A stretch of DNA of 47,686 bases from contig DVNS01000015.1 in NCBI GenBank assembly GCA_018714145.1, positions 1-47,686 of the forward strand, given 5' to 3'. The translations under genes and the position numbers were made by a program. This document shows positions 1 through 47,686 of the stretch, in pieces; positions within the stretch are counted from its first letter, which is position 1, and each line of letters starts with the position of its first letter. The notes below the pieces were generated by a model. That model made no database searches. It worked only from the letters and a program-made list of their open reading frames with translations, and had not been told where the DNA came from. This DNA comes from Candidatus Avilachnospira avistercoris. Lineage in GTDB: Bacteria > Bacillota > Clostridia > Lachnospirales > Lachnospiraceae.

Positions 1-2
1 CC

Positions 3-194
3 GAATTCTATAATATGATATGCAGATTTGCGAAGGAGGGTATCGCAGTTATCCTAGTTTCATCTGAACTTCCCGAGGTCATAGGCCTTTCAGACAGGAT
101 AATAGTCATGAAGGGAAGAAAGATAGTTGGAGAGGTCGAGGCCAAGGGCGCGACTGAACGTGAATTATTGACTATGGCAATGGTGGAGGCTTAA
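3..194 (+). CDS. sugar ABC transporter ATP-binding protein, C-terminal fragment (5' end outside window)
   Basis: Open frame from the window edge: [63 protein letters not shown]. Matches the C-terminus of RbsA/MglA-type ATPases ([17 protein letters not shown]). Confidence 0.9.
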
Positions 195-199
195 GTATT

Positions 200-1198
200 A
201 TGAATGAAAAAAGAAAAGTAAAACTGCCTATATCTGGAAATCAGCTTGTATTGATCATAGCGATAATCGGAATAGTCATAATCTTCTCATCATTGAATAA
301 GAACTATTTCACCTATACAAATCTTATCAATGTGCTGGTATCTTCAACAAATATAGGACTTACGGCTATAGGCATCACATTCCTCATCATGACGGGTGGC
401 AATGATCTGTCGGCGGGTTCTGTAGCAGCTTTTTGCGGAGTGTTTACGGCATGGGCCCTTAAAGCTACATCAGTTCCTTGGGGAGCACTGGTCATAATAT
501 CTTTGCTCATAGCTGCCGTTGCAGGATTGCTCAATGCGCTTATGGTTACAAAGCTCAATATAGTTCCGTTTATAGCGACTTTGGCCAGCCAGTCGGTATG
601 GCGCGGATTTGCTTATCTGCTCTGTGATGGAAAACCAGTGTCGGTAGGAAATGAGGGCCTTAAGAATTTTGGTACCATGAGGATCGGCGGAGAAGGAGGG
701 GTTCCATTCCCTGTTATCCTGATGATCATATTCTTCATAATTTTTGGATATATACTTGCCAAGACTAAATTCGGAAGGAGCATCTTTGCTATAGGAGGTA
801 ATCCTGAGGCGGCAAGGCTTGCGGGTATCAATGCTAACCGGATAAAGACTATCTGCTATATCATGACATCCGTATTTGCGGGACTAGCAGGTATCATACT
901 TGCGTCAAGGATGAGCTCCGGCCAGCCCGCTGCGAGCCCGAACCTTCACTTTGATGCCATTACGGCGGCAAACCTTGGCGGAGTATCTATGGTTGGAGGT
1001 GTCGGCTCGATCCCCAGTGTAGCCTTGGGCGTTATACTGGTTCAGGCTTTCAACTCAGGACTTAATATGGTTGGCATATCATCGTATTGGCAGTATGTGG
1101 CAAGAGGTCTGCTGCTCTTTGCGTCACTTGCCATTGACTTCTACCGTCAGCAGAGCAGAGCCAAGAAGCTTCTTGCAGACAGCATGAAGAATCTTTAA
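200..1198 (+). CDS. ribose/sugar-type ABC transporter permease (RbsC-like)
   Basis: 332 aa multi-TM; GGNDLSAGSVAAF and GGNPEAARLAGIN motifs typical of RbsC-family permeases; directly follows the ATPase. Confidence 0.92.
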   Translation: MNEKRKVKLPISGNQLVLIIAIIGIVIIFSSLNKNYFTYTNLINVLVSSTNIGLTAIGITFLIMTGGNDLSAGSVAAFCGVFTAWALKATSVPWGALVIISLLIAAVAGLLNALMVTKLNIVPFIATLASQSVWRGFAYLLCDGKPVSVGNEGLKNFGTMRIGGEGGVPFPVILMIIFFIIFGYILAKTKFGRSIFAIGGNPEAARLAGINANRIKTICYIMTSVFAGLAGIILASRMSSGQPAASPNLHFDAITAANLGGVSMVGGVGSIPSVALGVILVQAFNSGLNMVGISSYWQYVARGLLLFASLAIDFYRQQSRAKKLLADSMKNL

Positions 1199-1210
1199 AA
1201 AAGGATATTT

Positions 1211-1246
1211 CCGCTGTATGGCTTAAGGAGAAGGACCATGCAGCGG
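1211..1246 (+). other. intercistronic hairpin upstream of binding-protein gene
   Basis: CCGCTGTATGG (1211-1221) pairs with CCATGCAGCGG (1236-1246), 11 bp with one G-U; no U-tract follows, so not a simple terminator. Confidence 0.65.
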
Positions 1247-1282
1247 TGATAGCAAAATATATTTTTAATATGGAGGGAAGAT

Positions 1283-2368
1283 ATGAAAAAATTATTATCA
1301 CTTGTACTTGCTGGAGTGATGGTATTCTCACTTGCAGCTTGTGGCGGCTCAGCTGAAGAAACTACTGCTGCATCTGCTGAGACTGAGGCTGCAGCAGAGA
1401 CAGAAGCAGCCGCAGAAGAGACCGAGGCAGCGGCTGAAGAGGCTGCCGGAGAGGTTACATCTCTCAATATCTATGGCATCTATAAGTCAGAGTCTACTTA
1501 TTTTGTAAATGAGTCAGATTCCATAGAGGCAACGCTTAATGAGTTGGGAGAAAAGTATGGCTTTGAGGCTACATGGCACTTCAATAACTGTGACGGAGAC
1601 CCTGAGAAGTACATGACTCTTATAGATACAGCTATTGCTGACAATGCCGATGCGATAGTTACCTGTATTCCGGATCAGACCATGTCTCAGTCTGTGGTAG
1701 ATAAGTGCGAAGAAGCCGGTGTTCCTATAATAGCAGTCGATGACGGTCTTATAGATGATTCAGGAGCTTATATCGCACCTTGGTTCGGTATCGATGCTTA
1801 TAACATAGGCTATACATCCGGTGAATGGATGGCTGATTATGCTTCAGAAAACGGACTGCTTGAGGACCCTGAGGCTGGAGTACTTTACATGACTATGGAG
1901 ACAGTATCTTCCGCAACCCCTCGTACGGATGGACAGGAGGATGCTTGGGCAGAGAAGCTCGGCGATGCCATGAGCGATCGTACATATTATGCAGATTATG
2001 TAACTACTTCAGAGGAGGCTTATAATAGTGCATCTGCAGTAGTAGCAGCACATCCTGAGATCACAAAGTGGCTTGTATTTACTGCATCTGAGAATGGAGC
2101 CCTTGGAGCAGGCGCAGTTATTGAAGAGGCAGGACTTGCAGACAATAGCTGCATCATCGCCCTTGGCTGTGATGAGATGGTAAACCAGTGGGCTGATGGA
2201 AACTATTCAGTAGTTCGTTCTTCCGCTTACTTCTCAGGTAAGGTAGTCGGCAAGGAAGCAATAACATCAGTTGTTGAGTACCTTGTAAATGGAACAGAGA
2301 TCCCTGCAGAGTATGCAACACCTGCAGTTATAGTAACACCTGACGACTATCAGGATATAGTTATCTGA
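1283..2368 (+). CDS. sugar ABC transporter substrate-binding lipoprotein
   Basis: Lipobox LAACGG after signal peptide, Ala/Glu/Thr linker, periplasmic-binding-protein fold sequence (DADAIVTCIPDQTMSQSVVDKCEEAGVPIIAVD); SD ggaggg. Confidence 0.9.
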   Translation: MKKLLSLVLAGVMVFSLAACGGSAEETTAASAETEAAAETEAAAEETEAAAEEAAGEVTSLNIYGIYKSESTYFVNESDSIEATLNELGEKYGFEATWHFNNCDGDPEKYMTLIDTAIADNADAIVTCIPDQTMSQSVVDKCEEAGVPIIAVDDGLIDDSGAYIAPWFGIDAYNIGYTSGEWMADYASENGLLEDPEAGVLYMTMETVSSATPRTDGQEDAWAEKLGDAMSDRTYYADYVTTSEEAYNSASAVVAAHPEITKWLVFTASENGALGAGAVIEEAGLADNSCIIALGCDEMVNQWADGNYSVVRSSAYFSGKVVGKEAITSVVEYLVNGTEIPAEYATPAVIVTPDDYQDIVI

Positions 2369-2387
2369 TAAGTGATATCAGATGTTG

Positions 2388-2414
2388 AGCCGGGGCTTAT
2401 ATGCCCCGGCTTTT
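2388..2414 (+). terminator. Rho-independent terminator
   Basis: AGCCGGGGC-ttatat-GCCCCGGCT followed by ttt; 9-bp perfect stem. Confidence 0.85.
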
Positions 2415-2432
2415 AAATACGAGGAGAAAACA

Positions 2433-3227
2433 ATGAGAACATTCAGATTTGAACTTATGCGTCCTGAGGAATTACTGGCAGAGCAGGAACGCTTTTCTGT
2501 AGCCTATCTTCCGGTTGGACCCTTGGAGTGGCATGGTCCTCATATGCCCTTTGGAACAGATCCCCTCGATGCTCAGGCTGTAGCATATAGCATAGCTGAG
2601 AAATTGGGAGGCGTGGTATTTCCTACATTATTTTTTGGCACGGAGGCGGCAAGATCTCCTGAGATGGTCAGAAGGATGGGCTTTGAGGATGACACCCTCT
2701 ATGTGGTTGGTATGGATGTCCCCAATAATACGGTAAAAAGCTGTTATTCACCTGAGGAAATGTTTGGAGTAATACTTAGAGAAAACCTCAGACTCATAAT
2801 CAGTCATGGTTTTAAGCTTGTTGTTATAGTCAATGGGCACGGAGCAGATGGTCAGCTTGCCACAGGAGAAAGACTGGCGAATGAATTGAGCAATACGACA
2901 GCTTCAAAGGTATTGTTTACCAGAGCACTTCAGAAGCTGGATGAGCAGGATGAGCAGCTTGGCCATGCCAATATCGCCGAGACCTCTATGCAGATGTATA
3001 TAAGCGGAGACAGCGTCGACATAAGTAAGCTTCCTCCAAGGGATGTCCCTCTCAAAACAAGCGAGTGGGGCATAGCGGATTCACTGCTGTTTCAGGGTAA
3101 AGGAAATAAAGAGCATACAGTGGAGCACGATCCGAGGGATGCCAGTGCAGAGTTAGGCAAAAGATATGTAGAAAATGGAGCAAAAAGGATATCGGAGCTG
3201 ATATTAAAGACTTATAAGGAATTATAA
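2433..3227 (+). CDS. creatininase family protein
   Basis: YLPVGPLEWHGPHMPFGTDPLDA and VIVNGHGADGQ motifs of the creatininase/MftE/ArfB superfamily; ATG at 2433 preceded by gaggag (ORF-track start at 2382 lies inside the terminator). Confidence 0.88.
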   Translation: MRTFRFELMRPEELLAEQERFSVAYLPVGPLEWHGPHMPFGTDPLDAQAVAYSIAEKLGGVVFPTLFFGTEAARSPEMVRRMGFEDDTLYVVGMDVPNNTVKSCYSPEEMFGVILRENLRLIISHGFKLVVIVNGHGADGQLATGERLANELSNTTASKVLFTRALQKLDEQDEQLGHANIAETSMQMYISGDSVDISKLPPRDVPLKTSEWGIADSLLFQGKGNKEHTVEHDPRDASAELGKRYVENGAKRISELILKTYKEL

Positions 3228-3249
3228 GAGAAGCATGATAAAAACAAGA

Positions 3250-3282
3250 CAGCCATGACCGGTCGGACATGGCTGCCTTTTA
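3250..3282 (+). terminator. probable Rho-independent terminator
   Basis: AGCCATG-accggtcgga-CATGGCT followed by gcctttt. Confidence 0.75.
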
Positions 3283-3416
3283 GGCATATATCGTTTTCGA
3301 GCACATTTTAATAATCATATCACGAAAGTCAAAACTAACTCCATATGTAATATCTGACAAACTTTTCTGTGAAAAATGGAGAAAAGGCAAACATTTTCCG
3401 AAAAATTTACCTCACC

Positions 3417-3446
3417 TTGACAGTGGCTATACAAAGACCTTATGAT
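3417..3446 (+). promoter_or_regulatory. predicted sigma-A promoter for the 5-FCL-like gene
   Basis: TTGACA (3417-3422), 18-nt spacer, TATGAT (3441-3446). Confidence 0.65.
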
Positions 3447-3452
3447 TAAATT

Positions 3453-3614
3453 TGTTTTTATCGTTCAGTGTATATGATGCCGCTTATGACGAAGGCGGCT
3501 GAAGCATTTTCATAAGACAGTGTAACTGCCGCAAGTAGGCCCGTGCCGACTTAAGGCTTTGTCCCTGATGACTTCGGAGGGGACGTCATATATTTTACCA
3601 AGGGGTGACGGACG
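3453..3614 (+). promoter_or_regulatory. structured 5' leader, class unrecognised
   Basis: ~160 nt between the predicted TSS and ATG 3615. Hairpins GCCGC(3479-3483)/GCGGC(3495-3499) and GCC-gc-AAGT-a-GGC-ccgt-GCC-g-ACTT-aa-GGC (3528-3557); mutually exclusive GTCCC/GGGAC and ATGAC/GTCAT stems (3561-3589). Confidence 0.45.
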
Positions 3615-4373
3615 ATGGATCAGAATAAGAAGATCGACGCAAAGACCGCAAGGATCAGGATCTGGGAGGAGCTTATCAAGGTAGCTAAGCCCGACTCAAA
3701 GTTCAGCTGGGAGTTTTCCGAGTTTATCTGCGACTATGAGGGAAGTGAGCAGGGTACGAAGCTGCTTACGGCTACGGATATGTATAAGCAGGCCCGGGTC
3801 ATTTTTATTACTCCGGACAATAATCTGGAGACTCTCAGGGAGCAGGCTTTCCTTGATAAAAAGACCGTGGTCATGACCAACTACGGTATCACCAGAGGCT
3901 TTTTCCTGATAAAGCCCGGTCAGATACCTGAGGGCAAGGAGGAGCTCGCCTCATTGCTTGACGGCGTGTCCCGCTACTGGAAGCACCAGACCCTTGAGCA
4001 GCTTAAGGAATCAGTGGGCCATATCGATATGATGGTGACCGGAGCCTCTGCCATCACCCCCAGCGGCATACGCTTCGGAAAGGGCCATGGCTACTTTGAT
4101 CTGGAGTGGGCCATGCTCAGCTCCTGCGGCATAGCTGATGACAGCACAGTGATAGTAGGCGCAGGACATGACTGTCAGGTAGTAGATGTGGATGTGACCG
4201 TGGAGGATTATGACACGGCTATCGACTATATCGTTACTCCTACACGCATAATAGAGACAAGACACGAATTTCCTCGCCCGAGTAAGGGCATAATCTGGAG
4301 CAGGCTTGCTCCGGGCATGAGGGAGCAGATACCTCCGGTACAGGAGCTTTGGTGCCGGGTGCACTGCAAGTAA
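3615..4373 (+). CDS. 5-formyltetrahydrofolate cyclo-ligase-like protein (5-FCL/COG0212-type)
   Basis: GIRFGKGHGYFDLEWAML resembles the G-x-R-x-G-x-G-x-G-Y-x-D motif of the 5-FCL superfamily; SD aaggggtgacgg. Confidence 0.75.
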   Translation: MDQNKKIDAKTARIRIWEELIKVAKPDSKFSWEFSEFICDYEGSEQGTKLLTATDMYKQARVIFITPDNNLETLREQAFLDKKTVVMTNYGITRGFFLIKPGQIPEGKEELASLLDGVSRYWKHQTLEQLKESVGHIDMMVTGASAITPSGIRFGKGHGYFDLEWAMLSSCGIADDSTVIVGAGHDCQVVDVDVTVEDYDTAIDYIVTPTRIIETRHEFPRPSKGIIWSRLAPGMREQIPPVQELWCRVHCK

Positions 4374-4381
4374 ATTTAAGT

Positions 4382-4530
4382 GCGGCAGAGTCCGTCTGAT
4401 GATGTAAAAAGCAAGCTGCATCGTCGGAGCTCTGCCGCTTGAATGTTTTAATGAGGACATCAGCTTGCCTGAGACCCGGTAAAAGCTGATATGCTGCAGC
4501 TTGGGATGATGGCCTGACCAATGGGGTCAG
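4382..4530 (+). other. cluster of three intergenic hairpins
   Basis: GCGGCAGAG...CTCTGCCGC with inner GATGATG/CATCGTC; ATCAGCTT(4459-4466)/AAGCTGAT(4483-4490); CTGACC(4514-4519)/GGTCAG(4525-4530). Confidence 0.55.
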
Positions 4531-4594
4531 ACGTCTGGAGCCGGGGATAGGATATGTCATTCAGCAGATGAGGAGCCTCACAGGAAGGAGCAGG

Positions 4595-6124
4595 ATGCAG
4601 GACAGAACACCGCTTTTGGAGCTTAACGGCATCACAAAGAGCTTTGGAAGCTTTGTGGCCAATGACCATATAGATCTTAAGGTGTACCCGGGAGAGGTGC
4701 ATGCCATCCTTGGAGAGAATGGAGCCGGCAAGAGCACCCTCATGAATATCATCTACGGTATGTATAAGCCGGATTCCGGCACCATCAGCATAAATGGCAG
4801 AAAGGTCCGCATAAAGTCTCCCAAGCATGCCCTCAAGCATAAGATAGGCATGGTGCATCAGCATTTTATGCTGGTAGACGTGCTGTCTGCCATAGACAAT
4901 ATCTCTCTTTTGGAAGATGATGCCCTATTTGCTCCCAGAGACAGAAGTAAGGTCATAAGGCGGGTCGAGGAGCTCAAGGCCCGGTACCATATAGATGTGG
5001 ACATCGAGAGTCCGGTGGAGCAGCTTGGCATAGGTATGCAGCAGAAGGTGGAGATACTTAAGCTCCTTTATACCGGGGCGGATCTCCTTATATTTGATGA
5101 GCCCACCGCCGTGCTCCCTCCTCAGGAGTGTGACAGCCTGTTTGAGATAATCGACAATCTCACCGCAGAGGGAAAGGGGGTCATCTTCATAAGCCATAAG
5201 CTTGATGAGGTGCTCCAGATAAGCGACAGGATAACTGTCCTTGCCCATGGAAGGGTGGTAAATGAGCTCGCTGCCAAGGATGCGGACAGAGAGGGCTTGG
5301 TCCGCATGATGGTAGGAGAGGACCTTGATATGTCTGTTTCCTCCCATAAGGATACCAAGCCGGGCCCGGTGGTCATAAGTGCCAGAGGGCTCTGTGCGAG
5401 GGATAAGCGAAAGATACAGACCCTTAATGCAGTGGATATAGAGATACATGCAGGTGAGATAGTAGGCATAGCCGGAGTGGACGGAAACGGACAGACCGAG
5501 CTTGCGGAGACCTTGGCAGGAGTCCGCCACAGCCATGGCGGAAAGGTATATATAGACGGGACGGAGGTCTCCACCTATTCTCCTAGGACCTTTGTGCGAA
5601 ATCGGGTCCAGTATGTGCCTGCAGACAGGAACCATATAGGCACGGTACCTGATTTTCCCCTTTATGAAAACTGGCTGCTCCGCAATTATGACCCTCCGAG
5701 GAAGGGCGCATTTATAGATTATCGTAAGGTAAAAGAAGAGGCAGCAGGAGCCATAAGGAGCTATGATGTCAGGACCAGAGGCGTGGATGAGCGTACTGCC
5801 CAGCTTTCAGGCGGAAATCTTCAGAAGTTTATCATGGCGAGGAGCTTAAGAGAGGCTCCGAAGCTCCTTATCTGCGAATATCCCACAAGGGGACTTGATA
5901 TCAGGGCAGCCATGTTCATCAGGGAAAAGATAGTTGAGGCAAAGAAGAACGGCTGCGGAGTCCTGCTTCTGTCAGGGGACTTTGATGAGCTGTTTTCCCT
6001 TTCTGACAGGCTGATAGTCATGTATAAGGGTCGGATAGTAGGAGAGAAGAAGCCGGAGGAGACGACGGTAAGAGAGATAGGTATGCTGATGATGGGAGGT
6101 GCCGCTGATGGAAATGCAGACTGA
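4595..6124 (+). CDS. BMP/nucleoside-type ABC transporter ATP-binding protein (two NBDs)
   Basis: Walker A GENGAGKST, DEPTAVLPPQE, second degenerate NBD GVDGNGQTE, LSGGNLQK signature; ATG 4595 with SD aggaaggag. Confidence 0.93.
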   Translation: MQDRTPLLELNGITKSFGSFVANDHIDLKVYPGEVHAILGENGAGKSTLMNIIYGMYKPDSGTISINGRKVRIKSPKHALKHKIGMVHQHFMLVDVLSAIDNISLLEDDALFAPRDRSKVIRRVEELKARYHIDVDIESPVEQLGIGMQQKVEILKLLYTGADLLIFDEPTAVLPPQECDSLFEIIDNLTAEGKGVIFISHKLDEVLQISDRITVLAHGRVVNELAAKDADREGLVRMMVGEDLDMSVSSHKDTKPGPVVISARGLCARDKRKIQTLNAVDIEIHAGEIVGIAGVDGNGQTELAETLAGVRHSHGGKVYIDGTEVSTYSPRTFVRNRVQYVPADRNHIGTVPDFPLYENWLLRNYDPPRKGAFIDYRKVKEEAAGAIRSYDVRTRGVDERTAQLSGGNLQKFIMARSLREAPKLLICEYPTRGLDIRAAMFIREKIVEAKKNGCGVLLLSGDFDELFSLSDRLIVMYKGRIVGEKKPEETTVREIGMLMMGGAADGNAD

Positions 6125-7235
6125 GGAAAGGCTTCAGACGGAAAGCAGCCTTGCAGCAAGGCTCAGGAAGCTCCATGAGGAGCGTTTCGGCACCAAGCTC
6201 ATCGTCATAGTGCTGTCGGTACTCATGGCCTTGCTTATAGGAGCCATCTTCCTTCTGATACTTGGAGTTGACCCGTTTACCGCATATTTTTATCTGCTGG
6301 TCCGGCCCTTCAGGTCATTTTCCAGCATAGGAGAGCTCAGCATCAGGCTGACGCCCATACTGCTTACCGCCGTGGGAGTATCATTTTCCTTCAGTGCCAA
6401 GCTCAGCAATCTGGGCGGAGAGGGACAGATATGCTTAGGTGCCATAGGCATGACCCTTATCGGGACCTCGGCCCTTGGAGAGTCCTTAGGCGTGCTCTCA
6501 CTGCCCCTCGGCATGGTGACCGCAGCCTTGTTCGGAGCTTTGTGGGCAGGCATCGCAGGCTTTGTAAAGTCATTTTTCAAGGCCAGCGAGATCATCACCA
6601 CCCTTATGCTCAACTACATAGCCATACAGCTCATGAGCTGGTGTGTATATTATCCCCTGAGGGACCCGGAGGGCAACATCCCCCAGTCCGCAAAGATAGC
6701 TGCCGAGCTTCCGAAGCTCTTTGAGGGCTCCCGTATGAATCTTGGCATCATCATAGCCATAGCCGCCCTCATCATCTATGCTGTCGTGATGTATAGGACC
6801 CGCTTCGGCTTTAAGATAAGGGTCCTTGGCGGAAGTCCTGAGGCTGCAAGATATGCCGGCATAAAGAGGACCAAGTATTACATAATCATCATGTGCTTAA
6901 GCGGAGTATTTACCGGCATAGCCGGAGCCATAGAGGTGGCCGGTACCCAGACGAGGCTCCTTGAGGGGCTGGCAGGCTCCTACGGTCTGACCGGTGTGGT
7001 AGCCTCCCTCCTTGGCATGCTTCATCCTGTGGGAGTGGCCCTGTCATCGGTCCTGCTGGCAGCTTTGGAGTCAGGCTCTGAGGCCATGCAGGTAAAGACC
7101 GGAGTTTCATCCCTCTTTGTAAATATGCTTGAGGCCCTGATAGTTCTCTTTATACTTCTCGGCATGAGCCTGATGACGGGACCGGGACTTGGAGTATTTA
7201 AACGGAAGATAAAAAGGACGGAGGTAAAGGCATGA
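6108..7235 (+). CDS. BMP/nucleoside-type ABC transporter permease 1
   Basis: RLTPILLTAVGVSFSFSAKLSNLGGEGQICLGAIG motif; SD gggaggt upstream of ATG 6108. Confidence 0.92.
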   Translation: MEMQTEERLQTESSLAARLRKLHEERFGTKLIVIVLSVLMALLIGAIFLLILGVDPFTAYFYLLVRPFRSFSSIGELSIRLTPILLTAVGVSFSFSAKLSNLGGEGQICLGAIGMTLIGTSALGESLGVLSLPLGMVTAALFGALWAGIAGFVKSFFKASEIITTLMLNYIAIQLMSWCVYYPLRDPEGNIPQSAKIAAELPKLFEGSRMNLGIIIAIAALIIYAVVMYRTRFGFKIRVLGGSPEAARYAGIKRTKYYIIIMCLSGVFTGIAGAIEVAGTQTRLLEGLAGSYGLTGVVASLLGMLHPVGVALSSVLLAALESGSEAMQVKTGVSSLFVNMLEALIVLFILLGMSLMTGPGLGVFKRKIKRTEVKA

Positions 7236-8173
7236 GTGAGTTTCTGACTGCAGCATTTTTGATACCGCTTTTTACCGCCGGAGTAAGGATGAGCGTGCCC
7301 TTGATACTGGGCTCAGTGGGCGAGGTGGTCGCAGAAAAGACGGGAGTCATGAATATAGGACTTGAGGGCCAGATGCTTATAGCAGCCTTGGTGTCCTTCA
7401 TCGGGGCCTATTTTACAGGAAGCCTTGCCTTAGGCATACTCTGCGGAGGACTTTCCGGCATGTTGACCGCCCTCATAAGTGCCTTCTGGTGCGTGAGCAG
7501 GAAGCAGGACCAGTCAGTGGTGGGCATCATGGTCAATCTCTTTGCCATAGGCTTTACCAACTTCCTTTATAGGGCCATCTTCGGCGTCCGCACGGACAGG
7601 GCCAAAGTGGAGATACTGGAGACACTTAGGATACCGGTGCTTTCTGACATACCGGTGATAGGAGAGATATTTTTCGAGCAGAATGTGCTCGTATACATAG
7701 CCATACTGATGGCGGTATTTACCCTGTATGTGCTTAAGAGGACCCGTTTCGGACTGCAGATAGAGGCCACGGGCGAAAATCCCAAGGCTGCAAGGTCTGC
7801 CGGCGTCAGGGTAAAGCCCGTCAGATACTTCGGATATCTGTTCTGCGGATTTATGGCCGGGATAGCCGGAGCCTTCCTTTCCTGCGGCATAGTAGGAGCC
7901 TTCACTGAAAATATGTCCGCCGGCCGGGGCTTTATATGCCTTGCAGTGACCATACTAGCCCGCTGGAATCCGGTGCTCTCAGTGCTGGCAGCCCTTCTGT
8001 TCGGTACTGTTCAGGCCCTGCAGCTCAGGCTTCAGGCCATGGGCTCAGAGCTTCCCTATCAGTTCTTCGTGGCCCTGCCTTATATCGTCACCCTCATAAG
8101 CCTGATGGTATTTGGCTGGAACATACACGCTCCGAAGGACCTTGGAAAGCCCTACAACGAGGAGCAGCGCTGA
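7232..8173 (+). CDS. BMP/nucleoside-type ABC transporter permease 2
   Basis: SVGEVVAEKTGVMNIGLEGQMLIAAL motif; ATGA overlap with the upstream permease. Confidence 0.93.
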   Translation: MSEFLTAAFLIPLFTAGVRMSVPLILGSVGEVVAEKTGVMNIGLEGQMLIAALVSFIGAYFTGSLALGILCGGLSGMLTALISAFWCVSRKQDQSVVGIMVNLFAIGFTNFLYRAIFGVRTDRAKVEILETLRIPVLSDIPVIGEIFFEQNVLVYIAILMAVFTLYVLKRTRFGLQIEATGENPKAARSAGVRVKPVRYFGYLFCGFMAGIAGAFLSCGIVGAFTENMSAGRGFICLAVTILARWNPVLSVLAALLFGTVQALQLRLQAMGSELPYQFFVALPYIVTLISLMVFGWNIHAPKDLGKPYNEEQR

Positions 8174-8181
8174 GAATATTG

Positions 8182-8237
8182 ATATGAAAGCCTTTAGGGC
8201 TTCATATAGATATTATTGAAAAACGATAGCTTTTCAA
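8182..8237 (+). other. two intercistronic hairpins upstream of BMP lipoprotein gene
   Basis: ATATGAA-a-GCC/GGC-TTCATAT (8182-8207) and TTGAAAA/TTTTCAA (8216-8237), just before SD ggagga. Confidence 0.65.
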
Positions 8238-8250
8238 ATGGAGGAGAAAA

Positions 8251-9324
8251 ATGAGAGATCTGAAAAAAGCATTGCCCGTACTTATGGCAGCATCCGTGAT
8301 GATGGCAGCTCTTTCTGCCTGCGGAGGCTCTGAGGCAGAGACCGAGGCTGAAGCAGCAGTTACTGAGGCAGCAGCAGAGGCCGGAGAGGCTGAGGCTTCT
8401 GATGAGGCTTCGGAGAAAGCGGTAGACAGCATCGCCATCCTGCTTCCCGGCTACATCACTGACCAGTCTTGGAATCAGGGCGCCTATGAGGGACTTCTTA
8501 CCCTTGAGGAGCAGGGCTATGAGATAGCCTATACCGAGGATGTTCAGTCGGCTGATATGGAGTCTACCTTCCGTACCTACTGTGAAGACGGCTATGATTT
8601 CATCATCGGACATGGTGTTCAGTATGGTGATGCCTGTGTGCGTGTGGCTGAGGATTATCCCGACAGATATTTCTTCATAACCGGCAATCCCCCCGCAGGC
8701 GATGAGGAGCTTCCCGGAAATATAGCCTTCTACGACTACAAGGAGTATGAGGGTGCGTATGTATGCGGATATCTGGCAGCTCTTATGAGCGAGAGCGGAG
8801 TCATCGGCTACATTGGCGGCGGTGACAACACTACCCAGTGCTCTGATAAAAATGCCTATGTGGAGGGTGCCCTTGCAGCTGACCCTGATATAGACGTAAG
8901 GACAGTTATCACAGGTACCTTCAATGACTCCTCCATCGGTAAGGAGACAGCCCTTGCCATGATAGAGCAGGGTGTGGACGTTATCCTTCAGACCTGTGAT
9001 GAGACCGGACTTGGTGCCTTCGAGGCCTGCAATGAGCAGGGGGTTTACTGCATAGGCTATACCTCAGATCAGGCATCCTTTGTGGATGAGGGTCTTTGCC
9101 TTACCTCCCTGCTTGTAAGCGTGCCCACCATGATAACCTCCCAGATAGATATCATTGACGCAGGAGAATTCGGCGGACTTGAAAATCCCGGCCTTGCAGA
9201 GGGCGTTATTGGCATAGCTCCCTACTCAAGCGCTGTTCCCGAGGACGTCATCGAGCAGGTAGAGGCAGTAAAGCAGTCTCTCATCGACGGCAGCCTCGTG
9301 CTCACACCGGATTATACCAACTGA
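8251..9324 (+). CDS. BMP family ABC transporter substrate-binding lipoprotein (PnrA/Med-like)
   Basis: Lipobox LSACGGS; LLPGYITDQSWNQGAYEGL and FFITGNPPAG match the BMP/PnrA family. Confidence 0.92.
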   Translation: MRDLKKALPVLMAASVMMAALSACGGSEAETEAEAAVTEAAAEAGEAEASDEASEKAVDSIAILLPGYITDQSWNQGAYEGLLTLEEQGYEIAYTEDVQSADMESTFRTYCEDGYDFIIGHGVQYGDACVRVAEDYPDRYFFITGNPPAGDEELPGNIAFYDYKEYEGAYVCGYLAALMSESGVIGYIGGGDNTTQCSDKNAYVEGALAADPDIDVRTVITGTFNDSSIGKETALAMIEQGVDVILQTCDETGLGAFEACNEQGVYCIGYTSDQASFVDEGLCLTSLLVSVPTMITSQIDIIDAGEFGGLENPGLAEGVIGIAPYSSAVPEDVIEQVEAVKQSLIDGSLVLTPDYTN

Positions 9325-9340
9325 TGTAAGACAACTTATC

Positions 9341-9380
9341 AAAGGTCCTCGTACCGTTTTTATGGCGCGAGGGCCTTTTT
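9341..9380 (+). terminator. Rho-independent terminator
   Basis: GGTCCTCG...CGAGGGCC followed by ttttt. Confidence 0.75.
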
Positions 9381-9409
9381 GAAAAGTTTATATTTTTTTT
9401 ATAGATTGA

Positions 9410-9436
9410 TTAGCACTCGTTTATTGACAGTGCTAA
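9410..9436 (+). promoter_or_regulatory. CIRCE element (HrcA operator)
   Basis: TTAGCACTC-N9-CAGTGCTAA; one mismatch from consensus TTAGCACTC-N9-GAGTGCTAA; upstream of clpB. Confidence 0.92.
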
Positions 9437-9452
9437 CAATTAGATATATACT
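9424..9452 (+). promoter_or_regulatory. sigma-A promoter for clpB
   Basis: TTGACA (9424-9429), exact 17-nt spacer, TATACT (9447-9452); -35 overlaps the right CIRCE arm. Confidence 0.88.
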
Positions 9453-9466
9453 ATGCTCGCAGGCTG

Positions 9467-9494
9467 AAAAAGGGCAGACGGTACTGCTCTTTTA
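9467..9494 (+). promoter_or_regulatory. terminator-like hairpin at the start of the clpB transcript
   Basis: AAAAGGGCAG-acggta-CTGCTCTTTT beginning about 8 nt after the expected TSS. Confidence 0.5.
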
Positions 9495-9771
9495 AGGCGG
9501 TAAGCTTAGGATGACATTCTCCTTTATATTTAAAGCTCCTTGGCAAAGCTAAGACTCCGGCGGAGGGCCTGCATACCTTAAGTAACGCAGGGCGCAAAGC
9601 CCGGCTGCATAAAAGAAGGACAGAAGGTTTCACATTTTCATGACAGCCTTTTAGTATGACAGTTTAAGTCAGGCCTTGGGCAGTAATGAAGATAGCTTGA
9701 CAGCCTGTCCGTATGCAGATACCCTCCGCCGTTATTATAAAATATATTCCTTTATGAAAGGGGGATATGAT

Positions 9772-12357
9772 ATGAATATCAACAAATTTACCCAGAAATC
9801 CATAGAGGCCGTAAATGGCTGTGAAAAGATAGGCCTTGAATACGGCAATCAGCAGATAGAGCAGGAGCACCTGCTCTTAAGTCTGTTAAATATAGAAGAC
9901 AGCCTGATAGATAAGCTCCTTCAGAAGATGGGTGTGGATACGGCGGCATTTAAAAATGAGCTCATCTCCATGATAGCGGCCCTTCCCAAGGTATCCGGAG
10001 CAGGACAGATGTATTTCTCCAACGACGCCAATAAGGTGCTCACCGGCGCCGAGGACGAGGCTAAGGCCATGGGCGATGATTATGTGTCCGTGGAGCATCT
10101 GTTCCTTCGTATGCTTAAGGATGCCTCTTCAAATATGAAGAAGCTCTTTTCCCGCTATAACATTACCAGAGACGGTTTCCTCAAGGCCCTGTCCGAGGTC
10201 CGGGGAAACCAGCGTGTTACCTCAGACAATCCGGAGGCAACCTACGATACCCTCAATAAATACGGCTATGACCTTGTGGAGCGTGCAAGGGAGCAGAAGC
10301 TCGACCCCGTTATAGGCAGGGACAATGAGATACGGAATGTTATCCGTATACTTTCCCGTAAGACTAAAAATAACCCCGTGCTCATAGGTGAGCCCGGTGT
10401 GGGCAAGACCGCCGTGGTAGAGGGACTGGCCCAGCGTATAGTAAGGGGCGACGTACCCGACAGTCTCAAGGATAAGAGGATATTTGCCCTTGATATGGGC
10501 GCCCTGATAGCCGGAGCCAAGTACAGAGGCGAATTCGAGGAAAGGCTCAAGGCAGTGCTCAAGGAGGTCACCGAGTCCGATGGCGAGATAATCCTCTTTA
10601 TAGATGAGATACACACCATAGTCGGAGCAGGCAAGACCGAGGGCAGCATGGATGCCGGCAATATGCTGAAGCCCATGCTGGCAAGGGGTGAGCTCCATTG
10701 TATAGGTGCTACTACCCTTGAGGAGTACAGATACATAGAAAAGGACCCTGCCCTTGAGCGGCGTTTCCAGCCTGTCATGGTGGATGAGCCCACGGTGGAA
10801 GATACCATTTCCATACTGAGGGGCATCAAGGACCGCTATGAGGTATTCCACGGAGTCAAGATAACCGACTCGGCTCTTGTATCTGCGGCAGTGCTTTCGG
10901 ACAGATATATAAGCGACAGATTCCTGCCTGATAAGGCCATAGACCTTGTGGACGAGGCCTGCGCCATGATAAAGACCGAGATGAATCAGCTCCCCGCCGA
11001 GCTGGATGAAAAGCAGCGTAAGATAACCCAGCTCGAGATAGAGGAGGCTGCCCTTAAAAAGGAGGAGGACAATGCTTCCGCCCAGCGGCTTTCCGAGCTT
11101 CGTAAGGAGCTCTCTGAGCTCAGGGATGACTTTACGGCTCAGAAAGCAAAATGGGAATACGAAAAGGCCGGAGCAGACAGGCTCTCAGCCCTCCGTGAGG
11201 AGATAGACAAAAAGCGCAGCGAGGCCGAGATACTTAAGCGTCAGGGCGATTATGAAAAGGCCGGAGCCCTGATATACGGCGAGATACCCGAGCTTCAGAA
11301 GCAGCTTTCCGAGGAGGAGGAAAAGGTCAGGTCCGAGGGCCACGACCTCGTTCATGAAAATGTCACCGAGGACGAGATAGCGAAGATAGTTTCCAAGTGG
11401 ACCGGCATACCTGTGGCAAAGCTCTCAGAGTCCGAGCGCTCCAAGGTGCTGCATCTTCCTGATGAGCTCCATAAGAGGGTAGTGGGACAGGACGAGGCCG
11501 TGGAGAAGGTCTCCGATGCCATACTTAGATCCAAGGCAGGCATCAAGGACCCCACCAAGCCCATCGGCTCATTCCTCTTTATGGGACCTACCGGTGTCGG
11601 CAAGACCGAGCTCGCAAAGACCTTGGCTCAGGCGCTCTTTGACGATGAAAATAACATGGTCCGTATAGATATGTCGGAGTATATGGAAAAGCACAGTGTC
11701 TCAAGGCTCATAGGAGCTCCTCCGGGATATGTGGGCTACGATGAGGGCGGACAGCTCACAGAGGCAGTAAGGCGTAAGCCCTATTCGGTCATCCTCTTTG
11801 ATGAGGTGGAGAAGGCCCATCCCGATGTATTCAACATACTGCTTCAGGTGCTGGACGACGGACGCATCACCGATTCCAAGGGCAAGACTGTGGACTTTAA
11901 AAATACGGTCATCATACTGACCTCTAACCTTGGCTCCCAGTACCTGCTTGAGGGCATAGATGCCAATGGCGAGATAAGCTCAGAGGCCCGCTCAGCAGTA
12001 GAAGGCATACTGCGTCAGAGCTTCAGGCCCGAGTTCCTCAACAGGCTGGACGAGATAATCATGTTCAAGCCCCTCACCAAGGAGGACATAGGCAGGATAG
12101 TAGAGCTCTGCATAGCCGACCTAAACAAGAGGCTCAAGGACAGGGATATGAAGGTAGAGCTCAGCGAGGCTGCAAAGCAGTACTGCGTGGACAATGGCTT
12201 CGAGCCCCAGTTCGGAGCAAGACCGCTTAAGCGCTTCATTCAGAAGAATGTGGAGACCATATCCGCAAGGGCCATACTTGAGAACCGCATACCCGAGGGC
12301 GGCACCATCCATATAGACATAAGGAATGGAGAGCTGGCAGTAACAAATGAGGCGTAA
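9772..12357 (+). CDS. clpB: ATP-dependent chaperone ClpB
   Basis: Two AAA+ modules ([33 protein letters not shown]), ClpN domain, long coiled-coil middle domain; ATG 9772 with SD aaaggggg. Confidence 0.97.
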
Positions 12358-12485
12358 GGCATTGACTTATTAAGACCTGCAGGGAGGGCTGTGTCCATTT
12401 AAGGCCTCATTGATAGAAACCTTTGATAGCAGAAGCTTCTGGTGGCAATACTGCCATGAAGGATAGCTATTATTATCAAAACACT

Positions 12486-12527
12486 AAACCGCAGTTGTGA
12501 TATTGCATAAAAACAACTGCGGTTTTT
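12486..12527 (+). terminator. Rho-independent terminator after clpB
   Basis: AAACCGCAGTTGT...ACAACTGCGGTTTTT. Confidence 0.88.
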
Positions 12528-12734
12528 GTGTATATTTACGAAGTTGAACATTTTGAGATAAAGAGCTTCCATATTTTTATCTCATGGCTTATAATATTTT
12601 TACACTTCTATCATATCTTTTTAAGCTCTAGATATGCTTCTGAAGGCTGAGGCCAGATATCAGTACACTATCCCCAAAGGCATTAAAAATGTTCACCACT
12701 GTTAAGATGAGCTGTAATACGATCTTAGGTTAGA

Positions 12735-12766
12735 AATGTGATGCAATTTAAATGTGATGTAATTTA
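12735..12766 (+). repeat. tandem 16-bp direct repeat upstream of recA
   Basis: AATGTGATGCAATTTA AATGTGATGTAATTTA; 15/16 identical, adjacent. Confidence 0.85.
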
Positions 12767-12846
12767 AAACTTTCCATAGCATTTAACGGAAAGCTGTGTT
12801 AAAATATTTAAGCTTAGTTATGTTTTAAAAATGAAAGGAAACCGAT

Positions 12847-13959
12847 ATGGCTGAAAGATTAAAAGCAGCAGAAAAGACTGAGATAACGAAGCAGGATAAG
12901 GAAAAGGCCCTTGAAGCGGCCATAAAGCAGATAGAGCGTGAGTACGGACAGGGCGCCGTCATGAAGCTTGGAGACGCCTACAATAAGCTTAACATCGAGA
13001 CCATCTCCACCGGCTCCCTGAGCCTTGACATAGCCTTGGGAGTGGGCGGACTTCCGAAGGGAAGGATAGTCGAGATATATGGGCCTGAGTCCTCAGGTAA
13101 GACCACCATAGCCCTTCATGTCATAGCCGAGGCCCAGAAGCAGGGCGGCATCTGCGGCTTTATAGATGCGGAACATGCCCTTGACCCCACCTATGCAAGG
13201 AATATCGGCGTGGATATAGACAATCTTTACATCTCCCAGCCTGACAGCGGAGAGCAGGCCCTTGAGATATGTGATACCATGGTACGCTCCGGAGCTCTGG
13301 ATGTCATCATCATAGACTCAGTTGCAGCCCTCGTGCCGAAAAAGGAGATAGAGGGTGAGATGGGCGACTCAGTCGTAGGACTTCAGGCAAGGCTCATGTC
13401 TCAGGCCCTGAGGAAGCTTACGGCCCAGATATCCAAGTCCAACTGCGTGGTCATCTTCATAAACCAGCTCAGGGAGAAGGTAGGCGTGCTCTACGGCAAC
13501 CCTGAGACCACCACCGGCGGACGGGCCCTTAAGTTCTATTCCTCCATCCGTATGGAGGTCAGGAAGTCCGGCGAGAGCATAAAGCAGGGCAGTGAGTTCA
13601 TCGGAAACCATGTCAAGGTTAAGATATCGAAAAACAAGGTCGCTCCTCCGTTCAAGACTGTCGAGCTGGACATGATGTACGGAAAGGGCATATCCAGAGA
13701 GGGAGACCTCCTCGATGTGGCCGCCAAGGAAGACATCATAGAAAAGAGCGGAGCTTGGTATGCCTATAAGGGTCAGAAGATAGGTCAAGGCAGGGAAAAC
13801 GCCAAGCAGTACCTTATCGAGCATCCGGAGGTCTTTGATGAGGTGGACCATGAGCTCAGGGTCAAGTTCGGCCTCATACCCGATGAGAACGGTGAGATTA
13901 AGGACACGGCCAAGGCTGAGATAGGCTTGGCTTCCGATGATATGGCTGCTGAGGATTGA
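12847..13959 (+). CDS. recA: recombinase RecA
   Basis: GPESSGKTT Walker [46 protein letters not shown]. Confidence 0.99.
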
Positions 13960-14087
13960 TATCGCCGGATCGGTGCGAAACTATGTATAAGGCCTGTGGC
14001 ATTATATCCTTTTTACATGAGGACGGAGCTGACCGACGGCTCCCAGTATTCGGCGAACGCAGGCCACAGTATTCGCAAAGGAGCAAT

Positions 14088-14699
14088 ATGACGTATATCA
14101 TCACCTCAGTAACAGATTATGATAAAAAAAGAAAGAAGATAAGCCTTGACGACGGAAGGCTTATCTTCCTTTTATATAAGGGCGAATGGCTGAGGCTTGG
14201 CCTTAGGGAGGGAGGAGAGCTTTCGGAAGCCGGACTCTCAGATATATATGAGCATATACTTAAGCCGAGGATAAAGAAGCGTGCCCTTTACTATCTTAAG
14301 TCATCGGATAAGACCGAGCGGGAGATAAGGCGGAAGCTTCGTGAGAGCCTTTATCCTGAGGAGCTCATCGACTATGCCTTAGACTTCCTTAAGTCCTATG
14401 ACTTTGTGGATGACAGCCGCTATGCGGAAAACTTCATCAATGCCAAACGGGGCAGGGTCTCAAAGCGGGAGATGCTGCAGAAGCTCAGGCAGAAGGGAAT
14501 CTCTGCTGAGGCCTTAGAGAGCCTTAAGGAAAGCCTGACTGATGAAGATGAGCATGCTGCCGCAAAAAAGACATTTGAAAAATACGTAAGGGGCAGGGAC
14601 CTCTCGGAGCCAAAGGAGCGCCAGAGGGTCTGGCGCTATCTGGCCTCCAAGGGCTACGGGCCCGATACTATTTCAGAACTATTAAATGATAATATGTAG
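14088..14699 (+). CDS. recX: regulatory protein RecX
   Basis: Downstream of recA; RALYYLKSSDKTEREIRRKL, YDFVDDSRYAENFINAKRGRVSKREMLQKLRQKGIS; ATG 14088 with SD aaagga. Confidence 0.93.
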   Translation: MTYIITSVTDYDKKRKKISLDDGRLIFLLYKGEWLRLGLREGGELSEAGLSDIYEHILKPRIKKRALYYLKSSDKTEREIRRKLRESLYPEELIDYALDFLKSYDFVDDSRYAENFINAKRGRVSKREMLQKLRQKGISAEALESLKESLTDEDEHAAAKKTFEKYVRGRDLSEPKERQRVWRYLASKGYGPDTISELLNDNM

Positions 14700-14729
14700 G
14701 AGCAGCTTTATTATAAGCAAAGGCTGAGA

Positions 14730-14771
14730 AAGGCCCGAAGCAGCAGATCGTCCTCCTGCTTCGGGCCTTTG
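14730..14771 (+). terminator. Rho-independent terminator after recX
   Basis: AAGGCCCGAAGCAG...CTGCTTCGGGCCTTT. Confidence 0.88.
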
Positions 14772-14809
14772 ATATCCGTTTTTTCTGATAAACTCAGCTT
14801 ATCTATACT

Positions 14810-14864
14810 GCAAAGCTTCTTCCGAAGGGCCTTGTGCGAAGACAGCCCGAGGAAGAAGCTTTGC
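14810..14864. repeat. palindromic intergenic element, copy 1 (AAGACA-GC family)
   Basis: Perfect 14-bp stem GCAAAGCTTCTTCC/GGAAGAAGCTTTGC around a 27-nt loop gaagggccttgtgcgaagacagcccga. Confidence 0.8.
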
Positions 14865-14898
14865 GGATAAATATATAGCCTAAATATTCTTTGAAAAA

Positions 14899-16107
14899 TT
14901 ACGTCTGCAGGGATCTTCCTACCCTTTCCCTCACAGCCTTAAGAAAGCTCAGGGTATCGACAGCCTCTTTTTTGCAGAGGGGGCTAAGGTCGCCGGTGAC
15001 CGTGCCGGAGGCTATGGTGTCGATGCAGGCTTGCTCCAAGGCCTTGGCAAAGGCGGTTAGAGAGGGTATCTCATCCAGCTCGCCCCTCTTTGCAAGGGCT
15101 CCGGTCCACGCAAATATCATGGCCGTGGGATTGACGGAAACGGTCTCACCGGCCTTATACCTATAGTAGAGGTCAGTGATGGTGCCGTGGGCAGCCTCAT
15201 ATTCAAATTTTCCGTCGGGGCTCACCAGCACGCTTGACATCATGGCTATGCTTCCGAAGGCAGCGCTTATCAGATCGCTCATCACGTCCCCGTCGTAATT
15301 CTTGCAGGCCCATATCATACCGCCCTCTGAGCGCATGATGCCTGCGGCGGCTGAGTCTATCAGCATATATCTGTATCTGATGCCCAGACGTTCAAACTCT
15401 TTCTTATAGACATTCTCATAAAGCTCCTCAAATATATCCTTGAACCTGTGGTCGTATATCTTTGAGATGGTATCCTTAGAGGAGAACCACAGATCTTCCT
15501 TTTCGCTTATGGCATAACGGAAGCAGGAATGGGCAAAGGAGCGTATGGATTTTTCCGTATTGAACTGTCCCATAAGCACATCGCCGCTGTCAAGCTCAGC
15601 TATCCTCTGGGCAGAGACCACATTGCCTTCTTTATCTTTAAAGACAAGCTCTCCATAGCCCTTCCTGTCGGCCTTAAATTCGCTTGCCTTATAGATGTCG
15701 CCAAAGGCATGCCTTGCTATGGTGATGGGCTTTTTCCAGCAGGAGACCACCGGAGCTATATTGGGAGCTATGATGGGCCTTCTGAATACGGTGCCGTCCA
15801 GTATAGAGCGGATAGTGCCGTTGGGACTTTTCCACATATTTGAAAGGCCGTATTCCTCCACGCGCTGGGCATTGGGTGTGATGGTGGCGCACTTTACCCC
15901 TACGGAAAGACGCTTTATGGCCTCCGCAGCCTCTATGGTCACCTCGTCTCTTGTGGCTTCTCTGTTCGGAAGCCCAAGATCATAGTATTCAGTCTTAAGC
16001 TCCACAAAGGGAAGCAGGAGCTCCTCTTTTATCTGCTTCCAGACTATCCTTGTCATCTCATCGCCGTCAAGCTCTGCGATGGGGTATTTCATTCTGATGA
16101 GTTCCAT
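14899..16107 (-). CDS. icd: NADP-dependent isocitrate dehydrogenase
   Basis: ELDGDEMTRIVWKQIKEELL, NGTIRSILDGTVFRRPI, EAAHGTITDLYYRYKAGE; start placed after GGAGG, overlapping the upstream CDS by 41 bp. Confidence 0.95.
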   Translation of the reverse strand: MELIRMKYPIAELDGDEMTRIVWKQIKEELLLPFVELKTEYYDLGLPNREATRDEVTIEAAEAIKRLSVGVKCATITPNAQRVEEYGLSNMWKSPNGTIRSILDGTVFRRPIIAPNIAPVVSCWKKPITIARHAFGDIYKASEFKADRKGYGELVFKDKEGNVVSAQRIAELDSGDVLMGQFNTEKSIRSFAHSCFRYAISEKEDLWFSSKDTISKIYDHRFKDIFEELYENVYKKEFERLGIRYRYMLIDSAAAGIMRSEGGMIWACKNYDGDVMSDLISAAFGSIAMMSSVLVSPDGKFEYEAAHGTITDLYYRYKAGETVSVNPTAMIFAWTGALAKRGELDEIPSLTAFAKALEQACIDTIASGTVTGDLSPLCKKEAVDTLSFLKAVRERVGRSLQT

Positions 16108-18409
16108 CATGTCCTCCGTTCTTCTTTGCCGCATAATAGTTCATAAGGCAGCCAAGCAGAAGTATCTCCTTTTCCTCCTTGGTAAGGGGAGCGATATGGA
16201 GCAGTATCTCCGTGACCTTATGCTCAGAGACTACCTTTGCCCTTATACTTGAATCTCCGTTTTGGATATGCTCCCTGATGTCCGGCACATATATCAGATC
16301 CCCGGGCTTATAGTCAAATTCCACGTCCTTATCTATGGTAAATGGCATCATGCCCCAGTTGATACAGTTGGAACGATATCGCTTGGTGGCGAACTCATAG
16401 CAGATATTGGCGCAGCCCCCCAGTACCCTCTGACAGGAGGCTGCCTGCTCCCTTGCCGAGCCGTCGCCGGGCTTTCGGGCAAATATGACTGAGCCCATGC
16501 TGATATCCGAAAGCCTGTCCTTAAGCTCTTTGCTCAAGGCTTTTGAGTCCTGAGCAGCCTTTTCCGGGGGGCTGTCGATGAGCCCAAGAAGCGAAAGGGC
16601 CTCCATGACATGTTCGGAGGGCCTGCCCTCCTCTAAGAGCTCTGCCTCTTTCCTGATATCGGCGGTGCGGGGCACATACTCCGGATCCCTCCTTGAAAGG
16701 GCAAAGGAAGCGAGCTTAAGGGGATTGGACCTGTACGAGGAGGTCTCTCCCGAGGGAATCAGCTCGTCCGTCGTGGTGACCTCATCCTGAATGACTGAAG
16801 CCAGCTCCATGATAAGATCCTTCTTAAGCTCGGGTATGGCAGGCCATTCGGCTATGTTTGGCCCGTAGCTTAAACTCTCACCCTTCTTCGGCGAGCCAAA
16901 GCCATAGTATACACGCTTGTCATAGACTGAACCGTCAAAGCCATAGGAGGCAGGGAAGCTCGGCTCATAGTCTATGTCGGTCGCCGGTGTGAGCCTGCCG
17001 TGATTGGCTGCCGTGGCGGCTATGCTCCTTGCGTCCATCAGCATGACGGCGCTGAGCTGTCCGTCTCCGGGACGGGAGCCCTCTCTGTTGGGGAAGTTCC
17101 TCGTGGTATGCCTGATGGATAGGGCATTGTTTGCGGGCACGTCTCCGGCTCCGAAGCAGGGACCGCAGAAGCAGGGCTTGAACACGGCTCCGGCCTCGGT
17201 AAGCTTTGTCATGATGCCGTTTTTGATGAGCTCAAGGTTCACCGGCATGCTGGGGGGATATATGGAGAGGCTGAAGGCACCGCTGCCTATATCCCGCCCT
17301 TTAAGTATGGAGGCAGCCTCAGCAATATTTTCATACATACCGCCGGCGCAGCCTGCGATGATACCCTGATCTATGTAAATGTGTCCGTCCCTTATCTTAT
17401 CCGTAAGCTTAAGGCTTACCTTGTCTCCAAACTGCTCAGAGGCTCTTTTTTCAGTCTCTCTGAGTATATCTGCTCCATCCTCCATAAGTTCCCTGATGGT
17501 ATAGGCTTCCGAGGGATGGAAGGGCAGGGCTGCCATGGGCTCCATGGAGGAGAGATCTATCTCTATCATTGCATCATAATAGGCTCCATCCTCAGGCTTA
17601 AGCTCCTTATAGGCCTCCGCTCTGCCGTGGATAGAAAGATATTCTTCAACCCTTTCATCGGTCTCCCATATGGAGGACAGGCAGGCTGTTTCGGTAGTCA
17701 TGACATCTATGCCTATACGGAAGTCCATGGACAGGTCCTTGATGCCGGGACCGCAGAATTCAAGTATGCTGTTTTTTACGAAGCCATTTTTATAGACTGC
17801 ACCGCAGAGGGCTATGGCCACGTCATGGGGGCCCACGCCCCGTTTGGGCTTTCCGCTCAGCCATACCAGCACCACTCTGGGAGCAGGGATGTCGTAGGTA
17901 TTTTCAAGGAGCTGCTTTACCAGCTCGGGCCCTCCCTCGCCTATGCCGAGAGTACCGAGGGCTCCGTATCTTGTGTGGCTGTCAGAGCCGAGTATCATGC
18001 GTCCGCAGCCCGCCATCATCTCCCTTGCATACTGGTGGATGACTGCCTGATTGGCAGGAACATATATGCCGCCGTATTTTACCGCAGCAGAGAGCCCGAA
18101 CACATGGTCGTCCTCATTGATGGTGCCGCCTACGGCACAAAGGCTGTTGTGGCAGTTGGTAAGCACATAGGGCACTGGAAATTCCGTAAGTCCGCTGGCC
18201 TTGGCTGTCTGTATGATGCCCACATAAGTTATGTCGTGGGATATGAGGCTGTCAAAGCTGATGCGAAGGCTGTCATCCCCCGGGCCCTTATCATGGGCAC
18301 GGAGTATCTGATAGGCCATGGTATGCTCCCTTGCCTTTATATCCGGGGCCGGAGCCTTTTCGGGCTTCCCGTTTTTTAGGTAAACGCCATTATCATTGAG
18401 CTTAAGCAT
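16067..18409 (-). CDS. aconitase-family hydratase
   Basis: GSDSHTRYGALGTLGIGEGGPELV, FCGPCFGAGD, GCANICYEFATKRYRSNCINWGMMPF (aconitase and swivel domains); SD aggggaa. Confidence 0.93.
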   Translation of the reverse strand: MLKLNDNGVYLKNGKPEKAPAPDIKAREHTMAYQILRAHDKGPGDDSLRISFDSLISHDITYVGIIQTAKASGLTEFPVPYVLTNCHNSLCAVGGTINEDDHVFGLSAAVKYGGIYVPANQAVIHQYAREMMAGCGRMILGSDSHTRYGALGTLGIGEGGPELVKQLLENTYDIPAPRVVLVWLSGKPKRGVGPHDVAIALCGAVYKNGFVKNSILEFCGPGIKDLSMDFRIGIDVMTTETACLSSIWETDERVEEYLSIHGRAEAYKELKPEDGAYYDAMIEIDLSSMEPMAALPFHPSEAYTIRELMEDGADILRETEKRASEQFGDKVSLKLTDKIRDGHIYIDQGIIAGCAGGMYENIAEAASILKGRDIGSGAFSLSIYPPSMPVNLELIKNGIMTKLTEAGAVFKPCFCGPCFGAGDVPANNALSIRHTTRNFPNREGSRPGDGQLSAVMLMDARSIAATAANHGRLTPATDIDYEPSFPASYGFDGSVYDKRVYYGFGSPKKGESLSYGPNIAEWPAIPELKKDLIMELASVIQDEVTTTDELIPSGETSSYRSNPLKLASFALSRRDPEYVPRTADIRKEAELLEEGRPSEHVMEALSLLGLIDSPPEKAAQDSKALSKELKDRLSDISMGSVIFARKPGDGSAREQAASCQRVLGGCANICYEFATKRYRSNCINWGMMPFTIDKDVEFDYKPGDLIYVPDIREHIQNGDSSIRAKVVSEHKVTEILLHIAPLTKEEKEILLLGCLMNYYAAKKNGGHDGTHQNEIPHRRA

Positions 18410-18576
18410 CGTGTTCCCCTTTCGCTGATAAAGTCATATAGATATGCAACAGTATACTTTTTTTTAGTCTGCACTTCAATCATTTAACGTATAAAAATGA
18501 AAGGCCTTGAAAAATTGGCCCTAAAAGATTAGTATAAGGATAAAATCTTTGGAAGGAACCGGAAAGGAGCACTGAT

Positions 18577-19935
18577 ATGACAGCTGAATACGCAAAGGAA
18601 TACATGGTTCGTCTCAGCGAGGAGATGAAGGGACAGTATGTTATAAACCCGAGATATCTTAATGATGTCAATCTTAAAAGGGGACTTAGGAATGCTGACG
18701 GTACCGGAGTGCTGGTGGGCGTCACCGGCATAGGAAGCGTTCAGGGTTATTATGTAGAGGACGGCGTCAGGGTGCCCCAAGAAGGAAGACTTTACTACAG
18801 AGGCATCAGTATGGAGGACATAGTTGAGGCCCACAGAAAGAGCGACACCTTTGGCTTTGAGGAGGTAGTCTATCTTCTGGTGGTAGGAAAGCTTCCTACC
18901 AAGGCTCAGCTTGAGGAATTCAATGAGATGCTGGCTGCGGCAAGGGACCTGCCCAAGGGCTTTTATGAGGACATGATACTAAAGATACCCAGCCGCAATG
19001 TCATGAACAAGCTGGCAAGATGCGTGCTGGCCCTATACTCATATGATGAGGACCCGGACGACACCTCCCTTCAGAACATGGTAAAGCAGTCCATAGCTCT
19101 GATAGCGAGATTTCCGACCATAGTGGCTCAGGCCTATGCTACCAAGAGGCATCACTTTGATGGAAAGTCCCTTTACATACATAATCCGAAGTCGGAGCTT
19201 TCAGTATCGGAAAATTTCCTTCGCATGATAAGGGCTGATAAGAGCTTTACGCATAATGAGGCCCTGCTCCTTGACCTTATGCTCATGATACAGGCCGAGC
19301 ACGGCGGCGGCAATAACTCTGCCTTTGTGTGCCGTGCCCTGTCTTCCACCATGACTGATACCTACAGCGCCATAGCCGGAGCCATAGGATCCCTTAAGGG
19401 GCCCCTTCACGGAGGTGCCAACAGTAAGGTCATGGAGATGTTTGGCTATATCGAGGAAAATGTCAAGGACTGGAAGGATGACGAGGCGGTGAAGGACTAC
19501 CTCAGGAGGATAGTAAGGAAGGAAGCCGGAGACCGCTCCGGCAAGATATACGGCCTCGGCCATGCGGTCTATACCGTATCTGACCCGAGGGCTAAGCTCA
19601 TCAGGAAATATGCCGTGGATGTTGCCAAGGAAAAGGGCTATATGGAGGAGCTGGAGCTCCTTGAAAAGGTAGAAGAATTTGGCGTGCCCATCCTGATGGA
19701 GGAAAAGCAGATGGATATGCCCATCTGTGCCAATGTAGACCTCTACAGCGGACTCATCTATAAGATGCTGGGGATCCCGGAGGAGCTCTGTACGCCGCTG
19801 TTTGCAGTGGCAAGGATATCCGGCTGGTGCGCCCACCGCATCGAAGAGGTCATGACCGGAGGCCGTCTCATGCGTCCCGCATACAGGGCCAGCATGATAA
19901 GAGTGCCTTATATAGACATAGAAAACAGAAAATAA
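18577..19935 (+). CDS. gltA: citrate synthase
   Basis: LYYRGISMEDIVE, EHGGGNNSAFVCRALSSTMTDTYSAIAGAIGSLKGPLHGGAN, GLGHAVYTVSDPRA. Confidence 0.96.
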   Translation: MTAEYAKEYMVRLSEEMKGQYVINPRYLNDVNLKRGLRNADGTGVLVGVTGIGSVQGYYVEDGVRVPQEGRLYYRGISMEDIVEAHRKSDTFGFEEVVYLLVVGKLPTKAQLEEFNEMLAAARDLPKGFYEDMILKIPSRNVMNKLARCVLALYSYDEDPDDTSLQNMVKQSIALIARFPTIVAQAYATKRHHFDGKSLYIHNPKSELSVSENFLRMIRADKSFTHNEALLLDLMLMIQAEHGGGNNSAFVCRALSSTMTDTYSAIAGAIGSLKGPLHGGANSKVMEMFGYIEENVKDWKDDEAVKDYLRRIVRKEAGDRSGKIYGLGHAVYTVSDPRAKLIRKYAVDVAKEKGYMEELELLEKVEEFGVPILMEEKQMDMPICANVDLYSGLIYKMLGIPEELCTPLFAVARISGWCAHRIEEVMTGGRLMRPAYRASMIRVPYIDIENRK

Positions 19936-19941
19936 GCTGCA

Positions 19942-20847
19942 TTAAAGCCCGCTTAGGTCAAAGGGAGGGGTATACTCCTCCCTTGCACTTTGACGCTCCT
20001 GCATATATCCGAGGTCCAGACCAAGCCTTAGGGCCTCATCAACCACCTTGTCATATTCGTAGCTTGTGATGCGGCGGTTTATTTCAGGATGCTCTGAGGC
20101 ATGATAAAAGGGAGTATACTGGCTGAGGAGACTTATGAGCCAAGCCCTTTCAGGCAGCTCCTCCTTCATCCAGTGAAGGAGATGGATGGAGTCCTCCCTT
20201 TGTCCGGGAAGGACCATATGCCGTATGATGGTACCTCTTTTAAGGGAGCCATTTTCATTGAAGACAGGGGCTCCGGTCTGGCGTATCATCTCCTTTATGG
20301 CTTCGGAGGCATGGCTGAAGTAATCCGGTGCGGCAGAATACCTTCCGGATAGTTCAGAGGAAAGGTATTTTAAGTCCGGAAGATAGATATCTATATAGCC
20401 CTCCAGCATGCGGAGGGTCTCGACCCGCTCATAGCCTCCGCAGTTATAGACGAGGGGGATATGAAGGAGGGGACGGGCCCTTTCAAGCACCGGCAGTATG
20501 GAGGGAAGGAACTGGGTGGCGGTGATGAGATCTATGTTTTGCGCGCCCTCGTCCTGAAGCCTGAGCATGATGTCAAGGAGCCTGTCGGAAGCTACGACCT
20601 GTCCGAGGCCTTCTTGGCTTATATCGTAATTCTGGCAGAAGCAGCAGCGCAGAGTACAGCCGCTGAAAAATATGGCTCCGCTTCCTCCTTGCTCGGAAAG
20701 ACAGGGCTCCTCCCAAAGATGGAGAGCAGCTCTGGCAGCCCTTATGGACGTGCCCTGACCGCATACGCCAGTGGTTCTCCTTCTGTCCGCTCCGCACATC
20801 CTTGGGCAGAGCCTGCAGTTTTCATAAAGATAGCTTAGGTCATTCAT
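19942..20847 (-). CDS. radical SAM protein, PflX-like (COG1313 type)
   Basis: CRLCPRMCGADR and radical SAM CTLRCCFCQNYDIS; LPDLKYLSSELSGRYSAAPDYF. Confidence 0.85.
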   Translation of the reverse strand: MNDLSYLYENCRLCPRMCGADRRRTTGVCGQGTSIRAARAALHLWEEPCLSEQGGSGAIFFSGCTLRCCFCQNYDISQEGLGQVVASDRLLDIMLRLQDEGAQNIDLITATQFLPSILPVLERARPLLHIPLVYNCGGYERVETLRMLEGYIDIYLPDLKYLSSELSGRYSAAPDYFSHASEAIKEMIRQTGAPVFNENGSLKRGTIIRHMVLPGQREDSIHLLHWMKEELPERAWLISLLSQYTPFYHASEHPEINRRITSYEYDKVVDEALRLGLDLGYMQERQSAREEYTPPFDLSGL

Positions 20848-20892
20848 TTGTATCGTTCCTTAATATTTGCTGCTGTCCTCAAAATAGTGGTG

Positions 20893-20921
20893 AAGGGAAG
20901 CGAGTCTGGTCTCGTTTCCTT
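20893..20921. other. intergenic hairpin
   Basis: AAGGGAA-g-CGAG-tctggt-CTCG-TTTCCTT in the divergent spacer. Confidence 0.5.
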
Positions 20922-20980
20922 AAAAAGGATAGCATCATCCGCCTGAAAAACCAAGAGCTGCTTTTTGGAAAATAAACAAA

Positions 20981-21057
20981 GTCTGCAGATCCTGCAAAGC
21001 TTCTGCCGAGAGGTCCTGCGCAAAGACAGCCGGAGGCAGAATCTTTAGCAGGCAGAC
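20981..21057. repeat. palindromic intergenic element, copy 2 (AAGACA-GC family)
   Basis: GTCTG..CCTGC.AAAG.TTCTGCC paired with GGCAGAA.CTTT.GCAGG.CAGAC; 27-nt loop gagaggtcctgcgcaaagacagccgga, 20/27 identical to copy 1. Confidence 0.75.
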
Positions 21058-21111
21058 TGCATGGCTTAAAGCATTTTATAACACGGAGAACAAGCTTTAT
21101 CGAGGTCATTT

Positions 21112-22044
21112 ATGAAGAATCTTTTATATATTTGCAATCCGGTCTCGGGAAGGGGCAGGGCCAAGGAACGGCTCTCGGATATCATAAGCTTTTATAACGA
21201 CCTTGGCTTTGCTCCAAGGGTGGTCATGACCGCCCCTCACCGGGACATAACAGGGGAGATAGCAGAGCTTTCAGATGACGACTTCCTTGTGTGCTCCGGC
21301 GGAGACGGCATGGTAAATCTGATGATAGAAACCATGGCCAAGCTTGGAAGGGATATACCCATTGGATATATCCCCATGGGCACGACCAATGATTTTTCAA
21401 AGAGCATCGGACTCCCCAAGGAGCTTGAGGCACTGCTTAAGGCCTCGGTTTCCGAGCATAAGCTCAGGCTGGATGCCGGAGAGCTTATGGGGAGACGCTT
21501 TGCCTATGTGGCAGGCTTCGGCAACTTTACCGACATATCCTATAAGACTCCGAGGGTGACGAAAAACCTCCTTGGTTACTTGGCCTATGTGCTTGAAGGG
21601 GCCAAGTCCATATCGGATATCAGGCCCTTCCATGTGAGGGTCAGCGTGGGTGATGAGCTGCTGGAGGCGGATTATATACTCGGGCTTGTGACCAATTCCA
21701 CATCAGTGGCCGGAGTCAGGCCCTTGGGAGGCTTTGAGACGAAGCTTGATGACGGGCTCATGGAGCTGGTGCTCATAAAGATGCCTAAGAAGCTTTCCGA
21801 GCTGAGGGAGATACTTGGCTCCTATCTTAGTCAGGAGCAGGGCTCAGAGCTCATAGAATACAGGCAGGGCAGAAGCTTCAGCTTTGAATCGCCGAAGCTT
21901 GCCTGGACCCTTGACGGGGAGTTCGGAGGCTGCTATGACAGGACAGATATAAGAGTCATTCCTTCGGCATTTTCAGTGAGGGTGCCGGAGCCTGACGTAA
22001 AGTCCGGAGGATATAAACAAAAAGGGGGAGAAATACATGCTTAA
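21112..22044 (+). CDS. diacylglycerol kinase/YegS-like lipid kinase
   Basis: NPVSGRGRAKE, CSGGDGMVNLMIE, PMGTTNDFSKSIGLP. Confidence 0.93.
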   Translation: MKNLLYICNPVSGRGRAKERLSDIISFYNDLGFAPRVVMTAPHRDITGEIAELSDDDFLVCSGGDGMVNLMIETMAKLGRDIPIGYIPMGTTNDFSKSIGLPKELEALLKASVSEHKLRLDAGELMGRRFAYVAGFGNFTDISYKTPRVTKNLLGYLAYVLEGAKSISDIRPFHVRVSVGDELLEADYILGLVTNSTSVAGVRPLGGFETKLDDGLMELVLIKMPKKLSELREILGSYLSQEQGSELIEYRQGRSFSFESPKLAWTLDGEFGGCYDRTDIRVIPSAFSVRVPEPDVKSGGYKQKGGEIHA

Positions 22045-23248
22045 GGATTATGTACTTAAGGAGCACGACTATATCATAGAGACAAGGAGGTATCTGCACA
22101 GTCACCCTGAGCTCAGTATGAAGGAGTATGAGACGGCAGCATTTATAGAGCGGGAGCTGGATCGCTTCGGCATAGCCCATGAACGGGTCGGGGAGACCGG
22201 AGTATATGGCTGGATAGACGGAAAGGCAGAGAAAGGCTCAGGCAGAGCCCTCTGCGTGGCCCTCAGGGCTGACATAGACGCCCTTCCGATGCAGGACCTG
22301 AAGAGCTCCTGCCCCTATCGCTCCCAGCATGAGGGCATCTGTCATTCCTGCGGGCATGACGGACATACTGCTACTCTGCTTGCTGCGGCAAAGATACTTA
22401 AGGAGAAGGAGCAGGACTTCTGCGGCCGCATAAAGCTCTTTTTCCAGCAGGGAGAGGAGGTCTGCGGCGGAGCAAGGCTCTTTGTGGAGGCCGGTCTCAT
22501 GGATGATGTGGACAGGGTCTACAGCGCCCATGTGAGCCCCAGGATAGAGTCAGGGTACATTTCCCTTACTCCCGGCCCTGTCAATGCGGCCTGCGACTAC
22601 TTTAAGATAACTGTCCTCGGGAAAAGTGCCCATGTGGCTACTCCGGATCAGGGAGTGGACGCTCTCTACATAGCCTCCCAGATAGTCGTGGCCCTTCAGT
22701 CAGTGATATCCAGAAATACCTCGCCCCTTGATACGGTGGTCCTTGGCGTGGGAAAGCTGAACTGCGGCACGGCCTACAACATCGTGGCTGATAAAGCAGT
22801 GCTGGAGGGCACCACTAGGACCTTCGGCACCGAGTCCAGAGAACGGACCAACAGGAGGGTCAGGGAGATAGCAGAGGCCACGGCCTCCATGTACGGAGCC
22901 AGCGTAGAGATAGAGTTTGAAAACCATGCCCTTGCGGTCATCAATGACGAGGAGGCAGTGTCAGAGGTCTCCGAGGTCACGAAGGAGCTCATACCGGAGG
23001 ACCATATCATCAGCAATATGGACAAGTCCTTAAGCGCTGATGACGTAGCCTTTTATATTGCAAAGGCCAAGGGCATGTATGCCTATGTGGGCACTAAAAA
23101 TGTGGCAAAGGACCCCAATACTGAGACCCCCTACCACAATGGAAGCTTCGATATAGATGAGGAGGCGCTGCTCCTTTCCTGCAATATCTATGTGGACTAT
23201 GCCCTCAGATGCCTGAACGGTTTGGAAGTTAAAGCCACGGAAGGGTAA
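22037..23248 (+). CDS. M20 family amidohydrolase/peptidase
   Basis: IIETRRYLHSHPELSMKEYET, ALRADIDALPM, CHSCGHDGHTATLL, FFQQGEEVCGGARL; 8-bp overlap with upstream CDS. Confidence 0.94.
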   Translation: MLKDYVLKEHDYIIETRRYLHSHPELSMKEYETAAFIERELDRFGIAHERVGETGVYGWIDGKAEKGSGRALCVALRADIDALPMQDLKSSCPYRSQHEGICHSCGHDGHTATLLAAAKILKEKEQDFCGRIKLFFQQGEEVCGGARLFVEAGLMDDVDRVYSAHVSPRIESGYISLTPGPVNAACDYFKITVLGKSAHVATPDQGVDALYIASQIVVALQSVISRNTSPLDTVVLGVGKLNCGTAYNIVADKAVLEGTTRTFGTESRERTNRRVREIAEATASMYGASVEIEFENHALAVINDEEAVSEVSEVTKELIPEDHIISNMDKSLSADDVAFYIAKAKGMYAYVGTKNVAKDPNTETPYHNGSFDIDEEALLLSCNIYVDYALRCLNGLEVKATEG

Positions 23249-23298
23249 GGTGCATTGCCAACAAAGTCCGACGCTGCTTTGTTTTTAAAATAAGACGC

Positions 23299-24669
23299 TT
23301 ATAGGCTCAGCTTTTTCTTATTGAAAATGTAGTAGATGAGCCCTGCCGCATCTGCAAGGAACCAGCCTATGGGCACTGACCACCAGATACCGGCCACGCC
23401 TATCGAGGGGATGGCAGAAAGGGTATAGGCAAGCAGCACCCTCGTGCCTAAAGATATGACTGTCAGGACCACGGACATGCCGGGCTTTCCAAGGGCCCGA
23501 TAGAGGCCGTAAAGCAGGAAGAGACAGCCTATGCCGCAGTAAAAGGCGCCCTCGCTGCGAAGATACCTTACCCCCTCGGTAATGATGGCGGTCTCCGAGC
23601 CGTCCACAAATATCTGCATGAGCAGCGGTGCCGTGATGAACACTATGGCAGAGACCAATACGCTGAACACCACGGCGGTGATGATGGCTCCCTTAAGCCC
23701 TGCCCTTATCCTGTCGGACTTTTTTGCGCCGTAGTTCTGGGCGATGAAGGTGGAGAAGGCATTGCCGAAGTCCTGAACCGGCATATAGGCGAAGGAGTCT
23801 ATCTTGACCGCTGCAGCAAAGGCGGCCATGACCGAGGGACCGAAGCTGTTGACGAGGCCTTGGACCATCAGGATTCCGAGGTTCATGACTGACTGCTGGA
23901 CGCAGGTGAGCAGGGAAAAACCGGATATCTCCTTAAGGCACTTCTTGGTAACTCTCAGGTGCCTTTTTTTGAGCCTTAGCTCAGGCTTGCGGATAAAGGT
24001 AAATATCATGAGCCCCACGCCGGATACATACTGGGAGATGACCGTAGCCTCCGCAGCCCCTGCCACGCCCCTCGAAAGTCCCACCACAAACCAGAGGTCA
24101 AGGATGATATTGAGTATGGCTGATATGGCGAGGAACAGAAGGGGAGTGGCGGAGTCGCCGATGGCCCTTAAGAGTGAGGCAAAGTAATTATATAAAAATG
24201 TGGCGCTTATGCCGTAAAATATGACCACGAGATACTCCCTCATGAGCTCCCAGACCTCGTCAGGTACCCTCAGGAACCAGAGTATCTGGTCGGTAAAGGC
24301 AAATACCAGCATATTGAGCAGAAGGCAGAGGGCGGCTATGAGCACGAAGGCTCCGCTCATGGCTTCCTTCAGGCCGTCAAAGTCCTTTTCTCCGAAGCGT
24401 ATGGAAAACAGGGCTCCGCTTCCCATACAGAGTCCAAGGAGTATGGAGGTTATGAAGGTCATCAGGGTATAGGCAGAGCCTACGGCAGCCAAGGGGTCAG
24501 GGCCCAGGAACTTTCCTACTATCAGGGTATCTGCCACGTTATAGCACTGCTGGAGCAGATTTCCAAGTATCATGGGTACTGCAAACCTCAGCATGGAGGC
24601 CATGACCGGTCCCTCAGTAAGGTCTCCGCGCCTCAAGGCCTTTGAAGATGCGTCTTCGTTGATTTTCAT
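23299..24669 (-). CDS. MATE family efflux transporter
   Basis: 12-TM; FAVPMILGNLLQQCYNVADTLIVGKFLGPDPLAAVGSAYTL, QNYGAKKSDRIRAGL. Confidence 0.94.
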   Translation of the reverse strand: MKINEDASSKALRRGDLTEGPVMASMLRFAVPMILGNLLQQCYNVADTLIVGKFLGPDPLAAVGSAYTLMTFITSILLGLCMGSGALFSIRFGEKDFDGLKEAMSGAFVLIAALCLLLNMLVFAFTDQILWFLRVPDEVWELMREYLVVIFYGISATFLYNYFASLLRAIGDSATPLLFLAISAILNIILDLWFVVGLSRGVAGAAEATVISQYVSGVGLMIFTFIRKPELRLKKRHLRVTKKCLKEISGFSLLTCVQQSVMNLGILMVQGLVNSFGPSVMAAFAAAVKIDSFAYMPVQDFGNAFSTFIAQNYGAKKSDRIRAGLKGAIITAVVFSVLVSAIVFITAPLLMQIFVDGSETAIITEGVRYLRSEGAFYCGIGCLFLLYGLYRALGKPGMSVVLTVISLGTRVLLAYTLSAIPSIGVAGIWWSVPIGWFLADAAGLIYYIFNKKKLSL

Positions 24670-24862
24670 AGTTTATCTGTCCTTTTACTTATCTTTGATG
24701 TCCGCTCTGCTATCAGAGAACCTGCCGCAGTCAGAAGCCTCTGCGGGAACCTGCCATATTGTTTTTAAGGCTTAGGTATGCAGGCCCTGCTTTCCGGCAT
24801 CGGACCTATTATAACGCTGATGAAGGCTTTTGCAGGTATCGGCGGCGAATGAGAAAGAAGCA

Positions 24863-24891
24863 TTGACATATCGCATTATTTTGCAGATAAT
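24863..24891 (+). promoter_or_regulatory. predicted sigma-A promoter for acyltransferase gene
   Basis: TTGACA (24863-24868), 17-nt spacer, GATAAT (24886-24891). Confidence 0.7.
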
Positions 24892-24955
24892 CAATCTAAT
24901 GTCGAAAGGCTGATTTGTCAATCCCTTAGCTCCAAGAAAAAGGAAAATCCCAGTT

Positions 24956-26200
24956 ATGAAGAAGGAACGCATATTTTATATAGACCTTATACGGGTCATC
25001 TGCATGGTGCTGATAGTCATATACCATTTTCCGCTGTCTTTTTATATGGGAGGCCGGGATGTGCTTCACGGCACTGCCAATGGAAGCTGGGGAGACCCGG
25101 TGGTCTATGTGTTTTTCATGATATCCGGAGCGGCGCTCTTTTCCACCTACGGAAGAAAGCGGGACTTCAGGATAGGTGATTATTATAAAAAAAGGATAAT
25201 GTCCATCTACCCCCTCTTTTATATAGCCTATGTCCTTGGCTTTATGTACGTCTTTTGGCAGAGGGGGAGCACCTATGATATACCGGCTTGGTCCATCATT
25301 TGGACCGTCATAGGCTTTGACGGCTATTTAAACAGTATAGTTCCTACTTTTACCACGGTGGGAGAATGGTTCCTCGGAGCCCTTATCATAATCTATGCCC
25401 TGTTTCCGCCCCTCCTTTATCTTGTGAGGAAGAAGCAGGCCTCATATCAGGAGGAGGCTTTGGATTTCGGCAAAGGTACTGCCGATACGGGGAGTATCTC
25501 TGGGATGAAAAAGGCATTTAAGGTCTGTCAGGACTCAAATACTTCAGAAAATGCCTTTGAGGTCGCTGATACAGGAGCCAAAAAGCCCTCAGAAAACTCA
25601 GAAAACCTTGAAGTTATCGATAAGAAAAAGGGCCTCTTGGCCCTTCTTGTCCTGCTCCTTGGAGCCCTGTATGTATTTATGTTCCACCCCATTAAGGCTA
25701 TCAGGACCACGGCGGATCCGGTGGTGGATATGTTTTTCTTCCTCTTGGGAGGAGTGCTTTCGGATAATGCGGGCAGCATCCTTGGAAAGCATCGGTTTAA
25801 GCTCCTTATCGCTTCCCTTGCAGGACTTTTGATATGGGTCTTTATAGCCCTGCCCCTGCCTTCTGGAGAGCTTGCGGGCTTTTCTTCGGAGCTTATAAAG
25901 GCCATGGCGGCAGTGCTCATCTTCATATTCCTGATGACTGCCTCTAAGGAGCTGGGAAAGCCTGCGCCTGTAAGGGGCGTGGTAAGACTTCTTGCACCCT
26001 ATGCCTATGGTGTCTTTCTGATACATCACTTCGTCATGACCGTGATATGTCAGCATTTCAATGGGGACCTGCTTTCCGGCAGGGACAGGCTGGTGCTACT
26101 CCTTCTCTGCCTTATGGGCGTAGCCTTCTTTACGGCTGTCATATACAGACTCAAGGCCTTCCTTGAGGGCCTCATCAAAAGCTGCATGGAAGGGGACTGA
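24956..26200 (+). CDS. acyltransferase 3 family membrane protein
   Basis: FYIDLIRVICMVLIVIYHFPL N-terminus, ~10 TM segments, late HHF motif (YGVFLIHHFVMTVI). Confidence 0.85.
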   Translation: MKKERIFYIDLIRVICMVLIVIYHFPLSFYMGGRDVLHGTANGSWGDPVVYVFFMISGAALFSTYGRKRDFRIGDYYKKRIMSIYPLFYIAYVLGFMYVFWQRGSTYDIPAWSIIWTVIGFDGYLNSIVPTFTTVGEWFLGALIIIYALFPPLLYLVRKKQASYQEEALDFGKGTADTGSISGMKKAFKVCQDSNTSENAFEVADTGAKKPSENSENLEVIDKKKGLLALLVLLLGALYVFMFHPIKAIRTTADPVVDMFFFLLGGVLSDNAGSILGKHRFKLLIASLAGLLIWVFIALPLPSGELAGFSSELIKAMAAVLIFIFLMTASKELGKPAPVRGVVRLLAPYAYGVFLIHHFVMTVICQHFNGDLLSGRDRLVLLLLCLMGVAFFTAVIYRLKAFLEGLIKSCMEGD

Positions 26201-26325
26201 GCTCAGTCCTGCCCTCGTTCCGAGCCGGACTTGGTGGCCGAAGACAGCAGGAGCTGAGCTTAAGAGCCCATGGCTTAGGCGCTATCCTGAGGATAGAAGG
26301 AACTGCCAGAGCTCAGTCCTGCCCT
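26199..26325. repeat. 17-bp exact direct repeats bracketing palindromic element copy 3
   Basis: GAGCTCAGTCCTGCCCT at 26199-26215 and 26309-26325, same orientation; between them GCTCAGTCCTGC (26201-26212) pairs with GCAGGAgCTGAGC (26247-26259), loop ending CGAAGACA. Confidence 0.75.
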
Positions 26326-27185
26326 ATCTCATTCCAGATGGTAAAGCCGAGTATGAGGGCACCTCCTAAGAGCTGGAGGGCGCTTATGCTCTCCCCTAAA
26401 AACAGGGTAGATACTATGACCGCCGTAAGGGGGTCGATATAGCTAAGTATCGAGGCCTCCTGTCCGCTCAGGTCCTTGAGGCCGGTGAAGTACATACAGT
26501 AGGTCACGCCGGTATGTATGAAGCCCACGGTAAGGAGGCATACTATGCCGACGCCGCTCAAGGCAGAAAGGCGGAGCCCTCCGGTAAGGGCCACATAGGG
26601 TATAAGTATGACTATCGCGGCTATGAACTGAAGCAGGGTGCGCTGTATGCCCTCCACGTCCTTGATGAATTTATTGAGCAGGATGACCGTGGCATAAAAT
26701 ACGGCGGCAAGAAGCCCGAAGAGGATGCCTAAAAGGTCAGTGCCGTTTCCGCTTCCGCCTCCGCCCACGCCTATGATAAGCACAAGGCCGAGGGTGGACA
26801 TGACGAAGCAGATGACCTGCTTTTTTGTGAGCCGCTCATGAAAAAGTATGGGCGAGGCTGCGGTGACGATGACCGGAGCAAAATAATAGCTCAGGGTGGC
26901 AAGGGAAATGGTCGTATACTTGTAAGCTTCGAACAGGAATATCCAGTTTATGCCCATGGCTACGCCGGAGGCTGCCAGAAAGGGGACATCCTTTTTGATG
27001 CTCTTAAGGTCGAAGCCCTGCTTTGTCACAGTCAGAAATACGATGATGAGAAGTGCCGCAAGACATGCACGGCAGAGGGCAAGCTCTCCTGAGCTCAGGT
27101 CTATATTTCTTGTAAACAATCCCAAGGTACCGAAGGTGAACATCGGTACTGCGACCAGCAGTCTAAGCTTTGTCTGTTCCTTCAT
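26313..27185 (-). CDS. EamA/DMT family transporter
   Basis: Ten TM; two EamA repeats (SGVAMGINWIFLFEAYKYTTISLATLSYYFAPVIV; SILSYIDPLTAVIVSTLFLGE); start at MKEQTKLR with SD ggagag. Confidence 0.92.
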   Translation of the reverse strand: MKEQTKLRLLVAVPMFTFGTLGLFTRNIDLSSGELALCRACLAALLIIVFLTVTKQGFDLKSIKKDVPFLAASGVAMGINWIFLFEAYKYTTISLATLSYYFAPVIVTAASPILFHERLTKKQVICFVMSTLGLVLIIGVGGGGSGNGTDLLGILFGLLAAVFYATVILLNKFIKDVEGIQRTLLQFIAAIVILIPYVALTGGLRLSALSGVGIVCLLTVGFIHTGVTYCMYFTGLKDLSGQEASILSYIDPLTAVIVSTLFLGESISALQLLGGALILGFTIWNEIGQD

Positions 27186-27291
27186 ATATCTCTCCATTTC
27201 CATTGCAATATTTTCTCATTTTATACTTTTTTTAAAAAGTGCTCAAGTCTTAAATTGACTTATTTTTGCTTATTATCGGCCCCGGCTGAGG

Positions 27292-27320
27292 TTGACATTT
27301 TCATGTATCTATTTTACAAT
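27292..27320 (+). promoter_or_regulatory. sigma-A promoter of SRP RNA
   Basis: TTGACA (27292-27297), 17-nt spacer, TACAAT (27315-27320). Confidence 0.85.
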
Positions 27321-27327
27321 TAAATCT

Positions 27328-27543
27328 CACGCAGCCGGGGAGATAGCGGTGCCCTGTATCTGAGATCCGCTTTAGCAGAGGTGATACCCTGCCGAGGGCG
27401 GTATATCGCATGGCAGTTCTTTCTTAGGGACGTTGAAGCCGGGGTCCTGCGCAATAGAAATTTGTGAACCGTGTCAGGGCAGGAATGCAGCAGCACTAAG
27501 CAAAACCTTCTATGTGCCGTGGGAGTGCCTCTGCCGAGTTTTT
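27328..27543 (+). ncRNA. ffs: signal recognition particle RNA, large Gram-positive type with Alu domain
   Basis: Alu-domain-like GGGGAGATAGCGGTGCCCTGTATCTGAGATCCGCTTTAGCAGAGG; S-domain signature GAACCGTGTCAGGGCAGGAATGCAGCAGCACTAAG; 3' end followed by ttttt. Ends approximate. Confidence 0.92.
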
Positions 27544-27623
27544 GAAGCAAGGAAACGCATGTCTTATATCGTTCGAAGCAGGGTGCGTGATTTTTTATTG
27601 TATTGATTTATAAAGGAGCAGAA

Positions 27624-28478
27624 GTGGCTGGAAGGCTTATAGACCCTAAAAATACCATAGAGCTCATAAAGAAGCGGGACTTCGGCTTTAAGAAGCGCTT
27701 CGGTCAGAATTTCCTCGTGGATGAGCGGGTGCTCTCAAGGATAATCGAGGGAGCAGAGATAACGAAGGCCGACTCAGTCCTTGAGATAGGGCCCGGCATA
27801 GGGACCATGACCGAAGCCCTCTGTGAGGCGGCGGGAGCGGTGAAAGCCGTGGAGATAGATAAGGAGCTGATACCCATACTATCGGAGACCCTTTCGACCT
27901 ACTCCAATGTAGAGGTCATAAATGCCGACATCATGGACCTTGACCTTAAGAGCTTATTCTTGGGCCCCTTCAAGGTGGTGGCAAATCTTCCTTATTATAT
28001 AACCACGCCCATAGTCATGAAGCTCTTTGAAAGCGGAGCGGATATAGAGTCGGTGACGGTCATGGTGCAGAAGGAGGTGGCGGAGCGTATGCAGGCCAAG
28101 CCGGGAGGAAAGGACTACGGCGTCCTCAGCCTTTCGGTCTCCTACTATGCCGAGCCCGAGATAATCGCCAATGTGCCCCCGAACTGCTTCATACCGAGGC
28201 CGGAGGTAAGCTCTGCGGTCATAAGGCTTAAGCGGCGCAGCGAGCCTCCGGTGGCTCCGATCGACAGGGAGCTTATGTTTGAACTCATAAGGGCGGCCTT
28301 TGCCCAGAGAAGGAAGAAGCTTTCCAATTCCGTGGCCAACTCCGGCGGACTTGGCTTTACTAAGGAGCAGGTGGCCTTGGCCCTCTTCGATATGGGACTT
28401 GACCCGATGATACGAGGCGAGAAGCTCAGCCTTTCGGAGTTTTCAGAGCTCTCAGACAGGCTGCTTGAGATGAAATAG
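27624..28478 (+). CDS. rsmA: 16S rRNA (adenine1518-N6/adenine1519-N6)-dimethyltransferase
   Basis: KKRFGQNFLVDERVL, VLEIGPGIGTMTEAL, VVANLPYYITTPIVMKLFE; GTG start with SD aaaggag. Confidence 0.96.
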   Translation: MAGRLIDPKNTIELIKKRDFGFKKRFGQNFLVDERVLSRIIEGAEITKADSVLEIGPGIGTMTEALCEAAGAVKAVEIDKELIPILSETLSTYSNVEVINADIMDLDLKSLFLGPFKVVANLPYYITTPIVMKLFESGADIESVTVMVQKEVAERMQAKPGGKDYGVLSLSVSYYAEPEIIANVPPNCFIPRPEVSSAVIRLKRRSEPPVAPIDRELMFELIRAAFAQRRKKLSNSVANSGGLGFTKEQVALALFDMGLDPMIRGEKLSLSEFSELSDRLLEMK

Positions 28479-28543
28479 GCGCTGCCTGCGATGCCCCCCT
28501 GTACCTGCTTATATTATTTGCAGGCTGCTTATATCCGACCGAT

Positions 28544-28577
28544 CGAAACAAACGCTCACAGCTTCGCATTTGTTTCG
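28544..28577 (+). other. intergenic hairpin
   Basis: CGAAACAAA ... TTTGTTTCG, 9-bp perfect stem upstream of the activase gene. Confidence 0.55.
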
Positions 28578-28609
28578 CTTATGGCCGTGGCTTTATAAGA
28601 GGTAAGAAA

Positions 28610-29314
28610 ATGAAGATATGTGGATTTATGAAGACCACGCTCCTTGATTATCCGGGGCATGTGGCATGTACGATATTTACCGGCGGCTGTAATTTCCGCT
28701 GTCCTTATTGTCATAATTCGGAGCTTCTCAGGATGGATCTCCCTTCGGAGTATTCCGAAGAGGAGATTTTTGCGTTCTTGGAAAGGCGTAAAAATGTTCT
28801 GGAGGGAGTCGTCATATCCGGCGGCGAGCCCACGCTGCAGCCGGATCTTCCGGAATTCATACGGGAGATAAGGGAGCGCAGCGGTCTGGACGTGAAGCTT
28901 GATACCAACGGGACCTCTCCCGATATGCTCCGCAGGCTCATATCCGAGGGCCTTCTTTCCTTCGTGTCCATGGATATAAAGAGCGGTCCCTCAGGCTATA
29001 TGGCCATAGGGGGTTTCAATAATCCGGAGCTCCTTCGTCGGGTGGAGGAGAGCAGGGACATTCTCATAAATGGGGACCTGCCCTATGAGCTTCGCACCAC
29101 CGTGGTGGGAGGCATACATAAACGGGCGGACTTTGAGGAGATAGGCCCCTTCATAAAGGGCTGCAGAAGCTACTTCCTTCAGGCCTATAAGGAAAGCGAG
29201 ACCGTGCTGGACCTTTCTTCGGGCTTCACCACACCCTCAAGGGAGCAGCTCATGGAATACGCAGATATAGTACGGCCTTATGTGGAAAATGTAGAGCTTC
29301 GGGGCGTGGACTGA
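28610..29314 (+). CDS. anaerobic ribonucleoside-triphosphate reductase activating protein-like radical SAM enzyme
   Basis: MKICGFMKTTLLDYPGHVACTIFTGGCNFRCPYCHNSELL, VVISGGEPTLQPDL (NrdG-type). Confidence 0.88.
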   Translation: MKICGFMKTTLLDYPGHVACTIFTGGCNFRCPYCHNSELLRMDLPSEYSEEEIFAFLERRKNVLEGVVISGGEPTLQPDLPEFIREIRERSGLDVKLDTNGTSPDMLRRLISEGLLSFVSMDIKSGPSGYMAIGGFNNPELLRRVEESRDILINGDLPYELRTTVVGGIHKRADFEEIGPFIKGCRSYFLQAYKESETVLDLSSGFTTPSREQLMEYADIVRPYVENVELRGVD

Positions 29315-29324
29315 GCGCTGATTT

Positions 29325-29432
29325 CCTGAGCAGGCCCATGAAAGCATATGCCCGGTACATAGTTTGAGCAGCATGGACTTCACATAAGGCATATAAGTAA
29401 AGACAGCTCAGGGCGGGAGGCCGAGCGGCCTC
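29325..29432. repeat. palindromic intergenic element, copy 4 (AAGACA-GC family) plus adjacent GC hairpin
   Basis: CCTGAGC (29325-29331)/GCTCAGG (29406-29412), inner ATATGCC/GGCATAT, loop ending AAAGACA; then GAGGCCG-ag-CGGCCTC (29417-29432). Confidence 0.6.
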
Positions 29433-29491
29433 GAAACCTGAAGCAAAGCTTAAGATTTGCCGCATAAGCGTTAAAAGCTTGAATTAGATAC

Positions 29492-29520
29492 TTGTAAATG
29501 TTACACTAAAAGCGTATACA
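29492..29520 (+). promoter_or_regulatory. predicted promoter for pfk
   Basis: TTGTAA (29492-29497), 17-nt spacer, TATACA (29515-29520). Confidence 0.65.
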
Positions 29521-29576
29521 TTTCTCTAAATAGGGGAACCTGATAATATTTTGAAGGTATAGAAAAGGGGTGCATT

Positions 29577-30656
29577 ATGATCAGAGTTGGATTTTTGACA
29601 AGCGGCGGTGACTGCCAGGCGCTCAATGCCACCATGAGGGGCATAGCCAAGGCACTTTATACCATGTATGACACAGAGGTGGAGATCATAGGATTTGAGG
29701 ATGGCTATAAGGGCCTCATCTACGGCGATTACCGCAAGATGCAGCCCTCGGATTTCTCCGGCATCCTTACAAGGGGCGGCACCCTGCTTGGTACGAGCCG
29801 CACCCCGTTCAAATACATCGATGTTCCCGATGAAAATGGGCTCAATAAGGTAGAGTCCATGAAGAACACCTATAAGAAGCTCAGGCTCAATGCCCTCTGC
29901 GTGCTCGGAGGCAACGGCTCCCTTAAGACTGCCAACAGGCTTTCCGAGGAGGGGCTCAATGTCATCGGTCTTCCCAAGACCATTGACAATGACCTCTGGG
30001 GCACTGAGGTCACCTTCGGCTTCCAGTCGGCTGTGGACATCGCCACCGCTGCCATAGACAACATACACACCACGGCAGCCTCCCACGGCAGGGTATTCAT
30101 AGTCGAGGTCATGGGTCATAAGGTAGGCTGGCTCACTCTCAACGCCGGCATCGCAGGCGGTGCAGATGTCATCCTGATACCTGAGATACCCTACAGCACG
30201 AAGAAGGTCATTTCCGCCATAAAGGAGCGCAATAAGGGCGGAAAGGCATTTTCCATACTTGCAGTGGCAGAGGGAGCCATCACCAAGGAGGATGCAAAGC
30301 TCGACAAGAAGGAGCTCAAGAAAAAGAAGGAAAAGGGCAAGGTATATCCGTCAGTCTCCTACGAGCTGGCAGATAAGATAAGCGAGGCCCTCGGCACCGA
30401 GGTCAGGGTCACGGTGCCCGGACATACCCAAAGGGGCGGCGTGCCCAATGCCTACGACAGGGTGCTTTCCACAAGGCTGGGCGCTGAGGCTGCAAAGTGC
30501 ATAAAGCGCGGAGAGTTCGGCGTCATGATGGCAAGGAACAAGCAGAAGATATGCACTGTGCCCCTTGCGGACATAGCAGGGAAGCTCAAGATGGTAGACC
30601 CCAAGTCCGACATCATAGCTCAGGCCAAGGCTGTCGGCATTTGCTTCGGAGATTGA
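29577..30656 (+). CDS. pfkA: 6-phosphofructokinase
   Basis: GFLTSGGDCQALNATMRGI, LGGNGSLKTANRL, GLPKTIDNDLWGT, EVMGHKVGWLTLNAGIAGGAD. Confidence 0.93.
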   Translation: MIRVGFLTSGGDCQALNATMRGIAKALYTMYDTEVEIIGFEDGYKGLIYGDYRKMQPSDFSGILTRGGTLLGTSRTPFKYIDVPDENGLNKVESMKNTYKKLRLNALCVLGGNGSLKTANRLSEEGLNVIGLPKTIDNDLWGTEVTFGFQSAVDIATAAIDNIHTTAASHGRVFIVEVMGHKVGWLTLNAGIAGGADVILIPEIPYSTKKVISAIKERNKGGKAFSILAVAEGAITKEDAKLDKKELKKKKEKGKVYPSVSYELADKISEALGTEVRVTVPGHTQRGGVPNAYDRVLSTRLGAEAAKCIKRGEFGVMMARNKQKICTVPLADIAGKLKMVDPKSDIIAQAKAVGICFGD

Positions 30657-30673
30657 TACTTATTCAGGATAAT

Positions 30674-32266
30674 ATGGCTTATCAGGCACTTTATCGGCGT
30701 TGGCGTCCTCTCGTATTTGATGATGTATACGGGCAGGATGCCATCGTCACTACATTAAAAAATCAGATAATATCAGGCCGGATAGGCCATGCCTATCTGT
30801 TCTGCGGTACAAGGGGCACCGGCAAGACCACGCTGGCGAAGATATTTGCCAGAGCAGTGAACTGCGACCATGCGTCGGAGCATGGAGGGAGCCCCTGCAA
30901 TGGCTGCGCCGTCTGCCGCTCCATCCTTTCCGAAAGCTCCATGAATGTCTTTGAGATAGATGCGGCCTCCAACAATGGCGTGGACGATATCCGCAGGATA
31001 AAGGAGGAGGTGGAATACCCTCCCACCGAGGGGCATTATAAGGTATACATCATAGACGAGGTCCATATGCTCAGTACCTCGGCCTTCAATGCCCTCTTAA
31101 AGACCCTTGAGGAGCCGCCAGCCTATGTGATATTCATACTGGCGACCACGGACCCCCAGAAGGTGCCTGCCACCATACTTAGCCGCTGCCAGCGTTATGA
31201 CCTCAAGCGCATCAGGAGCGAGGTCATAGCAAAGCGCCTTAAGGAGCTCTGTGAGGCTGAGGGCAGGACCGTAGAGGATAGGGCTATAGACTATATAGCA
31301 AAGAGTGCAGACGGCTCTATGAGAGATGCCCTGAGCCTCCTTGACCGCTGCTTTTCGTTTTTCGCAGGGAAGGAGCTTCGCTACAGCGATACCCTCGAGA
31401 TACTTGGGGCGGCGGACATAACGGAGTTTTCCGAGCTCTATCGGGCCCTTTGCTCTTCAGACATAGAAAGGGCCTTAAGGATAGTTTCAGATACCGTGGC
31501 TGCGGGCCGGGAGATATACCAGTTTACCAATGATTTCATCTGGTATCTCCGGAACGTGCTGCTCTCCATGAGTGCAAGGGACGCCTCGGAGCTCATAGAT
31601 GCCTCTGAGGAAAATATGGCACGCTTCCGGGAGGATGCGGCCCTTTCCAAGAAGGGACTGCTCATAGACATGATGTCCCGGCTTGCGGAGCTTTCCAACA
31701 GGCTGCGCTTTGCAAAGGACAAGCGTACCCTCCTTGAGGTGGAGCTCATACGAATCTCCGCAAGGAGTACGGAGGAACAGGCGGCTCCTTCGGAAGCGGG
31801 CGGCAGGAGAGAAGCTCCTGCAGTACCGTCAGAGGGCGAGAACACCGAGTCTTCTAAGGCTCCAACAAGGTCTGAGGTTTCCAGTCCTTCAGATACGGGC
31901 AAGGAAACATGGGCAGAAGGGACTGCCTCAGCCGGCGGAGACAGCATCGCCATCATAAGGCAGAACTGGGGCGCACTGGTCTCCGGACTTTCGGCCTCGA
32001 ACCGGCATCTCTATGAAAATGCCTTCGTAAAGGAGGAGGGAGGCCGGCCTGTAGTCATATTCCGCAGCAGCATGAGTTTCAAGATAGCCTCCACCAATAA
32101 GGAGGAAAATGGGCTCACAAGGCTTTCGGAGCTTTGCCGTGAGGAACTGGGCCTCAGCCTTCGCTTCGGCGGCAGGGTGGCAAGGAGGGGAGAGCTTGAG
32201 GAAAGCATGGACAGCATCACCGATGAGGAACTGGCGAGGATAAACTTTCCGGTGGATATAGAATGA
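30674..32266 (+). CDS. dnaX: DNA polymerase III subunit gamma/tau
   Basis: MAYQALYRRWRPLVFDDVYGQDAIVTTLKNQI, GTRGTGKTTLAKIFARAVNC, EIDAASNNGVDDIR, IIDEVHMLSTSAFNALLKTLEEPP; start moved from the ORF track to 30674. Confidence 0.96.
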   Translation: MAYQALYRRWRPLVFDDVYGQDAIVTTLKNQIISGRIGHAYLFCGTRGTGKTTLAKIFARAVNCDHASEHGGSPCNGCAVCRSILSESSMNVFEIDAASNNGVDDIRRIKEEVEYPPTEGHYKVYIIDEVHMLSTSAFNALLKTLEEPPAYVIFILATTDPQKVPATILSRCQRYDLKRIRSEVIAKRLKELCEAEGRTVEDRAIDYIAKSADGSMRDALSLLDRCFSFFAGKELRYSDTLEILGAADITEFSELYRALCSSDIERALRIVSDTVAAGREIYQFTNDFIWYLRNVLLSMSARDASELIDASEENMARFREDAALSKKGLLIDMMSRLAELSNRLRFAKDKRTLLEVELIRISARSTEEQAAPSEAGGRREAPAVPSEGENTESSKAPTRSEVSSPSDTGKETWAEGTASAGGDSIAIIRQNWGALVSGLSASNRHLYENAFVKEEGGRPVVIFRSSMSFKIASTNKEENGLTRLSELCREELGLSLRFGGRVARRGELEESMDSITDEELARINFPVDIE

Positions 32267-32487
32267 TAAGAAGTTCTAAGTTTTAAAAGAAGCTGCATAA
32301 GTAAGACTTAAGCAGGGGCCTGCCGGACACAGGTCATGAGCGGGCAGTCTCTCTAAGGGACGATGGAGCGATGGTCCAAGGAAGCTATAGCTGAGAGCTT
32401 AGGATATGGAATGTGCGAAATATGCTTTATCAGCATTAAATAATATAATATAAATAAAAGATATCAATAATAAAAAGAGGAACATTT

Positions 32488-32832
32488 ATGGCAAGAAGAG
32501 GAGGCTTTCCGGGAGGCATGGTCCCCGGAAATATGAACAATCTTATGAAGCAGGCCCAGCGCATGCAGCGCCAGATGGAGGAGCAGCAGGCTGAGCTTTC
32601 AGAAAAGGAATTTACGTCACAGGCCGGAGGCGGAGCCGTAAAGGTCACCGTCAATGGCAAAAAGACCGTGACGAAGGTGGAGATAGATCCCGAGGCCTGC
32701 GACCCCGAGGACGTGGAGACCCTTGAGGATATGGTCATGGCAGCGGTCAATGAGGCCCTTAAGCAGGCAGACGAGGCCAGCGCCCAGATCATGGGCAGGC
32801 TTGCCGGAGGACTGGGAGGCTTTGGCGTCTGA
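32488..32832 (+). CDS. YbaB/EbfC family nucleoid-associated protein
   Basis: NLMKQAQRMQRQMEEQQAEL, GGAVKVTVNGKKTVTKVEIDPE; lies between dnaX and recR. Confidence 0.95.
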   Translation: MARRGGFPGGMVPGNMNNLMKQAQRMQRQMEEQQAELSEKEFTSQAGGGAVKVTVNGKKTVTKVEIDPEACDPEDVETLEDMVMAAVNEALKQADEASAQIMGRLAGGLGGFGV

Positions 32833-33449
32833 TGGACCTTTACGGAAGCCATATCAACAGGCTTATCGAGGAGCTTCAGGGATTGCCCGGCATAGGGCAG
32901 AAGACAGCCCAGCGATTAGCTTTTCACATAGTCAATATGCCCAAGGAGCGGGTGGAGAGCCTTGCTTCATCCATGGTGGAGGCCAAGGAAAAGGCCAATT
33001 ACTGCCGGGAGTGCTATACCATTACCGATGAGGAACTCTGCCCCATATGCAGAAGCGAAAAAAGGAACCACAGGCAGATCATGGTGGTGGAGACTCCAAG
33101 GGACTTGGCAGCCTATGAGCGCACAGGACGCTATGAGGGCGTATATCATGTGCTGCACGGAGCCATTTCCCCGATGCTGGGCATAGGCCCCAATGACATA
33201 AAGCTGAAGGAACTCATAAAAAGGCTTTCAGGACCTTCGGGAGAGCCCCTCTGTGATGAGGTCATCGTGGCTACCAACGCCTCCCTTGAGGGGGAAACGA
33301 CGGCCATGTATATCCTGAAGCTGATACGGACCTTGGGACTGGATATAAAGGTTACGAGGATAGCCTCAGGCGTCCCTGTGGGCGGGGATATAGAAAATAC
33401 CGATGAGGTGACCCTTGAGAGGGCGCTTATCGGAAGGACGGAGATGTAG
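32832..33449 (+). CDS. recR: recombination protein RecR
   Basis: INRLIEELQGLPGIGQKTAQRLAFHI, C4 zinc motif CRECYTITDEELCPIC, Toprim domain. Confidence 0.97.
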   Translation: MDLYGSHINRLIEELQGLPGIGQKTAQRLAFHIVNMPKERVESLASSMVEAKEKANYCRECYTITDEELCPICRSEKRNHRQIMVVETPRDLAAYERTGRYEGVYHVLHGAISPMLGIGPNDIKLKELIKRLSGPSGEPLCDEVIVATNASLEGETTAMYILKLIRTLGLDIKVTRIASGVPVGGDIENTDEVTLERALIGRTEM

Positions 33450-33475
33450 GGATTTCTACAGGAGCATTCTAAGAC

Positions 33476-36094
33476 ATGGACAAGTACGAATTCAATATCA
33501 AGATAGATCAGATAAGAAAAAGGATGGACGAGGGAGACTACTCCACGGCCATGCGCATAGCAGATGCCATCGACTGGTCGAGGGTAAGGAACATCAACCT
33601 GCTCAGCCTAGCCTCCTCCGTTTATGAGATGAACGGAGAATTTGACGAGGCAAAGGATAAGCTGCTCATGGCCTTTGAACGGGCCCCCATAGGGAAGCGT
33701 CTGCTCTATAAGCTTACGGAGCTTTCCGTAAAGACCGGAGATCTGGACGAGGCCAAGGATTATTATAATGAGTTCCTTGACGTGGCGCCGGAGGATCCCA
33801 GCGCCCATGTGCTTGCTTACATGATACTTGAAAGGTCCGGAGCTCCCTACGACAGGCTCATAAGCGAGCTTTCCGCCTATGCGGCGGCAGAGCCCGATGA
33901 GAAGTGGCTCTACGAGCTTGCCAAGGTCTATGACGAGGCCGGCCAGAGCAGGGAGTGCGTGGCAGTATGCGACAGGATAGCCCTGCTGTTTGGAAAGGGC
34001 AAGTATTCGGAGCAGGCCCTGAGGCTTAAGGCAAAGTACCAGAGCCTTTCCCATTCGCAGCAGGAGCTCATACATGAAGAGCCCCATACCGAGGACATGG
34101 ACAGGCGCAGCCCCGAGGAGATAGGCAACGAGCTGGCAGCCATCCGTTATGAAAATGAGGACGAGGCCTTTGAGGAGTATCTGAGGCTCCATGGACTTGA
34201 CAAGCCCTTGGTAGATGTGGAGGAGACCGTAGCTGAGGCAGAGACCTCGAGGGTGGAGCTTCGCGAGGAGCTCTCAAAGGAGGTGGAAAAGCTTTCTGCA
34301 CCGGCTGAGGCCCCCGATATGGAAAACGGCACACAGGAGCTGGAAAAGACCCTTATCCTTGATGGGGAGAGGCTTTCCGAGCTTCGCAGTGTTATCATAA
34401 AAAATGGCGAGCAGACCGAGAGGGCGGATAAGCAGAGCACTGTATCCCGCATGGATGCCGCCATTGCAGTTAAAAATGCCGCAAAGCAGGCGGCAGGCAT
34501 CGCAGCCTCTATTGAGAGGCCTGCGGTCAGCATAAGCGTAGAAGCAGTAAAGCCCGTGCCCGCCCCCGGCCTTGGCAAGGAGGACATAGCGCCTGTACTT
34601 GAGGCAGAAAAAAAGGCGGAGGAGCTTAAGGGAGAGACTAAGACCGAGGCTTTGGAGGAAGCAAAGACTGAGGCTCCTGCCTCTGAGTCCCGGGAGCCAG
34701 TGCCGGTAGGAGAGGCAGCCCAGACGGTCACGGGAGCAGCAAAGGCGGCAGGGACCGCCGCAGCTGAAGCCGCCAATGCAGCAGTCAGGGCGGCAGAGGA
34801 CATGGCAGGGGGACAGACGACAGCTGCAGCAGCCATCGCCGGAGCTCTGGGAGCAGGGGCTTCACTGGCGTCTGAGTCCGCAAAGGCAGCAGGAGCCATG
34901 GCTGGAGCAGCTTCTGAGGCAAGGCCCCCTGAGCCGGAAGCAAAGCTGTCACCTTCTAAGGAAGCAGGGGCAGCGGCTGATGCCTCAGATAAAGGATCGT
35001 CTTCTGAAAACAAAGCTGAGGCTCAGAAGAAGGCCCCTGAGACAGACGGCAGGCAGCAAGAGGTAAGGAAAGCGCCTGCCAAGAAGCACCACATGATAAT
35101 AGAGGCCGAGGATGCGGAGTCCGGCTTTGAGATAGCCAAGGATGAGCTCAAGACCATCCACCGTGAATACGGCATACAAAATGCAGCCCTTAAGACCAGC
35201 GCCGAAAAGCTCAATGAACGGGGCTTAAGCGATGCCGCTATCGAAAAGATAAGGGGCAAGGACTTCATAATCGAGCATGCCGGTGCCCTGTCGCCGAAGC
35301 TCCTCGATACCATATACAGGCTCATAAGGGATGATGAGTCCGGCATGATAGCCGTACTCATAGATGTGCCGGAGGGCCTTGACCGCATAGAGGAACGTAA
35401 GCCGGAGATATTTGGCCTCTGCGACCTTGTATCCGATTTTGATGAGGAATATGAGGATTATCCAGAGGAGGAGATATCAGATGAGGGTCCTGATGACGGC
35501 TATGAGGACGAGATAGAGGACGACGATGCCGCTTATGACGAGGACTCTGAACCGGAGGATGAGCTTGATGACGAGGAGGCCTATGACGACGAGAGCTACG
35601 ACGAGGCCTCTGACTATGACGAAGACGAAGATCTCGGTCATGATGACGGCGGTTATGATGAGTCCGATGATGACTATGACGACGATTTTGATGATGACTA
35701 CGATGAGGACGAGGACTATGAGGAGGATGAGGAGCTTAGAAAGCGCGGCAGCAGGAAGCAGAATGCAGAGCTCCACAACAACCTGAAGGTTCAGGCTCCC
35801 AAGGCCGCTGATGAGCAGATGGAGATAGACGATTTTGCCCAGTACTGCTGTCAGTATGCCTCAGAGATAGACTGCAGCATCACCGGCAAGAGCATGCTGG
35901 CCCTTTATGAGAGGATAGAGCTCATGGAGGAGGACAGCATACCGCTGACAAAGAAAAATGCGGTAAGGCTCATAGAGGAGGCCGCCGACAGGGCAGAGAA
36001 GCCGCCCATCGGAAAGCGCCTGAAGGGCATGTTCAGCTCAAAGTATGATAAAAACGGGCTTCTTATCCTGAAAGAGGAGGATTTTATATATTAA
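33476..36094 (+). CDS. large TPR-containing protein with Ala-rich and acidic disordered regions and a degenerate AAA-like segment
   Basis: N-terminal TPR-like helices; Ala-rich middle; KDFIIEHAGALSPKLLDTIYRLIRDDESGMIAVLID; acidic DDDYDDDFDDDYDEDEDYEEDEE; conserved-looking C-terminal block. Confidence 0.7.
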   Translation: MDKYEFNIKIDQIRKRMDEGDYSTAMRIADAIDWSRVRNINLLSLASSVYEMNGEFDEAKDKLLMAFERAPIGKRLLYKLTELSVKTGDLDEAKDYYNEFLDVAPEDPSAHVLAYMILERSGAPYDRLISELSAYAAAEPDEKWLYELAKVYDEAGQSRECVAVCDRIALLFGKGKYSEQALRLKAKYQSLSHSQQELIHEEPHTEDMDRRSPEEIGNELAAIRYENEDEAFEEYLRLHGLDKPLVDVEETVAEAETSRVELREELSKEVEKLSAPAEAPDMENGTQELEKTLILDGERLSELRSVIIKNGEQTERADKQSTVSRMDAAIAVKNAAKQAAGIAASIERPAVSISVEAVKPVPAPGLGKEDIAPVLEAEKKAEELKGETKTEALEEAKTEAPASESREPVPVGEAAQTVTGAAKAAGTAAAEAANAAVRAAEDMAGGQTTAAAAIAGALGAGASLASESAKAAGAMAGAASEARPPEPEAKLSPSKEAGAAADASDKGSSSENKAEAQKKAPETDGRQQEVRKAPAKKHHMIIEAEDAESGFEIAKDELKTIHREYGIQNAALKTSAEKLNERGLSDAAIEKIRGKDFIIEHAGALSPKLLDTIYRLIRDDESGMIAVLIDVPEGLDRIEERKPEIFGLCDLVSDFDEEYEDYPEEEISDEGPDDGYEDEIEDDDAAYDEDSEPEDELDDEEAYDDESYDEASDYDEDEDLGHDDGGYDESDDDYDDDFDDDYDEDEDYEEDEELRKRGSRKQNAELHNNLKVQAPKAADEQMEIDDFAQYCCQYASEIDCSITGKSMLALYERIELMEEDSIPLTKKNAVRLIEEAADRAEKPPIGKRLKGMFSSKYDKNGLLILKEEDFIY

Positions 36095-36151
36095 GCTGAA
36101 AAAGACTGTCTGATAAGGCTGAGCTTTGGGCCAAGGCCTGACAGTTTCAGC
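36095..36151 (+). other. intergenic hairpin
   Basis: GCTGAAA-aaga-CTGTC ... GACAG-TTTCAGC. Confidence 0.55.
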
Positions 36152-36336
36152 CGGGGCATAGACCCAGACTGAAGGCATAAACTGAGGGCATAGATTGCCG
36201 ATAGCGGCGTAAGCCCAGTGGCGTATTCATCAAAACGAACGCAGTAGGCTACAATGTTTTTGCCGCCCTCTGGTGTAAACCTGATGGCGCAGGCATCAGA
36301 ACGGGCTTGGTTTCAGATAGTCGGCAGCTTTTGGAT

Positions 36337-36981
36337 ATGGAGATATTTGACATCATAAGAGGAAATGAAGTAGTTCTTTGCGCAGCCGTATTTATGACGG
36401 CTCTTACGCTGTATGGACATTATCGGGGACTGATGCGCATGCTGCTTTCTGCGGCATCCATCATCATCGCCCTTATCCTGGCGGACAGCCTGCTTCCCTA
36501 TACGAGGTCCATTCTTATCAGAGAGGGCCTGTTCGACGGCATCACCGAGAGCCTTGGAAGGGGACTTTCAAACAGTCTGAGCAGCACAGATCTTATGGAG
36601 CACGGGGAGCTTTACGAGCTCATAGGAGCAGACAGGCTCATGGAGGCTGCAGCTGCCTCCATAGGCGGAGTGATACTCAATATCATATGCTTTATCATAC
36701 TGTTCATACTGATACGGATATTGCTGCGCATCATTGTCAGGGTATTTGACCTCATCACTGCCCTGCCCGTGGTTTCGGGCCTCAATCAGCTCGGGGGAGC
36801 TGCCTTGGGCTTTGCGGAGGCGGTAATCTATGTATGGATAGCCATGGCCATAGCTGTGCTGACGCCGGACTTCTGGCTCAGCAGCATGGTGCTTGAGCAG
36901 AGCATGACAAACAGCTTTCTTAGCTTCATTTTTGAAAATAATCTTATATTGGGGGTACTGCTCAGCATATTCGGTCTGTGA
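36337..36981 (+). CDS. CvpA family membrane protein
   Basis: Four TM, ALTLYGHYRGLMRMLLSAASIIIALILA and GGAALGFAEAVIYVWIAMAI; start uncertain (36307 TTG or 36337 ATG). Confidence 0.75.
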   Translation: MEIFDIIRGNEVVLCAAVFMTALTLYGHYRGLMRMLLSAASIIIALILADSLLPYTRSILIREGLFDGITESLGRGLSNSLSSTDLMEHGELYELIGADRLMEAAAASIGGVILNIICFIILFILIRILLRIIVRVFDLITALPVVSGLNQLGGAALGFAEAVIYVWIAMAIAVLTPDFWLSSMVLEQSMTNSFLSFIFENNLILGVLLSIFGL

Positions 36982-37021
36982 ACTAAGCTGAGCTTGGTTA
37001 GGATATAAAGGAGGAGGAAAT

Positions 37022-37804
37022 ATGTCACTTGCTTATAAAAATGACGAGGGGGAATTCCACATTCACGTTAAAAAGGGTGAGGTGGGACGCTATGTGATAC
37101 TCCCCGGAGACCCGGGAAGATGTGAAAAGATAGCAAAGTATTTTGATGAGCCGAAGTTCATAGCCCAAAATCGGGAATATGTGACCTACACCGGCAAGCT
37201 CCTTGGGGTGCCTGTAAGCGTCACCTCCACCGGCATCGGAGGGCCTTCAGCTTCCATAGCCATGGAGGAGCTCATACACTGCGGAGCCGATACCTTCATC
37301 AGGGTAGGGACCTCCGGCGGAATGAAGAAGGATGTCATAGGCGGAGATGTGTGCATAGCCACAGGCGCCATCCGCTTTGAGGGCACCTCTAAGGAATATG
37401 CGCCTATAGAGTGGCCTGCGGTGGCGGACTTCGAGGTAGTAAGGGCCTTAAAGGACGCTGCGGACAGGCTGGGCTTTCCCAGCCACACAGGGGTGGTACA
37501 GTGCAAGGACAGCTTCTACGGCCAGCATAGTCCAAACTCCATGCCGGTAGCCTCAAAGCTCAATGAAAGATGGGATGCGTGGCTCGGACTTGGAGCCCTC
37601 TGCTCGGAAATGGAGTCTGCGGCCTTGTTTACCGTGGCAGCAGCAAGGGAGGTCAGGGTAGGCTCGGTGCTCCTTGTCATCGCCAATCAGACGAGGAGGG
37701 AGCTGGGGCTTGAGGACCCTCAGGTCTATGATACTGACAGAGCCATAAGGGTGGCCATAGAAGCCCTTAAGGACCTTATAGAGAAGGATAAGGCCAAAGC
37801 CTGA
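37022..37804 (+). CDS. udp: uridine phosphorylase
   Basis: [57 protein letters not shown]. Confidence 0.9.
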
Positions 37805-37871
37805 GGCCCATCTCTCAGGGCTTTTGAGCTTAGCATTTTTGCGTTCCGACGGGACGGAAAGGAGATAGAAC

Positions 37872-39074
37872 ATGGGAAAGGTAAAACGTGTATTTTTAAT
37901 GGTTTTAGACAGCATGGGCTGCGGATATGAGCCCGATGCAGATAAGTTCGGAGATGTGGGCTCAAATACCTTGGCCAGTATCAGGGGCTCGGAGAAGTTC
38001 CATTGTCCTAACATGGAGAAACTGGGACTTTTCCATATCGACGGCTTTGAGCCGGACCCCAAGGAGGATGACTATGTGGGCGAGCCTGAGGGCGTATATG
38101 GCAAGCTTCAGGAGCTTTCCATGGGCAAGGATACCACTGTGGGCCACTGGGAGATAGCAGGACTTATCTCTGAAAAGCCTCTGCCTACCTATCCGAACGG
38201 CTTCCCTAAGGAGGTCATCGACGAATTTGAAAAGCGTACCGGCAGGAAGGTGCTCTGCAATCTGCCCTATTCAGGCACCGAGGTCATAAGGGACTATGGA
38301 GAGGAGCATCTTAAGACCGGAGCCCTGATAGTATATACCTCTGCCGATTCGGTATTCCAGATAGCGGCCAACGAGGCCATAGTGCCCATAGAGCAGCTTT
38401 ATGAATACTGCCGCATCGCAAGGGAGATGCTGGTGGGAGACCATGGCGTGGGCAGGGTCATAGCAAGGCCCTTTATCGGAGACAAGGCGGACAACTTCAC
38501 CCGTACTCCGAGGAGACACGATTTCTCCCTGCTGCCTCCTAAGGTGACCATGCTGGATGAGCTTCAGAAGGCCGGAAAGGCCTCCATAGGCATAGGCAAG
38601 ATAAAGGATATATTTGCAGGAAAGGGCATAGACGACTGCGAGTACACCACTCCGACGGTATCCAATGCCGATGGCCTTGAAAAGACCACCAAGATGCTTC
38701 CGGTGGATTTTGAGGGCCTCTGCTTCGTGAACCTTGTGGAGACGGACATGATATACGGCCACAGAAGAGACATAGACGGCTATGCCGGTGCCATCACAGA
38801 ATTCGATAAGTGGCTGGGCGAGTTTGAAAAGCAGATGAATGATGACGACATCATCATGGTCACTGCTGACCACGGCTGCGACCCGGGCTTTAAAGGCACG
38901 GACCATACAAGGGAGTACATCCCCTTCGTGGCCTGCGGAAAGCTCCTTAAGCAGGGCGTCAACATAGGCACAAGGAAGGGCTTCTACGATATAGCAAAGA
39001 CCATACTTGATATGTTCGATATAGAGGCTCCCGAGGTGCCCGGTAAGAGCTTCAAGTCAGAGATAATGGCATAA
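37872..39074 (+). CDS. deoB: phosphopentomutase
   Basis: VFLMVLDSMGCGYEPDADKFGDVGSNTL, GKDTTVGHWEIAGL, ADHGCDPGFKGTDHTREYIPF. Confidence 0.97.
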   Translation: MGKVKRVFLMVLDSMGCGYEPDADKFGDVGSNTLASIRGSEKFHCPNMEKLGLFHIDGFEPDPKEDDYVGEPEGVYGKLQELSMGKDTTVGHWEIAGLISEKPLPTYPNGFPKEVIDEFEKRTGRKVLCNLPYSGTEVIRDYGEEHLKTGALIVYTSADSVFQIAANEAIVPIEQLYEYCRIAREMLVGDHGVGRVIARPFIGDKADNFTRTPRRHDFSLLPPKVTMLDELQKAGKASIGIGKIKDIFAGKGIDDCEYTTPTVSNADGLEKTTKMLPVDFEGLCFVNLVETDMIYGHRRDIDGYAGAITEFDKWLGEFEKQMNDDDIIMVTADHGCDPGFKGTDHTREYIPFVACGKLLKQGVNIGTRKGFYDIAKTILDMFDIEAPEVPGKSFKSEIMA

Positions 39075-40220
39075 ATGAGCAGAGTCACCGTTATCATACC
39101 TAATTATAACGGACTTAAATTCATGGGACCGTGCATGTCTGCGCTTAAGGCGCAGACATACACGGACTTTTGCGTACTGATAGTGGACAATGGCTCCACC
39201 GACGGCTCAGCAGAGTGGATAAGGTCCTTGACGGGAGCTGGGCCTTCATTGACAGGGGATGGTCCGGAGAATTCCGCTTCGTCTATCAGCTCTCCGATGT
39301 CCGCTCATGGAATACTTAGGGGACACATTGGCAGTATGGAGGTGAACTCCATCCTCCTTTCGGAAAATACCGGCTTTGCGGGAGCGGTCAATGTGGGCAT
39401 CAGCCATGCGGATTCCGAGCTGCTTTTGCTGCTTAACAATGATACCGAGCCTGAGCCGGACTTCATAGCTGAGCTGGTGAGGGCCTTTGACGAGGAGGCC
39501 TTGGAGCGTGCTTCGAAAGGCAGTGCCTCAGGAAGGGGCAGGCTCTTTGCTGCCTCGCCTAAGATGATACAGCTCTATCATAAGGGACTCCTTGATGATG
39601 CCGGAGACGGCTATAATCTCCTTGGCTGGGCCTTTCAGCGGGGTGTGGGGCAGCCTGTGGACGAGGAGAAGTTCAGCCGAAGGACCTCGGTATTTTCTGC
39701 CTGTGCAGGGGCTTCCATGTATAGGAGGGACCTTCTTATGGAGATAGCCTACAGCCCCGAGGAATCCTTTGACACGGCACACTTTGCCTATCTTGAGGAC
39801 CTTGACCTGAGCTTTCGGGCAAGGATAAGGGGCTATGACATCAGATATATCCCGGAGGCAAGGGTCTATCATGTGGGCAGCGGAACCTCCGGCTCCAAAT
39901 ACAATCAGTTCAAGGTGCGCCTTGCAGCAAGGAACAACATCTGGCTGAATTGGAAAAATATGCCCCTTCTTATGCTGCTTATAAATCTTCCGGGCATACT
40001 TACGGGCATACTTATAAAGCTCATGTTTTTCATAAGGATAGGCTTCGGACGGGATTATCTCAAGGGCCTTAGGGAGGGCGTGGCCGGCATACCCAAGCTT
40101 CGTAAGGTGGACTTTAAGCCTGAGCACCTTGGAAATTATGCGCTCATAGAGCTTCGGCTCGTAGCTGATACCTTCTCCTATGTCGGAGATTTCCTGAGAA
40201 GAAGGCTGAAAAGGAAGTAA
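39075..40220 (+). CDS. glycosyltransferase family 2
   Basis: VTVIIPNYNGLKFMGPCMSALKAQTYTDFCVLIVDNGSTDGS, ENTGFAGAVNVGI, LLLLNNDTEPEPDFI; abuts the deoB stop codon. Confidence 0.92.
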   Translation: MSRVTVIIPNYNGLKFMGPCMSALKAQTYTDFCVLIVDNGSTDGSAEWIRSLTGAGPSLTGDGPENSASSISSPMSAHGILRGHIGSMEVNSILLSENTGFAGAVNVGISHADSELLLLLNNDTEPEPDFIAELVRAFDEEALERASKGSASGRGRLFAASPKMIQLYHKGLLDDAGDGYNLLGWAFQRGVGQPVDEEKFSRRTSVFSACAGASMYRRDLLMEIAYSPEESFDTAHFAYLEDLDLSFRARIRGYDIRYIPEARVYHVGSGTSGSKYNQFKVRLAARNNIWLNWKNMPLLMLLINLPGILTGILIKLMFFIRIGFGRDYLKGLREGVAGIPKLRKVDFKPEHLGNYALIELRLVADTFSYVGDFLRRRLKRK

Positions 40221-40294
40221 GTCCTCGTTGATAAGCAGCCGTATAAGCAAGGACTGCTGAACGGCTTGGAAGATGGCAGCGGTTGAGAAGCTGC
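40221..40294 (+). other. structured spacer upstream of rhomboid gene
   Basis: Mutually exclusive GTCCT/AGGAC (40221-40254) and AGCCGT/ACGGCT (40237-40266); then GCAGC/GCTGC (40276-40294). Confidence 0.45.
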
Positions 40295-40378
40295 AAGGTC
40301 AAAAGGCCCATGAGGGCGGCATTTTAGTAATAATTTAAGGCGCAGGGAGGAGACCCGCCGCCATAAAGAAATTAAAAT

Positions 40379-40993
40379 ATGTATACCTACTCTTTTAAAA
40401 GAGCTTATATAAATACGGCCCTCATAGCGGCCAATATATTATATTTCTTCTTTCTGAGCCTTCACGGCAGGACGGAATATGACATGGAGATGATGCTCCG
40501 CTTCGGGGCCTGCTTTGAGCCCCTCATAGTAGAGAATCATGAGTACTGGCGGCTCCTTACGGCCTGCTTCATGCACTTCGGCATGGCTCACCTTGTCAAC
40601 AATATGCTGGTGCTCTTTGCTCTTGGCGATATAGTGGAACGGGAGCTGGGACATCTGAAATACCTCCTCATGTACCTTATCTGCGGAGTGGGGGCCAATA
40701 TATTTTCAGTATGGTACAATATGAGGACCGCTGACTATGCCATATCCGCAGGTGCCAGCGGAGCGGTATTCGGTGTCATGGGCATGCTGCTCTGGATGGT
40801 CATAAGGCAGGGAGGAGCATTTTCAGGACTGCCCTTAAATCGGCTGATACTGAGCATAGCTCTCAGCATCTACCTCGGCACGGTGGACGACGGTGTGGAC
40901 GTGGCTGCCCATGCGGGAGGCCTTTTATGCGGATTTCTGCTCTGTATGCTTTTCTACCATGGCGGGAGCAAAAATCTGGCAGAAGGATATTGA
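40379..40993 (+). CDS. rhomboid family intramembrane serine protease
   Basis: Catalytic GASGAVFG serine motif and AHAGGLLCGF histidine motif; HFGMAHLVNNM in TM2; six TM. Confidence 0.93.
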   Translation: MYTYSFKRAYINTALIAANILYFFFLSLHGRTEYDMEMMLRFGACFEPLIVENHEYWRLLTACFMHFGMAHLVNNMLVLFALGDIVERELGHLKYLLMYLICGVGANIFSVWYNMRTADYAISAGASGAVFGVMGMLLWMVIRQGGAFSGLPLNRLILSIALSIYLGTVDDGVDVAAHAGGLLCGFLLCMLFYHGGSKNLAEGY

Positions 40994-41102
40994 AAGCCTT
41001 GAGCCTAAGTAAGCAGGGCTTGCCTTTAGCTGCCATGAGCAGGATGACGAAACCGGCTTGTGCGGCAGAGACAGACATCAGTTGTATGGAACGGAGAACA
41101 TT

Positions 41103-43724
41103 ATGAGATATAGGATAGACTCGATGAGCCTAAGGGGCGGCGAGCTCGTCATAGACGGCTGGAGCTTCGGGGACTCAGAGATAATATGTGAGCTTAAGCA
41201 TAGGGACGGGAGCCCCTTAAAGGCCGATATCGTAAGGAGGGATAGGGCGGATGTCATGAACCGCTACGGAGCTCCCCTTATGTGCGGCTTTACCATCAAG
41301 GCGGCCTTTGATCGGGACGATGAGGCCTGGCTCTGCCTCAGCGATGGAAAGCATAAGCGCCGTGTCCATATCAACGGTACCATATTGAGTGAGAGAAATG
41401 AGGCCAAAAAGACCAGTCTTTCAAGGCTCCGTTCCATGATGAGCATGGAAAAGCTCGGTAATGCGGCGGATTTCCTTAAGGAAAATGGTATAAGGGCCTT
41501 TATCATAAAGACAAAAAATAAGCTCAGGGACACAGGCGAGGACTATGACTATGCCCAGTGGGAGCGGCTTTTGGCTCCATCGGAACGGGAGCTTGAGGCC
41601 CAGAGGACTTCGTGGAAGGAATTTTCCTATATATATGATGACGGCTTTGCGCTTTCTGAGGGAAGGTGCTATCCCCTTATCAGCATCGTGATACCTGCCT
41701 ACAACACTCCGAAGAAGTACCTTCGCATGCTTTTTGAGTCCTTCAAGGCCCAGACCTACCCTAACTTTGAGGTCATAGTGGCCGACGGCTCGGAGGGAGA
41801 CAGGGCCGTGAGGGAGCTTACCGAGGAGTATGCCTCCGCAGATGAGCGCTTTTTCTATGTCAGCGCAGGAGGGAACCTTGGTATCTCCGGCAATACCAAC
41901 AAGGGCCTTATGGAGGCCAAGGGAGACTATATAGCCCTCTGCGACCATGATGACGAGCTTCCCCCCTATGCCCTTTATGAGGTGGCAAGCGCCATAGCCA
42001 AGCAGCCTGAAGGACAATTCTTCTATACTGATGAGGACAAGGTGGACTTTGACGGCAAGGCCCTGTTTGAGCCCCATTTTAAGCCTGACTATGACCCGGA
42101 GCTTCTGCTTACGGTCAATTATATCTGCCATCTCAGTGTGATACGAAGGGACCTCCTTGAAAAGGTCGGGGGTTTCAGACATGAATTTGACGGAGCTCAG
42201 GACCATGACTTCTTCCTAAGATGCACCGAGGAGGCTGAAAGGGGAGAAACTGAGAAGATAGAGGCCGCAAGGCGGGCCATACTCAGGCTCAAGGAGGAAA
42301 AAGGCCTCTCGGACCTTGGAGAGCTTAAGCCCGAGGCTGGGGACCTGAGCCTCATATCCAAGGAGAGCGGCCTTTCTGAGGCTTCGGTAAGAGCCCTCTT
42401 TGACGGCATATTTACCTCTGAAAAGATAATACATATCCCCAAGGTATGCTATCACTGGCGCTACCACAGGGGCTCCACAGCCTCGGACCCCAAGTCAAAG
42501 CTCTATGCCTTCGAAGCAGGGGCAAGGGCCATAAAGGCTCACTACGAACGCAAAAGCAGCACGCAAGGCGCAGGAACCAGTATGCCTGCCATACCGGGCT
42601 CTGTTGAAAAGGGCGTGACCTATGGTTACTATCACAGCATATTTGACGGGGCAGGAGGCGCAGACAGCTCATCCTCAGGACAGATAGCAGAAAATGAAGC
42701 AGGCTCTTCCTCAGGGCAGGCAGCGGATAACATGGGCAGTACGGCGTCTGCTGTTATGGAAGCCGCCGTATGCGATGCCTCTCCCCTCATATCAGTTCTC
42801 ATACCCAACAAGGACCATATCGAGGACCTTGAGACCTGCATCGGCTCCATTGCAAAAAAGTCCACCTATAGGCATATAGAATTCATCATCATTGAAAATA
42901 ACTCCGAAAAGGAGGAGACATTTTCATATTATAAGAAGCTTACGGAGAAAGGCAGTATAGAGGGGATGCCGGTACGGGTAGTATACTGGAAGCGGGAGTT
43001 CAACTACTCTGCCATCAATAATTTCGGTGCGAGCCATGCTAAGGGGGACTATCTGCTCCTCCTCAACAATGACGTGGAGCTTCGGGAGCCCTCCTCCATA
43101 GCAGAGATGCTGAGCTATATAGTCAGGGACGGGATAGGCATAGTCGGAGCAAGGCTCTGCTATCCCGATGACACCATCCAGCACGGCGGCGTCATCGTAG
43201 GTCTCGGAGGCATAGCCGGAGCGGCCTTCGTGGGACAGCATGAAAAGGAAAATACCTACATGCACCGCATGATGTGTCTTCAGGACCTTTCTGCGGTCAC
43301 AGCTGCCTGCCTCCTTACGAAAAGGGAAGTATTTGAGGCCTGCGGCGGACTTTATGAGGGCCTTGCGGTGGCCTTCAATGATATCGACTACTGCATGAAG
43401 GTAAGGAGACTCGGCTACCGCTGTGTCTACGACCCCTATGCCGTATTCTATCATTATGAGTCCAAATCCCGGGGACTTGAGGACAGTCCCGAGAAGATAG
43501 AGCGCTTCAATGGCGAGATAGCCGTATTTGCAAGCCGCTGGGGCGGGATACTCTCAGAGGGAGACCCCTATTACAATCCGAACCTTACCCTCAGGAAGGC
43601 AAATTTTGCCCTCAGGGACCTTACGAAGGAGAAACCGGGAGAGCCCTATAAGCTGGAGCTTGATGTGGAAAAGCAGCTCAAGATAGTGCTTGCAGAGAAG
43701 AAAAGAAGGGAAAAACAAAGCTAA
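41103..43724 (+). CDS. bi-domain glycosyltransferase family 2
   Basis: Two GT2 domains (SIVIPAYNTPKKYLRMLFESFKAQTYPNFEVIVADGS; SVLIPNKDHIEDLETCIGSIAKKSTYRHIEFIIIENNS). Confidence 0.92.
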   Translation: MRYRIDSMSLRGGELVIDGWSFGDSEIICELKHRDGSPLKADIVRRDRADVMNRYGAPLMCGFTIKAAFDRDDEAWLCLSDGKHKRRVHINGTILSERNEAKKTSLSRLRSMMSMEKLGNAADFLKENGIRAFIIKTKNKLRDTGEDYDYAQWERLLAPSERELEAQRTSWKEFSYIYDDGFALSEGRCYPLISIVIPAYNTPKKYLRMLFESFKAQTYPNFEVIVADGSEGDRAVRELTEEYASADERFFYVSAGGNLGISGNTNKGLMEAKGDYIALCDHDDELPPYALYEVASAIAKQPEGQFFYTDEDKVDFDGKALFEPHFKPDYDPELLLTVNYICHLSVIRRDLLEKVGGFRHEFDGAQDHDFFLRCTEEAERGETEKIEAARRAILRLKEEKGLSDLGELKPEAGDLSLISKESGLSEASVRALFDGIFTSEKIIHIPKVCYHWRYHRGSTASDPKSKLYAFEAGARAIKAHYERKSSTQGAGTSMPAIPGSVEKGVTYGYYHSIFDGAGGADSSSSGQIAENEAGSSSGQAADNMGSTASAVMEAAVCDASPLISVLIPNKDHIEDLETCIGSIAKKSTYRHIEFIIIENNSEKEETFSYYKKLTEKGSIEGMPVRVVYWKREFNYSAINNFGASHAKGDYLLLLNNDVELREPSSIAEMLSYIVRDGIGIVGARLCYPDDTIQHGGVIVGLGGIAGAAFVGQHEKENTYMHRMMCLQDLSAVTAACLLTKREVFEACGGLYEGLAVAFNDIDYCMKVRRLGYRCVYDPYAVFYHYESKSRGLEDSPEKIERFNGEIAVFASRWGGILSEGDPYYNPNLTLRKANFALRDLTKEKPGEPYKLELDVEKQLKIVLAEKKRREKQS

Positions 43725-43784
43725 GGCCGGCAATTATTATAAAATTTTAATAAAATGTCAATAGTAATGGAGCCTTCTCTCATG

Positions 43785-43790
43785 TATAAT
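43785..43790 (+). promoter_or_regulatory. predicted -10 element (TATAAT) upstream of sugar transferase gene
   Basis: catgTATAATtg; no good -35 seen. Confidence 0.45.
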
Positions 43791-43830
43791 TGTTTGGTAT
43801 ATTTGTGAAGGTATGCAAAGCTTCGGCTAA

Positions 43831-45252
43831 ATGATAAAGAATAATCAGACAAAACTGAATTATCTGCATATAGTTCTGGATGCACTGGTGATATTTTTGT
43901 CCTATGCCCTTGCATGGTATTTCATGATTGGAAGGGATAGGGGACCGGGAGCGCCGGGCACACTGCCCATCCGCGTGTACTTCATGGCGCTCATCGTTGT
44001 CATACCCGTGTATCTGGTGCTGTATGCTGTTTTTAATCTTTACACCCCGAAGCGGACCAGATCGAGGCGTTCGGAGTTTGCAAACATCTGCAAGGCCAAT
44101 ATCATCGGGCTGATGATATTCACCTTCGTACTGTTTGCCGGAAGGAACAGGCCCATCACCGGACCCTACCTGGTCAACTTCTCCACAAGGATGATAGTTG
44201 CCTTCTTCGCCTTCAACATAGTGCTGGAGACGGCCTTTCGAAACAGCCTCCGCATAGCCCTTAACCGCATTCGCTCCAAGGGCTTCAACCAGAAGCACAT
44301 ACTGCTGGTGGGATTTTCAGAGGCTGCAAGGAGCTTCATCGCAAGGATATCCCAAAATCCCGAGTGGGGCTATCACATACTGGGCATACTTGATGACGAC
44401 CTGAAGAAGGGGAGCATCATCGAGGGCGTGACTGCCTTGGGCGAGCTCACGGACCTTCGGGACATCCTCTCTGCCAATGACCTTGACGAGATAGTCGTCA
44501 CCCTGCCCCTTAACAAATACGAATACCTGAAGCCGGTGGTGAATATCTGTGAGAAATCCGGAGTGCATACCAAGTTCATTCCCGATTATCAGAACTTTAT
44601 CCCCACCACCCCCTATATGGAGGATATGGAGGGACTGCCGATAATCAATATCAGGCACGTGCCACTGACTGAGCCCCTCAATGCCTTTGTAAAAAGGCTC
44701 ATAGATATATTGGGCTCAGCCATGGCGCTCATCATATTCAGCCCCATCATGCTGGTGACCGCCATACTGGTCAAATGCACCTCCAAGGGGCCGATAATAT
44801 ACGCACAGGAACGGGTGGGCCTTCATAACCGTCCGTTCAAGATGTATAAGTTCCGCTCCATGTATGTCCAGAGACCGGAGGAGGAGCTTACCAAGTGGAC
44901 CACGAGGGGAGATCCGAGGGTCACTCCGCTGGGCCATTTTATAAGACATACCAATATAGACGAGATGCCCCAGTTCTTCAATGTGCTCAGGGGTGACATG
45001 AGCCTTGTGGGACCGAGGCCCGAGCGTCCCCAGTTCGTTGAGAAGTTCAAGGAAGAGATACCGAGATACATGATAAAGCATCAGGTAAGGCCGGGCATCA
45101 CCGGCTGGGCTCAGGTCAATGGACTTCGGGGAGACACCTCCATCCAGAAGCGGGTGGAATACGACCTTTATTATATAGAAAACTGGACCCTTGGTCTTGA
45201 TATAAAGATACTGTTCATGACGATATTCAGAGGCTTCAAATACGCCTATTGA
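43831..45252 (+). CDS. undecaprenyl-phosphate glucose phosphotransferase-type polyprenyl glycosylphosphotransferase
   Basis: N-terminal TM region, CoA-binding-like domain, RLIDILGSAMALIIFSPIMLVTAILVKCTSKGPIIYAQERVG, DEMPQFFNVLRGDMSLVGPRPERP, RPGITGWAQVNGLRG. Confidence 0.95.
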   Translation: MIKNNQTKLNYLHIVLDALVIFLSYALAWYFMIGRDRGPGAPGTLPIRVYFMALIVVIPVYLVLYAVFNLYTPKRTRSRRSEFANICKANIIGLMIFTFVLFAGRNRPITGPYLVNFSTRMIVAFFAFNIVLETAFRNSLRIALNRIRSKGFNQKHILLVGFSEAARSFIARISQNPEWGYHILGILDDDLKKGSIIEGVTALGELTDLRDILSANDLDEIVVTLPLNKYEYLKPVVNICEKSGVHTKFIPDYQNFIPTTPYMEDMEGLPIINIRHVPLTEPLNAFVKRLIDILGSAMALIIFSPIMLVTAILVKCTSKGPIIYAQERVGLHNRPFKMYKFRSMYVQRPEEELTKWTTRGDPRVTPLGHFIRHTNIDEMPQFFNVLRGDMSLVGPRPERPQFVEKFKEEIPRYMIKHQVRPGITGWAQVNGLRGDTSIQKRVEYDLYYIENWTLGLDIKILFMTIFRGFKYAY

Positions 45253-45309
45253 TATAGGAAGAAATTGCAGACTGCAGAAGCCATCTTGGAAAGCTATTAA
45301 GGTAGATAT

Positions 45310-47550
45310 ATGAGCATAGAAGACAGCTTTAACAAAAATAACAGACGTCCTCGAAGACTTGAGGAAGATAAGGCAGGCTATCAGCAGAGGCCCTCGGAGG
45401 ATGAGGACCTCTTCGATGATGTAGAGATAGAAAGCCGGGATCTCTTTGATGATGATGAGACCAATGACGGCGGCTACGGGGATGCAGATACCGGCTACGA
45501 TGACTACGATGATGACTTTGGTTCCTATTCCGACAGGGCCGGTGAAGATGAGATAGTAGATGACCTCGACATGGGCGACAAGCTCCTTTCAGGGGGTCTC
45601 TACGGTACCGACTCAAGGTCTAAAAGGAAGAAGCTTCGGGAGCTCAATACTCCGGACAGCGTCATCGACGGCAGAAAAAAGCGCAGCGAGCAGAAGTCCC
45701 AGAAGAAGGGCAGGATAAAGCGTATAGTCATATGCGCCATAGTTGAGCTTCTGACCCTCTGTGCCATATTCGCCTACGGCTATGTGCTCCGCACCTTCAA
45801 TCTGATGCAGAGGACGGACGTGGATATAGCCAAGGTCGAAAACGACAACATTTCCATTGAGAAGAAGCAGGAGATGGAGGGCTATTGGAATATCGCCGTA
45901 TTCGGACTGGATGCCTCCCAGCGTAATTCCGACGTCATCATGATAGTGAGCGTCAATCAGGACACGGGAGACATAAGGCTCTGCTCCATTTTCAGGGATA
46001 CCTATCTCAATATCACTGACAATAACCAATATAATAAGATAAATCAGGCCTATGCCCAAGGCGGACCTGAGCAGGCCCTTGCGGCCCTCAATAAAAACCT
46101 TGACCTTAACATAACCAACTATGTGACCTTCAACTGGAAGACCATAGCTCAGGCTATCAATATGCTGGATGGTGTGGACAATATAGAGATATCCAAGGCT
46201 GAGTTCTACTATATCAATGCTTTCATCACCGAGACGGTCAAGGAGACAGGCATAGGTACTTATCAGCTTAAGTCTGCCGGAGCCCAGCATCTGGACGGAG
46301 TTCAGGCCGTGGCTTACGCAAGGCTCAGGCTCATGGACAGTGACTTTGCCCGTACCGAGCGTCAGAAGAAGATAATCATGGCCTGCTTCGATAAGGTCAA
46401 GAAGATGGACTACTCGGAGCTCAACTATATCATGATGACCATTTTCCCTGAGGTAGAGACCAATGTATCCCTCGGTGAGGTGGTATCCATGGCTCAGGGC
46501 ATACTGAGATACAACATAGCCGAGACCGGCGGCTTCCCTTGGCAGAGGGGAGATGCCCGCATACCCAACAAGGGATCCTGCGTCATACCTACGACGCTGG
46601 AATCCAACGTAAAGCTGCTCCACGAGTTCCTGTTCGATGATTCGGAGTATGAGGTATCTGATGCGGTGCTCAGCTATTCAGCCAAGATAAAGCAGGATTC
46701 CAACCTCTATAAGGAGGGCACGGTCATCGAGTCCGTGGCCACGGATCAGGGTGTCATCCAGAAGCCCAAGGTATCGCAGGAGGGTATCGGCGATGACGAG
46801 GATGTGACCGAGGCACCTACAGAGAAGGAGCGTGACGAGGAGGATTATACCCTCGGCGTAGATGAAAACGGCGAGCTCATATATCCTACGGATGAGGATG
46901 GAGACATAGTCATTCCCACCGATGCAGACGGCAATGTCATATATCCCACCGATGCGGACGGCAACGAGATACGGGGCACCACCGGCGGAAGGCATGACAG
47001 GCCCACGAGCATCATGGAGGAGTCCGAGGGAGACGAGGGCTCAGAGATAGTAGATGATGACGGCAATGTCATAGGCACCAGTCCTACAAGGGAGACCGGC
47101 GGCAGGAGGCCCACCGAGACTCAGGCCACCGATGAGGCAGGAAGGCCTATCATGAATCAGACTGAAAGCGCAGGACCCGGCGGAAGCACGAGACCCAGCG
47201 AAAGCAGCGGCACCTCGACCGGAGTCAACAGGCCGGGCGAAAGCACCGGTACCTCGGGCGGCACAAGACCCGGCGGAAACACCGGCACAACCACCGGAAG
47301 CTCCGAGCAGGCTCCCGGCGGCAGCACGAGGCCTACTGACATAACCGAGATACCTGATGAGCCCGTGACCGTGCCTTCCACTACTCAGGCTGCACCGGGC
47401 GGCTCCACGCCCCCCGGAGGCTCAGTCAATGCACCGGGCGGCTCCTCAGGACAGAGTGCAGGCCCGAGCGGCGGAGCACCCAGCTCCGGTGCGGCACAGT
47501 CCGGGGGTGATAGCGGAGGAGTATCCACCGTGACAGGGCCGGGAATGTGA
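45310..47550 (+). CDS. LytR-CpsA-Psr (LCP) family protein with acidic N-tail and Ca-loop-like/Gly-Ser-Thr-rich C-tail
   Basis: TM then WNIAVFGLDASQRNSDVIMIVSVNQDTGDIRLCSIFRDTYLNI, YNKINQAYAQGGPEQAL, VAYARLRLMDSDFARTERQKKII. Confidence 0.93.
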   Translation: MSIEDSFNKNNRRPRRLEEDKAGYQQRPSEDEDLFDDVEIESRDLFDDDETNDGGYGDADTGYDDYDDDFGSYSDRAGEDEIVDDLDMGDKLLSGGLYGTDSRSKRKKLRELNTPDSVIDGRKKRSEQKSQKKGRIKRIVICAIVELLTLCAIFAYGYVLRTFNLMQRTDVDIAKVENDNISIEKKQEMEGYWNIAVFGLDASQRNSDVIMIVSVNQDTGDIRLCSIFRDTYLNITDNNQYNKINQAYAQGGPEQALAALNKNLDLNITNYVTFNWKTIAQAINMLDGVDNIEISKAEFYYINAFITETVKETGIGTYQLKSAGAQHLDGVQAVAYARLRLMDSDFARTERQKKIIMACFDKVKKMDYSELNYIMMTIFPEVETNVSLGEVVSMAQGILRYNIAETGGFPWQRGDARIPNKGSCVIPTTLESNVKLLHEFLFDDSEYEVSDAVLSYSAKIKQDSNLYKEGTVIESVATDQGVIQKPKVSQEGIGDDEDVTEAPTEKERDEEDYTLGVDENGELIYPTDEDGDIVIPTDADGNVIYPTDADGNEIRGTTGGRHDRPTSIMEESEGDEGSEIVDDDGNVIGTSPTRETGGRRPTETQATDEAGRPIMNQTESAGPGGSTRPSESSGTSTGVNRPGESTGTSGGTRPGGNTGTTTGSSEQAPGGSTRPTDITEIPDEPVTVPSTTQAAPGGSTPPGGSVNAPGGSSGQSAGPSGGAPSSGAAQSGGDSGGVSTVTGPGM

Positions 47551-47589
47551 TATAAAGGGGCAGTAAATCCACTTTCATTGTGTGATTAC

Positions 47590-47621
47590 GCATTGCTTCG
47601 TGCTGCGCCCTCCCGCAATGC
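47590..47621. other. intergenic hairpin
   Basis: GCATTG ... CAATGC downstream of the LCP gene. Confidence 0.4.
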
Positions 47622-47686
47622 TGCAGTCATTCGGATTTCACCCTATCGGGCTACATTCTCATGCCTGCAAGTGTTATAAATTCACT

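Follow-up and report, generated by a model that had tools for sequence, protein, structure and literature searches.

What is the hairpin that lies between the convergent genes recX and icd, and what keeps it paired? Our analysis of the window, by which we mean the whole stretch of 47,686 nucleotides from Candidatus Avilachnospira avistercoris, confirms that its two arms, GCAAAGCTTCTTCC and GGAAGAAGCTTTGC, are 100% complementary over 14 bp with 27 nt in between, as the first-pass annotation of this DNA had described. The fold reaches -38.2 kcal/mol, compared with -16.5 +/- 2.9 kcal/mol in dinucleotide shuffles (z = -7.5). The second version that had been claimed alongside it is also there: copy 2 agrees with copy 1 in loop length (27 nt) and in 20/27 loop positions as counted by eye, and it has the compensatory stem change ascribed to it, on a stem that a C.T mismatch and a bulged A make less perfect than that of copy 1. 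Copy 2 sits in a divergent spacer, flanked by a radical-SAM gene and a diacylglycerol-kinase-like gene (Table 1). In the surroundings of copy 1, the genes for isocitrate dehydrogenase, aconitase and citrate synthase stand together (14899-19935) as the oxidative branch of a partial TCA cycle, and elsewhere the window has Rfam matches to a Clostridiales-1 RNA at its very end (47581-47686, minus strand) and to a large bacterial SRP RNA (27327-27590, plus strand).

Table 1. Positions in the window of the two hairpin copies, the parts of copy 1 and the neighbouring features.
Feature	Position	Strand	Evidence
Copy 1, 62-nt hairpin repeat unit, recX/icd convergent spacer	14807..14868	+	R1 E=7.2e-19, 76.9 bits; R2 65.6 bits; fold z -7.5
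Copy 1, 5' stem arm	14810..14823	+	inverted repeat I10, 100% complementary
Copy 1, 3' stem arm	14851..14864	+	inverted repeat I10
Copy 1, 27-nt inner part: internal loop, GGGC/GCCC stem II, tip (variant of TTGC-GAA-GCAG)	14824..14850	+	sequence; alignments A2, A4
Copy 2, repeat unit in a divergent spacer (59 nt upstream of the gene at 21112)	20991..21052	+	R1 E=6.9e-20, 80.4 bits
recX, left neighbour of copy 1	13956..14699	+	Pfam RecX_HTH1/2/3
icd, isocitrate dehydrogenase-like, right neighbour of copy 1	14899..16134	-	Pfam Iso_dh 1.6e-53
Terminator-like strong GC-rich hairpin right after recX, outside the repeat family	14733..14776	+	inverted repeat I1; AAGGCCCGAAGCAG...CTGCTTCGGGCCTTT read directly

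How many such hairpins are there? A BLASTN search with copy 1 finds six strong copies, itself included, in the window's own genome (G000; assembly of 1.57 Mb, 87% complete). A covariance model built from 7 sequences (R1) raises this to about 35 copies and reveals a second genome of the same genus (G009; 90% complete), and a model refined on 37 sequences (R2) returns 54 rows in each of the two, both strands being counted; the best E-values in G000 go down to 1e-21. The loci that we fetched comprise 85 places, and the 81 sequences among them that are distinct divide into 39 of G000 and 42 of G009, so that the window carries 2 of about 40 copies in its genome and the congener has about as many. 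A degenerate half-site pattern finds 33 places in the two genomes together, against 0 for a reversed control pattern, and because of this contrast and the roughly 40 genome-wide matches the similarity of copies 1 and 2 cannot be put down to chance. The covariance-model search proposed by the first-pass annotation thus led to further copies in number, all of them intergenic, in a family that keeps its pairing. None of the 81 overlaps a predicted gene, where genes were called with a home-made codon-usage caller and 12% of the 635 kb is intergenic. The copies are of common descent and are dispersed over two related species.

The repeat unit is about 62 nt long, with the consensus YCTG(t)CAAAACTTCTGCC-GAA-GGAC-A-TYGC-RAA-GCRG-CA-GTCC-GA-GGCAGAAGTTTTGCAGR in both species. 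Stem I has 12 bp with nearly invariant AAA/TTT feet, outward of which an outer stem of about 4 pairs follows, often with a one-base bulge on one side or the other; inward, an internal loop leads to stem II (GGAC/GTCC), and at the tip four pairs, among them a T.G present in 64/80 copies, close a GAA/AAA loop. The motif AAGACA-GC, which had been put forward as the signature of the family, turns out to be only a tip variant of the conserved inner consensus GGAC-A-TYGC-RAA-GCRG-CA-GTCC. Irregularities recur at fixed places, namely the GAA/GAG loop and, in stem I, a penultimate pair that is G.A or G.G, and the A-tract and T-tract feet are among the least variable pairs. Many tips contain GCGAAGC, known elsewhere as an unusually stable DNA mini-hairpin. 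Conservation drops to background 5 nt outside the feet, hence the unit is a discrete one.

Pairing in the stems is kept through compensatory changes. In a plain MAFFT alignment of 37 sequences drawn from the R1 searches, with one strand per copy (A4), we count 73 double-change cells, compared with 24.6 +/- 6.1 after shuffling; in an alignment of 100 rows (A5) we count 204, compared with 59 +/- 10, with the proviso that A5 was fitted to the covariance model and reads some copies on both strands, so that its counts lean towards structure. The signal is destroyed when the partners are slid by 1-3 columns. The largest covarying switches are TA/GC, TA/CG, CG/TA and AT/GC, at several stem positions. 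Among 30 disjoint pairs of closest copies, stem I has 16 double changes (5.7 expected) and 58 single ones, and stems II-III have 15 (4.6 expected) and 36. Double changes between the closest copies are thus about three times as frequent as expected for independent changes, yet single changes are commoner, and this combination fits a set of master elements that keep their fold together with copies that drift.

Could paired changes arise with no structural selection at all, by template switching during replication that corrects imperfect palindromes in otherwise neutral copies? Such a mechanism has been documented for hairpins (PMC8794818), and it is compatible with the symmetric mismatch counts given below. 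However, correction would have removed the internal loops and mismatches, which are found time and again at fixed positions, and the sequences of tip and feet are conserved over 81 copies. We therefore regard this account as very unlikely as a whole; template switching could contribute to the paired changes, but it leaves the conserved mismatches and the tip unexplained.

The position of the copies relative to genes is uneven. For the 69 copies with both neighbours known, 40 spacers are tandem, 20 convergent and 9 divergent, whereas spacers of at least 70 bp would give 54.6, 6.5 and 8.0 (p about 1e-7), an enrichment of about 3-fold for convergent spacers that is approximate, since the spacer background comes from stretches picked for holding copies. 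Copies in tandem spacers have the upstream stop at a median distance of 50 nt and the following start at one of 104 nt, and they point with the genes in 27 cases and against them in 13 (p = 0.04). The flanking genes are ordinary, varied and unrelated to one another; among 132 of them, the 25 commonest families include no recurrent or transposase family. The elements do not stand out as rearrangement breakpoints either, with synteny breaks at 2/7 element spacers and 11/35 others.

Is the hairpin then kept as DNA or as RNA? Stem I has 39 GT and 31 AC mismatches, and stem II has 23 and 18. Because G-T does not outnumber A-C, one selected RNA strand is argued against for the main stem, and this parity is if anything conservative, as the covariance model prefers wobbles when it picks an orientation. 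In the tip stem, 80 GT mismatches face 12 AC, most of them being the one conserved T.G pair. The counts point to a main stem that is a palindrome selected at the DNA level, or one in symmetric drift, with a strand-specific tip; on the other hand, the conservation of the tip and its strand asymmetry would also suit a folded RNA, and the 27:13 orientation bias leaves room for an RNA effect.

It is this room that an RNA account would occupy, in which the repeats act mainly as mRNA 3'-end hairpins, either stabilisers or bidirectional intrinsic terminators, selected on the transcript. The enrichment in convergent spacers, the short distance past stop codons, the orientation bias, the nearly fixed A-tract and T-tract feet and the T.G pair in the tip all agree with it, and the symmetry of A-tract, stem and T-tract is indeed that of bidirectional terminators. 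We nevertheless consider it unlikely. The T-tract has just 4 nt and is followed by a paired GCAG, so that it lies within a longer stem, and the 27-nt structured inner part has a common sequence, whose shared tip a need for termination would not account for; nine copies lie in divergent spacers; and the GT/AC parity speaks against it. At copy 1 itself a terminator pattern scan makes no call, and the separate terminator-like hairpin upstream of it suggests that recX can do without copy 1 as its terminator. The small structured RNA suggested by the first-pass annotation is weakly supported, with the strand asymmetry of the tip in its favour and, against it, the mismatch parity, the presence of copies in all gene contexts and in both orientations, and Rfam, which gives no match at the gathering score at the window copies and, for three element loci searched at E<=1, no credible one.

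The family is sharply bounded. In the other 23 genomes of the genus, the search at E<=0.01 gives a single weak, divergent match, in G007 (E = 0.008), and a family-wide draw of 299 genomes, G000 included, adds nothing beyond G000 itself at E<=1e-4. When 271 kb of G007 are scanned directly, only this copy turns up, and there is no copy in 200 kb of G019 or in 121 kb of G003; the density in G000 and G009 is 5.8 and 8.7 copies per 100 kb, figures inflated by stretches picked for holding copies. The lone copy in G007 (L087, G007:C6:7591-7649) keeps the tip almost exactly (GGACAGCGCGAAGCGGCAGTCC), on stem arms that are entirely different and still palindromic. In a ClpC tree G000, G009, G003, G007 and G019 form one clade (100/100), within which the sister pairing of G000 and G009 is weakly supported (72/60), and genome-wide G003, G007 and G019 have no confident copy. 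A single origin or amplification in the G000/G009 lineage fits this distribution without being proved by it. Across about 85,000 species genomes the tip pattern has 63 matches, of the order expected by chance (about 30 by our own estimate with each base at 25%); the best of them, L138 in Bacteroidaceae, sits inside a long open frame, and we rejected a wider spread.

We propose, with a probability of roughly 0.6, that the hairpin belongs to a lineage-specific family of REP-like intergenic repeats, non-autonomous and built as multi-part hairpins of 62 nt, which spread as DNA hairpins. Copies would arise by duplication of a master element, whose folded DNA hairpin, extruded or single-stranded, would be recognised by a trans-acting enzyme via the tip, the internal loops and the feet. 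Because the enzyme would recognise the folded hairpin, masters would keep their fold while dead copies would drift. Survivors would build up where insertion harms least, directly behind genes and most of all in convergent spacers, and there the hairpin may secondarily serve as a weak bidirectional 3'-end element. While the dispersal as a DNA hairpin is something that we infer, the family itself is real, restricted to its lineage, of a known general kind and apparently undescribed.

How far does the likeness to REP elements go? REPs are intergenic, lie in tandem and convergent spacers near the 3' ends of genes, are patchy between related species and have conserved stem irregularities (PMC3733652, PMC8266576), and some are paired in inverted orientation as REPINs (PMC3116915). 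Our repeat resembles the REP, BIME and REPIN systems with their RAYT (TnpA-REP) enzymes in being a dispersed, sometimes paired intergenic hairpin with a patchy species range, a preference for 3' ends and convergent spacers, and conserved stem mismatches. It differs from them in its length (62 nt as against 20-50 nt), in a stem sequence that varies strongly by compensation, in the unpaired GTAG/CGTC tag at the feet that marks REP super-families, found here in 0/80 copies, and in its mostly single copies, for only 7 close pairs occur among the 81 and 3 of the 7 are inverted. Hence the REP-like element of the first-pass annotation stands as a dispersed, structure-keeping family, and in the broad sense of REP-like palindromes, with 81 distinct copies, none of them in predicted genes, and tandem and convergent spacers preferred over divergent ones. 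It does not stand as a REP in the strict sense, with tag and Y1/RAYT transposase; the repeat works like a REP-type repeat and, by the features tested, is not a REP.

The REP enzyme was looked for in 31 genomes, which comprise congeners and other families of the order. PF01797 (Y1/RAYT) matches in 16 of these, and in 5 of 14 controls, but neither in G000 nor in G009; since both assemblies are incomplete, the gene could be missing from the data. A search for Y2 transposase gave no match, with a control that was silent too, and is uninformative. For the integron integrase IntI (TIGR02249) there is only a partial tyrosine-recombinase match below the cutoff. Integron attC sites are similar in a general sense, being single strands folded into hairpins that have extrahelical bases and a tip that varies, but the feet here are without RYYYAAC/GTTRRRY boxes (the 3' foot reads GTTTTGC) and the copies are not arranged as cassette arrays. 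ERIC, RU-1, RU-2 and others are likewise intergenic repeats that form imperfect palindromes and for which no transposase of their own is recognised; ERIC-type elements, which we presume to be unrelated in sequence, are about twice as long and belong to enterobacteria rather than to a Clostridia lineage.

At the borders of the copies we see no convincing target-site duplications or flank motifs, and an alignment of G000 and G009 spacers gives no clean empty site, the spacers being too diverged. This bears on whether the unit might be a MITE-type derivative of a DDE insertion sequence, with its arms as the terminal inverted repeats of a full-length element. A short, multi-copy, non-coding unit with inverted repeats is what one would look for, but a target-site duplication is missing, the half-site pattern turns up no isolated arms beyond the recognised copies save for a few chance-like matches with 2 mismatches, and the arms vary by compensation rather than being fixed. 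We judge this origin highly improbable.

Returning to a REP-like repeat that spreads as a DNA hairpin, a more specific and quite unlikely version of it is that the repeat is the substrate of an undescribed system that mobilises single-stranded DNA in a Lachnospiraceae-type Clostridia lineage, without a Y1/RAYT transposase and with recognition based on shape. If shape is indeed recognised, through a tip hairpin with GCGAAGC, the internal loops and the A/T feet, then the sequence of the stem would be free to change. More generally, REP-type repeats have been described mainly from Proteobacteria with a known transposase, and on a sharply bounded Clostridia family with strong compensatory evolution and no visible transposase one could test how repeats of this sort spread, and whether selection keeps the pairing at the DNA or the RNA level. 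The contrast in copies, about 40 each in G000 and G009 and no more than a single weak one among their clade mates, would make gain and loss measurable once strains are sequenced.

A few loci are common to both species. The pair L040/L059 is a nearly identical element with flanks that are 83% identical, and because of such loci some insertions may be older than the G000/G009 split, or may have been homogenised. Most shared DNA of the two genomes is about 70-86% identical; four pairs of segments of 1.4-2.2 kb (L064/L058, L314/L387, L316/L312 and L380/L300) are 97-99% identical, which reflects either a transfer of recent date or contigs that were assigned to both draft assemblies. Finally, other hairpins, without the family tip, lie in the same spacers as copies, at about 4490-4560 of L384 (AAGCTGCCG...CGGCAGCTT) and about 5890-5935 of L390 (CTTTGATATC...GATATCAAAG), so that G000 and G009 may hold further palindrome families.
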